A stretch of DNA of 64,000 bases from Candidatus Methylacidiphilales bacterium (lineage in GTDB: Bacteria; Verrucomicrobiota; Verrucomicrobiia; Methylacidiphilales; JANWVL01). The DNA is taken from contig JANWVL010000141.1 of NCBI GenBank assembly GCA_025056655.1, positions 1 through 64,000 on the forward strand, read 5' to 3'. This document shows positions 1 through 64,000 of the stretch, in pieces (position 1 is the stretch's first letter; every line of letters begins with the position of its first letter). A program made the position numbers and the translations under genes. Below the pieces are notes generated by a model. The model saw only the letters and a list, made by a program, of their open reading frames with translations. It was not told the DNA's origin and did not search any database.

Positions 1-505
1 TGATGAGGAGGGCTATTTTGGGTGCAAGGGAAACTATTTTTTTAAGTGGTGCAGGCCAAAGGGCTAAAATAGAGGCTGCAAGGAGAGGAAGCGTGAAGAT
101 GGGGTCGATGATAAAGATGAGGTTCCAACTGAATCGGTGGTTGGAAAAGGGTGCGAGGAGGAGGGTGCCATAGACCGTGCAGGCGTCGAGGAGGGCGTGA
201 GTTGCGAGGATGAGGAAGAGGGTAAGGGTGAGTAGGGTTGAAGGGATTGGACGGGTGGTGGGGTCGAGTTTCTTCAGTAGAAAGGCTAGAGGGGGCGAAG
301 CTGCGGCAAGAACAGGAAGACTGTGTGAGAGGCCGCGATGCGATTGGAGGCGCTGGAGGGGGTCGAGCCAGGGGTTGGCGAGGATGTCGAGGTCTGGGAT
401 GTTGCCGACGATCGCGCCGTAGAGGAGGGCTCGGCGGCCGATGCGTTTTCCCAGGAGGGCATGGGAAAGGCAGGCACCGAGGGTGGTGTGGGTGAGGGTA
501 TCCAT
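1..505 (-). CDS. YdjM-like membrane-bound metal-dependent hydrolase (3' end beyond window)
   Basis: Reading the minus strand from an ATG at 503-505 gives an open frame of 168 codons that runs off the left edge of the window. The protein begins MDTLTHTTLGACLSHALLGK and contains the His/Asp motifs of the YdjM/YbcI (DUF457) family: an early TLTH, GNIPDLDIL around residues 37-45, SHRGLSHSL around 60-68, and a later THALLDACTVYGT. Hydrophobic stretches between and after them fit an inner-membrane protein. The family is annotated as metal-dependent hydrolases; the substrate is unknown. It is transcribed divergently from tolB, with 75 bases between the two starts. No Shine-Dalgarno is visible ahead of the ATG. 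The C-terminus is not in the window. Confidence 0.8.
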   Translation of the reverse strand, partial: MDTLTHTTLGACLSHALLGKRIGRRALLYGAIVGNIPDLDILANPWLDPLQRLQSHRGLSHSLPVLAAASPPLAFLLKKLDPTTRPIPSTLLTLTLFLILATHALLDACTVYGTLLLAPFSNHRFSWNLIFIIDPIFTLPLLAASILALWPAPLKKIVSLAPKIALLI

Positions 506-580
506 GGTGTGGAGGGGGGAGGCTGAGGGTATTATAGAGGGAGAGGTTGCATTTATCAAAAAACGTTTTAGAAGGCAGGT

Positions 581-1747
581 ATGATTTTTTTCAGGATGAA
601 GATTTGGCGTGAATCGGTGCTGGGGATTTTGGTTGGGCTTGGCTTGGCATGGGGTCTGCCGGAGGTGATGGGACAAGTGGACGTGGTGGGGAGTGGGAAG
701 ATTTCTGTGGATGTGAGTGGGGTGAGCGAGGCGGGAGGGTTGCAGGCAAGGATGGTGCGGTTGTTGCGGACGACAATGATGTTGACGCCGACTCGCTCTG
801 AGGAGACGCGGTATGGGATCAGTGGGAGGTTGGTAGAGGAACGGGTGGAGGGGACGCTGGAGGATCGGGTGACGGGAAGGAGGATGTTTTCGAGGAGTTA
901 TCCTGGGGGCCTTACGATTGGTGCGGGACGATTTGCGGATGATGTGCTGGAGGCGATTACTGGGGTGAAGGGATTTATGGGATCAGAGATTGCCTTTATC
1001 TCAGCGGATACGGGTTTCAAGGAGCTGTGTGTGGCGGCGATCGATGGGGGTAGAGCGAGGAGGTTGACGAATGATCGGTCGATCAGTAATGCTCCTGCGT
1101 GGTCACCAGATGGTAGGCGAATTGCTTACACGTCGTATCGGTTGGGTTATCCAGATGTGTATGTGGTGAATCTGGATACTATGCAACGGACAAGGGTGGC
1201 TTATTTTAATGGATTGAATAGCGGAGCTGCGTTTTCTCCGGATGGTTGGCGGTTGGCGTTGACGTTGAGTCGGGATGGGAATCCGGAGATTTATGTTATG
1301 AATGTTGGCGGCGGTGGGGAGCAGAGATTGACGCGGACGCGTGGGACCGAGACTTCCCCTCGTTGGTCGCCGGATGGGCGGAGAATTGTCTTTAGCTCGG
1401 ACGACCGCGGAACGCCGCAACTTTATATTATGAATTTAGGTGGTGGGGGTGTGCAGAGGTTGGTAACGGGATATAGTTATAATACGGAGCCAGATTGGTC
1501 GCCGGATGGGAAGCGAATAGCGTTTACTGTGAGGCAGGGTGGGGTTTTTAGTATAGCGGTTTACGAAATAGATGGCGCCCAGACGGCAGTTATGTGCGTC
1601 GGGGAGTCTCCATCATGGACGAGAAATTCGCGTCATTTAGTTTTCAGCAGGGGAGGGCAGCTCTATATATTGGATACCGAGACGAAACAAACTCAACGGA
1701 TTGATGTTGGCTTGACAAAATGCACGGAGCCTGCAGTGTCGAGGTAA
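581..1747 (+). CDS. tolB: TolB, periplasmic beta-propeller of the Tol-Pal system
   Basis: 388 residues. An N-terminal hydrophobic signal segment (about residues 10-31) is followed by a mixed alpha/beta domain and, from about residue 130, a six-bladed propeller. The propeller has repeated SPDG blade motifs (WSPDGRRIAY, FSPDGWRLAL, WSPDGRRIVF, WSPDGKRIAF) alternating with PDVYVVN/PEIYVMN-type strands, the classic TolB pattern. TolB is periplasmic, binds Pal and helps maintain outer-membrane integrity during division. Start at ATG 581 is supported by GAAGG at 571-575; a second in-frame ATG lies at 596 and would give a more compact signal peptide. pal follows 30 bases downstream, so this is the tolB-pal half of the Tol system; the TolQRA-like half is 26 kb away. 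The coding strand is strikingly G-rich. Confidence 0.93.
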   Translation: MIFFRMKIWRESVLGILVGLGLAWGLPEVMGQVDVVGSGKISVDVSGVSEAGGLQARMVRLLRTTMMLTPTRSEETRYGISGRLVEERVEGTLEDRVTGRRMFSRSYPGGLTIGAGRFADDVLEAITGVKGFMGSEIAFISADTGFKELCVAAIDGGRARRLTNDRSISNAPAWSPDGRRIAYTSYRLGYPDVYVVNLDTMQRTRVAYFNGLNSGAAFSPDGWRLALTLSRDGNPEIYVMNVGGGGEQRLTRTRGTETSPRWSPDGRRIVFSSDDRGTPQLYIMNLGGGGVQRLVTGYSYNTEPDWSPDGKRIAFTVRQGGVFSIAVYEIDGAQTAVMCVGESPSWTRNSRHLVFSRGGQLYILDTETKQTQRIDVGLTKCTEPAVSR

Positions 1748-1777
1748 GTCTTTGAATCCAGGAAGGAGTTGAGCATC

Positions 1778-2347
1778 ATGAAAGAGGAATTTGTGAAGGT
1801 ATTGTGTTTGATAGCAGTCGTTAGTTTGATAAGCGCTTGTTCTCCAAGCTCTAAGCGTTTTGGGGGAGCAAATTACGACGGGGGAATGTATGGTGAGAGT
1901 CTTCCTGAGACCGATAATTTGGGTAATCCCTATTATGGGTCCGAGAATATCAATGACATGCCTGCGGCTGACCGACCATCGGGCGCGGCTCTGCGAGATG
2001 CGAATTATTCAATTTTCAAAAATCAAACGATTTATTTTGAATTTGACTCAACTGGAATCCGTGCTTCAGAAAGAGGTAAGCTTGAGGAAGTTGCCAGAGA
2101 GACTAAGGTATCAGGCTATCGTTTGCTTTTGGCAGGACATTGTGATGAAAGAGGCACATTCGAATACAACCGGGGTCTGGGGGAGCGCAGAGCATTGTCT
2201 GTGCGAGAATATCTTGTAGGTCTAGGGCTTAATCCTGGGGATATTTCTACGATTTCATACGGTGAAGAAAGGCCTGCAGTAAGCGGCAGCAACGAAACTG
2301 CATGGGCGAAAAATCGCAGAGTTGAGATTGCAGTGGTTGGGCGTTGA
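1778..2347 (+). CDS. pal: Pal, peptidoglycan-associated outer-membrane lipoprotein
   Basis: 189 residues from the ATG at 1778. The sequence GGAAGGAG at 1761-1768 sits 9 bases ahead of this ATG, one of the few strong ribosome binding sites in the window; an in-frame TTG at 1769 is too close to that site to be the start. The N-terminus is a lipoprotein signal with lipobox ISAC and the lipidated Cys at residue 21. The C-terminal OmpA-like domain has the peptidoglycan-binding signature GHCDERGTFEYNRGLGERRA and the terminal NRRVEI. Pal anchors the outer membrane to peptidoglycan and partners TolB, encoded just upstream. The linker between lipobox and OmpA domain (about 60 residues) is low-complexity and Gly/Asn/Asp-rich. 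Confidence 0.95.
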   Translation: MKEEFVKVLCLIAVVSLISACSPSSKRFGGANYDGGMYGESLPETDNLGNPYYGSENINDMPAADRPSGAALRDANYSIFKNQTIYFEFDSTGIRASERGKLEEVARETKVSGYRLLLAGHCDERGTFEYNRGLGERRALSVREYLVGLGLNPGDISTISYGEERPAVSGSNETAWAKNRRVEIAVVGR

Positions 2348-2354
2348 AAAAGGA

Positions 2355-3302
2355 ATGGAATGCTCCGAAGGCAGAGGGGAACGTTTTTTGATAGTTGATG
2401 GTCATTATTACGCTTACCGTTCTTACTTTGCAATCCCTGGGCTGAAGAATTCTAAGGGTAAGCCCACGAATGCGATATTTGGTTTTGCAAAAGCTCTTCA
2501 AAGGATGCTTGAAGAGCTTAGGCCCGTATATGGTATTGTGATTTGGGATGGAGGACTTGCTGCAGAGCGAGTGGCATTAGTGTCACAATATAAAGCGAAT
2601 AGGTTAGATATGCCCAGGGAATTGCGGGAGCAGATGGACGAGTTGGTCGATTTAGCTTCTGCTTTTGGGATTCTAAGCGTGTGCTTGGAAGGCGTCGAAG
2701 CTGATGATTTAATAGCTAGCTATGCACGGGCGGCGGCTACAGAAGGAAAGCAGGTTATCATTGCTACCAACGACAAAGACCTCTTTCAGATAGTATCTAA
2801 TTCCATTTTTATCTATACACCACAGAAACGCGATTTTCGGCTTCAAGGCCCACAGGACGTTATTGAAAAATGGGGGGTGACTCCGGAATTGCTACCAGTT
2901 TTACTCGCTCTTACAGGGGATACCTCGGACAATATACCTGGCGTAACAGGGGTAGGGCCTAAAACTGCCGCCGCATGGATCCAAAAATATCGCACACTCG
3001 ATAACATAGACCAGCATTTAATGGAAATCGGGACAGAATCCCAAAGGTCGGCGTTAGCCGCTGCTTGGGATCAGGTTAAGAAAAATTATCAAATGGTGCT
3101 CCTGCAGTCTAATATCCCACTACCTCTGAGTGTGAATAAGTTAAAAATCCTCCCAGATAAGGAAAAGCAAAGAAAGCTTTTCGAAAAATGGGAATTTAAG
3201 GAGATTCAGTGCGCAGATTCTTCAGATCAAAACTACAGAAAACCTTCAGAGATTCGAAAAAAACACAATCAGAATGATTTATTTGGCGACCAAGTAACCT
3301 AA
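2355..3302 (+). CDS. Stand-alone 5'-3' exonuclease / flap endonuclease (PolA N-terminal type)
   Basis: 315 residues from ATG 2355, 7 bases after the pal stop. The frame is open further upstream from a TTG inside pal, but the ATG fits the family N-terminus. Metal-binding acidic motifs of the 5'-3' exonuclease family are all present: LIVDGHYYAYRSYFA (Asp15), EADDLIASY (115-123), ATNDKDLF (Asp140, Asp142) and the helix-3-turn/H2TH region LTGDTSDNIPGVTGVGPKTA (187-206). Such enzymes remove RNA primers and 5' flaps. It is the length of the exonuclease domain only; no polymerase domain follows, because the next gene is convergent. Co-transcription with tolB-pal is likely from the spacing, but a functional link is not evident. 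The end of the protein is polar and basic. Confidence 0.88.
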   Translation: MECSEGRGERFLIVDGHYYAYRSYFAIPGLKNSKGKPTNAIFGFAKALQRMLEELRPVYGIVIWDGGLAAERVALVSQYKANRLDMPRELREQMDELVDLASAFGILSVCLEGVEADDLIASYARAAATEGKQVIIATNDKDLFQIVSNSIFIYTPQKRDFRLQGPQDVIEKWGVTPELLPVLLALTGDTSDNIPGVTGVGPKTAAAWIQKYRTLDNIDQHLMEIGTESQRSALAAAWDQVKKNYQMVLLQSNIPLPLSVNKLKILPDKEKQRKLFEKWEFKEIQCADSSDQNYRKPSEIRKKHNQNDLFGDQVT

Positions 3303-3305
3303 AAG

Positions 3306-4076
3306 CTAGGCCGAGAGTGATTTTTCAACTGCCTGCACTGAACCCAGCCAAGTCCCGAAAAACTTCTTCTTACAAGCTGCAGCAAAGAGACTCGGGTTAC
3401 GTTTTGCTACTTCTGTGCTAATCAAAGGCACACCTTCCAATTTTAGCTGACGCAATCCTTCAACAATGCTTTCCCGCGTCCAGCGCTTGCGTTTTCGAAC
3501 TTGCTCATAGTCAATGCCAGCAGCTTTTAACGCATTTTCCCACCCACCAAAACGCCGTCTTGCTGTTGCGATCAAGCTGTTATGAGTGAGGTCCATGTTC
3601 TTAGAACTTAGGTCATGGCCCAGGGCATGGAGTCGGCGAATCTCTTTAATAATTGTTTCGTTATCCCATGAGCGATAACGATAAATTTCCTCAGCAGGTA
3701 GCCCCGCTGCCTCCAACGCATTTTTCCAAGATCCAAAATATGTTTTTCGAATAGCCGCATACACCATCGAAGCATATCCTGTCAGCATCATCGAGCGAAA
3801 CGACAAATCAACCCCATCAGCATACAACCTCTGCAGCGTCTGCACTATCGCTTCTTTCGTCCAATGGTTATAACGCCGCACCTGCTTGTATTCTATCCCT
3901 GCAGCCTCGACAGCCTGCTTCCAGTTTCCGAAATATCGAATGCCAGCTGCTAAAAGCTCCTGATAATTTTTCCGCATAAAATGTGAATAGAGGGGGTTAC
4001 CCTTTGCATGCCATGCTTTGATTTCATCGATTACCCGCTGCTCGTTCCATGATTGATAACGTCTCGTCGTCTTCAT
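3306..4076 (-). CDS. Four-repeat HNH_repeat (homing-endonuclease-associated repeat) protein without nuclease domain
   Basis: 256 residues made almost entirely of four tandem repeats of about 60 residues, at roughly 10-66, 72-131, 137-193 and 199-251. Each begins with a Trp (W10, W72, W137, W199) in a W-(T/N/D)-x-E-x-I-like helix, has a G-x-x-L turn, and ends with a (Y/R)-F-G-x-W-x-x-A-(L/V)-x-A-A-G motif (second Trp at 52, 117, 179; W243 in the degenerate last copy). This matches the repeat described as homing-endonuclease-associated (HNH_repeat), thought to bind DNA. No HNH, GIY-YIG or other catalytic motif is present. It is very rich in Arg/Lys and Trp. Its stop is 3 bases from that of the convergent exonuclease. 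A promoter is visible upstream. A sequence-specific DNA-binding role is inference. Confidence 0.75.
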   Translation of the reverse strand: MKTTRRYQSWNEQRVIDEIKAWHAKGNPLYSHFMRKNYQELLAAGIRYFGNWKQAVEAAGIEYKQVRRYNHWTKEAIVQTLQRLYADGVDLSFRSMMLTGYASMVYAAIRKTYFGSWKNALEAAGLPAEEIYRYRSWDNETIIKEIRRLHALGHDLSSKNMDLTHNSLIATARRRFGGWENALKAAGIDYEQVRKRKRWTRESIVEGLRQLKLEGVPLISTEVAKRNPSLFAAACKKKFFGTWLGSVQAVEKSLSA

Positions 4077-4102
4077 AATAATTCCAACTATTAGCTTATC
4101 TG

Positions 4103-4131
4103 ATAATTAGTCCAAAAGCCCAATTCGTCAA
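4103..4131 (-). promoter_or_regulatory. Sigma-70-like promoter of the HNH_repeat gene
   Basis: On the minus strand, TTGACG (-35, bases 4126-4131) and AATTAT (-10, bases 4103-4108) are separated by exactly 17 bases. Predicted transcription start is near 4096, giving a leader of about 20 bases to the ATG at 4076, with a weak TTGGA upstream of the start. The surrounding 4077-4299 gap is AT-rich and contains no gene that I can see. Confidence 0.5.
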
Positions 4132-4299
4132 TAAAGAACTTTTGCTCTTCTAAGCAAACATGCACCCCCTTACTTTAATCCGACCCCTTACCCATAAAAA
4201 TAAAATGTATGAATGAATTTTTGTCCCATACTATGCAACAAACACAAAAGGAATAAAAAAAATACTCCACCGCTTCATATTGGAACCAATCAGATTAGA

Positions 4300-5154
4300 T
4301 TAACATACCCTTTCAAACGAGACGTCTACATCCATACCCAAAAACGCTTCGCCCTTTCCGGCAAACGCCCCCTTTATTGTTGCTGCCTGTGAAGCATTTC
4401 GAGTTGTTGCAAGCGTCACGTGATAATACTCTCTCTCATCCCGAACGGTCGGATCCACCCCTATCCATCCCTCGTCTGGAAGATAAACCTCGACCCAAGC
4501 ATGCGTGCTCATCCCCGCTTGTTTTACAACTGCTTTCGGAATAGCATACCCGCTTACAAATCGTGCCGCTAACCCCAAAAAACGATACGCCTCCATTAGA
4601 AAAACAGCAAAATCCCGACATGACCCACTCCCTTTATCCAGAGTTTCCTTGGGACTTTGCACCCCCATCTCTTCTCGACGTTGATAAGAAAAAGACTGAT
4701 GCACTTTATCTTTGATCCGCATCAATAAATCCACCGTCTTAGTCTCTTCCATCGGTCTCCATAGCCCCTTCATCCATTGTCTCAAAAAAATTCGTTCCTC
4801 AGGGTATGCAGCATCAATGTATGGCTGCAGATCCCTATGCTCTTGCACATCATAGACGAATGGGAACAACCCTACCCCCTCCCTCCGCTGTCTCGCCCCC
4901 ACTTCATCCACTCGCACCCTAGAAACACTAATAAATTCCAATTTCTCCCCTTCGACCCCATATTCCACCCAACCAATCCAATTCCCAAACACATCAGTTC
5001 CCCACCGCACTTCACCATTCGGATCGAGAATCAAATCAAAATCCAACACCCGCACCCCCACCTCCTCCCTCGGTCGCAACATCAGCCGATGCACCCCAAA
5101 TCGCACCTTCTCACTATACCGGTAGCACGTCCTATGCCTAATTACAAAAACCAT
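4300..5154 (-). CDS. Transglutaminase-like protein (copy 1)
   Basis: 284 residues. An N-terminal beta-rich domain typical of bacterial transglutaminase-like proteins (about 1-85, starting with a YRYSEKVRFGVHRLMLRPR-type segment) precedes the papain-like core. The catalytic triad is visible: Cys179 in GSGSCRDFA, His218 in MSTHAWVEVYLP and Asp234 in GVDPT. No signal peptide is seen, so it is probably cytoplasmic, and may act as a cysteine protease or amidase rather than as a cross-linking enzyme. It lies 11 bases downstream of a second, paralogous transglutaminase gene, so the two should be one transcript. In other bacteria this family is often found with alpha-E and circularly permuted ATP-grasp genes for peptide synthesis; neither is in this window. 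Confidence 0.85.
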   Translation of the reverse strand: MVFVIRHRTCYRYSEKVRFGVHRLMLRPREEVGVRVLDFDLILDPNGEVRWGTDVFGNWIGWVEYGVEGEKLEFISVSRVRVDEVGARQRREGVGLFPFVYDVQEHRDLQPYIDAAYPEERIFLRQWMKGLWRPMEETKTVDLLMRIKDKVHQSFSYQRREEMGVQSPKETLDKGSGSCRDFAVFLMEAYRFLGLAARFVSGYAIPKAVVKQAGMSTHAWVEVYLPDEGWIGVDPTVRDEREYYHVTLATTRNASQAATIKGAFAGKGEAFLGMDVDVSFERVC

Positions 5155-5165
5155 AAACCAAATAC

Positions 5166-6062
5166 CTAGTCCACACTCTCCTCACTCCTCACACGCGAAA
5201 CCGTCACCAACACACTCAACTGCTGCTTCTCCGACCCCTTAAACACTCCCCTCAACGGCGGCACATCCTCGTAATCTCTCCCTACAGCTACCTGCACATG
5301 CTGCTCACCCTCCTTGCAATTATTCGTCGGATCCAGCCCCACCCACTCTCCCAACGGCGTAAACACTTCCACCCAAGCATGACTCGCCTCTGCTCCCCGC
5401 AAAATAGCCCTCCCACCGCGACCTCCATCCCCAGACCCATGGCCACTCTCAATATACCCACTCACATAACGCGCGGGTATCCCCGTAGCCCTCAAAATAC
5501 TAATCATCACATGCGCAAAATCCTGGCACACCCCACGCCGCATCCTCAACACCTCCTCCACCGGCGTGCTCACAGTCGTCACCCCCGGCCGATACTCGAA
5601 CTCCCGATAAATCCATTCATTCAGCCCCAACACCGCCTCACCAAAACTCCCCATCGAAGGAAACATCCTCGCCGCAATCTCATCCACCTCCGCAGAAAAA
5701 CGACACAACCTGCTCTCCATCAAAAAATCATACAACTCCCACTCCCTACTAATAAAATAATGCACCGCCTCACTCACACTCATATCCGACGCCTCAAGAT
5801 ACATCGAGGCCCCCTCCGTCTCCACCACACTCCGCGCCGTCACACACAACCGCGTATGCTTCACCGGCACCGAAAGTGTCTGCACCCGATTCCCGTAGCA
5901 ATCCTCATACACCTCAAGCGGCATCTGCGGCTGCACCTCCGTATGATGCGCTAACAACCGCTGCCGCGCAGTATTTCGCGGACACACCCTCAACTCACTC
6001 ACCGACTCTATCGCCGGCGCCGAGTATTCATACTCCGTCGTATGCGTAATCTCCAACTTCAT
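5166..6062 (-). CDS. Transglutaminase-like protein (copy 2)
   Basis: 298 residues with the same two-domain plan as the downstream copy: an N-terminal domain beginning MKLEITHTTEYEYSAP and ending near residue 90, then the transglutaminase core with Cys179 (RRGVCQDFAH), His228 (ASHAWVEVF) and Asp244 (LDPTN). A glycine-rich insert (about 206-218) follows the YVSGY strand. It is diverged enough from the neighbour (for instance residues 25-95) to suggest an old duplication with separate substrates. No signal peptide. First gene of a two-gene minus-strand unit divergent from ychF. The plus strand here is extremely C-rich, so this gene's coding strand is G-rich. Confidence 0.87.
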   Translation of the reverse strand: MKLEITHTTEYEYSAPAIESVSELRVCPRNTARQRLLAHHTEVQPQMPLEVYEDCYGNRVQTLSVPVKHTRLCVTARSVVETEGASMYLEASDMSVSEAVHYFISREWELYDFLMESRLCRFSAEVDEIAARMFPSMGSFGEAVLGLNEWIYREFEYRPGVTTVSTPVEEVLRMRRGVCQDFAHVMISILRATGIPARYVSGYIESGHGSGDGGRGGRAILRGAEASHAWVEVFTPLGEWVGLDPTNNCKEGEQHVQVAVGRDYEDVPPLRGVFKGSEKQQLSVLVTVSRVRSEESVD

Positions 6063-6207
6063 ACACCTAGCTCCGATCCAACCTCACACACAATTAAAAC
6101 ACATCCCCACCTCCTTCCAAAGAAAAACACACACCCCACACACCCTTCCCTCACCGCCACACAATCACTTGCTATTTCCCCTCACCTCCCATAAACACAT
6201 TCCCCCT

Positions 6208-7311
6208 ATGCTACGCGCAGGCATCGTCGGCCTCCCCAACGTCGGCAAAAGCACCCTCTTCAACGCCCTCACCCGCTCACGCAAAGCCCAAGCAGCCAAC
6301 TACCCCTTTTGCACCATAGACCCCAACACCGGCATCGTCACCGTCCCAGACCCACGCCTCCAAAAACTCTCCGCCCTCAGCCGCTCCGCCAAAACCACAC
6401 CCGCCATCATCGAAATCGTAGACATCGCCGGCCTAGTCCGCGGCGCAAGCCAAGGCGAAGGCCTCGGCAACCAATTCCTCTCCCACATCCGAGAAGTCGA
6501 CGCCATCGTCCACGTCGTCCGATGCTTCACCGACGACAACATCCATCACGTCTCCGGCAACATAGACCCCATCCGCGACATCGAAACCATCACCACAGAG
6601 CTCATCCTAGCCGATCTCGCCAGTGTCCAAAAACGCATCGAGCGAAACCAAAAAAAATACCGCTCCGGCGACCCCGAGGCTAAAGCCGAGCAACCCCTCC
6701 TCGAAAAACTCCTCGCACACCTCAACCAAGGCCTCCCCGCCATCACCCTCCCCCTATCCCATGAAGAAAAAAACATCATCAAAAACCTCTTCCTCCTCAC
6801 CGCTAAACCCACACTCTTCGCCTGCAACGTCGCAGAATCCGACCTCGCTCAAGCCGACCACAACCCTCACGTCCAAGCCGTAAAAAACCACGTCCGCCAC
6901 TCCCACCAAGCCTCCACCGTCGTCATCTCAGCCCAAATCGAAAGCGACCTCATCGACCTCCCCGAAGAAGAACAACGCGACTACCTCGCTGCCCTTGGCG
7001 TCCCAGAATCCGGATGCGGCAACCTCATCCGCTCCATCTACACCCTCCTCGGCCTCCGCACCTACTTCACAACAGGAGAAAAAGAAACCCGCGCCTGGAC
7101 CATCCACGCAGGCGACAAAGCACCCCGCGCCGCCGGAGTCATCCACTCCGATTTCGAGCGCGGATTCATCGCAGCAGAAACCGTCCACTACGACGACCTC
7201 ATCTCCTGCGGATCCTTCGCTAAAGCCAGAGAAGCAGGTAAACTACGCATTGAAGGCAAAGATTACATAGTGCAAGATGGCGACGTCATCGAATTCCGCT
7301 TCAACGTCTAA
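6208..7311 (+). CDS. ychF: YchF/Obg-family ribosome-binding ATPase
   Basis: 367 residues from ATG 6208, matching the usual length of about 365; an in-frame TTG at 6169 would add 13 residues not typical of the family. P-loop GLPNVGKS at 8-15, Switch II DIAGLVRGASQGEGLGN, and the divergent G4 motif NVAESD instead of NKxD, which is the hallmark that makes YchF (OLA1) prefer ATP. The C-terminal TGS domain includes TIHAGDKAPRAAGVIHSDFE and ends GDVIEFRFNV. It binds ribosomes and is implicated in stress responses. No Shine-Dalgarno is present. The coding strand is very C-rich (codons such as CTC, ATC, CCC). Divergent from the transglutaminase pair. Confidence 0.95.
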   Translation: MLRAGIVGLPNVGKSTLFNALTRSRKAQAANYPFCTIDPNTGIVTVPDPRLQKLSALSRSAKTTPAIIEIVDIAGLVRGASQGEGLGNQFLSHIREVDAIVHVVRCFTDDNIHHVSGNIDPIRDIETITTELILADLASVQKRIERNQKKYRSGDPEAKAEQPLLEKLLAHLNQGLPAITLPLSHEEKNIIKNLFLLTAKPTLFACNVAESDLAQADHNPHVQAVKNHVRHSHQASTVVISAQIESDLIDLPEEEQRDYLAALGVPESGCGNLIRSIYTLLGLRTYFTTGEKETRAWTIHAGDKAPRAAGVIHSDFERGFIAAETVHYDDLISCGSFAKAREAGKLRIEGKDYIVQDGDVIEFRFNV

Positions 7312-7335
7312 CGTCACTACATCCCCTCTCCTTTT

Positions 7336-7551
7336 ATGATCCAATCTATCTTCAATCGCTTTCTCGAATGGCTCGACGCTAAACTCCTCGCCAAGGCCAA
7401 AAATTCCCCATGCTGCTGCGGAGGCACATGCAATCTTCCTCCCGATACGCCGCCCCACTCCCACACAACCACAACATCTACCACAACATCAAACCCACAG
7501 CCTTCTAGCTCTCCCACATCATGCCCGCCTCCTCCCCCATCGGACAAATAA
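7336..7551 (+). CDS. Small Cys-rich protein with CCCGGTC motif
   Basis: 71 residues, starting at an ATG 24 bases after the ychF stop. Residues 1-22 (MIQSIFNRFLEWLDAKLLAK and following) look like an amphipathic helix; then comes CCCGGTC at about 26-32, then a tail of Thr/Ser/Pro with one further Cys. Its last 31 bases overlap the start of the downstream permease, suggesting translational coupling. A Cys cluster beside a permease of the metal/metalloid efflux type suggests a metal-binding accessory protein, but this is inference; I do not recognise a named family. It could also be a chance frame, since the region is C-rich and such sequence yields Ser/Thr/Pro runs; the position and the Cys cluster favour a real gene. 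Confidence 0.5.
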   Translation: MIQSIFNRFLEWLDAKLLAKAKNSPCCCGGTCNLPPDTPPHSHTTTTSTTTSNPQPSSSPTSCPPPPPSDK

Positions 7552-8480
7552 CTTCCCACCTCCACAACCTTCTCTCACAAAGCCAACTCAACCACGCCGC
7601 TGAATTTTTCATACACCAAAGCCTCAAAATCCTAGGACTCCTAAGCCTCATGATCTTCATCATCGGCTGGCTACGCACCTATCTCCCTCAAGACAACCTT
7701 CGTCGATTTCTCTCACAACACTCCGTTTTAGGCTACCTTGCAGCCGCCCTCTTCGGAGCCATCACGCCATTTTGCTCCTGCTCCTCGATCCCCATATTCA
7801 TCGGCTTTCTACAAGCACACGTCCCACTCGGCATCGCATTCACCTTCCTCGTCACATCACCGATCATCAACGAATACCTCGTCGTGCTCATGATCGCCAA
7901 CTTCGGCCTCTGGATCACCGTCACATACGTCCTAGCTGGCCTTCTCATCGGCATCAGCAGCGGCATCATTCTCCATCGCGCCTGTTTAGAAAACGAACTC
8001 GACCCCTCTCTCTATACCTCGTGCTCCCCAACAGACACCCCATCACACTACACCCACCTCTCTCAGCGCCTCCATCGTGCCATGAATGATGTCATAAACA
8101 TACTCCACAAATTATGGCTATGGATCCTCATCGGAGTCGGCATAGGCGCTCTCATCCACAATTATATCCCAGAAGAGACTCTTCAAAATTGGATAGGAAT
8201 TGCGCGCCCATTCGACGTCCCCCTCGCCACGCTTCTTGGCATCCCTCTCTACGGTAGCTGCGCCGCAATAGTTCCAGTCGCCACAGTGCTATTTCAAAAA
8301 GGCGTCCCCCTCGGCACAGCCCTTGCCTTCATGATGGCCATCTCAGCATTAAGCCTTCCCGAGGCAATCATGCTCAGACGCGTCATGACGTTAAGACTCA
8401 TCTTACGCTTTTTCGCTATCGTCACACTCGCAATCATCCTTGTCGGCTACCTGATAAATTTCCTCTCATCTCAGCTCTAG
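7521..8480 (+). CDS. Permease of the SO_0444/ArsP (DUF318) family
   Basis: 319 residues with about eight membrane segments in two halves separated by a hydrophilic loop (about residues 150-190). The first half has the family signature ITPFCSCSSIPIFIGF, with the paired cysteines that mark this permease family, followed by FLVTSPIINEYLVVLM. The second half has the related LYGSCAAIVPVATVLF. Relatives transport Cu/Zn or organoarsenicals out of the cell. ATG 7521 lies inside the preceding small Cys-rich gene and the GNAT gene follows 4 bases after the stop, so the genes are probably co-transcribed. The substrate is not predictable from sequence. Confidence 0.85.
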   Translation: MPASSPIGQITSHLHNLLSQSQLNHAAEFFIHQSLKILGLLSLMIFIIGWLRTYLPQDNLRRFLSQHSVLGYLAAALFGAITPFCSCSSIPIFIGFLQAHVPLGIAFTFLVTSPIINEYLVVLMIANFGLWITVTYVLAGLLIGISSGIILHRACLENELDPSLYTSCSPTDTPSHYTHLSQRLHRAMNDVINILHKLWLWILIGVGIGALIHNYIPEETLQNWIGIARPFDVPLATLLGIPLYGSCAAIVPVATVLFQKGVPLGTALAFMMAISALSLPEAIMLRRVMTLRLILRFFAIVTLAIILVGYLINFLSSQL

Positions 8481-8484
8481 CACA

Positions 8485-9204
8485 ATGCCCTCAACCCGCC
8501 CCTCTTCTCTACACATCCGCTTCTATCGCCCCGAGGACCGTCCCCACATCCGCAAACTATGTGCCGACACAGGCTTTCTCGGAAACCCCATCGATCCAGT
8601 CTTCCAAGATCGCGAACTCTTCGCAGATTTCCTCACCGCCTACTACACCGATTGGGAACCCGAAAGCGCACTTGTCTGTGAAGTCGATGGCATCGTAAAA
8701 GGCTATCTAATTGGCTGCCGCCACCCCTTCAGACAGCGCATCCACAATCTCATACACCTTCCCATCTATCTCATCAAAATTTTATCACGCCTCTTCACCT
8801 ACAACAGCGCCACACGCCGCTACCTCCGTTGGCTCCTCTTCAAAGGCCGAAAAGAAACCCCCTACACACCTCCGGCCACGCCACACTTCCACATCAACCT
8901 CCTACCAGAAGCTCGCAACGTCGCAAATACACGAGCCCTCATTGATGCTTTCCTCCACTACCTCAAGCAAAACGGAGAAAAATCCGTATACGGCCAAATC
9001 GTCACATTCGACCACCGTCGCACCCCAAGAATGTTCGAGCGTTACGGCTTCCACGTCATAGACAAACGCGAAATCACCAAATACCGCTACCTCCACCCCC
9101 AGCCCGTCTATCTCTACACCGTCATCAAAGACCTCACCCTCCACTCCACCCTCTACGGCCACAACCTTGCCCGACCCCATGAAAAATCTAAACCATCATC
9201 ATGA
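8485..9204 (+). CDS. GNAT-family N-acetyltransferase
   Basis: 239 residues. The N-terminal half begins with LHIRFYRPEDRPHIRKLC, a typical GNAT strand-helix entry; SALVCEVDGIVKGYLIG forms the beta2-beta4 region. The C-terminal half has INLLPEARN, GEKSVYGQIVTFDHRRTPRMF and ERYGF, matching the acetyl-CoA domain and the late conserved (F)YE(R)xGF motif. A basic hydrophobic stretch (about 85-118) is inserted in the middle. The acceptor is unknown. It follows the permease by 4 bases and overlaps the next gene in an ATGA start/stop overlap (9201-9204), so it shares a transcript with the deacetylase-like gene. Confidence 0.78.
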   Translation: MPSTRPSSLHIRFYRPEDRPHIRKLCADTGFLGNPIDPVFQDRELFADFLTAYYTDWEPESALVCEVDGIVKGYLIGCRHPFRQRIHNLIHLPIYLIKILSRLFTYNSATRRYLRWLLFKGRKETPYTPPATPHFHINLLPEARNVANTRALIDAFLHYLKQNGEKSVYGQIVTFDHRRTPRMFERYGFHVIDKREITKYRYLHPQPVYLYTVIKDLTLHSTLYGHNLARPHEKSKPSS

Positions 9205-10016
9205 AACGTTCACTCATCATTTCCCTTCACGACGTTCACCCCCACTCTCTCCCAAAAATCCAAGAGCAACGGCAACTCCTTCAAGAAATCGGCATCAAAA
9301 CCTGCTCTCTACTCGTCATCCCACACTACCATCACCGCACCCCCTGTGATCACCACCCACAATGCATCCAATACCTCCAAGCTCGACAAGCCACAGATGA
9401 AATCGTCCTCCACGGCTACTATCACGATCGTCGCGGCTTACCCCCCAATCTGCGCAACTTCTTCTGGACACACCTCTACACCCAAAACGAAGCAGAGTTC
9501 TGCGACCTCAACGAAACCCTCGCCGAAAAACGCCTTAACCAAGGTCTGATGCTCCTCCAAAAAATCGGCCTCTCCACCCACGGTTTCATCGCGCCAGGCT
9601 GGCTTCTCCACCCACGATGTATCCCCATTCTAAAACGACTAGGTTTTCTTTACACCACAACCCTACGCAAAATTATTCGCCTCAATGACCCCAATTCCCC
9701 GATCCTCGCTCATTCCCACTGCTGGAGCGCCCGATCACTCTGGCGACGCAGTTCATCCCAAGCTTGGAACTCCCTTCTCCTCAGACACACCCTCAATCAC
9801 CCCATCCTACGTGTGGCGCTTCATCCCCAAGATTTCCAGTTTCCACAATTGAAGAAACAAATCACCCGCATTATCCGTCAGGCTCTCCAGCTTGGATTTC
9901 AGCCGACAACTTACCGCGACTTCCTACTAGGCTCTACCGCTAATATTGCACCAGCACACTGCTCCACGTCAGCCCCCCACCAAACGCCACCAGCAACACC
10001 CAGTCACCTCGCTTAA
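9201..10016 (+). CDS. DUF2334-type polysaccharide deacetylase-like protein
   Basis: 271 residues. The NodB-fold motifs are visible: SLHDVHP (7-14; Asp and His ligands), LLVIPHYHH, the paired-His motif HGYYHDRRG (about 70-78), and FIAPGWLLHPRCIPIL. This matches the YheB/DUF2334 branch of carbohydrate esterase-like proteins. The substrate is unknown and no signal peptide is present. Starts in an ATGA overlap with the GNAT gene. The 3' end overlaps the convergent fabH by 77 bases, so the last 25 residues (Ala/Pro/Thr/His-rich) are encoded over the fabH C-terminus; the extension is probably nonessential. Confidence 0.8.
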   Translation: MKRSLIISLHDVHPHSLPKIQEQRQLLQEIGIKTCSLLVIPHYHHRTPCDHHPQCIQYLQARQATDEIVLHGYYHDRRGLPPNLRNFFWTHLYTQNEAEFCDLNETLAEKRLNQGLMLLQKIGLSTHGFIAPGWLLHPRCIPILKRLGFLYTTTLRKIIRLNDPNSPILAHSHCWSARSLWRRSSSQAWNSLLLRHTLNHPILRVALHPQDFQFPQLKKQITRIIRQALQLGFQPTTYRDFLLGSTANIAPAHCSTSAPHQTPPATPSHLA

Positions 10017-10920
10017 TCCTTCCCTCAGCCGACGCCTCATGAATCGCGATCGGAATACAAGCCGCAGACGTATTGCCATACCGATCTAGATTCACATACA
10101 CGCGCTCCATCCCGATTTTAAGACGTTGCGCAACCGACTCAATAATTCGCAAATTCGCCTGATGAGGAATGACGCACGCGAGATCTTCAGCCTTGACGCC
10201 TGCCTTTTCAAGGCATGCCACAGCGGATTCATTCATCGCTGTCACTGCTTTCTTATAGACCTCGCGCCCTTCCATCACTATGCAAGGCGTCGGGACATTC
10301 TCTACAGTAGGCCCAAACGGAGAAGCCACAACAGCCCCATTAAGATACAAAATTTCATTCTGCGTCCCATCTGCTCCAAGTATCGAAGCCGCTATCCCTC
10401 TTCCCTCCCCCTCCTTCAAAACAGCTGCTCCAGCCCCGTCTCCAAAAAGCACACACGTATTTCGATCTTTCCAATTCACAATCCCAGAAAGTTTCTCCGC
10501 TCCCACTAGCAAGACATTCCTTGCCGTTCCACTCTCAATCAACCCACGAGCCACCTCCATCCCATACAAAAAACCAGAGCAAGCAGCTTGAATATCAAAC
10601 GCAAAAGCTCGATGAGCACCAACCAGCCGTTGAATATGACAGGCCGTAGAAGGAAACACCGTATCCGCAGTGCATGTCGCACATATAATCGCATCGATCT
10701 CCTCTGCTCGTAGGCCCCCATTTTCCAAGGCTTGACGAGCGGCCGCAGCACCCATCATCGACGCCGTCTCATCCGGAGCCGCGATTCTGCGTTCCCTTAT
10801 ACCCGTTCGCTCCCTGATCCAAGCATCCGTCGTCTCCACCATCTGCTCTAAATCATGATTAGTGAGAACCCGCTTGGGCACATACATCCCCGTAGAGTGA
10901 ATCGTGATAGCTCTATTCAC
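9940..10920 (-). CDS. fabH: FabH, beta-ketoacyl-ACP synthase III
   Basis: 326 residues, GTG start at 10920. The KAS III catalytic triad is intact: Cys114 in AACSGFLYG, His253 in IPHQANLRI and Asn283 in YGNTSAA. The N-terminus (TGMYVPKRVLTN, WIRERTGIRERR) and the C-terminus (LLVAFGGGLTWSSVLVQY) are canonical. It condenses acetyl-CoA with malonyl-ACP to start fatty acid synthesis. It is the last gene of the long minus-strand run that begins with fabD and fabG 14 kb upstream. Its 95-base upstream gap contains two small perfect inverted repeats, and its 3' end overlaps the convergent deacetylase-like gene. Confidence 0.95.
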   Translation of the reverse strand: MNRAITIHSTGMYVPKRVLTNHDLEQMVETTDAWIRERTGIRERRIAAPDETASMMGAAAARQALENGGLRAEEIDAIICATCTADTVFPSTACHIQRLVGAHRAFAFDIQAACSGFLYGMEVARGLIESGTARNVLLVGAEKLSGIVNWKDRNTCVLFGDGAGAAVLKEGEGRGIAASILGADGTQNEILYLNGAVVASPFGPTVENVPTPCIVMEGREVYKKAVTAMNESAVACLEKAGVKAEDLACVIPHQANLRIIESVAQRLKIGMERVYVNLDRYGNTSAACIPIAIHEASAEGRIKRGDWVLLVAFGGGLTWSSVLVQY

Positions 10921-11015
10921 AAAGTTACTGCTTAGTTCGTTATGTTGTAAATGATCAGCCTATCCTTACTGTCTCCGCGGAGCAAGCCTAGCTTAGCGAT
11001 GTTTATCGCACACGT

Positions 11016-11696
11016 CTAACGCACAGGCTGAGCACGTCGCACCTCTTCTTCAGCCCTTTGCTGAGTCTCCTCACGAATTCTTCCTCGATTCAATAAATCT
11101 CTGACTTCTCCTAGAGTGAGCGGTCGATCAGGAAATTCTCCCGTCATCGAAAATGCATCGTTAATCCTCTCCAAGTCCCGTTGAATTAAGGCGAGCTCTT
11201 TACCTTGATAGGCTTTGAGCGGCAGCGATCGGTCAAAGCCTCTAGCTTTGCGGTCACTTTCAGATGTCAACTGCCGCTCAGACCAAGGATGCTCGCTTTT
11301 TTCATCACGGAAACGAGCTTTCCAACGCACATCCTCATAAAAACTATCATTCCAATGATGATTCCGTGTTCGAAATACAGCCTCAGAATCGAAGCCACGT
11401 GCTCGCCTTGAGCTTTGCAAAAAGGACTTCGAGAAACCTCCCTCTACTTCAGTTTTTTTCCATGATCGCTGCCACCACGGGCGACTATCTTTGCTTCGAG
11501 CTAAATCGGAAGGGGAGAGAATTCGAGCTCTGTATTCATCACGCTTTCGAATACCTGATTGTTTCTCTTGAATGGCTTCAATTCTCTCATCCTCAGGTGC
11601 TTTTTTCTTCTGGCCCCCAAACGAAAACCATCCCATTGCTCCAGAAGTTCCTCCTGCCCAAAAAATAAGAAGCAGAAGATAAAGAAATAGCCTCAT
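11016..11696 (-). CDS. Secreted, highly charged protein of unknown function
   Basis: 226 residues. A signal peptide is clear (MRLFLYLLLLIFWAGGTSGA, cleavage near residue 20). The mature part is unusually rich in Arg, Lys, Glu and aromatic residues, with a WW pair around 74, repeated ARGFD segments (about 98 and 152), and a helical C-terminus beginning near LALIQRDLERINDAF that contains GEVRDLLNRGRI. I recognise no family. It sits between the ACT protein and fabH in the same direction, with 47 and 95 base gaps. Likely periplasmic or envelope-associated. Confidence 0.65.
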   Translation of the reverse strand: MRLFLYLLLLIFWAGGTSGAMGWFSFGGQKKKAPEDERIEAIQEKQSGIRKRDEYRARILSPSDLARSKDSRPWWQRSWKKTEVEGGFSKSFLQSSRRARGFDSEAVFRTRNHHWNDSFYEDVRWKARFRDEKSEHPWSERQLTSESDRKARGFDRSLPLKAYQGKELALIQRDLERINDAFSMTGEFPDRPLTLGEVRDLLNRGRIREETQQRAEEEVRRAQPVR

Positions 11697-11743
11697 ATCC
11701 TCAACTTAAAACCAACACACCTTAAAATCAACGACCGCATACC

Positions 11744-12199
11744 TCAGCGCGAGATGTCGTCTTGCGACAAAATCCTAAATTGATGGCGCCGCAACACATC
11801 GCATGCAATCTCCTGATCCTCTACATGTAGCGCGAGGATCGGTTTATCATCAGGCGTGATCAAAAAAGCATAAGTGAAATAGATATTGCACTCAGCCTGC
11901 CAGAGCGCTCGCAAGACGTCTCGAAGGCTCTCCGCCCCATGGGGAAGCTCGACCGCAACTAATGGCGTCTCCGTATAAGGCAGTGTGTGTTCCTGTAAAA
12001 TCGCGCGGGTCGTCTCGGGATCACTTACAATTATCCGCACAATCGCCGAATCAGCAGTATCCAATATAGTCAGCGCCACTATCAAAATGTGATGCGATGA
12101 TAGCAAATTAGTTAATTCAAGAAGACGCCCTGGCTTGTTGGCTAAAAAAATAGAGAACTGCGGAATATGCGGACTCAAAGCGCCTTGAGCAGTTTCCAT
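11744..12199 (-). CDS. Tandem ACT-domain protein
   Basis: 151 residues. Two ACT domains fit the sequence: residues about 14-75 (FSIFLANKPGRLLELTNLL, with the conserved N/D-K-P-G-x-L) and about 80-150 (VAVELPHGAESLRDVLRAL, then YFTYAFLITPDDKPILAL). The arrangement resembles small stand-alone ACT proteins that bind amino acids and regulate enzymes. Located 21 bases downstream of an isochorismatase-type gene. A regulatory role toward aromatic amino-acid metabolism, hinted at by the indolepyruvate oxidoreductase in the same gene run, is inference. Confidence 0.78.
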   Translation of the reverse strand: METAQGALSPHIPQFSIFLANKPGRLLELTNLLSSHHILIVALTILDTADSAIVRIIVSDPETTRAILQEHTLPYTETPLVAVELPHGAESLRDVLRALWQAECNIYFTYAFLITPDDKPILALHVEDQEIACDVLRRHQFRILSQDDISR

Positions 12200-12220
12200 A
12201 GTCGGTGGCTAAAGAAGTGT

Positions 12221-12763
12221 TTAAATTAATCTTTTAATATGATCTTGGATAGCTTTGAAAGCTGAATGTTCAGCACTCCCCAACAGCTCATAGCTCAGAG
12301 CCTCAAGTGTGGTGATTAAAATCTGATCCGTCGCCAATTCGCGCAAGGCTACCTCATGATCAATAAGATGTCGTGACGCCACTGCATCGGCCAGAAGATA
12401 AGGAATATGCTCTCGACCACGCAGATCATAAATCGTCTGCCGCACGCACACATGGGTCTCAAGACCGCACACAATCACGTATTTGGGAAGCTTCGCGGGA
12501 AGCACCGAAAAAGCAGAAAAGGTCGTCTTATGAAATAACTGCGCAGCGTCACCCGCAGCTTCTTTGATCGAAGCAACTGTCGGACCCAACTTCTGAGGGA
12601 CTTGTTCAGTAATGAAAATCGGTATCTGAAGTAAGCGCGCAATATGAGCTGCTGCTACAATTCGGTTCTCAAGCCGCTGTGGCTCCGGCATCACGGCCAA
12701 AAGTTTTTCTTGAACATCAACGATCAATAAAGCCGCATTCGACTGAGGAAGGCGCCATGACAT
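12221..12763 (-). CDS. Isochorismatase-family cysteine hydrolase
   Basis: 180 residues. The Asp-Lys-Cys catalytic set is visible: Asp16 in LLIVDVQEKL, Lys79 in FHKTTFSAF and Cys106 in CGLETHVCVRQT. Length and motifs match the YcaC-like/hydrolase branch rather than true isochorismatase. Such proteins are usually amidases acting on small molecules; the substrate cannot be read from the sequence. Located 68 bases downstream of recG and 21 upstream of the ACT gene, so probably in one transcript. Confidence 0.85.
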   Translation of the reverse strand: MSWRLPQSNAALLIVDVQEKLLAVMPEPQRLENRIVAAAHIARLLQIPIFITEQVPQKLGPTVASIKEAAGDAAQLFHKTTFSAFSVLPAKLPKYVIVCGLETHVCVRQTIYDLRGREHIPYLLADAVASRHLIDHEVALRELATDQILITTLEALSYELLGSAEHSAFKAIQDHIKRLI

Positions 12764-12831
12764 AAAATGATCTTAAGAATGCGAAAGAAGTTTTGACGAG
12801 AAGAAATCTCAGGGAAAAGACGAAACCCTTA

Positions 12832-14958
12832 TCAAGCAATCGCCTTGAGAAGAGGTATGCTCCCTTCCAGTTTAGTCAAGTAAGCTTTCAGCTTTGGATA
12901 ACGACCGAGCTCAGGATCCTCATGAATTACCGACTCAGCTTGTTCACGCGCCCGCTCAAGCAGATGAAGATCATGGAGAGGATCTCCTATCGCCAGTGGT
13001 GGAAGACCACTCTGCTCCGTGCCTAGCACATTCCCAGGACCACGGATCTTCAAGTCTTCCTCTGCTACACGAAAGCCATCATGAGTTTCCTCAAGTATCT
13101 TCAAGCGCCGCCATCCCTCTACCTGAGCGGGATCGCCGATCAGCACACAATAAGACTTTTGATTTTTTCCACGGCCAACACGCCCACGTAACTGGTGAAG
13201 TTGAGCGAGCCCAAAACGTTCAGCATTTTCGATTACCATCATGGTAGCTTGCGGAACGTCTACCCCGACTTCGATTACTGTCGTGGAAACCAACACATGC
13301 GTGCGTCCTTCCCGAAAGGATTGCATGACTTGTTGTTTCTCCTCCGCAGACAATCTCCCATGCATGAGATCAACCTTATACGGTGAAAGGATTCGTCTTA
13401 ATTCCTCCACTTGAGATTGGACTGCCTTTGCCTCGAGCTTTTCGGATTCCTCCACTAGAGGATATACGACGTAAGCCTGGTGCCCCTTCTCAAGCTCTTT
13501 CTTCATAAAGCTCCATACCTTTGGCAAATCCTCTTCACAACGGACCGCGGTGATCACTTTTCCCCTGCCTGGAGGTAATTCGTCTAAAATCGAAACTTCC
13601 AAATCACCATATACGGTCATCGCTAATGTGCGAGGAATAGGAGTAGCAGACATGACAAGCACATCCGCCTGTGAACCCTTATTAATCAAAGCTAGTCGCT
13701 GCATAACCCCGAATTTATGCTGCTCATCGATCACAATCATTCCGAGATTTGAAGCATCGTAGCTCTCATAGAGCAGCGCATGTGTGCCCACGACTATATG
13801 ACCGTGCTCCCCGTATAAATTTTTAAGAAGGTCATCCGTGTCTAGCGGTGATTGATGATAAATCTTTTTTGATCCAGTGAGCAATCCGACCGAGATTCCA
13901 AGTGGCTCAAGCCAGCCACGTAGATTGTAGTAATGTTGCTCAGCCAAAATTTCCGTCGGAGCCATCAACGCTGCATTTTCTCCACGTTCTACTGCGAGAA
14001 TCATCGCAGCTGTAGCGACTATTGTTTTCCCCGCACCGACATCCCCCTGAAGCAGCCGATGCATTGGGGAAGGACGCGAAAGTCCCTCTTGAATTTCCTG
14101 TATCGCTCGAGACTGTGCTCGAGTCAGTGGAAAACCTAAATTTTTCAAAAACAAGTCGAGAAATCTTTTTTTCACAGGCGGACGATGACGCGGAATCGCC
14201 AACCGAGCAGCCTTACGTTTGGCAACTAGACACTGCAAATAGAAAAACTCGTCGTAAACCAATCGCCGACGCGCCTCACGGGCTTCCTCTAGGCTTCGTG
14301 GGAAATGCACGCGCGACAAGGCCTCACTAAGACTGAGCATGTCCGTAGGTGGCGGGTATATTTCATCCACACTAATCCTCGCGGATGGTGAATCTGAACG
14401 CATGAGTTGTATCAGATCCCATATAGCGCGGCGCATGCCTCGCTGGCCGATACCCTCAGTCAATCTATAAATCGGTGTCCAGCGATCTATGTGAATATGC
14501 TCCTCGTCTCCTGCAGAAAGGACTTCATAATCTGGATGGATCATCACCCAACTCTGTTTTCCCATCTTTAAACGTCCATAGACGATAACTTCCTTCCCCT
14601 GCGTTAGAATCTTTGCCAGGTATGGCATGTGAAACCACATGCATCGAAGCACATTTTTGCGATCCAAAACGGCTTTTTGAGCAATCCATATTTCAAAAAC
14701 TTCTCGTCCCCCTTTCCATCTCATCAGGCGTGCCGAGCTAATCCGGCCTCGATAAGTCAACGCCTCTCCTTCCTCTGCTTCGGACAAAGATTTCCATTGT
14801 GTGCGATCCTCGTATCGAACGGGAAGATGCAACAAAAGATCACGAGGTGTCTCAAAGCCCATTTTCTTGAGAGCTCGAATTTGTGCCCGCGGAAGACGTA
14901 AGACACGCTCCAGTTCTAGCTCCTCTGGGCATTCGAGAGAGTTCAGTTTTATGGGCAT
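12832..14958 (-). CDS. recG: RecG, ATP-dependent branched-DNA helicase
   Basis: 708 residues from the ATG at 14958. The frame stays open 35 codons further upstream inside the preceding gene, but that extension is not RecG-like. The ATG overlaps the end of the upstream dehydrogenase gene by 10 bases. N-terminal wedge/OB domain (about 1-200), Walker A GDVGAGKT at 305-312, DEQH box at 411-414, MSATPIPRTLAMTVYGDLE, and the terminal motif VI region RGRVGRG. RecG remodels stalled replication forks and Holliday junctions. Translational coupling with the upstream gene is likely from the overlap. Confidence 0.95.
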   Translation of the reverse strand: MPIKLNSLECPEELELERVLRLPRAQIRALKKMGFETPRDLLLHLPVRYEDRTQWKSLSEAEEGEALTYRGRISSARLMRWKGGREVFEIWIAQKAVLDRKNVLRCMWFHMPYLAKILTQGKEVIVYGRLKMGKQSWVMIHPDYEVLSAGDEEHIHIDRWTPIYRLTEGIGQRGMRRAIWDLIQLMRSDSPSARISVDEIYPPPTDMLSLSEALSRVHFPRSLEEAREARRRLVYDEFFYLQCLVAKRKAARLAIPRHRPPVKKRFLDLFLKNLGFPLTRAQSRAIQEIQEGLSRPSPMHRLLQGDVGAGKTIVATAAMILAVERGENAALMAPTEILAEQHYYNLRGWLEPLGISVGLLTGSKKIYHQSPLDTDDLLKNLYGEHGHIVVGTHALLYESYDASNLGMIVIDEQHKFGVMQRLALINKGSQADVLVMSATPIPRTLAMTVYGDLEVSILDELPPGRGKVITAVRCEEDLPKVWSFMKKELEKGHQAYVVYPLVEESEKLEAKAVQSQVEELRRILSPYKVDLMHGRLSAEEKQQVMQSFREGRTHVLVSTTVIEVGVDVPQATMMVIENAERFGLAQLHQLRGRVGRGKNQKSYCVLIGDPAQVEGWRRLKILEETHDGFRVAEEDLKIRGPGNVLGTEQSGLPPLAIGDPLHDLHLLERAREQAESVIHEDPELGRYPKLKAYLTKLEGSIPLLKAIA

Positions 14959-16373
14959 TGAGCAGCGATTTCCTCTGCTGGATAAGTCCAGATTTCGGCT
15001 AGCGTCGGATGATAATGGGGCATGGCAGCGAGATCTTTTGCTGTTGCGCCGAAATAAATGCACGGCACAATTTCATGAATCAAGTCCGACGCCATAGGCC
15101 CCACAGCTGACGCGCCCAAGATACGTCCAGTGCCTTTCTCTGCGAGTATTTTCACAATCCCGTATTCTGCCCCATGAATGATTGACTTTCCATGATCATT
15201 AAAGGGATAAGTGGCTTTAAGGTAAGGCACTCTATTTTGTATAAGGTCTCGTTCTCTAAATCCCACTCGCGCAAGCTCGGGTGAAGTGAAAATAACAGCC
15301 ATACTCAAAGATTTCCACGGCATGCTAGCTCTCTCACTTTCTCCAAGCGCAACAGCTACAGCATTTGACCCAGCAATTTCACCAGCACGAACTGCGACAT
15401 GGACAACCCTCTCTTCCCCTGTTACATCGCCTGCGGCAAATATGTGGCTCTGGTTTGTTTGTTGATGCGCATTGACGAGCACTCGACCGCCTTTCATCTC
15501 GATAGATGCGGCTTCTAGGTTGAGTCCACTTATTGCAGGTTGCCGTCCCAGACCATGAAAAATTTCCTCCGCGATTAATTCTCGTCGCGCGTTCTGGTGT
15601 TCAAAGGTCACCCTCTTACCATTAGGAGTATTTTCGATCGAGATAAGCTCTACTCCCTTGCATACCTTGATTCCATCAGCCTGTAGAGCTGCTTCTAACT
15701 CCGCTGCTATGTCCACATCAAAGTCACGAGCAATTTGATCGCTCCGTTGAAGCAAGGTCACTTCAGTCCCCAGCTCATGATAAAATTGGGCAAATTCAAG
15801 CGCCACGGCTCCTCCTCCGAGGACGATTAGAGATTGCGGAATGTGAGAGCGTTCCAACGCTGCATCACTCGTGAGAGGATCTGCCTCACGTAATCCTGGA
15901 ATCGAAGGCCAATGAATTTCTGAACCAGTCGCAATAACAAACGCCTTAGCTTGTAATCGGCTTATGCCATCCGTGCTCTCGACTTGAAGTTGATGTGAAT
16001 TAATGAATGAAGCTTTTCCTCGGATGAAGGTAAATACTCCTTGTGTAAGTTGATGGATACGATGCTCCGCAAAGCCACGTATAAGGTCATCTTTTCTTTT
16101 CCAGATTCTATCGGCATTTGGTGATGCTGAAGGATTTAGCAGTCCAAATTTCTCCGCTTCACGAATGGCCCGGTAGCGATGACTGCTTTCAAGGAGTGCT
16201 TTAGTGGGCATACAGCCTCGCAAAATGCATAATCCGCCCAGTTGCGAAGCTCCTTCTATTAAAGCAACACGGCCTTTAGGGTTGACCCCACGTTTTGTGA
16301 ATTCTGACACAGCAGTGCGAGCCGCGGCGTATCCCGCGCTGCCCCCGCCAATAATGATGACGTCTAAGTCCAT
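14949..16373 (-). CDS. Dihydrolipoamide dehydrogenase-like pyridine nucleotide-disulphide oxidoreductase
   Basis: 474 residues from ATG 16373, 2 bases after the helicase stop; an in-frame ATG at 16397 would add eight residues and overlap the helicase. FAD-binding GGGSAGYAAA at the N-terminus, the redox-active pair Cys49/Cys54 in LCILRGCMPTKALL, the NAD(P) Rossmann motif VLGGGAVALEFAQFY, and the C-terminal catalytic His455/Glu460 in HYHPTLAE. These match the Lpd/mercuric reductase-type family. No 2-oxoacid dehydrogenase E1/E2 genes are nearby, so whether it serves a classical complex is unknown. The gap between helix and first FAD strand includes an extra FTKRGVNPKG loop. Confidence 0.88.
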   Translation of the reverse strand: MDLDVIIIGGGSAGYAAARTAVSEFTKRGVNPKGRVALIEGASQLGGLCILRGCMPTKALLESSHRYRAIREAEKFGLLNPSASPNADRIWKRKDDLIRGFAEHRIHQLTQGVFTFIRGKASFINSHQLQVESTDGISRLQAKAFVIATGSEIHWPSIPGLREADPLTSDAALERSHIPQSLIVLGGGAVALEFAQFYHELGTEVTLLQRSDQIARDFDVDIAAELEAALQADGIKVCKGVELISIENTPNGKRVTFEHQNARRELIAEEIFHGLGRQPAISGLNLEAASIEMKGGRVLVNAHQQTNQSHIFAAGDVTGEERVVHVAVRAGEIAGSNAVAVALGESERASMPWKSLSMAVIFTSPELARVGFRERDLIQNRVPYLKATYPFNDHGKSIIHGAEYGIVKILAEKGTGRILGASAVGPMASDLIHEIVPCIYFGATAKDLAAMPHYHPTLAEIWTYPAEEIAAQCP

Positions 16374-16375
16374 AA

Positions 16376-18367
16376 TTACATTCTTACCGACCGCCATACG
16401 TGACTGACAATTCGCTTTTGTGATGAGGTTAATGGAGGAAGGGATGGAATCGTTCTAATTTCGTGCGAATCAAGATATTGATTCACCCATTGTTTTAGGG
16501 CTTGCCAACGCTTGTTTTCAAAAGTTGGCGCATGGCGAATTTGCCTCAGAAGGCTGTGCCATTCAGTAATAAGCCGATCCACATCGCCCCGACCAAGATT
16601 TTCTTGTTTGAAAGTGGGGGTCATTTTTCGACCTGTGAGCATTTCTTCAATGTATTCGGCAGCCCCAACACCGTATTGCCATGGCACTCCCAGCATGAGG
16701 TAGCCTTCAATTGTTATACGACCGTATTTAGATTGGCAGACGGTAGCTAAACGGCCAGTCCATCGAGGTTGACTTTCGCAAAAACGATCGGCAGCAAACA
16801 GGTTACCTAGATCAATGACCAGATGATCGATAGGATACTCCTCTTCTTCGATTGCTGCAGCGATAGCCAAACCTTCAGGGCCGACAAAACAACGCGCGAT
16901 TCGTCCGCGAAACGTCAATCGTAGATCATAATCAATCAATCCAATCCGCTGCCATTGCCAGACCATTGTAGGTTCATTCGATGTCGCCTCGCATTCTTCA
17001 CGTAAATAACAGTGCTTACAGCCGGAGAAACGCCGATATCTCCGGCGAACGAGTCGCGCACGTCCTGTATCTGTGAACTGTCCACACGGAAACGCATCAC
17101 GACTTCGATTCGCTAAATTCTCAAGTCCCAACCTCGGTGGAGTGGTGTTGAATAAAGAGGCAGCTTGCTGATACAATTTATTGATATCTAGCCGTTCATG
17201 AGGAAAAGCCTTCTGAAGGAATAGATGCCAAGGAAGCAGGGGAGAACGCCGCAAGGATTGCTCACGCGCTTGACTCATTTTAGCCGAATAGCGCGTGGCT
17301 AGCACGTAGCCTCGCTCATCTAATCCGCGTCGCCCAGCTCTCCCCATCATTTGGAGCAAGCCGTGAGGCGGAATTTCACGGTCTATGCCATCTACTTTGT
17401 AGAATGTATTGGTGATAAGGACTGACCGCAGTGAGAAGTTTATCCCAGAGCTTAGACCTAGTGTAGCCACGACGGCTCGGAGTTGTCCCGCTTTCGCCAG
17501 AGGCTCGATCACTCCAGCTCGCTGAGCGTAGCTCAACCCACTGTGGTGACACCCGATTCGCGCTTTGATCCAGAAACGAAGCTGCTCCGACAGAAGCGCA
17601 TCTTGTTCCTGTGTTAATTCCAAAGGCACTGCTGGCGGCAGACGTGTGGCTAATTGTTGCGCAAGTTTTTCAGCTTCCTTGCGATGGGGCACAAAAATGA
17701 GAACTGGGCCGAGATCTTCGCGAAGTGCACCTGCGACGACTCGTGTCCAAAATCCTTGAATTTCTTTCGGAACAGATGCAGCGAGCGCCTCTCCATCGAT
17801 TTCTTCAAGCGGAACAGGACGGTTCGTATGTCGCACGATTACTGACTCTCTACCGATTTTTTTAAGCCAGTTGGCGATTTCGGTGAGATTTCCAACAGAT
17901 CCACTCATGAGGAGAAGTTGTGTTGTGATGGGGAGCTCTATGACAACGGCCTCGTAGTGGTGGCCGCGATAAGGATCACTGATCCATTGATATTCATCGA
18001 TGACGAGAAGATCGGCTTGGAGTTCTCCTGTGATCAAGCCCATGACAGCTTCCAAGGTCGCCACAATCACAGGTGCATTCGTATTGAGACTGATGTCTCC
18101 CGTCATAATCCCAACTGGCCAGCCTTTGGTTTTCCATTCTAAAAACTTATCGTTAGCAAGAGCCCGTGTCGGCACGGTGTAGATGGCGCGTTTTCTGAAT
18201 TTGTGGGCTTCGACGACCTTTTCAAAGACTAACGTTTTCCCCGCACCAGTAGGTGCTGAGAGAATCACATTTCTGCCATCTAGCAAATATTGAATGGCTT
18301 GCTGTTGCCAAACGTCTGGAATGACGATCTGGGCTAACGTCTGAGATAGATCGTGGAAATGGCTCAA
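16376..18367 (-). CDS. Ski2-like superfamily 2 helicase with a four-cysteine cluster
   Basis: 663 residues. The start is a TTG at 18367, since no in-frame ATG or GTG lies between the upstream stop and the Q-motif-like IVIPDVWQQQAIQYLLDG. Walker A APTGAGKT (38-45), motif Ib-like VPTRALAND, an unusual DEYQ box at 124-127, motif III MSGSV, and motif VI QMMGRAGRRGLDERGYV (339-355) are typical of Ski2/Hel308 helicases. After the RecA2 domain there are four cysteines: C428, then C450, C453 and C459 in SGCKHCYLREEC, a spacing like iron-sulphur or zinc sites. The C-terminal 150 residues are unfamiliar. It lies 5 bases downstream of the oxidoreductase gene. Role in DNA repair or RNA processing is not settled by the sequence. 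Confidence 0.8.
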   Translation of the reverse strand: MSHFHDLSQTLAQIVIPDVWQQQAIQYLLDGRNVILSAPTGAGKTLVFEKVVEAHKFRKRAIYTVPTRALANDKFLEWKTKGWPVGIMTGDISLNTNAPVIVATLEAVMGLITGELQADLLVIDEYQWISDPYRGHHYEAVVIELPITTQLLLMSGSVGNLTEIANWLKKIGRESVIVRHTNRPVPLEEIDGEALAASVPKEIQGFWTRVVAGALREDLGPVLIFVPHRKEAEKLAQQLATRLPPAVPLELTQEQDALLSEQLRFWIKARIGCHHSGLSYAQRAGVIEPLAKAGQLRAVVATLGLSSGINFSLRSVLITNTFYKVDGIDREIPPHGLLQMMGRAGRRGLDERGYVLATRYSAKMSQAREQSLRRSPLLPWHLFLQKAFPHERLDINKLYQQAASLFNTTPPRLGLENLANRSRDAFPCGQFTDTGRARLVRRRYRRFSGCKHCYLREECEATSNEPTMVWQWQRIGLIDYDLRLTFRGRIARCFVGPEGLAIAAAIEEEEYPIDHLVIDLGNLFAADRFCESQPRWTGRLATVCQSKYGRITIEGYLMLGVPWQYGVGAAEYIEEMLTGRKMTPTFKQENLGRGDVDRLITEWHSLLRQIRHAPTFENKRWQALKQWVNQYLDSHEIRTIPSLPPLTSSQKRIVSHVWRSVRM

Positions 18368-18372
18368 TGCTA

Positions 18373-21300
18373 CTAGGCAACAAGTGTAAGAGAGCTTTTC
18401 TCTATGGAAACCTGTTTATCTCTAGAAGCGATGCGCTGCAGTAGTTCAGCAGCCTGTTTTTTACAGGCCTCCATTTTGGGGTAGCGAACTTCACGATACC
18501 CCGTCGCTTGCTCTGGAAGCCGCAATATTTCAAGCCAGAGTGCGTATTGTTCTTTTTCTAGATTCTGTGCATTGAAGCTTTCTGCAATCTGAAAATACCA
18601 ATCGCGAAAAGCTTTTTCTTTTGCATGCCACTCAGGCAAAAGCTTTCTGAGAAATTTAGCTTCGCGCATAAGTCTTAACATCCAAGGCTGCGTCCGAATG
18701 TGGAATCGAATTTTGAATGAACCAAAAGCGAATTCGGGGCGGTTGAGATGGCGATAGATTACTTTATCGCCCAGTGCGGGATCGATATTGTAGCGCTCTC
18801 GATCGCGCGCGTATTTTTCCTCGGAGGTTAGTAGTTCTGCGACATAGATTTCATCTTTGATAGCCATAACACGGTGCAGATTCCATAGTGCCGCCCGTGT
18901 AGCAGCATAGCCGAATTCTTTTTTATCGCGGCGGTGAATCCGCGTAAGACGATTCAAATAATCTTCTGCATAGGGGATAGATTCGTATCGGATAAGGTCG
19001 TAGATTCGTTGAGCTAAGAGCTTTTTTTCTTCGTCGTTGAGTTCGAGGACGGCATCAGCATGGGCCATGAGTTTCCAATAGCCCTGGGCGATGGCGTTAC
19101 CCCTTTTTGAAGGATAACGTTTTTTGAGAAGCTCGGCGTTTTCATGGATGACCTCTTGATATGTGTGCGAAAGTTTTGGACGCGAATTTTGCGATTCAAT
19201 TACAAGGTATCGTCCGAGGTTGAAGGCGGTGTAGTTTTCGCTTGCGGCTCCGCCCATAGTTTCTCGGATCGCCCACTCGATGGAGGCCAGCGTCAATGGA
19301 AGTTGCCCACGCTGGTATGCGACGCCGAGCATAATGATATTAGCGTAGAGTTTGGTGCCGAAGAGACGTTCTGAGTAGTCAGAGATATCTGCGCTGAAAT
19401 ACTCATCGGCGCGGGTGTAGCGGCGTATGGTCGCTTCTAGTGCCTGAACACAAAAATCATCTTTTCCAAGTAAGGATAATATAGTGGGAGTCTTAGCAGT
19501 GTTAATGATCGCAACAGTGCGAGAAGGAGAGCCGACGCGCTGGTTAACCGACGGATCAAGTCCACGAGCAGCTTCAAGTGCATCCAAGCCAAGAATCAGG
19601 TCCGCTTTTCCATAGGGGATGATGAGTGAAGTGTGGTCGATGTGTTGTTGACGAAAAGTAATTTGGGAGTAAACGCCGCCGTTGCGTATCGCTAAGCCAT
19701 TTTTATCGCTAAAGAGCACGTTGTATCCTTCCCGATGGCCAGCGCGCACCAGGACAGCTGTGGCACTAGCGATGCCCATGCCGCCTACACCGGCAATATA
19801 GACGCTCCAAGAGTCGGTGATTTTTTTGATGGTCGGTTTGGGGAAAGAGGTCGGATCAATTTCGGGAATCCGATTGCGAGGCTTTGCCTGTCGCACGATC
19901 GTCACTTCTTCAAACGAAGGGCAAGCATGAATCTTTGTGCAAGCGGTATCCGCTACGCACCAAGAGAGGTCGGTCTGAATCTTTCTGCCGTAAGGGGTTT
20001 CTAGAAAAGTGAGACCGGGACACCCCGTAGCTTTAGTGCATTCCAGACAGTATTCGCAGACTTCGGGTGTGATGTTGATAACCGTCTTGCGTCGGAGGAA
20101 ACCGTTTTTTTTGATTTCAAGACGCTCTTCACGGCTTCGACGACGATGAAACGTTATGCCACATTCCTTGTCTGCAATGATCACTTTGACGCCGGGCTTG
20201 AGAATCGTGTCTTCGAGGAGTTGCCGATATTGCTCACGAAATGCTGGATTTGTACGAATCACCTCGACTCCGGGGGTTTCGATCATAGCTTGAACGATTT
20301 TCTCTATGTGTTGAACAGGGGTGTGGTTGCCTAGTAGATCGTAATCGAGCTCAGGAGTGGTCTGGTGACCGGTCATCGCGGTCGTTTTGTTGTCGAGGAT
20401 GATGTAGGTGATGTCTTGTCGATTTTTAATTGAGTTGGAAATAGCAACTTGGCCTGAATGGAAAAATGTGGAGTCGCCCATGAAGACGACTTGTTTATTT
20501 GTGATGAAGGGATCGATTCCTGCACCTGTGCCACCGCCCAGACCCATACCGGAGTAGTTATGCATGAGGTCTTTGGTAGGCTCAAACATGAGCATGGTGT
20601 AACAGCCCGTATCACCATGGAAGACGAGATCAATTGGTTCTCTTCGATGCTTCGTGCGCATGTAATTTTCATCGCGAAAGTCCTTTTTCACTTCGACAAG
20701 CACTGAAGCGGTATCGCGATGAGGACAGCCTGCGCAAAAAGTGGGGGTGCGCGCAGCGAGCCGAACATCGAATCGAGACGTCTCCTGAATGAGAGCAAGC
20801 TCGCTGTCTAGGCGATCATGTTTTTCTGGCGGTAAAGCCGGCTTGAGGAGCGGAATAAGTCTTTCTATAACGATGGAAGGATTTAAACCGCGCGATTCAG
20901 GAAACGCTTCAAATGGGGCTGGGAATCTCTTCCCATAGAGAGGAATCGAAATTCGAGCTTGTGAGAGGATAGTAGCGATCTGTTCCTCGATGAAGCCACG
21001 GCGTTCCTCCACGATGATTAACGATTCACAACGGGAAGCGAAGTCTTCGATCAGGTGGGGAGAGATGGGGTAGGTCAAACCAAGTTTCAATACTGGGAAT
21101 TGATCATCGAGGGCGAGTTCGTGCAAAGCGTGATTAAGATATGATGCAGCGAGGCCGGCGCTAATAAAACCGAAGCGGTAGCGTTTGGAAGGTGACTGCG
21201 CCGGTAGGGTAATTTTATTGATGTTGAGCGACTCGCTAATTTCCCAGAGGCGTTGATAGCGTTCGGGAAGGGATTGTTCCCTCCTCCAAGTGCGCGGCGG

Positions 21301-21963
21301 AAGAAGAACCATCTTTTCAAAATCTACTCGCCGTGTATCGAGACATATAGGCTGTTGTGTGTTGATTTTTGAAAAATGATTCCGACGAGTGAGGACTGAT
21401 CCGCCTCCGTCGGCTTGGTTGGTGGTGATGAGATAGCCGATGTAGAGCTCAGCACCGCGGGCCATTTTGAAAGCTAGATCAACCCAATCTTTAATTTCTT
21501 GATTGGTCGAGGGCTCAAGGACAGGCATGTGAAGATGTTTGAATAAGTAACGTGAATCAGCAGGGACTTGTGTGGAATCGCTCCATGGGTCGTCTCCAAC
21601 AACAACAATCGCTCCGCCTTCAGGATGAGAGCCTGCAAGATTTCCTAATGCAAGTGCATCAGACGCTACATGCAAACCTACGGATTTCATGACGGCAACC
21701 GCACGCAAAGCCGCCATTTGCGAGCCGTTGAGCATCGCTGCTGAGAGGGCTTCGTTGTTTGCGATCGTCGCATGTATCCCGTGTGCCTTGAGAAGCTCTG
21801 CAATGTTCTCGACTGTATCGAAGAAACCTGCTACGGGCGAACCTGGATATCCTGTCCAGAGATGAGTGCCTCCCTCTGACTCTAGGAGTCCTTTTACAAG
21901 AAGTTCATTTCCAGTGTAGACTTCGACTCCTTCCTCTTTCAAAAAGCGAGGGTCAATTTTCAT
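18373..21963 (-). CDS. Indolepyruvate:ferredoxin oxidoreductase, fused alpha-beta form with C-terminal extension
   Basis: 1196 residues. Order of domains: pyruvate-flavodoxin oxidoreductase-type N-terminal domain (about 15-260; TGYPGSPVAGFFDT); TPP-binding domain (about 405-600) with CAGCPHRD (410-416), GDTGCYTM and MGDSTFFHSG; a ferredoxin-like segment with Cys636, 639, 642, 648 and 669, 675, 681; the gamma/IorB domain from about 717 (VYIAGVGGMGIASATAVL); and a C-terminal helical region of about 290 residues. The enzyme oxidatively decarboxylates aryl 2-oxoacids to acyl-CoA, passing electrons to ferredoxin. Normally IorA and IorB are separate; the fusion is known in some bacteria. It precedes the helicase by 5 bases. 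ATG start at 21963. Confidence 0.9.
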   Translation of the reverse strand: MKIDPRFLKEEGVEVYTGNELLVKGLLESEGGTHLWTGYPGSPVAGFFDTVENIAELLKAHGIHATIANNEALSAAMLNGSQMAALRAVAVMKSVGLHVASDALALGNLAGSHPEGGAIVVVGDDPWSDSTQVPADSRYLFKHLHMPVLEPSTNQEIKDWVDLAFKMARGAELYIGYLITTNQADGGGSVLTRRNHFSKINTQQPICLDTRRVDFEKMVLLPPRTWRREQSLPERYQRLWEISESLNINKITLPAQSPSKRYRFGFISAGLAASYLNHALHELALDDQFPVLKLGLTYPISPHLIEDFASRCESLIIVEERRGFIEEQIATILSQARISIPLYGKRFPAPFEAFPESRGLNPSIVIERLIPLLKPALPPEKHDRLDSELALIQETSRFDVRLAARTPTFCAGCPHRDTASVLVEVKKDFRDENYMRTKHRREPIDLVFHGDTGCYTMLMFEPTKDLMHNYSGMGLGGGTGAGIDPFITNKQVVFMGDSTFFHSGQVAISNSIKNRQDITYIILDNKTTAMTGHQTTPELDYDLLGNHTPVQHIEKIVQAMIETPGVEVIRTNPAFREQYRQLLEDTILKPGVKVIIADKECGITFHRRRSREERLEIKKNGFLRRKTVINITPEVCEYCLECTKATGCPGLTFLETPYGRKIQTDLSWCVADTACTKIHACPSFEEVTIVRQAKPRNRIPEIDPTSFPKPTIKKITDSWSVYIAGVGGMGIASATAVLVRAGHREGYNVLFSDKNGLAIRNGGVYSQITFRQQHIDHTSLIIPYGKADLILGLDALEAARGLDPSVNQRVGSPSRTVAIINTAKTPTILSLLGKDDFCVQALEATIRRYTRADEYFSADISDYSERLFGTKLYANIIMLGVAYQRGQLPLTLASIEWAIRETMGGAASENYTAFNLGRYLVIESQNSRPKLSHTYQEVIHENAELLKKRYPSKRGNAIAQGYWKLMAHADAVLELNDEEKKLLAQRIYDLIRYESIPYAEDYLNRLTRIHRRDKKEFGYAATRAALWNLHRVMAIKDEIYVAELLTSEEKYARDRERYNIDPALGDKVIYRHLNRPEFAFGSFKIRFHIRTQPWMLRLMREAKFLRKLLPEWHAKEKAFRDWYFQIAESFNAQNLEKEQYALWLEILRLPEQATGYREVRYPKMEACKKQAAELLQRIASRDKQVSIEKSSLTLVA

Positions 21964-22036
21964 TTAGGTAGGGTAGATTTTAGTCGCTCTGCGTCAAGAG
22001 CTGGCGGGTCGGAGTGGGTTTATTGAGTAGCAAACA

Positions 22037-22681
22037 TTACTTTTGAGCCTTTGTCCAATCGTCCAGAAATTTCTTTAACCCAATGTCTGTGAGTGGATGT
22101 TTGAAGATTTGTTGAAGCACTGACCACGGTGCCGTGATGACATCACTGCCAATTTTTGCGGCACGATAAAAGTGTAGAGGAGAGCGAACTGAGGCTGTGA
22201 GGATTTCAGTCGTAAATCCATAGTTGTCGTAAATAGTGCGGATATCGTTGATCAACTCCATGCCGTCGTGGCCTATATCATCAAGCCGTCCTACAAATGG
22301 ACTGATGTAGGTCGCTCCAGCTTTTGCCGCTAAAAGTGCTTGGTTAGCTGAAAAGCAAAGTGTGACGTTGGTGGGAATACCCTTGTCTGTAAAATGACGG
22401 ACGGCCTTTAAGCCTTCGGGAATCAGGGGCACCTTGATAACAATATTTTTGTGCCAACTCGCAATCGCCTCGCCTTCCTTGATCATTTCTGGGGCGGTCA
22501 GGCTTACTATTTCTGCGCTGATCGGACCATCTACCAGAGCAGCGATTTCTTCGATAAGCTGACGAAACGGTTTTCCACTTTGGGCGACAAGAGATGGATT
22601 CGTCGTGACGCCGTCAATAATGCCCATGGCCACGGCTTCGCGGATCTGACCAAGGTCGGCTGAGTCTATAAAGATCTTCAT
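22037..22681 (-). CDS. tal: Transaldolase, fructose-6-phosphate aldolase-like (small type)
   Basis: 214 residues, the length of the small TalC/MipB-type transaldolases. The N-terminus [25 protein letters not shown], the Schiff-base Lys83 in [31 protein letters not shown] and [11 protein letters not shown] are all canonical. It moves dihydroxyacetone units in the pentose phosphate pathway. Directly downstream of pgi (23 bases), giving a small sugar-phosphate module inside the longer minus-strand run. Confidence 0.93.
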
Positions 22682-22704
22682 AACTTGAAGTAGGTTGGAT
22701 GACG

Positions 22705-24123
22705 CTAGAGTGAGATTAAAAATTCGCTTTTGGGTTTAGGTGCTTGAGTGACTTCTTTAGCTTTAGCTTCATATCCTTCGCGCCCCATGAGGCCGTAGGC
22801 ATACTGCTTTCCCGCTTCTACACCCGGCTGATCAAAGGCATTTATGTCGTAAAGCTCGCCCGCGTAAGCGGTTTGTAACTCCAGAAGCATAAGCAGCGCG
22901 CCGACTGTGCGAGGTGAAATTTCTGAAAGTTTTATTGCGCAGGTAGGACGTTGAGCATTTTGAAGCGCGAGTTGCGTAGCGGTGTATTCTGCCTCTAGGA
23001 GCTCATTCAGCGTGTGTCCGGCAAGGTATTGGATGGAGGTCTGGTAAGTCATAGTCTCTGGAATGTATATGCGGTGATGAAACTTTTCTGTGGAGAGAAA
23101 CGTTATTACCTTGTCGTAGGGACCTTCCATATAAAGCTGGAGTTGAGAGTGTTGATCAGTAACGCCGAGGGATTTGCAAGGGGTCTGTCCAGTATATATC
23201 TTTTGACCTTTTCGGTTATGGGCTTTGCCGAGACTTTCTGCCCAAAGTTGACGGAACCAATCTGCGATATCTTTCAGAGCGTGAGCGTAAGGCATCATGA
23301 TTTGGATATTTTTGTTTTTAGCTGTGTGCATGAGATAGTGATACCCCGCCGCAGTGAGTGCGGGATTTTTTTCGGGAGATTTGGCAGTCATGCATGCACG
23401 CTCCATTGCGGCAGCGCCAGACAGTAGATCGTGGATGTCAATGCCGCTAACAGAAGCTGAGAGGAGACCAACTGCGCTAAGGACTGAGAAGCGGCCTCCT
23501 ACGTTGGAAGGAATAGGCAGCGTTTCAAATCCTTCAACTTCTGCGATCGCTCGAAGCGAGCCATGCTGGGGATCTGTTGTGATCAGAAAATGGCGGCGTG
23601 CTTTTTTAGGCCCGAGTTTTTTGAAGAGGAGTTCCTTTATCCACATGAAAATAGACATGATTTCAACAGTGTCGCCCGATTTGCTGATGACGTTGAAGAA
23701 GGTTTTCTTGAGGTCGAGAGTGTCAAGAAGGCCTGCCAGGCGATCTGGATCGATATTGTCGGGAACGTGTATGGTTGGGACTTTGCCACGTTTCTTCCAT
23801 GAGATTTCGTTGTGATACGGATGTCGAAGTGCGGTATGTAGAGCGATATTACCGAGTGCTGAACCCCCGATTCCGATAACAACGAAAGTGTCGAACTTGT
23901 TGCGAATCTTTTTTGCAATTTTAGAAATATGGTCGGCAAGGGCTAAGTCGTAGGGTAAATCTAAAAATCCAATTTGTTGAGACTGCCGAAGCTGGAGTAT
24001 GGCCCTGTGTGCTGCGACAAGTCGAGGCTTCAGGGCTTCCCATTCTTTTGGCGTGATGCCATGGGTGGCGCCGATCCGTTCAGATCGAAGACCGTTGAAA
24101 TCATAAGTGATGCCTATTTTCAT
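22705..24123 (-). CDS. pgi: Glucose-6-phosphate isomerase
   Basis: 472 residues. Sugar-phosphate-binding SIS motifs are present: [16 protein letters not shown] (about 83-98), [27 protein letters not shown], the catalytic Glu region [15 protein letters not shown], and [16 protein letters not shown] with the active-site His. The C-terminal helix holds [16 protein letters not shown]. The length fits the shorter bacterial/archaeal type. It interconverts glucose- and fructose-6-phosphate. Located between fabG (67 bases upstream) and transaldolase (23 bases downstream). Confidence 0.95.
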
Positions 24124-24190
24124 ACCTATATAAAGAGCTGAAGGCTCATGGGCTGTAGCTGTAATATTCAGCAGACAACGAATAGCGTGA

Positions 24191-24931
24191 TTAGCTCATC
24201 ACCATACCGCCATCAACTACAAAGGATTGTCCAGTAATATAATCGGCTTGAGAGCTAGCAAGGAAGGCCACAAGGTGAGCGACATCTTCCGGTTTCCCAA
24301 AGCGTCTGAGCGGAATCTGCTCGAGTATTTTGTTTTTGATCTCATCAGGCAACACACTAGTCATATCCGTCTCGATGAAGCCTGGACAGACAGCGTTGCA
24401 TGTGATGTTGCGAGAGGCAAGCTCACGTGCAATGGATTTGGTGAAGCCGATAAGTCCTGCTTTTGAGGCAGCATAGTTGGCTTGGCCGGTATTACCAATC
24501 AATCCGATGACAGAGGAAATGTTAATTATCTTTCCATATCGTGCACGCATCATAGTGCGGATGACCGCCTGAGTCCAAAGGAAGGCTCCTTTGAGATTAG
24601 TGTTTATAACGGCATCCCAGTCTTCCGTTTTCATGCGCATCAGGAGAGTGTCACGCGTGATGCCAGCGTTATTGACCAATACGTCAATACGCCCCCACTC
24701 GTTTTCAATTTGAGTAACAGCTTCTTCGATTGCCGACGCTTGGGTCACATCCACAGAGAATGCGCGGGCGTTTCCACTCTTTTCTTTAATCGTTGAGACC
24801 GTATCGTTAAGTTGCTCAAGTGACCGACCAACGCAAGCTACGGTATAGCCATGCGAGGCTAGATTTAAGGCAATGGCGCGGCCGATTCCTCGACTAGCGC
24901 CAGTGACGATGGCTATGGGATTTGGATGCAT
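24191..24931 (-). CDS. fabG: FabG, 3-oxoacyl-ACP reductase
   Basis: 246 residues, a short-chain dehydrogenase with NADP-binding GASRGIGRAIALNL (11-24), the NNAG motif at 87-90 and catalytic Ser140, Tyr153, Lys157 (YAASK). The C-terminus DYITGQSFVVDGGMVMS is the standard FabG ending. It reduces 3-oxoacyl-ACP in fatty acid elongation. It follows fabD by 33 bases; no acpP or fabF is next to it, unlike many fab clusters. No Shine-Dalgarno is seen: a run of C bases precedes the ATG. Confidence 0.93.
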   Translation of the reverse strand: MHPNPIAIVTGASRGIGRAIALNLASHGYTVACVGRSLEQLNDTVSTIKEKSGNARAFSVDVTQASAIEEAVTQIENEWGRIDVLVNNAGITRDTLLMRMKTEDWDAVINTNLKGAFLWTQAVIRTMMRARYGKIINISSVIGLIGNTGQANYAASKAGLIGFTKSIARELASRNITCNAVCPGFIETDMTSVLPDEIKNKILEQIPLRRFGKPEDVAHLVAFLASSQADYITGQSFVVDGGMVMS

Positions 24932-24964
24932 AAGAATGAAGGGGGGGGCTGTTAGGATAAGTTA

Positions 24965-25897
24965 TTATTGAGATATAGTTTCGATCAATCTCTCAAGCTC
25001 TTCAAGCGTTGCAACGCTCCGGCACGAGACTTCAGGATTGATGCGCTTGCAAAAACCAGCTAGCACACCGCCTGGCCCAAGCTCGATAAATTCCTGGACA
25101 CCGGATTGAATGAGATTACGAATGGTTTGCTCCCATTTGACCGACCCTGTGATTTGTTGTTTGAGAGTCTGACGAATTTCAGAGGGAGTGTTTACAGGTT
25201 GTGCATGCACGTTAGCCCATACGGGGACTCTAGGCACTTCGATTTGTGCCTCATCAATAAATGGAGCCAAGGCATCTTGCGCTGATTGCATCAGACGGGA
25301 GTGATAAGCTCCTGCTACGTTGAGAGGAATGACACGCTTGATGCCATATTGCTGTGCTAAGGAAGGGAGTAATTGCATACGGTTGCTTTCACCCGAAAGA
25401 ACGATTTGCCCTGGAGCATTGAAATTAGCAACATCTACACCAGCTTGGTCAGCGATTTTTCGTGCGGTCTCTTCATCTGCGCCAATGAGAGCAGTCATCC
25501 CACCGTGAGTTGCCTCGCAAGCCTTTTGCATAAACTCAGCACGACTACGAACTAGCCGAAGCCCTTGAGAAAAAGAAAAAGTGCCTGCCGCAGCATGCGC
25601 AGTGTATTCACCCAGTGATAGTCCTGCATAGGCAGTTATAATCAGGGACGGCAGCCTTTGGACGAGAAGCGAATGTAAGGCGTAACCGTGTAGGTATAAC
25701 GCAGGTTGACAGTGCGCCGTCTGAGTGAGTAGTCCCTCTGGACCTTCAAATGAGATTTTGGAAATCGAATATCCTAAAATTTGATCAGCCTGCTCATAAA
25801 GAGCGCGAATGGAAGGCATGCGATGATACAGATCTGCTCCCATCCCTACTTTTTGAGCGCCTTGGCCAGCAAAGAGGATCGCCCGTTTGATTAACAT
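24965..25897 (-). CDS. fabD: FabD, malonyl-CoA:ACP transacylase
   Basis: 310 residues from the ATG at 25897; an upstream in-frame GTG (25933) would add 12 residues that do not resemble the family. The N-terminus is KRAILFAGQGAQKVGMG, the active-site Ser94 lies in AGLSLGEYTA, and Leu/Gln/Arg motifs such as LVRSRAEFMQ and the late NVAGAYHS with the catalytic His are present. It loads malonyl groups on ACP. It is the first gene of the long minus-strand run ending at fabH and is divergent from the MFS transporter. Confidence 0.93.
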   Translation of the reverse strand: MLIKRAILFAGQGAQKVGMGADLYHRMPSIRALYEQADQILGYSISKISFEGPEGLLTQTAHCQPALYLHGYALHSLLVQRLPSLIITAYAGLSLGEYTAHAAAGTFSFSQGLRLVRSRAEFMQKACEATHGGMTALIGADEETARKIADQAGVDVANFNAPGQIVLSGESNRMQLLPSLAQQYGIKRVIPLNVAGAYHSRLMQSAQDALAPFIDEAQIEVPRVPVWANVHAQPVNTPSEIRQTLKQQITGSVKWEQTIRNLIQSGVQEFIELGPGGVLAGFCKRINPEVSCRSVATLEELERLIETISQ

Positions 25898-26001
25898 AAT
25901 TAAGAAATCTAGGCACTTAGCAAATATTAGCACTGATGGAAAGAAACGTTTCGAGCTAGGAGCTTGATGGAAGATAGCATTTGTTGCAGATTCTCGTGGA
26001 T

Positions 26002-27252
26002 ATGAGTTTTTTAAAGGGGCTACGTTCGGTCCTCCATGTGAGCGTGATCGTCGCAGCGCTGGGGTATTTTGTCGACATTTACGATCTCTTGCTTTTCAGC
26101 ATTGTGCGAGTGCCCAGCTTGCGGGATATCGGCCTCTCTGAGAGTGAAATTGCGACACAAGGCTTATGGCTCTTGAACTTACAGATGGCTGGCATGCTCA
26201 TAGGGGGGATCCTTTTTGGAATCATGGGAGATCGCAAGGGGAGGCTTAAAATACTATTCGGATCGATACTACTCTATTCGGTGGCAAACTTCGCTAATGC
26301 CTTTGTGCACGATGTGACCACCTATGCCGTTTTGCGTTTTATCGCTGGCATAGGCCTAGCAGGTGAGTTGGGTGCTGGAATCACTTTGGTGAGCGAAGTG
26401 TTAAGCAAAGAACTAAGAGGTTATGGAACGATGCTCATAGCCTCGGTGGGAGTGAGTGGAGCAGTGTTGGCCTACTACGTTGCAGAGCACTTTGATTGGA
26501 GAACTGCTTATGTTGTGGGTGGAGTGTTAGGATTTCTATTGCTGCTTTTAAGAATCCACGTGCACGAGTCAGGGATGTTCAAAGCTTTGGAGGCTCAAGA
26601 GCAGCGCGCCTCAGTAGGGATCTCTCGAGGTAACTTCTTTGCTCTTTTCACAGACAAAAGCCGCTTTCAACGCCTTACCTTCTGCACTCTGATCGGCTTA
26701 CCTGTCTGGTATGTTGTAGGAATTTTAATAACACTTTCACCCGAGATGGCGCGCGCGTTGGGCGTCCAAGGAACAGTCAGCGCAGGCAAGGCCGTCCTTC
26801 TCTGTTACACAGGTCTGATATTTGGAGACTTCTGCAGCGGCACGTTAAGCCAAATCTTACAGACACGAAAACGTGTCATCAGCATCTTTGTAGGATTGAC
26901 AGCAGCCGCTGTGGCCAGTTATTTCCTGCTACCGTGGCGAAGCTTAAAGATTGAGGTGTTCTATGGAGTCTGCTTTGCCCTAGGGTTCTCGATAGGATTT
27001 TGGGCCGTATTTGTAACAGTAGCCGCTGAACATTTTGGCACCAATCTTCGTGCTACCGTCGCCACAAGTGTGCCCAACTTCGCTCGTGGCCTCCTTGTCC
27101 CCATGAGTGCCATCTTTTCCCTCATCAAATCCTCCACCGACATCCTTACAGCCGGCTGGATGCTGGGGCTAATCGTAATCCCTATCACATTTACTGCCAT
27201 ATACTTCTTAGAGGAAACCTATGGGAAAGACCTCAATTTCGTCGAGAAATAA
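26002..27252 (+). CDS. Major facilitator superfamily transporter (metabolite:H+ symporter type)
   Basis: 416 residues from the ATG at 26002; the frame is open from a TTG at 25981. About twelve membrane helices. The MFS A-like motif between helices 2 and 3 is GIMGDRKGRLKILFGS, and the RFIAGIGLAGELGAGITLVSE segment is characteristic of the metabolite-H+ symporter (ShiA/ProP/sugar-like) branch. HFDWRTAYVVGG follows. The final helix ends with FLEETYGKDLNF, a typical family tail. Substrate not predictable. GTGGA just ahead of the start is a weak ribosome site. Single gene, divergent from fabD. Confidence 0.85.
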   Translation: MSFLKGLRSVLHVSVIVAALGYFVDIYDLLLFSIVRVPSLRDIGLSESEIATQGLWLLNLQMAGMLIGGILFGIMGDRKGRLKILFGSILLYSVANFANAFVHDVTTYAVLRFIAGIGLAGELGAGITLVSEVLSKELRGYGTMLIASVGVSGAVLAYYVAEHFDWRTAYVVGGVLGFLLLLLRIHVHESGMFKALEAQEQRASVGISRGNFFALFTDKSRFQRLTFCTLIGLPVWYVVGILITLSPEMARALGVQGTVSAGKAVLLCYTGLIFGDFCSGTLSQILQTRKRVISIFVGLTAAAVASYFLLPWRSLKIEVFYGVCFALGFSIGFWAVFVTVAAEHFGTNLRATVATSVPNFARGLLVPMSAIFSLIKSSTDILTAGWMLGLIVIPITFTAIYFLEETYGKDLNFVEK

Positions 27253-27341
27253 TCTCATCATAACCTCCAGGAATCACGCCCTGCGCCCACAGACACTCCT
27301 TAGACGTTGACGAATCTCCATGCTTATTTAAGTTCTAAGCC

Positions 27342-28031
27342 ATGAAAATCTCATCCTCACTATTCTCCACAATAGTCTTTTTACTTGGTCTCACCTGCTG
27401 TAACCAACCTACCCCCCCTGCCACGCCTTTCCCATCAACCACCACAAGCACTGAAAACACCGAACCACTAAACTCTTCCCCATCACCTTCCCCAAATCAA
27501 CCATCACCTAACGAAACGTCCAACGAGGAGATCAATGAAGCCCTAATAAACGCCGAGTCCCCCATAGAAGACTTCGCCGAGGAGGCTGCCGAACCCCCCC
27601 TTCCCTCTACCACAACCACCGAGCCTAAAACCAACTCCACAGAGAGACATAAACTTAACAAAATCCTCGACTTCAACCAAGCCCTTCAGGCCGCCCAAAG
27701 CAACGGAAAACCCATCCTACTCGACTTCACCGGATCCGATTGGTGCCCGCCCTGCATCCGAATGGAGCGCGAAGTCTTTAGCACGCCCACTTTCGCCGAA
27801 TTCGCCAACCAAAATCTCAACTTCGTCTATGTCGATTTTCCACGTCGCAAAAAAATAGACCCCGCACAAGTTCAGCACAACTCCGCCCTAGCTGAAAAAT
27901 TCAACATCCAAGGCTACCCCACCCTCATCCTTCTAGATAAAAACGGCAAAGAACTCTCCCGCATCGAAGAATACCTCCCTGGCGGCCCCAAGCGTATCAT
28001 CGATTGGATCCAAAAAACTACTTCGCAATAA
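27342..28031 (+). CDS. Thioredoxin-like lipoprotein
   Basis: 229 residues. The N-terminus MKISSSLFSTIVFLLGLTCC looks like a lipoprotein signal; the lipid-attachment Cys would be residue 19 or 20, with a slightly atypical lipobox. Residues about 21-105 are a Pro/Ser/Thr/Glu-rich linker. The thioredoxin fold from about 106 holds SDWCPPCIRMEREVF with the CPPC redox pair, and GYPTLILLDKNGKEL containing the cis-Pro. The domain resembles DsbD-gamma/thioredoxin_7-type periplasmic disulphide proteins. It is followed 25 bases later by the ExbB gene, so it may be part of that unit. Confidence 0.82.
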   Translation: MKISSSLFSTIVFLLGLTCCNQPTPPATPFPSTTTSTENTEPLNSSPSPSPNQPSPNETSNEEINEALINAESPIEDFAEEAAEPPLPSTTTTEPKTNSTERHKLNKILDFNQALQAAQSNGKPILLDFTGSDWCPPCIRMEREVFSTPTFAEFANQNLNFVYVDFPRRKKIDPAQVQHNSALAEKFNIQGYPTLILLDKNGKELSRIEEYLPGGPKRIIDWIQKTTSQ

Positions 28032-28056
28032 ATTCTCCCTCCCCTTCTCATCCTCA

Positions 28057-28806
28057 ATGATCCCCTGTTCCCTCCTCGCACTAGCCGTGGGACAAGGCGA
28101 CGGCTTCATCTTTGCCATACGTGAATCTAATGTCGCTGGCAAAATCATCCTCATCATCCTTTTCATCGGCTCACTCATCAGCTGGTCTGTGATCATTTCA
28201 AAGTGGTATCAACTCCACCAAGCCAAAAACAAAAATGCCCAATTCCTCCAAGCCCTCCGTTCCGACCGCAACCCCCTTCATCTCTACCTCAAAAAAATTT
28301 ACTTCCTCCGCTCCCCCCTCTACGCCCTCTACGCCACAGGATGTAAAGAACTCCTCTACCACATGCAATACACAGACCGCTCTCCTGATCCCCCAGGCCC
28401 ACATCCCTTTATCCCTCGAAAAATCACCTCCACCGCCATGAGCGCCGTTCGCTCCGCTCTCGAGCGCGAAGTCGGCGAACAAGCCCTCCAACTCGAAAGC
28501 CAAATGGTCGCCCTAGCTATCGCAGTCAGCGGCGCTCCATTCCTCGGTCTCCTCGGCACAGTCTGGGGGGTCATGGATACCTTCTCATCCATCGCCCTCG
28601 CAGGCAAAGCCCATCTCGCCACGATGGCTCCAGGCGTATCTGGGGCACTCGTCACAACCGTCACCGGCCTCATGGTCGCAATCCCAGCCATGTTCGGCTA
28701 CAACTACCTCGTCGTTACTGTCCGTGCTCACACCGTGCAGCTCGATAACTTCGCAGCCGAGCTCATCTCCATTTTTGAGCACTACTATCTCGACACTCGC
28801 CACTAA
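28057..28806 (+). CDS. exbB: ExbB/TolQ-family proton-channel protein
   Basis: 249 residues. One membrane helix near the N-terminus (about 27-48, KIILIILFIGSLISWSVIIS) and two in the C-terminal half. The conserved MotA/TolQ/ExbB block is LAIAVSGAPFLGLLGTVWGVMDTFSSIA, followed by MAPGVSGALVTTVTGLMVAIPAMFGYN. The protein forms the pentameric channel that uses proton flow to drive TonB or TolA. The ExbD-type and TonB/TolA-type partners follow in order. Because tolB-pal lie elsewhere in the window without tolQRA, it may act as TolQ. The coding strand is C-rich and the start has no Shine-Dalgarno. Confidence 0.9.
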   Translation: MIPCSLLALAVGQGDGFIFAIRESNVAGKIILIILFIGSLISWSVIISKWYQLHQAKNKNAQFLQALRSDRNPLHLYLKKIYFLRSPLYALYATGCKELLYHMQYTDRSPDPPGPHPFIPRKITSTAMSAVRSALEREVGEQALQLESQMVALAIAVSGAPFLGLLGTVWGVMDTFSSIALAGKAHLATMAPGVSGALVTTVTGLMVAIPAMFGYNYLVVTVRAHTVQLDNFAAELISIFEHYYLDTRH

Positions 28807-28837
28807 CTCCCCTCCCCATCCGCCACCATCCAAAAAT

Positions 28838-29254
28838 ATGAAACGTTTCTCCTCCCGCAGCGGCTACACTAGCATGGCCGAGCTTAACGTCACCCCGATG
28901 ATCGACCTCGCCTTCACCCTCCTCATCATCTTCATCATCACCACCCCGCTGCTCGAGCAGACCATCCCCCTTCAACTTCCTGTCGCCACGATCCAGCCCG
29001 ATTCCCAACCCGCGCCAGAAGCCCCACCCAAGACGATCCATCTCGACCTCCAAGGCATCATCTACGCCGAAAATCGCCCAGTCACCCCCTCCCAGCTTGA
29101 AGACATCTTGATCGAATGGAAAAACTCAGATCCCCAAGTTGCCGTCGTCCTACGAGCCGACAAAGACACCCGCTACCAGCAAATCGTTGATATCCTCGAC
29201 GCCCTCAAAAACGCCAACATCAAGCGCTTCGGCCTCGTTCATACCCAGAAATAA
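28838..29254 (+). CDS. exbD: ExbD/TolR-family protein
   Basis: 138 residues from the ATG at 28838; the frame extends upstream into exbB but without family similarity. Single N-terminal membrane helix containing the protonatable Asp: AELNVTPMIDLAFTLLIIFI. The periplasmic domain has PVTPSQLEDIL and VVLRADKDTRYQQIVDILDA, the ExbD/TolR signature, and ends LVHTQK. It couples the ExbB/TolQ channel to the transducer. The stop codon overlaps the next start (TAATG at 29252-29256). Confidence 0.9.
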   Translation: MKRFSSRSGYTSMAELNVTPMIDLAFTLLIIFIITTPLLEQTIPLQLPVATIQPDSQPAPEAPPKTIHLDLQGIIYAENRPVTPSQLEDILIEWKNSDPQVAVVLRADKDTRYQQIVDILDALKNANIKRFGLVHTQK

Positions 29255-30255
29255 TGTTGCCACCTCACCGCTCCCATCCCACTTCTCCAGCCCTCCCCAG
29301 GCTCTCAGAATCATCCGCCCCTACCCCAACGCCTTCACCAGACATAGAAAAACTCTCTCCACCCCCGCCTCCGCCCGTTCGTAAACTCCCCACATTCACC
29401 CTCGTCTTAATCCTCCACCTAGCCGCGCTCGCCCTCCTCTTCTGGGCCACAAAACCCAAAGCCGATCACTCCACTGTCCACATCATGGAGCTCATTCAGC
29501 CTCCAAGCCCGCCCGAGTCTCCTGAGCCTGAACCCGAGCTACCCTCGCCCCCAGCCGAATCGACCCCCCACCCATTACCTACGCCTCCTCCGCCACCACC
29601 ACAGCCTACTCTTCCTCCCCCACCTCCCCCACCTCCCACCCCAGCCCCTATGTCTCCACAACTCATAAACAATCAGCCTTCTAAGACTGAGACTAAATCT
29701 CAACTACCAACTCCTCTATCTCAAAAACCCGAGTCCAAACCTAAGCCTAAACCCTCTCCCTCTCCCTCTCTTCCTCCTAAGCCTGCTCCCAAGCCCCTAC
29801 CCAAGCCCGAAAAACCAAAAATCGAAATATCAAAAGAAATCGTCAAGAGAAGCGCTCCCCCCAAAAAATCTCCTCAACCTCAAACCTCCAAGACCAAAAA
29901 GAAGTCAGAACCCTCAACCCCTTCCTCCTCACGCATCTCGACTTCCAGCACCCCAGCCCCTTCCTCAAAGAAACCCGATTTCACCCCCTACTACGAGCTG
30001 ATTCGTGAACGAATGAACCGATTCTGGCGACAACCCGTCCAATTCGCACACCTCGACCCCAAAGCCATCATCCGCATACAACTCGATTCCACAGGAAAAA
30101 TTCTTTCAGCCTCTCTGGAAGAATCCTCAGGCATCCCTGAATTCGATGAAAGCGCTCTCGAGGCCGCTCGCGAAGCCGGTGAAATCGGGGCTGCACGACC
30201 AGTAGGAATGCCAGAATTTGTGACAATTACGTTTCGCCTGGATCCAAAGGAATAA
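29254..30255 (+). CDS. TonB/TolA-type energy transducer
   Basis: 333 residues. One membrane helix near residues 46-65 (FTLVLILHLAALALLFWAT) after a cytoplasmic Pro-rich tail, then a very long Pro/Lys-rich periplasmic spacer (about 78-245) with runs of prolines. The C-terminal domain (about 248-333) contains YELIRERMNRFW, AIIRIQLDSTGKILSASLEE and SSGIPEFDESALEAAREA, the TonB_C/TolA-C pattern. It would reach across the periplasm to outer-membrane partners. The SSG-FD motif leans toward TolA, but TonB cannot be excluded. The start overlaps the exbD stop by one base. It ends 2 bases before the convergent beta-barrel gene. Confidence 0.85.
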   Translation: MLPPHRSHPTSPALPRLSESSAPTPTPSPDIEKLSPPPPPPVRKLPTFTLVLILHLAALALLFWATKPKADHSTVHIMELIQPPSPPESPEPEPELPSPPAESTPHPLPTPPPPPPQPTLPPPPPPPPTPAPMSPQLINNQPSKTETKSQLPTPLSQKPESKPKPKPSPSPSLPPKPAPKPLPKPEKPKIEISKEIVKRSAPPKKSPQPQTSKTKKKSEPSTPSSSRISTSSTPAPSSKKPDFTPYYELIRERMNRFWRQPVQFAHLDPKAIIRIQLDSTGKILSASLEESSGIPEFDESALEAAREAGEIGAARPVGMPEFVTITFRLDPKE

Positions 30256-30257
30256 AT

Positions 30258-31001
30258 TCAGAAACCCCACAGAAGCCCTAGCGTAGGCCCACCGACGTCT
30301 ATCCCATGATTGGGATGCTCAGGTTCAGTCAACCACGCTCCCGAAATATGATAATAAGAGGCACCCAGCGTAACCGCTAAATTTTCGTTGAAGTCATAAC
30401 GCACACCAGCGCCGACGTGCCAACTCACCGTAAGATCCTGCCCCTGCGCACGAATTTCACCGCGCGAGTCGATCGCTCCGACTCCAAATCGTCCCTCAAG
30501 ATAAGGCACCACAAACCAATTTTCTCGGACGAAGTTATACCGCGTGCCGATCATAAAACCAAGCCATCGACTTTCAATGCCTCTAAGAATCGGGGCAAAA
30601 ACCAGCGAAGCTGTCACCTCAGTATTACCACGCCACCACGCCCCACTGACTTCGTCCACTTGATAGTGAAAAGTTAACATTTGCGGCGCAATCGTGTAGT
30701 CAAACTCATTTCTCCAAAAAGGAAGATAATCCATGTAGCTCCCTTGCCATGAAATCGCCATGCGGCCCTTTTCATAGCGGCCGCGCGGACGGAGGGAACG
30801 AGTTGGTTTAACATTTGCCGTCTTTTTATTGAGCTGGACGGTATCTACTCGTGTCGAAGCCATTTGGCGTCTTGCCTCTTGTGAGGCTTTGTCTTTGTAT
30901 GGCTCTGAAAGGCCGTTTTGTCGGACTTGTCGGGCTTCGGTGAAGGGAGATGATACCGTGAAAAGGATGAGGAGAATTAATGAGGTTTTCGCAAAAGGCA
31001 C
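30258..31001 (-). CDS. Outer-membrane beta-barrel, PagL/acyloxyacyl-hydrolase-like
   Basis: 247 residues with a GTG start at 31001 and a signal peptide (PFAKTSLILLILFTVSSPFTEA). From about residue 78 the sequence alternates in short amphipathic strands (RMAISWQGSYMDY, MLTFHYQVDE, GNTEVTASLVF, FMIGTRYNF, WFVVPYLEGRFGVG, VSWHVGAGVRYDF, LAVTLGASYYHISG) and ends LLWGF, as in an eight-strand barrel. The YYHISG strand matches the active-site His-x-Ser of lipid A 3-O-deacylase (PagL)-like proteins; the Glu ligand position is less clear. It may remodel lipid A or be a structural relative. Convergent with the TonB/TolA gene. Confidence 0.68.
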   Translation of the reverse strand: MPFAKTSLILLILFTVSSPFTEARQVRQNGLSEPYKDKASQEARRQMASTRVDTVQLNKKTANVKPTRSLRPRGRYEKGRMAISWQGSYMDYLPFWRNEFDYTIAPQMLTFHYQVDEVSGAWWRGNTEVTASLVFAPILRGIESRWLGFMIGTRYNFVRENWFVVPYLEGRFGVGAIDSRGEIRAQGQDLTVSWHVGAGVRYDFNENLAVTLGASYYHISGAWLTEPEHPNHGIDVGGPTLGLLWGF

Positions 31002-31124
31002 AGTCAGGATTTGAGCACAGATTCAGAGGCAAAGCGAGCGATTAGTGAGCCGATTTTAATGGCATCGCAGACACTCCGACACAGAAGGCTGGCTATAAAA
31101 GGTTAACCCCCCGGCGCGTCTCTT

Positions 31125-32510
31125 TTAGCAATGATAGTGTGGGGTGCGGCGAAGAAATTGGCCGTATCCCATTTCGCCGATGAATTGGCCATCGCGAACC
31201 ATGATGCGTCCGCGAACGGTAACCGTTTCCGCTCGTCCTTCGAGTGGCCAGCCTTCGAAGGGATTGTAGTCCACATTCATGTGGTGCGTGCGAGCTGAGA
31301 TCGTGGTTTTGTAGTGCGGATCGAAGATGACGAGGTCAGCATCGGAGCCGAGTTGAATCGTGCCTTTGCGAGGATAAAGGCCGAAGATTTTTGCAGCTTG
31401 GGTGCTCGCAGCGGCCACAAATTGGTGTAGGTCGATGTGGTGTCGTCTCACGCCGTAAGTGTAGAGCACAGTAATGCGATCTTCGAGGGAAGGAATGCCG
31501 TTTGGGATGAGGGTGAAGTTGTCGCGACCGAGATCCTTTTGGCCGCGGAAATCGAATGGGGCGTGGTCAGTCGCTACCGTGTGGATGAATCCTTGACGGA
31601 GGGCGTTCCAGAGGACTTCGTGATTGGCTCGATCGCGGAGAGGCGGGGACATGACGTATTTTGCGCCTTCGAAGTCGGGGCGTTGGGTATAGCTGTGGTC
31701 GAGGACGAGGTATTGGATGAGGGTCTCGATCCAGCAGGCAACGCCGCGTTGGCGTGCTCCTAGGGCCTCTTGAAGAGCTTCGGCGCAGCTTAAGTGAACG
31801 ATATAAACGGGAGCCCCTGTGAGCTCAGCAAAGGTGAGCAGATGGCGCGTGCCTTCCGCTTCGACGCGCGGCGGGCGGCTGTGGTAGTGGTATTCGGGAG
31901 CTGTTTTGCCTTCGGAGAGGAGTTGCTTTTGAAGCTCGGCGATGAGGTCGGCGTTTTCGCAGTGGGCGGTGGTGATGACGCCGAGGGATCGAGCCAGCCG
32001 GAGAGTGTGGTAAAGTTCTGTGTCATTGATGCCGAGCGCGCCTTTGTAAGCGAGGAAGACTTTGAAACTGGCGACACCATCGGCGACGATTTGTCTAAGG
32101 GCATCGGGCGTGGATTCATCAAATCGTGTGACGCCCATGTGAAAGGTGTAGTCGCATGCGCTTTTGCCAGCTGCCTGAGAATGCCACAGTTGATAGGCTT
32201 CAAGAGGGTCATCGTTTCGAGCCGGGCAGATCATTTCAATGAGTGTGGTCGTGCCACCAAGAAGAGCTGCTCGGCTTGCGGTCGGATAAGTGTCTTTGGC
32301 ATATGTTCCCATGAATGGAAGGTAAATGTGAACGTGGGGATCGATGAAACCAGGGAAGATATATTTGTCCCGAGCATCGATAATTGTGGCGTCGGGAGGC
32401 GGCTCAATTCGTGGAGCGATGGCGGTGATCGTCTGGTCTTCGCAGTAGATGTCGGCACGGTAACGATCGGTTGCGGTGATAATTTCGCCGTTTTGAATAA
32501 GGAGAGGCAT
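31125..32510 (-). CDS. hydA: Dihydropyrimidinase (D-hydantoinase family)
   Basis: 461 residues. Binuclear metal-site ligands are all present: His59 and His61 (DPHVH), carboxylated Lys150 (ASFKVFLAYKG), His183 (TAHCEN), His239 (IVHLSC) and Asp315 (TDHAPF). The C-terminus has GSDADLVIFDP and VDYNPFEGWPLEG, typical of dihydropyrimidinases. It hydrolyses 5,6-dihydrouracil/dihydrothymine to N-carbamoyl-beta-amino acids, the second step of reductive pyrimidine degradation. Gene order preT-preA-hydA on the minus strand (48 bases from preA) supports this substrate over hydantoins. An open frame on the opposite strand is a shadow. Confidence 0.92.
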   Translation of the reverse strand: MPLLIQNGEIITATDRYRADIYCEDQTITAIAPRIEPPPDATIIDARDKYIFPGFIDPHVHIYLPFMGTYAKDTYPTASRAALLGGTTTLIEMICPARNDDPLEAYQLWHSQAAGKSACDYTFHMGVTRFDESTPDALRQIVADGVASFKVFLAYKGALGINDTELYHTLRLARSLGVITTAHCENADLIAELQKQLLSEGKTAPEYHYHSRPPRVEAEGTRHLLTFAELTGAPVYIVHLSCAEALQEALGARQRGVACWIETLIQYLVLDHSYTQRPDFEGAKYVMSPPLRDRANHEVLWNALRQGFIHTVATDHAPFDFRGQKDLGRDNFTLIPNGIPSLEDRITVLYTYGVRRHHIDLHQFVAAASTQAAKIFGLYPRKGTIQLGSDADLVIFDPHYKTTISARTHHMNVDYNPFEGWPLEGRAETVTVRGRIMVRDGQFIGEMGYGQFLRRTPHYHC

Positions 32511-32558
32511 AGGGTTTTTAAGAATTGTCTCGCCTTAGGCGAACTTTGGCGAGCGAAA

Positions 32559-33881
32559 TCAAGGGTGAGGGGGGATCGGAGCAATAAGGCCAGCTTGGAG
32601 TTGTTCTTGATATTCCTTCCAAGTGAGCGGCGGTCGATTGGTGGGGACAGGAGTCATCGTGATGCAGCCATCTACTGGGCAGACGAGGGAGCAGAGGTTG
32701 CAGCCGACGCAGTCTTCCTGGCGTATTTTTGGGATGGGTTTACTTGGGATGGGACTCGGGCTGCGCTCGAGGCCTATGGACGCTGGATCTACGAGGTCGA
32801 TGGATTGATAGGCACCGTCTTCACAGGCGATATAGCAGAGGTTGCAACCGATGCATCGGCTGTAATCAATGTGGGCGACGCGTTTGTAGTGGAGGTCTAG
32901 GTTTTCCCATTTGGTGACGTTGGGCACGGCACGTCCGCGGAAGTCGTCGAGCGTTTGGAATCCTTTGCTGGACATGTATTCAGCAAGACCATCGATGAGA
33001 TCTTGGACGATGCGGAAACCATAATGCATAATGGCCGTGCAGACTTGAACTGTGGAAGCGCCGAGAGCGATGAATTCTGCTGCATCACGCCAAGTAGTGA
33101 TGCCGCCGATGCCAGAGATCGGAAGATTGACTTGAGGATCGCTCGCACAGGATTGCACCATATGTAAGGCGATAGGTTTAACTGCCGGACCGCAGTAGCC
33201 TCCGGATGTGCTGAGGCCGTTGACGTAGGGCTCGGGTGTAAAATGGTCGAGGTTTACGTTGGTGATGCTTTTGATGGTGTTGATGAGCGAAATCGCGTTG
33301 GCGCCGCCTCGAGATGCGGCTCGAGCTGCATCTGTGATCTGGGTGATGTTAGGGGTGAGTTTGACGATGACGGGAATTTTGCCTGCTGCTTTTTCCATGA
33401 CCCATGAGGTGATGACTTCGATCACATCTGGATTTTGCCCTACGGCTGAGCCCATGCCGCGTTCGCACATGCCATGAGGACAGCCGAAGTTTAGCTCGAT
33501 GCCGTCGGCTCCTGCATCAATCGCCCGGTCCACAAAGTCATGCCAACGTTCCCGCGTATCCACCATGAGCGAGGCTACAATAGCTCGATCAGGCCAGCGT
33601 TTTTTACATTCGTAGATCTCTTTGAAGTTGGTTTCGGGTGCCCGCTCACTGATCAGCTCGATATTGTTGAAGCCGACCATGCGATGCTGATGATAATGAA
33701 GCGCTGAGTAACGAGAGCCAACGTTAGGGGTGGGATCGCCGATCGTTTTCCAGACGAGTCCGCCCCAGCCAGCCTCAAATGCACGATGACATTGGTAGGC
33801 TGTGTTCGAAGGAGGACCTGAGGCCACCCAAAATGGATTGGGTGAACGAATGCCAGCAAGACTAGCGCTGAGATCAGGCAT
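32559..33881 (-). CDS. preA: PreA, NAD-dependent dihydropyrimidine dehydrogenase catalytic subunit
   Basis: 440 residues. A dihydroorotate-dehydrogenase-like FMN barrel (about 1-310: NPFWVASGPPSN, GWGGLVWKT, IELNFGCPHGMCERGMGSAV, NTIKSITNVNLD, ISGIGGI) is followed by a ferredoxin-like C-terminus with two [4Fe-4S] motifs, CIGCNLCYIAC and CVGCNLCSLVCP. It reduces uracil and thymine. The electron-input subunit PreT is encoded 15 bases upstream and dihydropyrimidinase 48 bases downstream, a standard operon order. Confidence 0.94.
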   Translation of the reverse strand: MPDLSASLAGIRSPNPFWVASGPPSNTAYQCHRAFEAGWGGLVWKTIGDPTPNVGSRYSALHYHQHRMVGFNNIELISERAPETNFKEIYECKKRWPDRAIVASLMVDTRERWHDFVDRAIDAGADGIELNFGCPHGMCERGMGSAVGQNPDVIEVITSWVMEKAAGKIPVIVKLTPNITQITDAARAASRGGANAISLINTIKSITNVNLDHFTPEPYVNGLSTSGGYCGPAVKPIALHMVQSCASDPQVNLPISGIGGITTWRDAAEFIALGASTVQVCTAIMHYGFRIVQDLIDGLAEYMSSKGFQTLDDFRGRAVPNVTKWENLDLHYKRVAHIDYSRCIGCNLCYIACEDGAYQSIDLVDPASIGLERSPSPIPSKPIPKIRQEDCVGCNLCSLVCPVDGCITMTPVPTNRPPLTWKEYQEQLQAGLIAPIPPHP

Positions 33882-33896
33882 AGTGAAAAAGAGCTT

Positions 33897-35360
33897 TTAT
33901 GAATATGCGAGACTCGATCGGAAGTAGGCAGGCTCAGCTGTGTGGCCAGCCAAGAGAGAATTTGGATTATGAAGATTTGGGCTGTGGCTTGAATAGTGAT
34001 GCGGAGAAGGATGTGTTGCTGTTTTCGCCGAAAAAATTTGATGCATAGCCTTTGCAGCTCTCTTCCCTTCAGCTACTGCGTGAACCACCTCTCGGCCGCC
34101 GTTTGCACAGTCGCCGCCGGTGAATATCCGTGGATCAGAGGTTTGCCCCGTTTGAGGATCGTGGAGAATCAGTCCTTTGGAACTGAGTTGAACGGTAGGG
34201 AAATTTTGCAGAATCCACGAAGTGAGCTTTTGCTGCCCGGTGGCTTTGATCAGCATATCGCAAGGAATCTCCCACTCTGTGCCACGTATGATTTCAAGTT
34301 CCCCATTTGAATTGTAACGAGTGCCAGCAAGCCGAAGCCTTTCTATGTGTCGGTCGGATGACAGAAAAATTTGGACGGGCAACGTATTGAAAAGAAAATT
34401 AATACCTTCTTTTTTAGCCCGCTCGTATTCAAATCGGTATGCTGGCATCTCACTTTCGCTGCGGCGATAGAGGACTGTGACGGTCTTTGCTCCAAGAAGC
34501 CGGGCTTGTATGGCCGCGTCCATGGCGGTGTTGCCGCATCCGATGATTACGACGTTTGCCCCTACAGAAATTGTGTTCTGGGTAGTTACACGAATGTTTT
34601 CAATGAAATCAAGTGCATCAAGAATGCCTTTTGAATTTTCATTGGGGATCCCTAAAGAACTTGCTCGTCCTAGCCCTACTCCTAAGAACAGGAGGTGATG
34701 TTTTTGAAGTAATTCTTCGCCAGTCAGGTCTCTTCCAATCTCTGTATGATACTGGATAGTAACACCCAATTTCTCAACAAGCGCAACCTCTTCGAGGCTA
34801 ACTTGCGGAGGCATTTTGTAGTATGCTACGCCATAGGTGTTCAGCCCGCCCCCAAAAGCTTTTTTCTCATAAATAACAACCTCATGCCCCAGACGAGCTA
34901 ACTCTGCTGCACAAGCTAGACCGGCTGGTCCAGCACCGATCACACCGACACTGCAGCCTGTTTTAGCAGACTTCACAGACAGAAGAGTGTGTGCCTCACC
35001 AGCAACAAAATCGGTAGCGTAACGTTGGAGACGGCCTATTTTCACGGGATCACCTTCTTTTTGCGCTACGACACAAGCGCCCTCACACAACACGGTTGTC
35101 GGGCAAACCCTCGAACAGCTTGCACCAAGAATGTTAGCTTCGAGAATGACTCTTGCTGCGCCTCTAGGGTTACCTTCGGCGATACGACGTATGAAAGCAG
35201 GCACATCGATGCCCGTTGGACAGCTCTGAACACAAGGTGCATCAAAGCAATACAGACACCTTGATGCCTCTACTCGAGCTTGCTGATCAGTATAAGGCCC
35301 TTCTTTTTCCGCAAGCATGTGGTGAGCTTTTTCTAGACTTATGCTTAGATGCGCTGCCAT
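33897..35360 (-). CDS. preT: PreT, dihydropyrimidine dehydrogenase NAD(P)H/FAD subunit
   Basis: 487 residues from ATG 35360; the frame is open 16 codons further upstream but the MAAHLSISLEKAHHM start fits. The N-terminal Fe-S domain, like glutamate synthase small subunit, has CLYCFDAPCVQSCPTGIDV and CSRVCPTTVLCEGACV. The FAD Rossmann motif is GVIGAGPAGLACAAEL and the NAD(P) motif VVIIGCGNTAMDAAIQ. The C-terminal RIFTGGDCANGGREVVHAV is typical. It passes electrons from NADH to PreA. About 40 C-terminal residues are His/Ser-rich and outside the usual domain. It is the first gene of the preT-preA-hydA operon, divergent from beta-ureidopropionase. Confidence 0.93.
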   Translation of the reverse strand: MAAHLSISLEKAHHMLAEKEGPYTDQQARVEASRCLYCFDAPCVQSCPTGIDVPAFIRRIAEGNPRGAARVILEANILGASCSRVCPTTVLCEGACVVAQKEGDPVKIGRLQRYATDFVAGEAHTLLSVKSAKTGCSVGVIGAGPAGLACAAELARLGHEVVIYEKKAFGGGLNTYGVAYYKMPPQVSLEEVALVEKLGVTIQYHTEIGRDLTGEELLQKHHLLFLGVGLGRASSLGIPNENSKGILDALDFIENIRVTTQNTISVGANVVIIGCGNTAMDAAIQARLLGAKTVTVLYRRSESEMPAYRFEYERAKKEGINFLFNTLPVQIFLSSDRHIERLRLAGTRYNSNGELEIIRGTEWEIPCDMLIKATGQQKLTSWILQNFPTVQLSSKGLILHDPQTGQTSDPRIFTGGDCANGGREVVHAVAEGKRAAKAMHQIFSAKTATHPSPHHYSSHSPNLHNPNSLLAGHTAEPAYFRSSLAYS

Positions 35361-35449
35361 AAAGTTTATGTTAAATAACCATAATACACATACTATCCAA
35401 ATGCACACTTATCTGAACCGAACCTACGATAAAATAAAAACACCTCCAT

Positions 35450-35479
35450 TTGACGCGAAGCAAGCACTCGAAGTCTAAT
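35450..35479 (+). promoter_or_regulatory. Sigma-70-like promoter of the beta-ureidopropionase gene
   Basis: TTGACG (35450-35455) and TCTAAT (35474-35479), 18 bases apart, each match five of six consensus positions. The predicted transcription start is near 35486, leaving a leader of about 24 bases to the ATG at 35510. The 149-base divergent gap to preT (35361-35509) is AT-rich and would be the natural place for a shared regulator site; I found no convincing palindrome. Confidence 0.5.
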
Positions 35480-35509
35480 TAGTAATACAGACTAAAATTA
35501 AGTAGCACT

Positions 35510-36379
35510 ATGAGCCGGATCGTTCGAGCAGGTCTAATCCAAGCCTCAAGTGCAGGGATTGAGACAACACAGATCAAAAAAATAAAAGAACACTTGATCC
35601 AAAAGCATCTTACGTTCGTCGAAGAAGCGGCCCGAGCCGGTGTCCAAGTTCTATGTTTGCAAGAGCTATTTTTTGCCCCGTATTTTTGTGCTGAACAAAC
35701 AACGCGCTGGTATGAGCTTGCCGAGCGAATTCCCGAGGGGCCAACCACGCGGTTATTTTGTGAGATCGCTCAAAGACACTCAATGGTGATGGTGGTCCCT
35801 ATCTACGAAGAAGAAGGCGAAGGATTGTTTTACAACGCCGCAGCTGTGATTGATGCAGACGGAAAGTATCTCGGTAAATATCGTAAAAACCACCTTCCTC
35901 AATGTGATCCAGGTTTTTGGGAGAAGTTTTACTTTCGTCCTGGAAACTTAGGCTATCCCGTTTTTGAAACGGCCGTCGGCAAGATCGGCGTCTATATCTG
36001 CTACGATCGACATTTCCCAGAAGGCGCACGTTGCTTGGGCCTCAATGGCGCCGAGATCGTCTTCAATCCTTCAGCGACCGTTGCTGGTCTGAGCGAATAT
36101 TTATGGAAATTAGAGCAACCCGCACATGCCGCAGCCAATCAATACTTTATCGGAGCCATAAATCGAGTCGGCGTTGAAAAACCTTGGCAGATCGGGGAAT
36201 TCTACGGGCAATCCTATTTCTGCAACCCCAGAGGCGAAATTATCCAAATTGCTAGCCGCGATCGAGAAGAAGTTTTAATTGCAGATCTCAATCTCGACAT
36301 GATCCGAGAAGTGCGGAAGGTCTGGCAATTCTACCGTGATCGGCGACCGGAAACTTACGAAGCGATAACGGCTCCATAA
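35510..36379 (+). CDS. Beta-ureidopropionase / N-carbamoyl amidase (nitrilase superfamily)
   Basis: 289 residues. The nitrilase catalytic triad is visible: Glu52 (LQELFFAPYF), Lys126 (YRKNHLPQ) and Cys164 (YICYDRHFPEGAR). The sequence also resembles N-carbamoylputrescine amidase (AguB), and similarity alone cannot separate the two. The divergent preT-preA-hydA operon, which makes N-carbamoyl-beta-alanine, makes beta-ureidopropionase the better call. It releases beta-alanine, CO2 and ammonia, completing the pathway. A good promoter is visible upstream. Confidence 0.88.
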   Translation: MSRIVRAGLIQASSAGIETTQIKKIKEHLIQKHLTFVEEAARAGVQVLCLQELFFAPYFCAEQTTRWYELAERIPEGPTTRLFCEIAQRHSMVMVVPIYEEEGEGLFYNAAAVIDADGKYLGKYRKNHLPQCDPGFWEKFYFRPGNLGYPVFETAVGKIGVYICYDRHFPEGARCLGLNGAEIVFNPSATVAGLSEYLWKLEQPAHAAANQYFIGAINRVGVEKPWQIGEFYGQSYFCNPRGEIIQIASRDREEVLIADLNLDMIREVRKVWQFYRDRRPETYEAITAP

Positions 36380-36399
36380 ATTAATTTCACTACCCATGA

Positions 36400-37185
36400 C
36401 TATACTTTCGAAAAGACTTCCAATGGGCTAGTCGGGTCGGCAACGAGATTGCTAGCAGGCAAGCCTACTTTGTAGGCTAGTCGCCCAGCTTCTACTGCCA
36501 AGGCAAACGCTTTCGCCATTTTCAAAGGATCTTCTGCAATCGCTATCGCGGTATTAACAAGCACCGCATCTGCTCCCATCTCCATTGCTGCAGCAGCATG
36601 AGAAGGCGCACCTAAACCAGCATCCACAACTACAGGCACCGTGCTTTGTTCTATGATGATTGCAATTTGTGAACGAGTCTCTAGTCCACGATTTGAGCCG
36701 ATCGGCGCACCGAGCGGCATTACAGCAGCCACTCCTACTTCCTCAAGACGTTTTGCTAATACAGGATCAGCATTGATATAGGGTAAAACCACAAATCCTT
36801 CTTTCACCAAAATCTCTGCAGCCTTAAAGGTTTCAATCGGATCGGGAAGCAAGTAACGAGAATCAGGATGAATTTCTAATTTCACCCAAGACGGCAAACC
36901 CGCTGCCCTAGCAAGACGAGCTAAACGTATCGCTTCTTCAGCGTTCATCGCACCGCTTGTATTCGGCAAAACCAAATATCTACTCGAGTCGATATGTTCC
37001 AGTATATCAGCATATGGGTCTTTTTTTCCGGAAAGATCCGCTCTTCTCAAAGCGACAGTCACAATCTCACAACCACTCGCCTCCAACGCATCCTTCATTA
37101 CTCTAGTCGAAGAAAACTTGCCTGTGCCGAGTAAAAGTCGCGACTGAAAATTACGATTGGCAATAATTAGCGGGTCACAAGACAT
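36400..37185 (-). CDS. thiG: ThiG, thiazole synthase
   Basis: 261 residues from the ATG at 37185, close to the usual 255-260. An in-frame ATG at 37221 would add a 12-residue MDLFDDL-type tail. Conserved features: [40 protein letters not shown], the Schiff-base Lys in [23 protein letters not shown] and the phosphate-binding [13 protein letters not shown]. ThiG builds the thiazole of thiamine with ThiS, ThiF/IscS and ThiH or ThiO; none of those partners is next to it. Ends 20 bases from the convergent beta-ureidopropionase stop. Confidence 0.93.
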
Positions 37186-37284
37186 GTGACATACTCTACT
37201 CAAATCATCAAATAAATCCATGCCCGTTCAATCTACAAATGCTAAATTGCGTTGCGCCCTCTCTCACGGCATTTTAATACCCTT

Positions 37285-37599
37285 ATGAAAACCATCCTCA
37301 CAATCACTATAATCACGGCAGCACTTATCACCTACCTCTGGGCTAAGAACGACATCTCAGACACCAATCGCATCGTGCATCTTGAAAGAAAAGTTACAGC
37401 CCTCGAAAACCGCATCAACCAACTCGAAGAAAAATTAACCCAAGTTCATATCGCTATCCCCGAAATTCAGGGCCAACCCCCACTTACCCAAAATGGCGCT
37501 CCCCAAACTGACTCCACCCCGAAAGAATTGAAGAAATTGACGCTCTATGGGCAGACATTCTACATCCTCTCAATTAAGGCAACACAGTTATCTCAGTAA
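37285..37599 (+). CDS. Small membrane-anchored coiled-coil protein of unknown function
   Basis: 104 residues from ATG 37285, with an upstream TTG also in frame at 37252. One N-terminal hydrophobic segment (KTILTITIITAALITYLWA, about 2-20) is followed by a heptad-like coiled coil, DTNRIVHLERKVTALENRIN and the next nine residues (about 25-55), then a Gln/Pro/Thr-rich linker and a short hydrophobic C-terminus. No family recognised; the anchor-plus-coil plan suggests a periplasm-facing scaffold. It is 33 bases upstream of the COG0523 GTPase. Confidence 0.55.
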   Translation: MKTILTITIITAALITYLWAKNDISDTNRIVHLERKVTALENRINQLEEKLTQVHIAIPEIQGQPPLTQNGAPQTDSTPKELKKLTLYGQTFYILSIKATQLSQ

Positions 37600-37632
37600 T
37601 ACAAAGCCCTAACTCTCACTGACCTACCCCTT

Positions 37633-38667
37633 ATGAAGGCCCGCCGTAGCATGCTCCGTCAACATAGCAAACTAATCCCGCTTGTTCTCATTACTGGTTT
37701 TCTAGGAGCCGGTAAAACTACCCTCCTTCGCAAGCTCGTAGAATCGACCTGCAGCATCCTCCGCAAAAAACCTTATGTCATAATCAACGATTACCAAAAC
37801 GCCAAAGTAGACTCCTCTTCATTCCAAGCGCTCACCCAAGACATTACCCCAATTGACGGATCATGCGTCTGCTGTGACTCCCGCGTCGCCCTTTTGGAAA
37901 CTCTTGAACGCATCGCCGCTCAATCTTCTCGCCCTGATATTGTCTATATCGAAGTCAACGGCACCTCCGATGCTGTCGAACTCATCGAAATCCTTGCCCT
38001 TGCTGATGCTGCTCAACCTTACGAGCTCCCCATCCACATCAACGTCATTGACCTCTACCGCTGGCAACGACGCGTCTTCCACAACGATCTTGAGCGCTGG
38101 CAGACTGCGCCAGCCCACTACGTTCATTTCTCAAGGTTCGACCGCACGGAAGCAGAGCGCATCCACAAAGTCCGTCAAGAAGTTCAAAATATCAACCCAC
38201 ATGCCCAAGAAATAACCAACCTCGATGACTCTTCAATCAGCCAGCTCATAGAATCATGGATACAAGATTCTCCGCATTCCTCCTCTTTTCACCGAGAAAG
38301 CAAAACTCTGCATCCAGACGAGGATGTATCTCACTCCCATGTCCACCCTCATTCTCACACCGATCACCACAGTCACTCCTCACATCATCATCTCTCTCAC
38401 GCCTTCAATGCCCTCGAAATAGCCCTCCCTAATCCTCTCAGTGAACAACAACTGCAAGACTGGATCATTCGACTCCCCGAAAATATTCTTCGTGTAAAAG
38501 GACTTTTTGTCGAACCCACGCGGCCGGGTGGCTATACAATTTTTCAACTCGTCCAAGGCTACGACAAAGTAGAATTTATGGACTATAAAGGGAATCCTCC
38601 CATCACCCCAACGGCTGTCGTCATCGGCCAAAACTTAAATCCAGCAGATCTCCAATTCACAGCCTAG
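37633..38667 (+). CDS. COG0523 (CobW/ZNG1-like) metallochaperone GTPase with His-rich loop
   Basis: 344 residues. P-loop TGFLGAGKTTL (21-31), the CxCC-type metal motif CVCC at 78-81, and the family C-terminal domain (about 255-344). Between the domains is a His-rich loop at 234-256 with 11 histidines, which in relatives binds zinc or other metals. The usual NKxD guanine motif is replaced by SRFD around 167-170, and the usual NEFG element by NDYQ at 52-55, so base specificity may differ. Such proteins insert metals (zinc, cobalt, nickel) into client enzymes; the client here is unknown. A TRIC-type channel gene follows 6 bases later. Confidence 0.82.
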   Translation: MKARRSMLRQHSKLIPLVLITGFLGAGKTTLLRKLVESTCSILRKKPYVIINDYQNAKVDSSSFQALTQDITPIDGSCVCCDSRVALLETLERIAAQSSRPDIVYIEVNGTSDAVELIEILALADAAQPYELPIHINVIDLYRWQRRVFHNDLERWQTAPAHYVHFSRFDRTEAERIHKVRQEVQNINPHAQEITNLDDSSISQLIESWIQDSPHSSSFHRESKTLHPDEDVSHSHVHPHSHTDHHSHSSHHHLSHAFNALEIALPNPLSEQQLQDWIIRLPENILRVKGLFVEPTRPGGYTIFQLVQGYDKVEFMDYKGNPPITPTAVVIGQNLNPADLQFTA

Positions 38668-38673
38668 CAACTT

Positions 38674-39300
38674 ATGGAGCCGTATGAAAAAATCTTACAA
38701 ATCGTTGATATTCTTGCGCTCTTCATTGCGGGTCTCAGTGGCCTGTCTGCAGCTCGAGAAGCCCGTCTGGATTGGGTTGGCGCGTATGTCTCTGCCCTGC
38801 TTTGTGGAATCGGAGGGGGAACGTTACGCGACCTCCTGATCGGGCGGACGCCTGTTTTTTGGCTCAACCAACCGTGGGTGCTTGCGATCCCCCTGCTGGT
38901 CATTCTCATAGGAGAAAGCTTCCTCCGTGGTCATTATCAAAACCGCCGATTCTTCCTGGTTGCAGATGCCTTCGCGCTGGCACTCTTCACATGGATAGGA
39001 ACCCGCATCGCGTTGGCTCATGAGATTTTGTGGTCTGCTCCTCTACTCGGCGCCATCACAGGCACGGCTGGCGGCGTCATGCGTGATTTGATCTGCGGTC
39101 GTGTGCCAGTCGTGATGCGAAGCGAGTTTTACGTCAGCGCAGCTCTCCTCGGTGCGATTCTGCAACTCATCCTTTATCATCTGAAAACCCAGGAGATCAT
39201 CACTCTTTTAGCTGTGATTTTCCTTATCATACTCTTAAGGCTACTAGCTATCCGTTATCACTGGCGCTTGCCATTGGTCGGCACACGCGAGATCACCTAG
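38674..39300 (+). CDS. TRIC-type channel family membrane protein (UPF0126)
   Basis: 208 residues, about seven membrane helices in two similar halves. Each half has the family's glycine motif before an Arg-Asp: LLCGIGGGTLRDLLIGRTPVF (about 43-63) and ITGTAGGVMRDLICGRVPVV (about 128-147). These belong to the prokaryotic TRIC/YadS/YicG group, trimeric channels for monovalent cations or small solutes. The COG0523 gene lies 6 bases upstream. Its stop overlaps the convergent lipoprotein-sorting-type gene by 8 bases. Confidence 0.85.
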   Translation: MEPYEKILQIVDILALFIAGLSGLSAAREARLDWVGAYVSALLCGIGGGTLRDLLIGRTPVFWLNQPWVLAIPLLVILIGESFLRGHYQNRRFFLVADAFALALFTWIGTRIALAHEILWSAPLLGAITGTAGGVMRDLICGRVPVVMRSEFYVSAALLGAILQLILYHLKTQEIITLLAVIFLIILLRLLAIRYHWRLPLVGTREIT

Positions 39301-40069
39301 ATGTTCCTCTCGGACGATGCCCGCTCATCGTCACTATTTGAGCGTGTCGGGATCGGATAGTGAGGATCCGCACTTCGTAATCCAACTTAAACATCTTCGG
39401 CACAAACCCCAGCCCCTCGATTCGCTGCGCCTCATAATCTAAACGCATAGAGCGCATCGAAGCAAAAAACCATGCCAGATCAATCGATCGACTCAACTCT
39501 GCCTCCGTTTTAAGTATGATATAATCCGTTTGAGAAACCCACATTTTGCCTGCCAAGTGTGCCAGCACCTTTTCCATACGATTCGAAAACGGCTTCTGGT
39601 CGGCCAAAGGCTTAAATCCTAGAACGTAAGCCGGATATCCGTTCCAAATCGTCTCACCTTCCGTCCACACTTCAAACCTCGGCAACAACTCACTAATCAA
39701 AAATGGAGTCACCATTTTTCGAGAATTTAACGTCTTTTCTTCAGCACCTTCACTCTCGGTCTTGACCACACCGCTTTTGTCAGCGACAACACTGAGCAAA
39801 GTGCGCGCGCCTGGCCGCACAGTCATACTAAGCTCTTTTTTTTCAATCTCTTGGCCTGCCTCGTTCAATTTACGAGTCAACACATGCTGTTCATACTCGT
39901 AGCCTTTCATTTTCTCATGCATCAGCGCATCATGTTTGATGATCAGCTCCAAGATTTTGGAAAGCGGTTTTTTTTGTGCGCAGAGAGGACTCAGCACAGC
40001 CAAACTGAAATAAAAAAAACAAATTGCCACCCTCCACGTCACCTCACGAGATTGCATTTTTAAAGCCAT
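39293..40069 (-). CDS. Secreted outer-membrane lipoprotein-sorting-type protein (LolA/LolB-like fold)
   Basis: 258 residues with a signal peptide (VAICFFYFSLAVLSPLCAQ; alternative ATG at 40057). The mature sequence has the strand-rich pattern of the COG2834/LolA-like group: helical KILELIIKHDALMHEKMKGY, EYEQHVLTRKLN, MTVRPGARTLLSV, a LSRSIDLAWFF segment, KMWVSQTDYIILKTEAE and GFVPKMFKLDYEV. That fits a lipid- or lipoprotein-carrying half-barrel in the periplasm, but the assignment rests on pattern rather than motif. Divergent from the class V aminotransferase, with 19 bases between the starts. Confidence 0.62.
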   Translation of the reverse strand: MALKMQSREVTWRVAICFFYFSLAVLSPLCAQKKPLSKILELIIKHDALMHEKMKGYEYEQHVLTRKLNEAGQEIEKKELSMTVRPGARTLLSVVADKSGVVKTESEGAEEKTLNSRKMVTPFLISELLPRFEVWTEGETIWNGYPAYVLGFKPLADQKPFSNRMEKVLAHLAGKMWVSQTDYIILKTEAELSRSIDLAWFFASMRSMRLDYEAQRIEGLGFVPKMFKLDYEVRILTIRSRHAQIVTMSGHRPRGTSR

Positions 40070-40088
40070 GCCATAGCTTGAACCTCCG

Positions 40089-41165
40089 ATGCCACACGTA
40101 AAACTTTTTATTCCCGGTCCCGTTGAAGTTTCTGAGAAAACACTACGCGCCTACGCCTCACCTCTCATCGGCCACCGAGGTAAAAGCTTTCAAGAGCTCT
40201 ACGCCCAAGTCCAACCTAGCCTCCAAAAACTCTTCTACACCCAGCGTCCCGTCTTCCTCTCCACGACTTCAGCTTGGGGCGTAATGGAAGCCGCCATCCG
40301 AAACCTAGTAGCCCGCAAAGTGCTCTGCTGCATGAGCGGCGCATTTTCCGATAAATGGTATGATGTCGCTTTGCGTTGCGGAAAAAAAGCTGAAGCACTC
40401 CAAGTTCCTTGGGGACAGCCCATCCTCCCCGAAAAAATCGAGGAAAAACTTAAAACCGGGCAATTTGATGCTCTCCTTCTCATTCATAATGAAACATCCA
40501 CAGGGACCATGAATCCTCTGCCAGAAATCGCTGAAGTTGTGCGCCGTTTCCCAGAAGTCATGTTCATTGTAGACACTGTTTCTTCATTTAGCGTGCTACC
40601 TATCTCGCCCGATGCTTTAGGGATCGACGTCATGCTCACAGGCACACAGAAAGCACTCGCTTTACCCCCTGGAGCCTCACTCTTCACCGTCTCAGAGCGC
40701 GCTCTTGCCAAAGCCTCTACGATACCTGATCGCGGGTATTATGTTGACTTCGTCGAGTTTCAAAAAAACCACGAAATGAATATGACACCTTCCACACCTT
40801 CGATTGGACACTTTTATGCTTTGCGTAGCAAACTTGAAGAGATCGAAACCGAAGGACTTGAAAATCGCTACCGACGTCATCTTAAAAATGCTGAATTAAC
40901 CCGCCGATGGGCTTTGGAACGAGGTTTTGAGCTCTTTCCAGCAGAAGGATATGCCTCCATCGGCCTAACCTGCATAAAAAACACCCGCAACATCGACGTC
41001 CCTAAAATGATTGCACATCTCAAAGAGCACCACTCCTGCATCATCGACGGCGGCTACGGCAAAATCAAAGGCATTACCTTCCGTATTTCCCATATGGGGG
41101 ACGAAACGCCAGAAAATATCAGCGAGCTCCTCTCTTGGCTCGATGAAGCGATCGCTGCACAGTAA
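40089..41165 (+). CDS. Class V aminotransferase (alanine/serine-glyoxylate type)
   Basis: 358 residues. PLP-dependent fold type I: IPGPVEVSEKTLRAYA at the N-terminus is typical of the serine-pyruvate/alanine-glyoxylate aminotransferase group, LLLIHNETSTGTMNP and VDTVSSF supply the PLP-Asp region, and the Schiff-base Lys188 is in GTQKALALPPG. Similar sequences act as alanine-glyoxylate, serine-glyoxylate or phosphoserine aminotransferases, so the exact substrate is open. The M42 peptidase gene starts 17 bases after its stop. Confidence 0.87.
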   Translation: MPHVKLFIPGPVEVSEKTLRAYASPLIGHRGKSFQELYAQVQPSLQKLFYTQRPVFLSTTSAWGVMEAAIRNLVARKVLCCMSGAFSDKWYDVALRCGKKAEALQVPWGQPILPEKIEEKLKTGQFDALLLIHNETSTGTMNPLPEIAEVVRRFPEVMFIVDTVSSFSVLPISPDALGIDVMLTGTQKALALPPGASLFTVSERALAKASTIPDRGYYVDFVEFQKNHEMNMTPSTPSIGHFYALRSKLEEIETEGLENRYRRHLKNAELTRRWALERGFELFPAEGYASIGLTCIKNTRNIDVPKMIAHLKEHHSCIIDGGYGKIKGITFRISHMGDETPENISELLSWLDEAIAAQ

Positions 41166-41182
41166 ACTTAACTCCGCTAATT

Positions 41183-42250
41183 ATGGATACCCAACAAAAA
41201 GAATTCCTAAAACAACTCCTCAACACCCCCAGCCCATCCAGCGGAGAACTAGCACTACAACGGCTCTGGATCGAGTTCGTAAAACCTTACGCGGACGAAA
41301 TCAAAATAGACGCATACGGCAATGCTATCGCCGTCTGGAATCCTTCCGGAAGCCCACGAATCATGGTTTCGGGACATGGCGACGAAATCGGTTTCATCAT
41401 TCAATACATCAACGACCAAGGCTTCCTCTATTTCACGACTGTCGGGGGCTCAGATCCCGCTCTTGCAAGAGGACAACGCGTCCACATTCACAATTCGCGT
41501 GGGACAGTGCTCGGAGTCATCGGCTCCCTTGCTATTCACATGCAGGATCGAGAAAAGGAAAACAAAGTGCCCGCTTGGCACGAGATGTTTATTGACATCG
41601 GCGCGAAGGACAAAAACGAGGCGCTCAGTAAAGTGGCTGTCGGCGATCTCGTCACTTATGCCGTCGGCTATGAACCCATCCATGACCGATATTTCATTGC
41701 CAGAGGGTGTGACAACCGAGTAGGCTCGTTTGTAGCGGCTCAAGTGTTGCGCCGTTGCGCGGAAACAAAAAAATCTCAGGCCGCGGTGATTGCCGTTTCC
41801 ACAATTCAAGAGGAAAACGGACTATATGGTGCAGCAATGGTCGGATACAGCATCCATCCTGATGCAGCACTGGTAGTTGATGTCGCGCAAGCCACAGATA
41901 TCCCCATTGCAGATAAAAAACGGTTTTGCGAAGTATCACTAGGCAAAGGCCCTACATTAAATCGCGGCAGTGCGAACCATCCGCTGCTAGTTGAGAAATT
42001 GCGTCAAGTCGCCGAATCGCATTCCATCCCGTTCCAATGGGCCACGGACCCCCGATCGACAGGCACGGATGCCGACGCTATCTTTCGCCAACGCGGTGGT
42101 ATACCCACTGCTGCCATTGGCCTGCCCAATCGCTACATGCATTCTCCAATTGAGATGCTCGCATATGACGATCTCGATCAATGCATCAACCTCATTCAGG
42201 CGTTTTTAGAAGACATCAACCCCGACACGTCTTTTGCACATCAACTTTGA
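41183..42250 (+). CDS. M42-family metallo-aminopeptidase
   Basis: 355 residues. The co-catalytic metal site of M42 enzymes is visible: His and Asp in MVSGHGDEIGFII, the bridging Asp in RGCDNRVGSFVA, the catalytic Glu pair in TIQEENGLYGA, an Asp in ALVVDVAQATD and the final His in NRYMHSPIEM. GTDADAIFRQRGGIPTAAIG is the usual late motif. These tetrahedral dodecameric enzymes trim peptides in the cytoplasm. It follows the aminotransferase by 17 bases and its stop abuts the convergent acnA stop with no bases between. Confidence 0.92.
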   Translation: MDTQQKEFLKQLLNTPSPSSGELALQRLWIEFVKPYADEIKIDAYGNAIAVWNPSGSPRIMVSGHGDEIGFIIQYINDQGFLYFTTVGGSDPALARGQRVHIHNSRGTVLGVIGSLAIHMQDREKENKVPAWHEMFIDIGAKDKNEALSKVAVGDLVTYAVGYEPIHDRYFIARGCDNRVGSFVAAQVLRRCAETKKSQAAVIAVSTIQEENGLYGAAMVGYSIHPDAALVVDVAQATDIPIADKKRFCEVSLGKGPTLNRGSANHPLLVEKLRQVAESHSIPFQWATDPRSTGTDADAIFRQRGGIPTAAIGLPNRYMHSPIEMLAYDDLDQCINLIQAFLEDINPDTSFAHQL

Positions 42251-44941
42251 TCAAGACCGAGTCGTCAAAATTTGACGAAGCACATACGGCAAGATCCCCC
42301 CATGACGATAGTAATCCACTTCAACAGGCGTATCGATTCGGCATAAAATCGGCACGCGGACGACCTCACCGCTGGAGCGTTGTATCTCTAAGGTCAGTTG
42401 CTGGCGAGGTGTCAGATTGTCCGACAGATCGGGGATAGAATAAATCTCAGTGCCATCCAGTTGTAGACTCGCGGCACTGGTGCCTTCCATGAACGTGCAT
42501 GGCAGCACACCCATTCCTACAAGGTTAGAACGATGGATGCGCTCGAAGCTTTGCGCCACGACAGCCCGCACGCCTAAAAGACGCGTGCCTTTCGCCGCCC
42601 AGTCTCTTGATGAACCTGTTCCATATTCTTGGCCTGCGATGACAATCAGAGGTATCTTCCGGCGCGCATATTCAAGCGCCGCATCGTAAATAGACATTTT
42701 AGTTCCCTCTGGTTGTAGCAACGTATAGCCGCCCTCCTCTCCGCCTAGCATGAGGTTTTTGATCCGCACGTTGGCAAATGTGCCGCGGGTCATCACTCGA
42801 TCGTTACCGCGGCGTGAACCATACGAATTGAAATCAGCCTCTGTTACTCCGTTTTCTAAAAGGTAACGTCCAGCAGGCGAATTTTTCTTGATCGAGCCTG
42901 CAGGAGAAATGTGATCTGTGGTAACGGAATCGCCAAAGATGCCTAAAACTCGCGCTCCGCGAATCGATGTAATCGAGTCTGGTTCAAGAGCGAACGACTC
43001 AAAAAATGGAGGCTCTTGAATGTAGGTAGATCGCGGATTCCAAGCGTAGGTTAATCCTGTCGATGTCGGTATTTCATTCCATGCAGGATTTTGTTTCTCA
43101 AAATCTCGATAGAGCGCGCGAAAGACCTCGGGATTCAATGCGGCTTTAAGTTCTGCGCGAATTTCATCGAGGGTCGGCCACAAATCGCGAAGGTAAACCG
43201 GCTCGCCTTGAGGCGTGAAGCCAAGCGGCTCCCGAGTAAGATCGATGTCAATTCTGCCTGCAATCGCATAGGCCACAACTAAGGGAGGAGACATGAGGAA
43301 ATTCGCGCGTATGGAAGGATGGACACGAGCTTCAAAATTCCGATTTCCTGAAAGAACGCTCGCCACAACCAAATTGCGAGCTTGGATTTGTTGTTCCAGT
43401 TCCGCATCCAACGGGCCTGAATTTCCGATGCACGTTGTGCAACCATAGCCCACAGTGTGAAACCGCAGTTGATCAAGGTAAGCTTGCAAACCTGTCTTTT
43501 GTAAATAATCGGTGACAACACGGGACCCTGGAGCAAGAGAAGCTTTTACATAACTCGGTGTCCTCAGACCGCGCTCCACAGCCTTCTTAGCGAGGATCCC
43601 AGCTGCAAGCATCACAGAGGGATTGCTGGTGTTGGTGCAAGACGTAATGGCTGCTATGAGGATCGAACCATCGCCTATTTCCTTGTGGTTGGGTGAGACA
43701 AGTTGTGTTTTGCCAAAGCCATTTTGAATGATCGGTTGTGTGAGAGTAGCGATGAAGGTTTCCTTCACTCGATTGAGCGGAATGCGGTCTTGGGGGCGTT
43801 TTGGACCTGCAACACTCGGCTCGACCGTAGCAAGATCAAGATGTAAGACTTGGCTGTATTCAATTTCCGTATCGTCTCCAGGGATGCCAAAAATCTCTTG
43901 GGCACGGTAGTAAGCCTCTATGAGGTCCAGATGTGCCTCATCTCGCCCTGTGCCGCGCAAGTAAGTAAGGGCTTCCTCATCAAACGGAAAATATCCCATG
44001 GTCGCCCCATATTCGGGAGCCATGTTTGCTATCGTGGCACGATCGGGCAGAGGCAGCGATTGGGCGCCACTACCAAAGAATTCAACAAACTTCCCTACGA
44101 CCTTAGCTTTCCTGAGCATCTCTGTCACCGTTAAGGCAACATCCGTCGCGGTGACGCCCTCTCGCAAGGCGCCGGTTAGTTTTACTCCGACAACTTCCGG
44201 AGTCAGGAAATACACTGGTTGGCCAAGCATTCCGGCTTCGGCCTCGATCCCGCCCACGCCCCATCCGACAATTCCCAAGCCGTTAATCATCGTTGTATGG
44301 GAATCCGTTCCGACAAGCGTATCGGGATAAACAGTGCCGTTAGCATCTTCCAAAACGGCTTTCGCCAGATACTCAAGGTTCACTTGATGCACTATTCCAA
44401 TCCCTGGCGGAATGACCCTGAAGGTGCGGAAGGCTTGTTGTCCCCATTTAAGGAATTCGTAGCGTTCGCGATTTCGCTGAAATTCAAGCTCAAGATTTCG
44501 CGCAAGCGCATCAGGACTACCCGCTACATCCACTTGCACAGAATGATCCACAACTAGATCTACAGGCACTAGTGGCTCGATGATCGCTGGGTCTCTTTTA
44601 AGCCGACTCACAGCCGATCGCATCGCCGCTAGATCCACTAGCAAAGGCACTCCAGTAAAATCTTGCAGCACTATACGCGCTACAATGAAAGGGATCTCTT
44701 CCGGTGCCGGTGCTGAAGCTTTCCACTGCGCCAGCGAGCGTATGTGATCTACCGTAATCCGTTTTTCATCGTAATTGCGCAGCAACGACTCCAGAACAAT
44801 ACGAAGAGAGATCGGCAGTCTTGAGATCTTCCCGATCCCCTGTTTTTCTAGCATCGGCAAAGAGTAGTAATAAAACAAACGACCTTTACTCGTGCGTGCT
44901 GATTGTCGTGTTGAAAAAAGGTTATGCGGCGATGTGCTCAT
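42251..44941 (-). CDS. acnA: Aconitate hydratase A
   Basis: 896 residues from the ATG at 44941; an upstream in-frame ATG at 45007 gives a Leu/Arg-rich extension unlike AcnA. The three [4Fe-4S] Cys are in [11 protein letters not shown] and [11 protein letters not shown]. Substrate residues appear in [13 protein letters not shown] and [20 protein letters not shown], and the swivel domain [13 protein letters not shown] is intact. Length fits AcnA/IRP1-type aconitase, so an apo-form regulatory role is possible. It isomerises citrate to isocitrate in the TCA cycle. The coaE gene is divergent from it. Confidence 0.95.
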
Positions 44942-45022
44942 AACTTTAAATCTAGAACCGCTAGAGTGGCGAGGTTCAAGAAGAGTTTCAAGAAGGAGTT
45001 GCATCAAGCGGTCGGGAAAAGA

Positions 45023-45052
45023 TTGGCGATCCTTTTTTCAGATATCTAGTAT
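45023..45052 (+). promoter_or_regulatory. Possible promoter of coaE-rho, giving a nearly leaderless transcript
   Basis: TTGGCG (45023-45028) and TAGTAT (45047-45052) are 18 bases apart, each matching four of six consensus bases. Transcription would begin at about 45059, only some six bases before the coaE ATG at 45065. If real, this leaves no room for a Shine-Dalgarno sequence. Confidence 0.35.
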
Positions 45053-45064
45053 CCCCCCTGCTGT

Positions 45065-45658
45065 ATGAAAAAACGTATCTGGGGGCTGACCGGTGGAATC
45101 GCCTGCGGCAAAAGCACCGCTGCTGAAATGCTCAAAAAAATGGGCTGGAAAATTCTTGATGCTGACACCATCGCCCATGAGTTGATGGCGCCAGGCCAAA
45201 TAAACTGGAAATTAATCGTTGACAACTTCGGCACAAGTATTCTAAAAGACAATTTAGAAATTAATCGTTCAGCCCTAGCTGAAAAAGTCTTCGCACATCC
45301 AGAGGAATTGCAACTCCTCAACAAACTTACCCATCCTAACATCTGTGCTAACCTCCTCACTCAAATCGAACATCACCGAGCCCACCAAGCCTCAACCCCC
45401 CTGCTCGTCGTAGTGCCGCTCCTTTATGAAATCGATTTCGTTGCACCTTTTGACGCTATCCTCGTTGTCGCAGCATCCCTTGCTATCCAAAAACATCGCC
45501 TCATCCAACGCGGCCTCACAGAATCTGCCATCCAAGCACGCCTCAAAGCTCAGTGGCCCCTACAAGAAAAAATCACACGTGCCGATTGCGTCATCTGGAA
45601 CGACGGCTCGTTGGAAACTCTCCACATGCAGATAAACGTTTTTCAATCCCAAATTTAA
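45065..45658 (+). CDS. coaE: CoaE, dephospho-CoA kinase
   Basis: 197 residues. P-loop LTGGIACGKSTAAEML (8-23), DADTIAHELM, and the CoaE lid/substrate motifs PHPNI-like THPNICANL and VVPLLYEIDF are typical. It phosphorylates dephospho-CoA, the last step of coenzyme A synthesis. Beta-alanine made by the pyrimidine pathway upstream is a precursor of CoA, but linking them is inference. Rho follows 41 bases later and is probably co-transcribed. Confidence 0.93.
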   Translation: MKKRIWGLTGGIACGKSTAAEMLKKMGWKILDADTIAHELMAPGQINWKLIVDNFGTSILKDNLEINRSALAEKVFAHPEELQLLNKLTHPNICANLLTQIEHHRAHQASTPLLVVVPLLYEIDFVAPFDAILVVAASLAIQKHRLIQRGLTESAIQARLKAQWPLQEKITRADCVIWNDGSLETLHMQINVFQSQI

Positions 45659-45699
45659 TTCATCAGTGAAGTTTTCAATACTCCATCCCCAAAAAAACT

Positions 45700-47376
<1,677 letters not shown>

Positions 47377-47582
47377 CCTCCCTACACGTCAAAGAAACAA
47401 CCACCTCGAACCATTCGAAAAAACTGCAACGTGCAGCACCGAGCAGCAGAAAGCCCTACAGCCTTCTGTCCCCTTTCCCACTAAAAAACTACCACCTAGC
47501 CCGATAAGCCACCTCTTAAAACAAACAAACAAAACCAAATAATGAATTAAAAAGCCCAACAACACCCCTGGCTTCAGAGCCA

Positions 47583-47816
47583 TCAAGCCCCATCATTCCC
47601 GATCGCCTCGACAGGACAACCTTCCATAGCTTGCTTGCACTCCTCTTCCTCCTCAGGAGTTTCAGGCTGCTTGTAAACATAAGAATATCCCCCGTCGTCT
47701 TGACGAGTGAAATTCTTAGGAGCCGTCTCACGACAAAGGTCACAGTCTATGCAGTTACTATCTACATAATAACGACCGGGAACATTCTCCGGATAACGGT
47801 TCTTGATATCTGCCAT
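47583..47816 (-). CDS. Single-cluster [4Fe-4S] ferredoxin
   Basis: 77 residues. Cluster ligands would be Cys22, Cys25, Cys28 (CIDCDLC) and Cys67 (EGCPVEAIG), with an extra Cys60 nearby. An acidic loop (TPEEEEEC) lies between them. It fits the Fer4-type monocluster ferredoxins. It could supply electrons to the ferredoxin-dependent oxidoreductase in this window, but no operon link exists. It is read away from the tRNA gene. The 47377-47582 gap behind it contains no gene or hairpin that I can see. Confidence 0.88.
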   Translation of the reverse strand: MADIKNRYPENVPGRYYVDSNCIDCDLCRETAPKNFTRQDDGGYSYVYKQPETPEEEEECKQAMEGCPVEAIGNDGA

Positions 47817-47883
47817 AGAAACGTCAATCTAATGCAAAACGCACAACACGCAAGTTTTTACGGCATCGACGCCCACAAAAAAC

Positions 47884-47913
47884 TTGATTCCATAGGCCTC
47901 TCTCACCCATAAT
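47884..47913 (+). promoter_or_regulatory. Sigma-70-like promoter of the tRNA-Gly gene
   Basis: TTGATT (47884-47889) and CATAAT (47908-47913), separated by 18 bases. The -10 matches five of six consensus positions. The expected transcription start at about 47920 lies a few bases before the mature tRNA end at 47924. Confidence 0.5.
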
Positions 47914-47923
47914 TTAACACGTC

Positions 47924-47994
47924 GCGGGCGTAGTTTAGTGGTAGAACGTGGGCTTCCCAAGCCTGAGGTGAGAGTTCGATTCTCTTCGCCCGCA
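47924..47994 (+). tRNA. tRNA-Gly (anticodon CCC)
   Basis: A 71-nucleotide cloverleaf. The acceptor stem pairs GCGGGCG (47924-47930) with CGCCCGC (47987-47993), with discriminator A at 47994. The D-loop has TTTAGTGGTAGA, the anticodon loop TTCCCAA carries CCC at 47956-47958, and the T-loop is TTCGATT closed by GAGAG/CTCTT. The CCA is not encoded. It reads GGG glycine codons. A promoter is visible just upstream and the next gene ends 8 bases downstream on the other strand. Confidence 0.95.
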
Positions 47995-48001
47995 GAGAAC
48001 C

Positions 48002-49381
48002 TCAAAACTCAATCCTGCTCCCCAATTCAGGCAAGATTACCTCCGGCGCACCTGCACTCTTCAATGATTCCCGCAAAGCCTCCCGAGCCACTGCCTCTCC
48101 ATGCACTAAAACAGCCCGCGGATGACAGGGCAGCAACTTCTTAAACCAGTCCACAAGTTCAGTCTGCCCTGCATGCGCACTAAACCCTCCCAGGGTGTGA
48201 ATCGAGGCCCTTACAGCGATCTCTTCCCCCAAAATCCGCACCCTCTTTTCTCCATCCACCAGACGGCGACCTAAGCTACCTTTCACTTGATATCCCACGA
48301 TGATTACGCTCGTCTCCTCCCTCCAGAGATGATGTTTAAGGTGATGAAGAATCCTGCCGGCCTGACACATCCCTGACCCCGCGATGATGATAGCAGGCCC
48401 TTCGACATGGTTGATAGCCATGGATTCCTCAGGCGTCTGCGTAAATTGGACTTGCTTCCAAAGCGCGTCCACAGCCCCTAAATCCGTGAGCCTTTGCGTG
48501 CACTCGTCAAACAAATAAGCATGCCGTTGATAAATATCCGTGGCCCGTGCAGCCATAGGACTATCTACAAAGATAGGCACTCCCTCGAGCTGCTCACTTA
48601 CCATCAACTCCGCCAGATAATAAAGAAGCTGCTGGGTCCGACCGACCGCAAATGAAGGCACCAACACCTTGCCCCTCCGTGTGAGAGTAGAGAGAACGAT
48701 ATTCTTGAATTCCTCCGTAGTCACCTCGATCGGCTTATGATCTCGATCGCCATATGTGCTCTCCATAAACACCCCATCCGCACACTCATAAGGCTCCGGA
48801 TCCTTTAAAAGAGGAAGATTACGAGGGCCAATGTCGCCTGAAAAAACTACTGTCCGCCCTTCCGCTCTCACCTCCACACTTGCGCTACCCAATATATGGC
48901 CAGCTTCTCGTAGACTTACCGTCACACCCTCGGCAATGTTCACAGGGTGACGATAGTCAAGCGGCCGCAGCAGCTGCACCACTCGCGCGACGTCTTCCAT
49001 TGTAAACAAAGGCGTTTGCAGCGGCCGCCCCGCTCGCTCCAGCCGGCGATTGAGGCGGAGAGTATCCTGTGCCTGCACTTTAGCAGCGTCTGTCAAGACA
49101 AGCTCAACTAATTCTAGCGTTGCCGATGTGCCGTAGATTGGCCTGTCGTAGCCAGTTTTTACTAGCAACGGCAATCGCCCCACATGATCCAGATGCGCAT
49201 GGGTCAACACCACGCCATCTAACCTCTTCCCTGCGATCGAATCGGGGATGATATTTTTTTGCGTCGCATCATCCCCGCTTTGAAAAAGACCGCAATCAAT
49301 CAAAACGTCCGCTTGCTTCGTACGAAGATGAAAACATGATCCCGTCACCTCACCCGCCGCGCCATAGCACGTCACTTCCAT
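48002..49381 (-). CDS. Metallo-beta-lactamase-fold RNA-processing exonuclease (beta-CASP type)
   Basis: 459 residues. Metal motif THAHLDHVGRLPLL (His61, His63, Asp65, His66) after the N-terminal CYGAAGEVTGSCF, then GHILGSASVEV and FSGDIGPRN. The beta-CASP insert (about 200-365) includes STYGDRDHK, VPSFAVGRTQQLLYYL and SGMCQAGRILHHLKH. The last RMMTS-like motif region GGFSAHAGQTELVDW and VHGE are typical of YSH1/CPSF73-related bacterial nucleases. It probably processes RNA in the cytoplasm. Its 3' end lies 8 bases from the tRNA on the opposite strand. Confidence 0.9.
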   Translation of the reverse strand: MEVTCYGAAGEVTGSCFHLRTKQADVLIDCGLFQSGDDATQKNIIPDSIAGKRLDGVVLTHAHLDHVGRLPLLVKTGYDRPIYGTSATLELVELVLTDAAKVQAQDTLRLNRRLERAGRPLQTPLFTMEDVARVVQLLRPLDYRHPVNIAEGVTVSLREAGHILGSASVEVRAEGRTVVFSGDIGPRNLPLLKDPEPYECADGVFMESTYGDRDHKPIEVTTEEFKNIVLSTLTRRGKVLVPSFAVGRTQQLLYYLAELMVSEQLEGVPIFVDSPMAARATDIYQRHAYLFDECTQRLTDLGAVDALWKQVQFTQTPEESMAINHVEGPAIIIAGSGMCQAGRILHHLKHHLWREETSVIIVGYQVKGSLGRRLVDGEKRVRILGEEIAVRASIHTLGGFSAHAGQTELVDWFKKLLPCHPRAVLVHGEAVAREALRESLKSAGAPEVILPELGSRIEF

Positions 49382-49463
49382 GTCTCATAAATAGCTTTCT
49401 GTAAAAGCCCGACAAGGTTACTTACTTGTAGAGGCAGGGGGAAACTGGTTGTATCATACAGCG

Positions 49464-50285
49464 ATGGCATCTACTTCTCTCAACCCACACGATGAGATTT
49501 ACCATCAGCTCTTGCGCAATGTCTTAGACAACGGCCACCCTCGACCAGACCGGACGGGTGTCGGCACTCTTTCACTCTTTGGCACTCAGGTGCGATTCGA
49601 CTTGCGAATCGGGTTCCCCTTGATCACGACTAAAAAAGTCCATTTCAAATCTATCGCCCATGAGTTACTTTGGTTTTTGAGAGGGGAGACAAACGTCCGC
49701 TCCTTACAAGCAGTCGGCGTCACGATCTGGGATGAATGGGCAGACGAAGACGGTGATCTCGGCCCCGTATATGGAGCACAGTGGCGTCACTGGAAAAAAG
49801 CTTCAGGAGGGGAAGTGGATCAAATTCGCGAGTTAATAGATCAGTTGCGACGCGATCCGTATTCACGACGTCATCTGCTCACAGCTTGGAATCCAGCCGA
49901 CCTACCGAAAATGGCCCTAGCACCGTGCCACGTCCTATGCCAGTTTTACGTTCATAAAGGGCGTCTTTCTGCACAATTGTATCAACGCAGCGCGGATTTG
50001 TTCTTGGGTGTGCCGTTTAATATTGCCTCATACGCACTCTTGACCCACATATTGGCTCATCTATGCGGATATGAGGTCGGAGAATTCATTCATACCTTCG
50101 GAGACCTCCACTTATACACGAATCACTTGGAACAAGCTAAAATTCAGCTTGCACGATCGTCGTTTCCCCCTCCTCAACTGAGAATCGCCAGTGAAGTCCG
50201 CGAGATTGATGAGCTACGCTACGAGCACATTCTGCTCAGCAACTATCAACATCATCCCGCCATACCTGCCCCCGTGGCTGTTTAG
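49464..50285 (+). CDS. thyA: Thymidylate synthase ThyA
   Basis: 273 residues from the ATG at 49464; an upstream in-frame TTG (49449) adds five residues. Catalytic Cys155 in [14 protein letters not shown], nucleotide-binding [35 protein letters not shown] and [14 protein letters not shown] are canonical. The C-terminus ends PAPVAV. It makes dTMP from dUMP with methylene-tetrahydrofolate. No folA is adjacent. Convergent with bioA, with 22 bases between stops. Confidence 0.96.
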
Positions 50286-50307
50286 AATGATTCCCCAAGC
50301 TACAGCC

Positions 50308-51717
50308 TCAGGCTGCCTGAACGTCAAAAGGTAAGACTTCTACCAAAGCTCGCCACAAAGCATCAATCATTCGGCTAAGCTCATCCGGAAGCGTCGTCAA
50401 CGGCGGAATCAAGATCAACGTAGCGTGTATGCCACGAGTGAGAAGACCATACTGACGGGCTCGCTCGCAAATATGGTAAGCCAGACGCGCCTCCGTCGGA
50501 AAAGATTCTTTGGTATGGCGATTTTGAACGAGCTCGATGGCCAATATAAAGCCCTCCTGGCGGACATCCCCGACGTTGGGATGACGCCAAAAACGCTGAG
50601 ATTCCTCGCGCATTTGATCGATTAGCGGCTGCAGTCGTGACAATGTTTTTTCTTTTTCAAACAACCGCAGATTAGCTAGGGCAGCCGCACAACTCGGCGG
50701 ATGGCCGCTGTAACTGTGGCCGTGAAAAAAAGTATGATGAAAAGGCCCGTTGAATTTCTGAAAAATCTCTTCACGCACAAGTGTAGCTGCGATCGGCATC
50801 GTCCCCCCACTGAGCCCTTTCCCAAGCACTAGGATCGAAGGCGGGGTGATTTCTTGCTCAAATGCAAAAAGGGTTCCTGTGCGACCAAAGCCTGTGAGAA
50901 TTTCATCCAAAATCCAATAAGCTCCGGAAGCCTCAATAATAGGCCGTGCACGGGAGAGGTAACCATGCGGATGCATCCACATGCCCGCAGCACCTTGCAC
51001 GCGCGGCTCCATGATCACCGCAGCAAGTTGATCATTTTCTTGAGCGACGGCCTCTTCAAGCTGCTCGATGCATTGCCACTCACATTGACGCGAGAGCCGC
51101 GCGTCATAGGGGGAAAACGGTGCGATATTGTGCGGGCAACGGTAACATGCCGGCGCCATCACTTTTCTGGAGTCAAAGAGCAACGGTCGAAAAGGTTCAT
51201 GCATGGCCTCAGAGCCACCCAAGCTCATCGCGCCTACGGTGTCGCCATGGTAGCTACCTTGAAAAGTGATGAATCGGCGGCGCTGCGGCTGCGTTGATTG
51301 TTGCCAGGCTTGGTATGCAATTTTAAGAGCAGCTTCGACGGCTGACGAGCCATCGCTTGAGTAGAAGACGCGGTGTTGTCCGCCTGAGACGCGCTCTGAA
51401 AGCGCAACGGCCAATTCAATCGCAGCAGGATGAGTCTGGCCGAGAAATGAAAGATGATCGAGTTGATGAAGCTGATCGATGATAGCACGCAAAATTTCAG
51501 GATGATTGTGCCCGTGAATATTTGTCCAAATAGAGCTGTTTCCGTCGAGAAAAGTCCGACCATCTTCAGCGATCAGTGTGCGGCCGCGGCTCGATACGAT
51601 ACAGAGCGGCTCGTAATTAGGGTCGAGCCACGAATTATTTGGCGTGAATGGATGCCAGAGATAACGTTGATCAAGCCGGCTCCAGTTCTGAGAATTCAGA
51701 GGACCATTCGGCGACAT
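50308..51717 (-). CDS. bioA: BioA, adenosylmethionine-8-amino-7-oxononanoate aminotransferase
   Basis: 469 residues. PLP fold type I, class III: YLWHPFTPN near residue 20 is the BioA-specific start, SSDGSSAVEAALKIAYQ, GSYHGDTVGAMSLGG, DEILTGFGRTGTLFA, and the Schiff-base Lys in VLGKGLSGGTMPIA. HTFFHGHSYSGHPPSCAAAL is the usual later motif. It makes 7,8-diaminopelargonic acid in biotin synthesis. No other bio genes are nearby, and no BirA operator was recognised in the divergent gap to the kinase (51718-51853). Confidence 0.93.
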   Translation of the reverse strand: MSPNGPLNSQNWSRLDQRYLWHPFTPNNSWLDPNYEPLCIVSSRGRTLIAEDGRTFLDGNSSIWTNIHGHNHPEILRAIIDQLHQLDHLSFLGQTHPAAIELAVALSERVSGGQHRVFYSSDGSSAVEAALKIAYQAWQQSTQPQRRRFITFQGSYHGDTVGAMSLGGSEAMHEPFRPLLFDSRKVMAPACYRCPHNIAPFSPYDARLSRQCEWQCIEQLEEAVAQENDQLAAVIMEPRVQGAAGMWMHPHGYLSRARPIIEASGAYWILDEILTGFGRTGTLFAFEQEITPPSILVLGKGLSGGTMPIAATLVREEIFQKFNGPFHHTFFHGHSYSGHPPSCAAALANLRLFEKEKTLSRLQPLIDQMREESQRFWRHPNVGDVRQEGFILAIELVQNRHTKESFPTEARLAYHICERARQYGLLTRGIHATLILIPPLTTLPDELSRMIDALWRALVEVLPFDVQAA

Positions 51718-51853
51718 GAGTTTTGCCTAACGGCAATCGTTTATGGACGGAGAAGAGTAGGTTATGCAAGCGCAATGAGGTGTGACGTTTTCGCCATCTT
51801 GATGACGATATGGTCACTTGCGATGTTGAGAAAGAAAAGTTAAAAAATCATTT

Positions 51854-53347
51854 ATGGCAACGGAAGATCCTACGAGTGAGCCGCGCTATAGCCATTTTGA
51901 AAAGATCGGGGAGGGAGGCCTAGGTGAAGTATATAAAGCTTGGGATAACCAACTTCAACGGTGGGTTGCGATCAAGCGCGTCACGACGCCCAGTGGCACA
52001 CTTGACAACACCGCTTCTCTGACAGCATGGCAAGAGGCGATGAGGCTCGCATCTTTTTCGCATCCGCATATTGTCACCGTCTATGATTTTGGACGTGACG
52101 AAGCCGGCAGCTACGTCGTGATGGAGTATTTGGACGGTGAGACGCTAGAGGCTTACGTAGAGCGCAACGGCGCGTTGTCAGAAAAAGATTTCATTGAGCT
52201 GATGAAACAAATCCTGGAAGGCCTCATCGCTGCTCATCAAAAAACGCTTATCCACCGAGATCTAAAGCCAGGCAATATCATGATCACAAAGTTACCCAGC
52301 GGCCGGTTTCAGGCAAAGATTTTGGATTTTGGTTTGGCCGGGTTTTTGAAGGGAGCGCGGATCCAATCTGTAGATGCAAGCGGATCACTGTTTGGCTCCG
52401 TCTATTACATGGCTCCCGAGCAATGTCAGGGCGGCACAATTGACGCGCGGGCTGATTTATATGCTCTGGGATGTATCGGCTATTTCTGTTTAACTGGCAG
52501 ACGCGCTTTCGACGGAGACAGCGTGGATGAAGTGATGCAAGCTCATTTGGAGCATCGTTTCGTGCCCTTGCTCCAACTTCGTCCCGATCTCGCTGCTCCC
52601 CTTGCCCAATGGGTTGAGCAACTTATGAGTTTATCCCCAGACCAGCGTCCTTCCTCTGCAGCCCTTGCTCTTCAAAGCCTGAATTCACTGCTGGGTGGCA
52701 GTAGCCAGACGCAACACAAAAGTCCAAGCGGAAAACCCAATTATACACATGCCTCTGCTCAACAAACCCGCCCATCCGCTCCTGTAGCTGCATCCCCAGT
52801 AGGAACGGAAAATCGTTCTGCGATATTTTGGACTTGGAGCCTTACCGCACTGGCCTTGGTCGCCGCAATCGGTTTTTGGTTCTATCATACAAACTCAAAA
52901 ACCACTGCAACTCCGGCGCCTAACCAAGCATCGGTGCCTTCTGTGCCCAGCATAAGCCAGCAGGCTCCCCCTTCAGCGACTCCGCAAACAACTGCCACCG
53001 AGCCTTCCAACCCACAGGCTGAAAAATCTTCGGTTCAGCATTTTGACCCACGAGACCTAGAGGGATTGCGCGCACAGATAGGGCGTCGCGTAACGGTGAA
53101 AGGACGAGCTGAACGCTGGGGCAAAAATAAAGCCGGCACATTGTTTTACTTAAATTTTGACCAAGACTACCGCAAAGCTCTGGCACTGGTCATCCGAGCA
53201 CAACGTTTCCTCGAGGAGGACCAGCAACAAGCTTTGGAGAAACTCGTTGGTAAGGATATTGAATACACTGGTAAGGTCAGTGAGTTTGAGGGAAGGCTAC
53301 AAATATTCGTGGATGAGATTGAAAATATCCGCGTCCTCACGCCATAA
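51854..53347 (+). CDS. Membrane-anchored Ser/Thr protein kinase with C-terminal OB-like domain
   Basis: 497 residues. Kinase domain about 12-280: glycine loop KIGEGGLGEVYK, Lys41 in VAIKRV, HRDLKPGN (134-141), DFG (158-160), APEQ (187-190) and a late RPSS. Then a Ser/Gln/Pro linker, one membrane helix at about 323-344, and an extracytoplasmic region: linker to about 395, then a beta-rich domain at about 400-495 (GRRVTVKGRAERWGK, GTLFYLNFDQDY, KDIEYTGKVSEFEGRLQIFV) that resembles the OB-fold nucleic-acid-binding modules found in secreted nucleases. The outer domain could sense a ligand. Divergent from bioA. Confidence 0.87.
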   Translation: MATEDPTSEPRYSHFEKIGEGGLGEVYKAWDNQLQRWVAIKRVTTPSGTLDNTASLTAWQEAMRLASFSHPHIVTVYDFGRDEAGSYVVMEYLDGETLEAYVERNGALSEKDFIELMKQILEGLIAAHQKTLIHRDLKPGNIMITKLPSGRFQAKILDFGLAGFLKGARIQSVDASGSLFGSVYYMAPEQCQGGTIDARADLYALGCIGYFCLTGRRAFDGDSVDEVMQAHLEHRFVPLLQLRPDLAAPLAQWVEQLMSLSPDQRPSSAALALQSLNSLLGGSSQTQHKSPSGKPNYTHASAQQTRPSAPVAASPVGTENRSAIFWTWSLTALALVAAIGFWFYHTNSKTTATPAPNQASVPSVPSISQQAPPSATPQTTATEPSNPQAEKSSVQHFDPRDLEGLRAQIGRRVTVKGRAERWGKNKAGTLFYLNFDQDYRKALALVIRAQRFLEEDQQQALEKLVGKDIEYTGKVSEFEGRLQIFVDEIENIRVLTP

Positions 53348-53380
53348 TTGGCGCAATAGCCAGAAACACACCTGAAAATC

Positions 53381-53638
53381 TTATTTAGCCAACAGAGCTG
53401 CCAGACGCGCTTTTCTGCGGTTAGCGTTGTTTCTATGCAAGGTGCCTTTTTTAACGGCTTTATCTAAAGCAGACTGCACGAGGGGGAATAACTTCTGAGC
53501 TTCTTCCTTTTTGCCGCTTTTGATCAAAGCGCGAAACTGCTTTTCCGCGGAGCGCGCTTTGTTCTTGATGATTCGATTGATAGCTCGGCGACGCAAAGCT
53601 TTACGGGCTTGCTTAGCTGCTGAACGTGTATTGGCCAT
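53381..53638 (-). CDS. rpsT: Ribosomal protein S20
   Basis: 85 residues, highly basic, starting MANTRSAAKQARKALRRRAI and containing the family's NRIIKNKARSAEKQF and LDKAVKKGTLHRNNANRRKA with ending LAALLAK. It binds 16S rRNA in early 30S assembly. Stops 33 bases after the convergent kinase gene; divergent from the pterin dehydratase gene. Confidence 0.97.
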   Translation of the reverse strand: MANTRSAAKQARKALRRRAINRIIKNKARSAEKQFRALIKSGKKEEAQKLFPLVQSALDKAVKKGTLHRNNANRRKARLAALLAK

Positions 53639-53793
53639 AGTTTGCGAGCTAGCAAAAACTTTTATTCCGTCAAGCTACAGGCCGTGCAAACGAAGACACA
53701 GCCTATAGCGCACAAAGCACATGCTTCCTCGATAATCCATAGACTTTTGTGTGAACGGTGCTTAAGTTGAAATCAGAAAGCAAATCCACGATT

Positions 53794-54048
53794 ATGAAAC
53801 CCTCAATCCCGACCCCTTGGCAAGAGACATCGGACGGCCTCAAAGGCACTTTCGTTTTCAAAGATTTTCAAAGTGCGATGGCTTTCGTAAACGCTGTGGC
53901 TCAAGTCGCAGAAAACGAAAATCATCACCCCGACATAGACATTCGTTGGAACAAGGTGCACCTCACTCTGATCACTCACGATGCAGGTCACCGAATTACT
54001 GAAAAGGATTACCGCTTAGCGGCTCTCATTTCTGAGCTCAAAAAGTGA
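53794..54048 (+). CDS. Pterin-4a-carbinolamine dehydratase (PhhB/DCoH-type)
   Basis: 84 residues from ATG 53794. A GTG at 53758 is also in frame but adds an unrelated Lys/Ser tail. The catalytic motif is AENENHHPDIDIRWNKVHL with the paired histidines, followed by LITHDAGHRITEKDYRLAALI. It recycles the 4a-hydroxytetrahydropterin made by aromatic amino-acid hydroxylases. The N-terminus is shorter than usual, missing part of the first helix. No phenylalanine hydroxylase gene is nearby. The class III aminotransferase starts 30 bases after its stop. Confidence 0.88.
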   Translation: MKPSIPTPWQETSDGLKGTFVFKDFQSAMAFVNAVAQVAENENHHPDIDIRWNKVHLTLITHDAGHRITEKDYRLAALISELKK

Positions 54049-54078
54049 GTTGCAGAGTTTGCCTCTACCATCGGCTTC

Positions 54079-55443
54079 ATGCTGCCGCACCTCGTCACTT
54101 CGATTCCTGGGCCGCGAAGCAAGGCTTTAGCAGAGACGTTGGCACGTTATGAATGCCGCAATATAACGTTTCTGAGCCCAGAATTTCCAATTTTTTGGGA
54201 ACGGGCGCGATGGGCCAATGTGTGGGACGTAGACGGCAACCGCTACTTGGATTTCACAAGCGCTTTCGGAGTCGCCGGTAACGGTTTTACTCCACAAGCG
54301 GTAGTGGAAGCTATACAGCATCAGGCATCGCTTTTAATCCACGGCATGGGTGATGTGCATCCTCACATGCCTAAGGTGGATTTGTGCCGCATCCTCTCAG
54401 CTTTGACGTATGAAAGCTGGGGGATAGGGGAAGGCAAAACCATTTTGACCAACTCCGGCTCGGAAGCCGTAGAAGCGGCCCTAGCGACAGCCTATCTCGC
54501 CACTGGCAAACCTGGTGTGATCGCCTTTGATGGCGGATATCACGGGTTAACATTAGCCGCTCGATCCGCCACTGGACTTCAGGAATTCCGTCTACCGTTT
54601 TCAAAACTAATTTTGCCAGAAATTTTTCATCTCCCTTACCCCACTTGTTATTCCTGCGGACAATCTCCATCAGTATGCCAAACAAGCTGCCGATCCGCAT
54701 GGGAAGCAGCCCTTGAAGACTTACTCAAAAAAAATCAGGATCGGATCGGCGCAGTGATTGTCGAGCCGATCCAAGGGCGAGGCGGATGCCGGATCCCGCC
54801 CGACTGGTTTCTGCCGCGGCTGCGAGAGCTTTGCGACGAAAAAGACTGGCTGTTGATAGCGGACGAAATTTTCACTGGCGGATGGCGAACGGGGCGCCGT
54901 TTCGGATGCGATTGGACAGCTACAGTGCCAGATCTGATCTGCCTCAGCAAAGCAATCACAGGAGGATTTCCGCTGGGCGCTTGTGTAGGTCCTGCTTCGT
55001 TGATGGATGCAGCTTGGCCGCCCTCACAAGGCGAAGCGCTCTTCACAAGCACACATTTAGGACACCCAATAGGCTGCCGTATGGCTATCGCTGCGATTTC
55101 CGGGCTTGAAGATGCCAATGTCCCTGTTCGCGTAACCCAAGCGGGTGATCGGTTATTGAAAATTTTAGAGGGGCTGGCGACCACTTATCCCAGCCTTTGT
55201 CGGAATGCGAGAGGAAAAGGATTGATGCTGGGGCTCGACTGCGCAGACATGACTGGGAAACCGTTACCCCAACTTTGTCAACGACTGATAAGTGAGAGTC
55301 TCAAGCTTGGCATGTTGATTTTAAGCGGAGGCGCAGAGCATCATACGCTGACGCTCACGCCGCCTTATTGCATAAATCATGAAGAACTAGACTATTTTGA
55401 AAGCCGTATGCAGATCATTCTTGCGAGTCTACAGACGCTTTAG
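54079..55443 (+). CDS. Class III (omega) aminotransferase, GABA/beta-alanine type
   Basis: 454 residues. SNSGSEAVEA-like LTNSGSEAVEAALATAYLAT, AFDGGYHGLTLAARSATG, IVEPIQGRGG, DEIFTGGWRTGRRFG and Schiff-base Lys291 in LSKAITGGFPLG. It has the Cys-rich insert found in many relatives, CYSCGQSPSVCQTSC (190-204), comparable to the cysteines that bind an Fe-S cluster in vertebrate GABA transaminase. The pyrimidine pathway in this window makes beta-alanine, so beta-alanine is an attractive substrate, but GABA, ornithine or others remain possible. Confidence 0.86.
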   Translation: MLPHLVTSIPGPRSKALAETLARYECRNITFLSPEFPIFWERARWANVWDVDGNRYLDFTSAFGVAGNGFTPQAVVEAIQHQASLLIHGMGDVHPHMPKVDLCRILSALTYESWGIGEGKTILTNSGSEAVEAALATAYLATGKPGVIAFDGGYHGLTLAARSATGLQEFRLPFSKLILPEIFHLPYPTCYSCGQSPSVCQTSCRSAWEAALEDLLKKNQDRIGAVIVEPIQGRGGCRIPPDWFLPRLRELCDEKDWLLIADEIFTGGWRTGRRFGCDWTATVPDLICLSKAITGGFPLGACVGPASLMDAAWPPSQGEALFTSTHLGHPIGCRMAIAAISGLEDANVPVRVTQAGDRLLKILEGLATTYPSLCRNARGKGLMLGLDCADMTGKPLPQLCQRLISESLKLGMLILSGGAEHHTLTLTPPYCINHEELDYFESRMQIILASLQTL

Positions 55444-55517
55444 CTCTCTTTTAGCTTGGAATTGCTGTAAGAGTTAAGGATTGTTAAAAGCAACATCAAA
55501 TCGTAAGGGTTAAAGCC

Positions 55518-56375
55518 ATGAAGCTCCTCAATGTAGGCCTACCTTATCGAATCGCGGCCGCGTTACTTATGACTGCGCTTGGATTTTCTGCACCCGCGAA
55601 ATCCGAGGCTGCTGCTCAAAAGCCTAAAAAAGCTGCTTCGCAAGTTTTAAAAAAATCTGGCAGCACAAAGAAAAAACTCGTGACTAAAAAGCCTTCTGAG
55701 AAAAGATCGCGGTATCAGGCGAAGAAAAGAACAGCAAAAAAAAGCTATCGGTTGACCTTCTCTGCCAGGACTCGGAGCAAAAACCAAGGATGGAGGCGAC
55801 CTTTGCTCGATCACCGAATGGTGGCCAATAAACGATTGGGAGTAGGCCAATTCAATCAAATTCTTGATCCAAGTCTTTGTCTAAAAAAAGCTATTACACA
55901 TTCATCATCCTCGCCGCGGTCGTTTCATTCAAGAACCAACAGTCGAATCAGCTCCAAAGGATCACGTCTGACGACAAATTCATCACTGGCAACGGGAAGC
56001 GGCCGCTTTCCAAAAAATAGTCACCTCGCTCGGATCACCGTTTATTGGGCAAAGGGAAGAGGGACTGACCATTACACTCGGCATCTCCAAAGTGCCACGG
56101 GAGTGCGACTCATGCGCGGCCATTGCGCCGTAGATCCACAGGTGATTCCATACGGCAGCGTCGTCCGAGTGCATGGAGTCGGGGACTTCTGGGCGGTGGA
56201 TACAGGAAGCGCCGTGCGAGCACGCCGTGCAGCACAGCGCTTAGGCCGAACAAAGGAAGAACGAGAGGCAATTGTGGTAGATCTATTTTTCCCGACACGC
56301 GCCGAGGCCCTTGCAATGTCGCGGCGAATCCCTCGTTTCACTATGGTGAGTTGGAAAGTGCTGCCTCGATTGTAA
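55518..56375 (+). CDS. Secreted 3D-domain protein with basic linker
   Basis: 285 residues. Signal peptide about 1-31 (IAAALLMTALGFSAPAKSEA). Then a very Lys/Arg-rich, Ala/Ser-containing stretch (about 33-90), resembling histone-H1-like tails. The 3D domain (about 170-285) has ITVYWAKGRGTDHYTRHLQS, the Asp-containing MRGHCAVDPQVIPYGSVVRV, DFWAVDTGSAVR and AIVVDLFFP; the three Asp motifs match the C-terminal catalytic part of MltA/YuiC-type proteins. It probably trims or binds peptidoglycan in the periplasm. No MltA N-terminal domain is present. Confidence 0.8.
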   Translation: MKLLNVGLPYRIAAALLMTALGFSAPAKSEAAAQKPKKAASQVLKKSGSTKKKLVTKKPSEKRSRYQAKKRTAKKSYRLTFSARTRSKNQGWRRPLLDHRMVANKRLGVGQFNQILDPSLCLKKAITHSSSSPRSFHSRTNSRISSKGSRLTTNSSLATGSGRFPKNSHLARITVYWAKGRGTDHYTRHLQSATGVRLMRGHCAVDPQVIPYGSVVRVHGVGDFWAVDTGSAVRARRAAQRLGRTKEEREAIVVDLFFPTRAEALAMSRRIPRFTMVSWKVLPRL

Positions 56376-56399
56376 TTTATCGGCTCAGCACTCTCACGG

Positions 56400-57581
56400 A
56401 TGAAAACAAAAAAAAACCTCGTCCCTTCACCCGCTCAGTCTTCTGCAATTCTTAATGAAAAACGTGCTGTCGAAGCCCCCTCCCTTATCGAAGACATCTT
56501 ATCAGCGTTAAGAAAAGGAGAGATGGTGATAGTGACGGATGACGTCGACCGCGAGAATGAAGGTGATCTCGTCATGGCAGCAAGCAAGGTCACTCCACAA
56601 GCGGTTAATTTTATGGCTCGGCACGGCCGTGGATTGATTTGCGTCCCGATGCGACGCGAGAGAGCTGAGAGCCTTAGATTACGGCCGATGGTTGAACAAA
56701 ACCGCGAAGGATTTCAAACCGACTTCACTGTCTCAGTCGATGCTGCAAAAGGTATCACCACAGGCATTAGTGCAGCAGATCGAGCCAAGACTATTCGCCT
56801 CCTAGCCAGTCCTGAAGCGCGCGCCGAAGATTTTGTGCAGCCAGGCCATGTCTTCCCCCTGCAAGCACGTCCCGGCGGCGTGCTTCAGCGTGCAGGACAT
56901 ACAGAGGCCGCCGTAGATCTTATGCTGCTTGCTGGGTTACCGCCCGTTGGTGTCATTTGTGAAATATTAAACGAAGATGGGACGATGGCTCGACAAGAGG
57001 ATCTAAAACGTTTCCAGAAACTCCACAGGCTGAAGATGTGCTCAATCGGGGACATTGTGCGCTATCGCCGACAGAAGGAGAGTCTGATTGAGTGCGTTCA
57101 TACCGATCAAATCACAACACGTTGGGGGACCTTTACGATGAAGGTTTACCGTTCAAAACTCGACGGTCAGGAGCATATCGCCATGATCAAAGGAAAGGTG
57201 GATCCTGAGCAACCTGTGCTGGTGCGTGTGCATAGTGAAGATTTGTTGAATGATTTATTCCTACAATCAGCAAGAGGCAAACCTACGACCACGCTCGAAA
57301 AGGCAATGAGCAAAATTGCTCGCGCTAGGAATGGGGTGTTGCTCTATCTGCGACGCGGCGGCTGCACGAGGGGCGAACTTTCGTCGATCTCACCATATCT
57401 TCGCAGGCCAGGCCACTCCCCTTCCTACGAGGAAAGCCGAAGCCTAAGAGATTATGGTCTAGGAGCCCAGATTTTATACGACCTCGGCGTGCGCGAGCTT
57501 GTCCTGCTCACCAACCACCCTAAGAAAGTGATCGCGCTAGAGGGTTATGGATTGAGGCTGATTAGTCAACGTCCTCTGTAA
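56400..57581 (+). CDS. ribB: RibB-type DHBP synthase with degenerate RibA domain (RibBX-like)
   Basis: 393 residues. The N-terminal 3,4-dihydroxy-2-butanone-4-phosphate synthase domain (about 28-228) is intact: metal-binding [18 protein letters not shown] (45-62) and [20 protein letters not shown] with its catalytic His. The C-terminal part aligns in position with GTP cyclohydrolase II but lacks its zinc cysteines: the expected SECLTGD...RCDC segment reads [17 protein letters not shown]. The signature therefore looks lost, and the domain probably has no cyclohydrolase activity, as in the RibBX family. A real RibA would then lie elsewhere. RibH and nusB follow. Confidence 0.88.
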
Positions 57582-57594
57582 TTTTTGATTTAAC

Positions 57595-58014
57595 ATGCCC
57601 ACAATTAAAAAGCCATCGGTTGCCATCGTGGTGAGTATCTACCATGCCGAATACACTCTACGACTGGTGAGGAGCGCAAGCGATCTCCTGAGCCAGAACG
57701 AAATCCCAGTGGATGTCTTTGAAGCACCGGGGTCGTTTGAAATTCCACTTTTAGTGCAGCGCGCAGCGCGCAGCCGAAAGTATAAAGCCATCATAGCATT
57801 TGGCTTGATATGGCAAGGGGAGACCCCTCATGCGATGGAAATACTGCGCGCCGTCACGGACCAGCTCATGGCAATAAGTTTGAAATTTGATCTTCCTGTT
57901 CTTCACGGCGTTTTATTCGTCAAAAGCCATCAAGAAGCTCGTGCCCGCTGCGGTGGCTCACTAGATCGCGGAAAGGAATGTGCAGAGGCGGTATTGAAGT
58001 TGCTGAAGGAATAA
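57595..58014 (+). CDS. ribH: RibH, 6,7-dimethyl-8-ribityllumazine synthase
   Basis: 139 residues, slightly short of the usual 150-160. EAPGSFEIPLLVQRAA is the ribityl-binding motif, His79 in GETPHAMEILRAVTDQL is the expected catalytic His, and SLDRGKECAEAVLKLL closes the domain. The usual FNxxI element reads SIYHAEY and the HF pair reads HA, so the sequence is somewhat diverged but plausible. It joins the butanone phosphate made by the upstream RibB to the pyrimidinedione. Spaced 13 bases from ribB and 39 from nusB. Confidence 0.88.
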   Translation: MPTIKKPSVAIVVSIYHAEYTLRLVRSASDLLSQNEIPVDVFEAPGSFEIPLLVQRAARSRKYKAIIAFGLIWQGETPHAMEILRAVTDQLMAISLKFDLPVLHGVLFVKSHQEARARCGGSLDRGKECAEAVLKLLKE

Positions 58015-58053
58015 AACATCGTTTTTTTTAACCGTTTCGTTATATAAGCCGCG

Positions 58054-58488
58054 ATGCCGAACGAGCGACGTCTAGGAAGAATCGCCGCTATGCAGTTTTT
58101 TTACCAATGGGAAGCCCAGCCAGACAGTCCCTTTGAAAGCCAACTGCAACGTTTCTGGGAGCTACACGAGCAAGCTGAAAAGGCTCGAGGATATGGTGAA
58201 GAACTCATCCGAGGGATGAAGGATCGCATCGCTGAGCTTGATGCAATCATCGCTCAATATGTGGATAATTGGGAACTGCCACGCATAGCCCAAGTAGATC
58301 GCAACATCCTGCGCGTCGCGGTATATGAAATGAAATACCGCATGGATGTGCCGCCTGTTGTCTCTATCGATGAGGCGATTGAAATTGCCAAACGTTTTAG
58401 CAGTGAACAGTCCAGCCGTTTCATCAACGGCGTCCTCGACCGTTACCGCAAAGAGCTTCCTCGTCCAGCTCGCCAGCCTACGAGTTAA
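58054..58488 (+). CDS. nusB: NusB, transcription antitermination factor
   Basis: 144 residues, all-helical. N-terminal ERRLGRIAAMQFFYQWEA is the NusB RNA-binding helix, and the C-terminal block LPRIAQVDRNILRVAVYEMK, SIDEAIEIAKRFSSEQSSRFINGVLD is canonical. It works with NusE on boxA to antiterminate rRNA operons. The ribB-ribH-nusB order is widespread in bacteria. ATG 58054 lacks a Shine-Dalgarno. Confidence 0.95.
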   Translation: MPNERRLGRIAAMQFFYQWEAQPDSPFESQLQRFWELHEQAEKARGYGEELIRGMKDRIAELDAIIAQYVDNWELPRIAQVDRNILRVAVYEMKYRMDVPPVVSIDEAIEIAKRFSSEQSSRFINGVLDRYRKELPRPARQPTS

Positions 58489-58505
58489 AGTCCCGAAATA
58501 ATTCT

Positions 58506-58571
58506 ATGAAAAAGTCTAAGCCATCATGCAAGAGACGTAAGAAAGATGGCAATTTTTTCAAAAAAATTTAA
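58506..58571 (+). CDS. Possible 21-residue basic peptide
   Basis: A short open frame in the nusB-amylase gap that encodes MKKSKPSCKRRKKDGNFFKK and one further Ile. Ten of 21 residues are Lys or Arg. It starts 17 bases after the nusB stop and ends 69 bases before the amylase gene. No family is recognised, no ribosome site is seen, and its last codons coincide with an AATTTTTT-C-AAAAAAATT repeat, so chance is a serious alternative. Confidence 0.2.
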   Translation: MKKSKPSCKRRKKDGNFFKKI

Positions 58572-58589
58572 CCATTCCACGTTTTCCCC

Positions 58590-58617
58590 TTGCTTATATC
58601 ACCCTGCATGCAATAGT
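58590..58617 (+). promoter_or_regulatory. Weak candidate promoter of the amylase gene
   Basis: TTGCTT (58590-58595) and AATAGT (58612-58617) with a 16-base spacer, upstream of the ATG at 58641. Only loose matches to consensus; listed because the amylase is not closely spaced to nusB and should have its own promoter. Confidence 0.25.
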
Positions 58618-58640
58618 AATAATTAAAATCCGATTCGCTT

Positions 58641-61600
58641 ATGCTAACTATCTTCCGCACATACTCATTCCTATTCACATTATTATTACTCACCTTGGCA
58701 TTTTTTTGGGTCTGCATGCCCAACTCCAGTGCTCAATCTGGAGCAATCTGGCACATTCCTGACAACACAACCGATTTATCTGGCACTCCGATGCGAGACC
58801 CCACAAATCCGACCCTTTCTAACACAAGCGTCATGATCTACCAAGGCCTTTGGAAACCTCCAGGAGGATGGAACCAAACCGGCGGCACCCTCTACTGGCG
58901 CAAGGTCGGCACCACCACTTGGAATGCTGTTCCCCTGACTTGGCACGCGAATATCAACCAAAACCAATATTGGAAAGCCTCGATACCGCTTTCCAGCATC
59001 GGGGCAGGCCAGGGCGTCCAATATTATATCCGCACAAATTTCGACAACACCACCTCACCACGCTTTCTCTATGGTTGGAATCAACAAACCACCAACGAAG
59101 CCACGGCTCAAGCTTCCCCCACAACCTTTTACTTGATACCTCATGTCACCGTTAACGGCGTCAACGCCGACTACACTACTACCAAATTCTTTGTGGACGA
59201 GTCCCTCAACGAATCTTTCCCCGTCACCGTCCAAGTCGCCATGGGCAACTCGCCCGTGCAGACTGTCGAAGTCTTTACCAATCTCAACAATCGCAATCGC
59301 GCAGCTCTCGATGCCAACAACGACGGGATTCACGACGGCATTTTCCCCCCAGATGGTAATCTGATTACGACTGCCCATACCAACACCTACTACCAAGCTT
59401 ACACAATGAATCCAGGCCCCGGCGGCAACTACTCTCTCACTCTGAATGCCTCCAAAGCAGGTGCCTATCGACTCACCGTTCGCTGGAAACTCACGGGAGA
59501 TACCAACTGGACTTGGTGGAGCAAACGCGATCACGCCATCGTCGTCTCCCCCAAACAAGCCCTAGACATTCGCATGTATGAACTCAACGTGCTCAACCAA
59601 GAAGCATCTGGCACGACTTACGCCACTCGAAGCACTTGGGAAGACCTCTGGGACGGCCCCGGCGCCATTCACACTAATCCCAATCGCACTAATCAATTTA
59701 ACCTCGATTACCTCATCAATCTTGGCGTAAACTGGATCTGGTTCCAACCCGTCCATCCTTACGGTGTAGACGGCCGTCACTTAAGCGCGCAGGATATCAT
59801 GAACCGTGACCCAGGGACGCAAGCAAGCACCTGGATATGGAATAACGGTTCCCCATTTGAAAACGTCCATTACCCCTACGCCCTAGGCTCTCCCTACGCC
59901 GTGAAGAATTTCTGGGAGATTGAGCCCCGCATGAGTGCTCAACACAATTCTACAGACAGCATCACAGTCCAGCGTCAAAAAGCGATGCAATCCTTCCTAG
60001 CCTTTGCTGCAGCCGCAAAACAAAAAGGGATCAAACTCATGCTCGATGCCGCATTCAATCACACCGCCCACGACGTCGAGCTCGGTGACCTCGGCGCTCA
60101 GCTCTTCGGCGGCACGCCCCTTCAAGAAATTCGCAATCAAGAAGTGCGGTTTTTCTCACGCACAGGAAACTATGGCCGCCAGGCAGGAATCGGGCCTGGA
60201 GAGGGACCAGCCCCGGCTCCTGATCGTGGTGACTTCGGAAAATGGCTCGACGTAAAAGACGTATTTTTTGGCGTTTACGCAGCCCTAGTCAGGGTTAATC
60301 CTGCCGAGAACGGAAATTATTTAAGTGCTGGCGATTGGTTCAACTACTCTGGCGACACAGGCAGCGACCCAGGGTATTTCAACAGTATCACACAAAAAGT
60401 ATGGCAATATTTTGGCGCCTACATGCCTTATTGGCTCAACAAAACCAACAACGGCATCGCCGGATTGCGCTGCGACTTCGGACAAGGTCTCCCTCCTCAA
60501 GCTTGGGAATATATCATCAATCGAGCTCGCTCCCACGATCCGACAGTCGTTTTTATGGCTGAGACTCTCGACGGCGGCACAGGCCAAGGAACTCCCGGAT
60601 ACCGCTCCAACCGACACTTTGACATCCTCAACGAAAATATTCTCTTTGCGCTCAAAAACACAAACTACAACAACCCCACACGGCCTGAACAATCCATCAG
60701 CACTACAGACGTTCGTAATATGATGGAGGAGCGACGCAATACATACGGTTATGGCTTAATCCTTCTCAACACCCAGTCACACGACGAAGATAGCTACAAC
60801 AGTCCATGGCATGCCCTTACAAACTATGCTGCCGCCGCAACTCACGAAGGCGCACCGATGATCTTCCCAGGCCAGGAGCTCGGCATCTCTAAATTCTACG
60901 GCTACGAGCTCATGGAGAAAAATTTTGGCAAATTCATCCCCCATTTCAAAACCTACAACTCTATGATGCCCTTGTGGAACGACATTGACTTCGGCAACGA
61001 TCAACTCTACCCCGTCTACGCTGCTATCAACCGTGCCCGCGCCATGAGCCCCGCCCTCCGCGCACACAACCGCTACTACATCAATCAAACCAACGGCAAC
61101 CCTCATCCGCAAATTTTCTCCGTTGCCAAATATGAAGTCCCCAATGGCAACCCGGCCATCTACGATGTCGTCTTCGCCTTCGTCAATCTTGGCGTCAATA
61201 ACAGTAACAACGTGAATAATAATTTCCCAAATGCCGGCACCTTTAACGTCAATGTCACCCAAAACGGAAGTAACCTCTTCGGAATTAACCCCACAGCCTC
61301 CTATAATGTCATCAACATCGCTGCCTACACCGGTCCCAACAACTCCAATCCACAGCGCGCATATACTTTCCTCTGGCCAAGCAACCGTTCAGGCAACAGC
61401 ATCCTCAACGATGGCATCTACGTAGCCCTAAACGCCGTCCCCACAACACCAGGAGGCTGGAGCACCGCTCCTTATGAGCCACAATACCTCAAACTAATGG
61501 ACATGAATGCTGATAACGACGGCGATGGCTTAACCAACGAACAGGAACGTCAGGCGGGCACCAATCCTCTCGATGCCAATTCTCTTCTGGCTATTGAGAG

Positions 61601-61811
61601 CATTGAGCCTCTCGCCAACAATCACTTCAAACTCACCTGGAAAAGCGTAGCTGGAAAAACTTATCAGGTGCAATTTACCGACAACCTCAGCACTCCAAAC
61701 TGGCAAAATCTCGGCTCGCCTATCACTGCAACAGGTTCCACCACCCAGTTCACTGACACCACAGTGCCTCCTACCGCCGTTCGGCGCTTCTATCGGGTGG
61801 TGTTAAACTAA
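58641..61811 (+). CDS. Large secreted GH13 alpha-amylase-family enzyme with TSP3 and C-terminal RRFYRV module
   Basis: 1056 residues. Signal peptide about 1-32. Residues about 33-310 are beta-rich and include GTLYWRKVGTTTWNAVPL and a calcium-type DANNDGIHDGIFPPDGN; they probably form carbohydrate-binding or Ig-like modules. The GH13 barrel has MLDAAFNHT (region I, 467-475), GLRCDFGQ (nucleophile Asp612), FMAETLD (acid/base Glu641) and NTQSHDED (His714, Asp715). After a beta-sandwich comes DMNADNDGDGLTNEQERQ, a thrombospondin-3-like calcium motif, and a last domain of about 70 residues ending RRFYRVVLN. It likely degrades alpha-glucans outside the cell. The RxD motif has Cys at the x position. 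Confidence 0.85.
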   Translation: MLTIFRTYSFLFTLLLLTLAFFWVCMPNSSAQSGAIWHIPDNTTDLSGTPMRDPTNPTLSNTSVMIYQGLWKPPGGWNQTGGTLYWRKVGTTTWNAVPLTWHANINQNQYWKASIPLSSIGAGQGVQYYIRTNFDNTTSPRFLYGWNQQTTNEATAQASPTTFYLIPHVTVNGVNADYTTTKFFVDESLNESFPVTVQVAMGNSPVQTVEVFTNLNNRNRAALDANNDGIHDGIFPPDGNLITTAHTNTYYQAYTMNPGPGGNYSLTLNASKAGAYRLTVRWKLTGDTNWTWWSKRDHAIVVSPKQALDIRMYELNVLNQEASGTTYATRSTWEDLWDGPGAIHTNPNRTNQFNLDYLINLGVNWIWFQPVHPYGVDGRHLSAQDIMNRDPGTQASTWIWNNGSPFENVHYPYALGSPYAVKNFWEIEPRMSAQHNSTDSITVQRQKAMQSFLAFAAAAKQKGIKLMLDAAFNHTAHDVELGDLGAQLFGGTPLQEIRNQEVRFFSRTGNYGRQAGIGPGEGPAPAPDRGDFGKWLDVKDVFFGVYAALVRVNPAENGNYLSAGDWFNYSGDTGSDPGYFNSITQKVWQYFGAYMPYWLNKTNNGIAGLRCDFGQGLPPQAWEYIINRARSHDPTVVFMAETLDGGTGQGTPGYRSNRHFDILNENILFALKNTNYNNPTRPEQSISTTDVRNMMEERRNTYGYGLILLNTQSHDEDSYNSPWHALTNYAAAATHEGAPMIFPGQELGISKFYGYELMEKNFGKFIPHFKTYNSMMPLWNDIDFGNDQLYPVYAAINRARAMSPALRAHNRYYINQTNGNPHPQIFSVAKYEVPNGNPAIYDVVFAFVNLGVNNSNNVNNNFPNAGTFNVNVTQNGSNLFGINPTASYNVINIAAYTGPNNSNPQRAYTFLWPSNRSGNSILNDGIYVALNAVPTTPGGWSTAPYEPQYLKLMDMNADNDGDGLTNEQERQAGTNPLDANSLLAIESIEPLANNHFKLTWKSVAGKTYQVQFTDNLSTPNWQNLGSPITATGSTTQFTDTTVPPTAVRRFYRVVLN

Positions 61812-61844
61812 GCTCCGCGGGTCGGGCCTGCCACGCAATAAAGT

Positions 61845-62861
61845 TTATCGCGCGTAACCATTCGGATGAGCTTGGTGCCATTTCCAAGCGCTTTCGATTA
61901 TCGGCTGTAATCTGGTGTAACGCGGCTTCCACCCTAATTCGGCAGCTATTTTGTGAGCACTCGCCACAAGCCGAGGTGGATCTCCAGGGCGTGGCGGGCA
62001 TATTTGCACGGGAATAGGATGCCCCGTGATCTTGCGTGCGACTTCGATGACTTGCCTGACGGAGTAGCCTTCGCCGGTGCCGACGTTGTATGCAGCGCTT
62101 TGCGTGCGGTTTAAGGCCAATATGTGCGCTTGGGCTAGGTCGATAATATGTATGAAATCTCGGATACACGTCCCATCAGGGGTTGCATAATTGTCGCCAT
62201 AAATTTCGACGTAATCTTTTTGTCCGAGTGCGACTTTAAGGACGTTGGGTATGAGATGCGTCTCGATTCGATGGTCTTCTCCATAGCGTTCTGATGCTCC
62301 GGCAGCGTTGAAATAGCGAAGGGATATATGGATGATGCCGTGGATTTGCTCATACCATTTAAGGATTTGCTCGAACATGAGTTTGGAATGCCCGTAGGGA
62401 TTGATCGGCTTTTGAGGGGTACGCTCGTCTATCGGGATTTTTTCGGGGATGCCGTAAGTTGCGCAGGTGGAAGAGAAAATGATTTTCTTAACGTTGGCCT
62501 GCACCATGGCATCGAGAAGGTTAATTCCGTTGGCTACATTGTTGCGGAAATATTTGGACGGATTTCGCATGGATTCCGAGACGAGGGCACTGGCTGCAAA
62601 GTGCATTACGGCATCGGGCCGATGTTTTTCCAGCATGGATTGGATGGTGTAGGGATTGGCTAGATCACCTTCGATGAAGATTGCTCGTGGATCAACCGCG
62701 TCTCGATGGCCTTCGGTCAGGTTATCAAAGACGATGACTTTATGGCCAGCATTCAGCAATTCTTCTGTGCAGATGCTCCCGATGTAGCCGGCGCCTCCCG
62801 TTACGAAAATTTTTAGAGGCGTGGATGTTGATGTTGAGGTGGAGGGCGAGGTCGAGGACAT
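61845..62861 (-). CDS. galE: GalE, UDP-glucose 4-epimerase
   Basis: 338 residues. NAD-binding TGGAGYIGS, VMHFAASALVSESM, the catalytic Ser in SSTCATYG, Tyr-x-x-x-Lys in NPYGHSKLMFEQIL, and RYFNAAGA are all canonical; the C-terminus has the GDPPRLVASAHKIA block. It interconverts UDP-glucose and UDP-galactose for surface polysaccharides. The first 15 residues form an odd Ser/Thr repeat (SSTSPSTSTSTSTP) ahead of the fold, probably a tail created by a repetitive GTTGAT/GTGGAT-like stretch; a later start is possible but no in-frame ATG follows closely. Convergent with the amylase gene. Confidence 0.93.
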   Translation of the reverse strand: MSSTSPSTSTSTSTPLKIFVTGGAGYIGSICTEELLNAGHKVIVFDNLTEGHRDAVDPRAIFIEGDLANPYTIQSMLEKHRPDAVMHFAASALVSESMRNPSKYFRNNVANGINLLDAMVQANVKKIIFSSTCATYGIPEKIPIDERTPQKPINPYGHSKLMFEQILKWYEQIHGIIHISLRYFNAAGASERYGEDHRIETHLIPNVLKVALGQKDYVEIYGDNYATPDGTCIRDFIHIIDLAQAHILALNRTQSAAYNVGTGEGYSVRQVIEVARKITGHPIPVQICPPRPGDPPRLVASAHKIAAELGWKPRYTRLQPIIESAWKWHQAHPNGYAR

Positions 62862-62940
62862 GCGATGTAGGATGATTATAATGTGGGAGTGTGATTAGCT
62901 GAATCTACGCGCTGTGCAACGCTATCTTGATTCGGCTTTA

Positions 62941-64000
62941 TTATTGGAGCTGGACTTGAAGTCTGTAGAAACGACGTGGGACTGTAGTGGGCAAAGAGCC
63001 GGTTGTGGTGCCGTTGTCGTTCCACGTCATTTGCGATCCTGTGCCATTCATCCAGTTGGAGGCGGGCGCCCAGGGTGAATGGAGACTGTTTGTAAATTCG
63101 ACGCGATATTGCCGCCCGGGTAGCGTCGGGAAACTGATATCCATAGAGCCTCCTGATCCGTGTGTGATGGTGATAATCGGATGAGCTGCGTCGTGGGCTG
63201 AGCTTGGATTGAGGCCGAGGATGAATTCTTCGATATTGGTGAGACCGTCGCCGTCGGGGTCACCTGAGGCCCCTTGCAGGCCTGAGGGATTGTTGGGATC
63301 TAGATTATATTGAGCCTCCCAGGCATCCGGTAATCCATCGCCATCGGAGTCGAGGGTGATCGTGGAGCCGGCTTGGAAGCCGAATGCAAGGGTGAAGCTT
63401 GGAGCAGTGCCGGTGATTTCAACTTGGTGGATTTGAGGTTGGTTGCGCATGGGCACGGTATCAGTGACTGCCGGAGCTGTGTCGGAAGCTCCGCTGACGT
63501 AAGAGGCATTTAGGCCTGGCCCTGTGTGGCGGACATAGGAGTAGACGTTGTTATTGGGCAAGGTGTTGAGGAGTCCGACGCTGAGTCCGGTGTTGACTAG
63601 ATTGCCGAGGTGGTTTTGGCCGTGGATGTAGAGATTGTAGGTGTGGGGGGATAGGCCGAAGCGAACGTAGAGTTGATTGATGTTGCTGAGGTTGTAGGTG
63701 ACGAGCGCTTCTGTGGAGTCCGCCGCTAGTGTGATATTTTTAGTTATGCGATTATCTGAGCTTGTAAATTGCCAGCCGGTGCCACCTGTGGCGGATGCTA
63801 CGGAGTAGTAGTTGTTGACGTATTGTGAGGTATTGGCGGGGGTCGCCCACCAGTCTTTGAGTCCGGAGGTGCGGTAGGCTGTGGCATTGGTGGCGCCTTC
63901 TTCTTCTGTCTCTGAATTGGCGTTAGAGGCGAAGTTGCCGAGTGCTTGATAGGCTTTGCCTGTGACTGGATCGCGTGTGATGGCTAAGACGAGACGTCCG
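62941..64000 (-). CDS. Secreted protein with TSP3 motifs and C-terminal RRFYR module (5' end beyond window)
   Basis: The minus-strand frame is open from the right window edge to the stop at 62941, about 352 visible residues; a start codon need not be assumed at the internal TTG at 63561. The visible N-terminal part (GRLVLAITRDPVTGKAYQAL, WWATPANTSQYVNNYYSVAS, INQLYVRFGLSPHTYNLYIH) is beta-rich and Asn/Thr-rich. Then DSDGDGLPDAWEAQYNLDP and GDPDGDGLTNIEEFILGLNP, two thrombospondin-3 calcium motifs, and a terminal domain with PGRQYRVEFTNSL ending RRFYRLQVQLQ, the same module as in the amylase. The catalytic or adhesive part is outside the window. Function unknown. Confidence 0.8.
   Translation of the reverse strand, partial: GRLVLAITRDPVTGKAYQALGNFASNANSETEEEGATNATAYRTSGLKDWWATPANTSQYVNNYYSVASATGGTGWQFTSSDNRITKNITLAADSTEALVTYNLSNINQLYVRFGLSPHTYNLYIHGQNHLGNLVNTGLSVGLLNTLPNNNVYSYVRHTGPGLNASYVSGASDTAPAVTDTVPMRNQPQIHQVEITGTAPSFTLAFGFQAGSTITLDSDGDGLPDAWEAQYNLDPNNPSGLQGASGDPDGDGLTNIEEFILGLNPSSAHDAAHPIITITHGSGGSMDISFPTLPGRQYRVEFTNSLHSPWAPASNWMNGTGSQMTWNDNGTTTGSLPTTVPRRFYRLQVQLQ

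Follow-up and report, generated by a model that had tools for sequence, protein, structure and literature searches.

A conserved four-cysteine site, probably a structural metal staple, in Ski2-like helicases of an uncharacterised bacterial subfamily

The eukaryotic Ski2/Mtr4 family is best known from RNA decay, and to our knowledge the Ski2 family has otherwise been linked to DNA repair and RNA decay with no metals involved. Metal-cluster helicases are found in the XPD/DinG group and among the helicase-nucleases. In Rad3/XPD/DinG it is the first motor domain that harbours the inserted cluster domain; the zinc subdomain of RecQ is a four-cysteine site located after RecA2 of an SF2 helicase and has another spacing. 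The spacing C-x2-C-x5-C is that of the iron-staple proteins AddB, Cas4 and Dna2. In AddB/Cas4-type proteins, one distant and three clustered cysteines form a structural 4Fe-4S staple (PMC3466216), and in iron-staple domains the cluster has a structural role, with mutants being insoluble or labile (PMC3466216, PMC7430649). The four-cysteine accessory site of the Rad3/XPD/DinG helicases has been lost in some members, as in CasDinG with its 'vestigial FeS' domain (PMC10450177), and the arch of Mtr4/FRH is known to project from the winged helix (PMC5931499). Here we describe bacterial Ski2-like helicases that form an uncharacterised subfamily, in which, according to the aligned sequences, a four-cysteine site is genuine and well conserved.

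The gene under study is situated in a stretch of 64,000 nucleotides (positions 1 to 64,000 of contig JANWVL010000141.1 from a Candidatus Methylacidiphilales bacterium), which is called the window in the following, and exists as a single copy in the source assembly (GCA_025056655.1). The gene, its motor domains and the C-terminal part are located as follows:

16376-18367, minus strand: Ski2-like helicase gene, 663 aa, beginning with TTG at 18365-18367 and ending with the stop codon at 16376-16378
17798-18322, minus strand: RecA1 domain, approximately residues 16-190, with Walker A APTGAGKT at 38-45 and motif II at 124-127
17987-17998, minus strand: motif II D124-E-Y-Q127, read from the sequence
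17294-17797, minus strand: RecA2 domain, approximately residues 191-358, with motif VI QMMGRAGRRGLD at 339-350
16463-16885, minus strand: C-terminal helical bundle (ratchet-like), approximately residues 495-635, from the AF2 model and Foldseek

The coordinates of the gene agree with the initial annotation, in which no strand was given. The helicase is flanked by two genes on the same strand. Upstream, a fused indolepyruvate:ferredoxin oxidoreductase-like gene (18373-21963, minus strand, 1196 aa, C-terminal DUF6537) stops 5 bases before the TTG, which confirms the distance given in the initial annotation. Its score is well under the NCBIfam cut-offs (494.9 compared to 816), hence it represents a divergent member with uncertain substrate. 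The 3' end of the helicase gene overlaps by 22 bases with the start of a dihydrolipoyl-dehydrogenase/MerA-like flavoprotein gene (14949-16397, minus strand), whose product has a CxxxxC redox motif (LCILRGC) and stays under the cut-offs of both lipoamide dehydrogenase and mercuric reductase. Farther away, a predicted 226-aa protein (11016-11696, minus strand) begins with what looks like a signal sequence, and it has no match in Pfam.

The assignment of the protein as Ski2-like, made initially from the letters, is supported by its core motifs as well as by Pfam and PDB sequence searches. APTGAGKT, DEYQ and QMMGRAGRRGLD are motifs of Ski2-like SF2 proteins, Pfam returned DEAD, DEXQc_Suv3 and Helicase_C, and among PDB sequences the best match was Ski2 (4e-37), followed by Mtr4 (2e-35) and Hel308 (2e-33); these matches, and the one to Brr2, span the motor only. 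The NCBIfam model of Hel308 (NF040935) gave 119.9 bits with a cut-off of 1200, and the curated RecQ-family model 24.7 bits with a cut-off of 219.8, the latter match being confined to the core. For the C-terminal helical bundle no matching Pfam or NCBIfam family was found. The family was studied in a set of 102 distinct Verrucomicrobiota members including the query, which are approximately 40-54% identical to it and were gathered from relatives, the phylum, the order and two families. In the whole set, APTGAGKT/APTGSGKT and QM-x-GRAGRR are universal. The motif DEYQ, already noted as uncommon for Ski2 enzymes, is indeed unusual for them and conserved within the family: it is present in 82 of the 102 members, the remainder having DEYH (19, all of them short four-cysteine proteins) or DEFQ (one), so that DEYQ is typical of the family and not required. 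The protein shares the QMxGRAGRRGLD motif with Ski2/Mtr4 and differs from them in motif II, which is of the DEVH/DEIH type there.

In the samples searched, the family is widespread in one bacterial class. A scan of genome contigs from approximately 85,000 species with exact peptides found three loci, and the named relatives obtained in this way all belong to Verrucomicrobiota; as the scan registers exact matches only, the family may extend beyond this phylum. For comparison, six plasmid or phage helicases were inspected, along with four Ski2-like proteins encoded by genomes of family f8 in the same order; their motif II is at or near DEFH, DEIH, DEAQ, DEGQ or DEVH, and C-x2-C-x5-C was found in none of these ten. 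The f8 genomes (loci L018-L025) are without the DEYQ four-cysteine helicase and have another Ski2-like protein, in which DEIH is present and a metal motif is absent. Viral contigs contained no confirmed relative of the helicase. An origin from phages or plasmids was rejected, as the matches cover mainly the motor with up to about 32% identity and the inspected ones are without C-x2-C-x5-C and DEYQ; an assignment to a defence system was also rejected, as the PADLOC matches, HamB and BrxHI among them, cover the motor core only. A literature search on iron-sulphur or zinc sites in Ski2-like helicases, and on such helicases from Verrucomicrobia, found no description of the family; it had thin coverage of subscription journals, hence an earlier description is possible.

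Structural models were generated by AlphaFold2 with family alignments and searched against the PDB by Foldseek. The mean pLDDT was 82.6 for the window protein, which represents a short form of the family, and 87.0 for L055, a long relative with four cysteines. Over the whole length, the best PDB matches were Mtr4/Ski2 for both forms (1.3e-25 for the short and 8.0e-30 for the long one). The same four-domain Ski2-like layout is shared by archaeal Hel308/Hjm, but their fold match is weaker (2p6r, 3.9e-21 for the short form), the Hel308 family score is the low one mentioned above, and we know of no four-cysteine module in Hel308/Hjm. The features of the region behind RecA2 are:

16898-17290, minus strand: winged-helix region, approximately residues 360-490, from AF2 secondary structure and Foldseek, boundaries approximate
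16979-17140, minus strand: four-cysteine module, approximately residues 410-463, conserved and lost as a unit
17084-17086, minus strand: C428 codon, putative first ligand, present in 78/78 site-bearing members
17018-17020, minus strand: C450 codon, putative second ligand, in site-bearing family members
17009-17011, minus strand: C453 codon, putative third ligand, in site-bearing family members
16991-16993, minus strand: C459 codon, putative fourth ligand, in site-bearing family members

A winged helix and a helical bundle are predicted to follow RecA2 in a ring layout. In the short model, the cysteine module is preceded by two helices (380-387 and 395-404) and followed by a third (468-474), and we read the module as an insertion within the winged helix, between the second and third helices; the stretch around C428 is modelled with lower confidence (pLDDT of approximately 66). 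The initial annotation had placed the site directly behind RecA2, at the position of the winged helix in Hel308/Ski2 proteins. The region was right, and the secondary structure of the model refines the position to the inside of the winged helix. This point of insertion would fit the place where the Mtr4 arch originates, a correspondence at the level of domains that does not imply homology. The best match of the short form is human MTR4 chain 6c90, which is listed as two joined MTR4 segments and is apparently arch-deleted, and that of the long form is yeast Mtr4 with arch (2xgj). However, the arch of Ski2/Mtr4, with its helical stalk and its KOW fist, is absent: the short form has only the compact four-cysteine module, and the long forms have an unrelated insert that is predicted to be mostly beta with a few short helices and no helical stalk. 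A further difference to the eukaryotic Ski2/Mtr4 exosome cofactors is that these helicases are bacterial and have no conserved partner gene nearby.

The four cysteines C428, C450, C453 and C459, described before as a C-x21-C-x2-C-x5-C group, were all confirmed, and the proposed check of their conservation in homologues gave a positive answer. They are invariant in a first alignment of 15 sequences, in which the relatives share 48-54% identity with the query, and 78 of the 102 distinct members keep all four, 24 have lost the site and none is partial; in two close relatives one unrelated cysteine falls into the C450 column. The spacing C-x2-C-x5-C is constant in all 78 site-bearing members, and no other cysteine is invariant across all short homologues. 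Considering that cysteine makes up only approximately 1% of residues in the family, four invariant ones with fixed x2 and x5 spacing are more than chance. The module has the pattern P-C-G-x2-T-D-T-x-R-A-R-x-x-R-R ... C-x2-C-x5-C. Together with the cysteines, the flanking D433, R436, A437 and R438 largely vanish, and the neighbouring motif P-C-G-x2-T/V/I-D-x2-R-A-R goes when they go. In contrast, C544, which is found in 95% of the site-bearing proteins, persists in 77% of the site-less ones and hence is outside the four-cysteine site. As roughly one in four of the sampled members is without it, the site is dispensable for the motor. In one relative (L089/L011, genome G042), an in-frame TGA divides the helicase gene in two, which points to a pseudogene or an assembly error.

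The family comprises three forms. The short form (56 proteins, 647-737 aa in the trimmed set) has the four cysteines with a C1-C2 gap of exactly 21, the long form with the site (22 proteins, 817-915 aa) has a gap of 174-256, and 24 long proteins (774-859 aa) are without the site. In the long site-bearing forms, a separate beta-rich domain is situated between C1 and C2. This conserved domain of some 170 aa, which occupies approximately residues 464-630 in L055 and is shared by other long forms, is predicted to be beta-rich, mostly with high confidence. A sequence search with the insert among PDB chains and Pfam found no match. In a phylogenetic tree, which excluded the module and insert columns, was built by a quick method and contains some long branches, short and long forms split once (SH-aLRT 100%), and three changes are needed to explain the cysteine state. 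In the simplest reading, the four-cysteine site is ancestral, one lineage acquired the domain between C1 and C2, and all four ligands were lost more than once inside this long-form lineage; as the root is not fixed, this direction of change is one that we infer. In one bacterial family (f12), each sampled genome has either the short or the long form and none has both.

The all-or-none occurrence of the cysteines, the fixed C-x2-C-x5-C and a C1-C2 gap of either 21 or 174-256 residues are strong evidence for one metal site, and a variable C1-C2 gap next to a fixed C-x2-C-x5-C is what one would expect if the fold brings C1 together with C2-C4. We estimate a probability of about 75% that the four cysteines bind a single metal centre, which would act as a structural staple in the winged helix, and consider this reading well supported by the comparison of sequences. 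AddB, Cas4, Dna2 and bacterial Bad likewise combine a distant cysteine with a three-cysteine cluster, corresponding to C-xn-C-x2-C-x5-C with n = 21 or 174-256 in the helicases. These iron-staple nucleases also tolerate long sequence between C1 and C2, and the helicase site, too, is read as structural. In contrast to their PD-(D/E)XK domains, the helicase site is located in the winged helix, and a Pfam scan of short and long forms found no nuclease family. With Rad3/XPD/DinG and CasDinG, the subfamily has in common that a four-cysteine accessory site of an SF2 helicase was lost by some members. However, Rad3/XPD/DinG represent another helicase family, and cysteines 428-459 follow motif VI (339-350) instead of being situated between Walker A and motif II. 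RecQ also has a four-cysteine site after RecA2, but with different spacing, and the similarity exists at the level of the core only.

The metal may be an iron-sulphur cluster or zinc, because the spacing matches that of iron-staple nucleases but the nuclease domain is absent, and zinc also occurs in such an arrangement. The evidence somewhat favours a 4Fe-4S cluster, to which we give slightly better than even odds. A tetra-cysteine structural zinc staple, with neither an iron-sulphur cluster nor a redox role, is a serious contender that falls a little short of even odds. Two CxxC knuckles are usual for zinc tetra-cysteine sites, and it speaks against zinc that the site of the helicase has only one, in addition to a C-x5-C that corresponds to iron-staple spacing. 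Nevertheless, all-or-none loss with a visibly undamaged motor is consistent with a structural metal, and exposure to oxygen is likely in the site-bearing genomes, as they have heme-copper oxidase genes. Moreover, the staple arrangement can accommodate zinc, as in E. rectale DUF3799 (PDB 3L0A), where it is present in place of the 4Fe-4S of AddB (PMC3466216).

In the initial annotation, the adjacent iron-sulphur oxidoreductase gene had led to the suggestion of redox sensitivity. A redox-sensitive 4Fe-4S helicase with a functional link to the indolepyruvate:ferredoxin oxidoreductase would agree with the close spacing of the two genes on the same strand in this genome, with the ferredoxin-like cysteines seen in the sequence of the neighbouring enzyme and with a cysteine spacing compatible with 4Fe-4S. 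However, tests of synteny and of genome content gave no support, and we regard this explanation as very improbable. The oxidoreductase, the dihydrolipoyl-dehydrogenase-like gene and recG were found near the helicase in 0 of 23 relatives, and of nine flanking proteins from the window none recurred there, save one ACT-domain gene at one locus. A search for conserved neighbours across the loci retrieved the helicase alone, the other large clusters being antisense shadow ORFs; besides these, neighbourhoods share proteins only within small groups of a few loci. Because of the missing synteny in the 23 relatives, the redox operon was rejected. A link of the site to anaerobic life was rejected as well, since the presence of neither COX1 nor NrdD was associated with it in 73 genomes: COX1-type heme-copper oxidase genes exist in 72 of the 73, including the source genome, and the anaerobic ribonucleotide reductase NrdD in 10/52 genomes with and 8/21 without the site (p = 0.13), i.e. 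the trend is opposite. Finally, it is hardly probable that the cysteines were kept by descent alone or as disulphides with no metal site, which would suit the restriction of all family members found to one phylum, but four cysteines that are invariant at approximately 40-54% identity to the query, fixed in spacing and lost as a set argue against it, and a helicase of the cytoplasm would not be expected to contain disulphides.

Returning to the metal staple, we propose a stand-alone bacterial motor of the Ski2/Mtr4 type, which may form a four-domain ring of RecA1, RecA2, winged helix and helical bundle. C428 on one side and the C450-x2-C453-x5-C459 hairpin on the other would pin the ends of a loop growing out of the winged helix, and the stapled module could shape the entry side for nucleic acids and anchor a substrate- or partner-binding appendage. 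As the protein resembles Ski2/Mtr4 more closely than Hel308, RNA is a more likely substrate than DNA. In the long relatives, the beta-rich domain of approximately 150-230 aa may have emerged between C1 and C2, and several lineages may then have dispensed with the metal. The more far-reaching claim, that this is the first Ski2-like family with a 4Fe-4S staple in the winged helix, which served as the base for a new C1-C2 domain at an arch-like position and whose cluster was later discarded in some lineages, is put forward tentatively, with a probability somewhat below even odds.

If true, the presence of such a conserved metal site would add the Ski2 family to the metal-cluster helicases. Furthermore, the short forms, the long forms with metal and the long forms without metal would provide a natural series for the role of a metal staple in a helicase, and the same series bears on the question how an accessory domain can substitute for such a staple.
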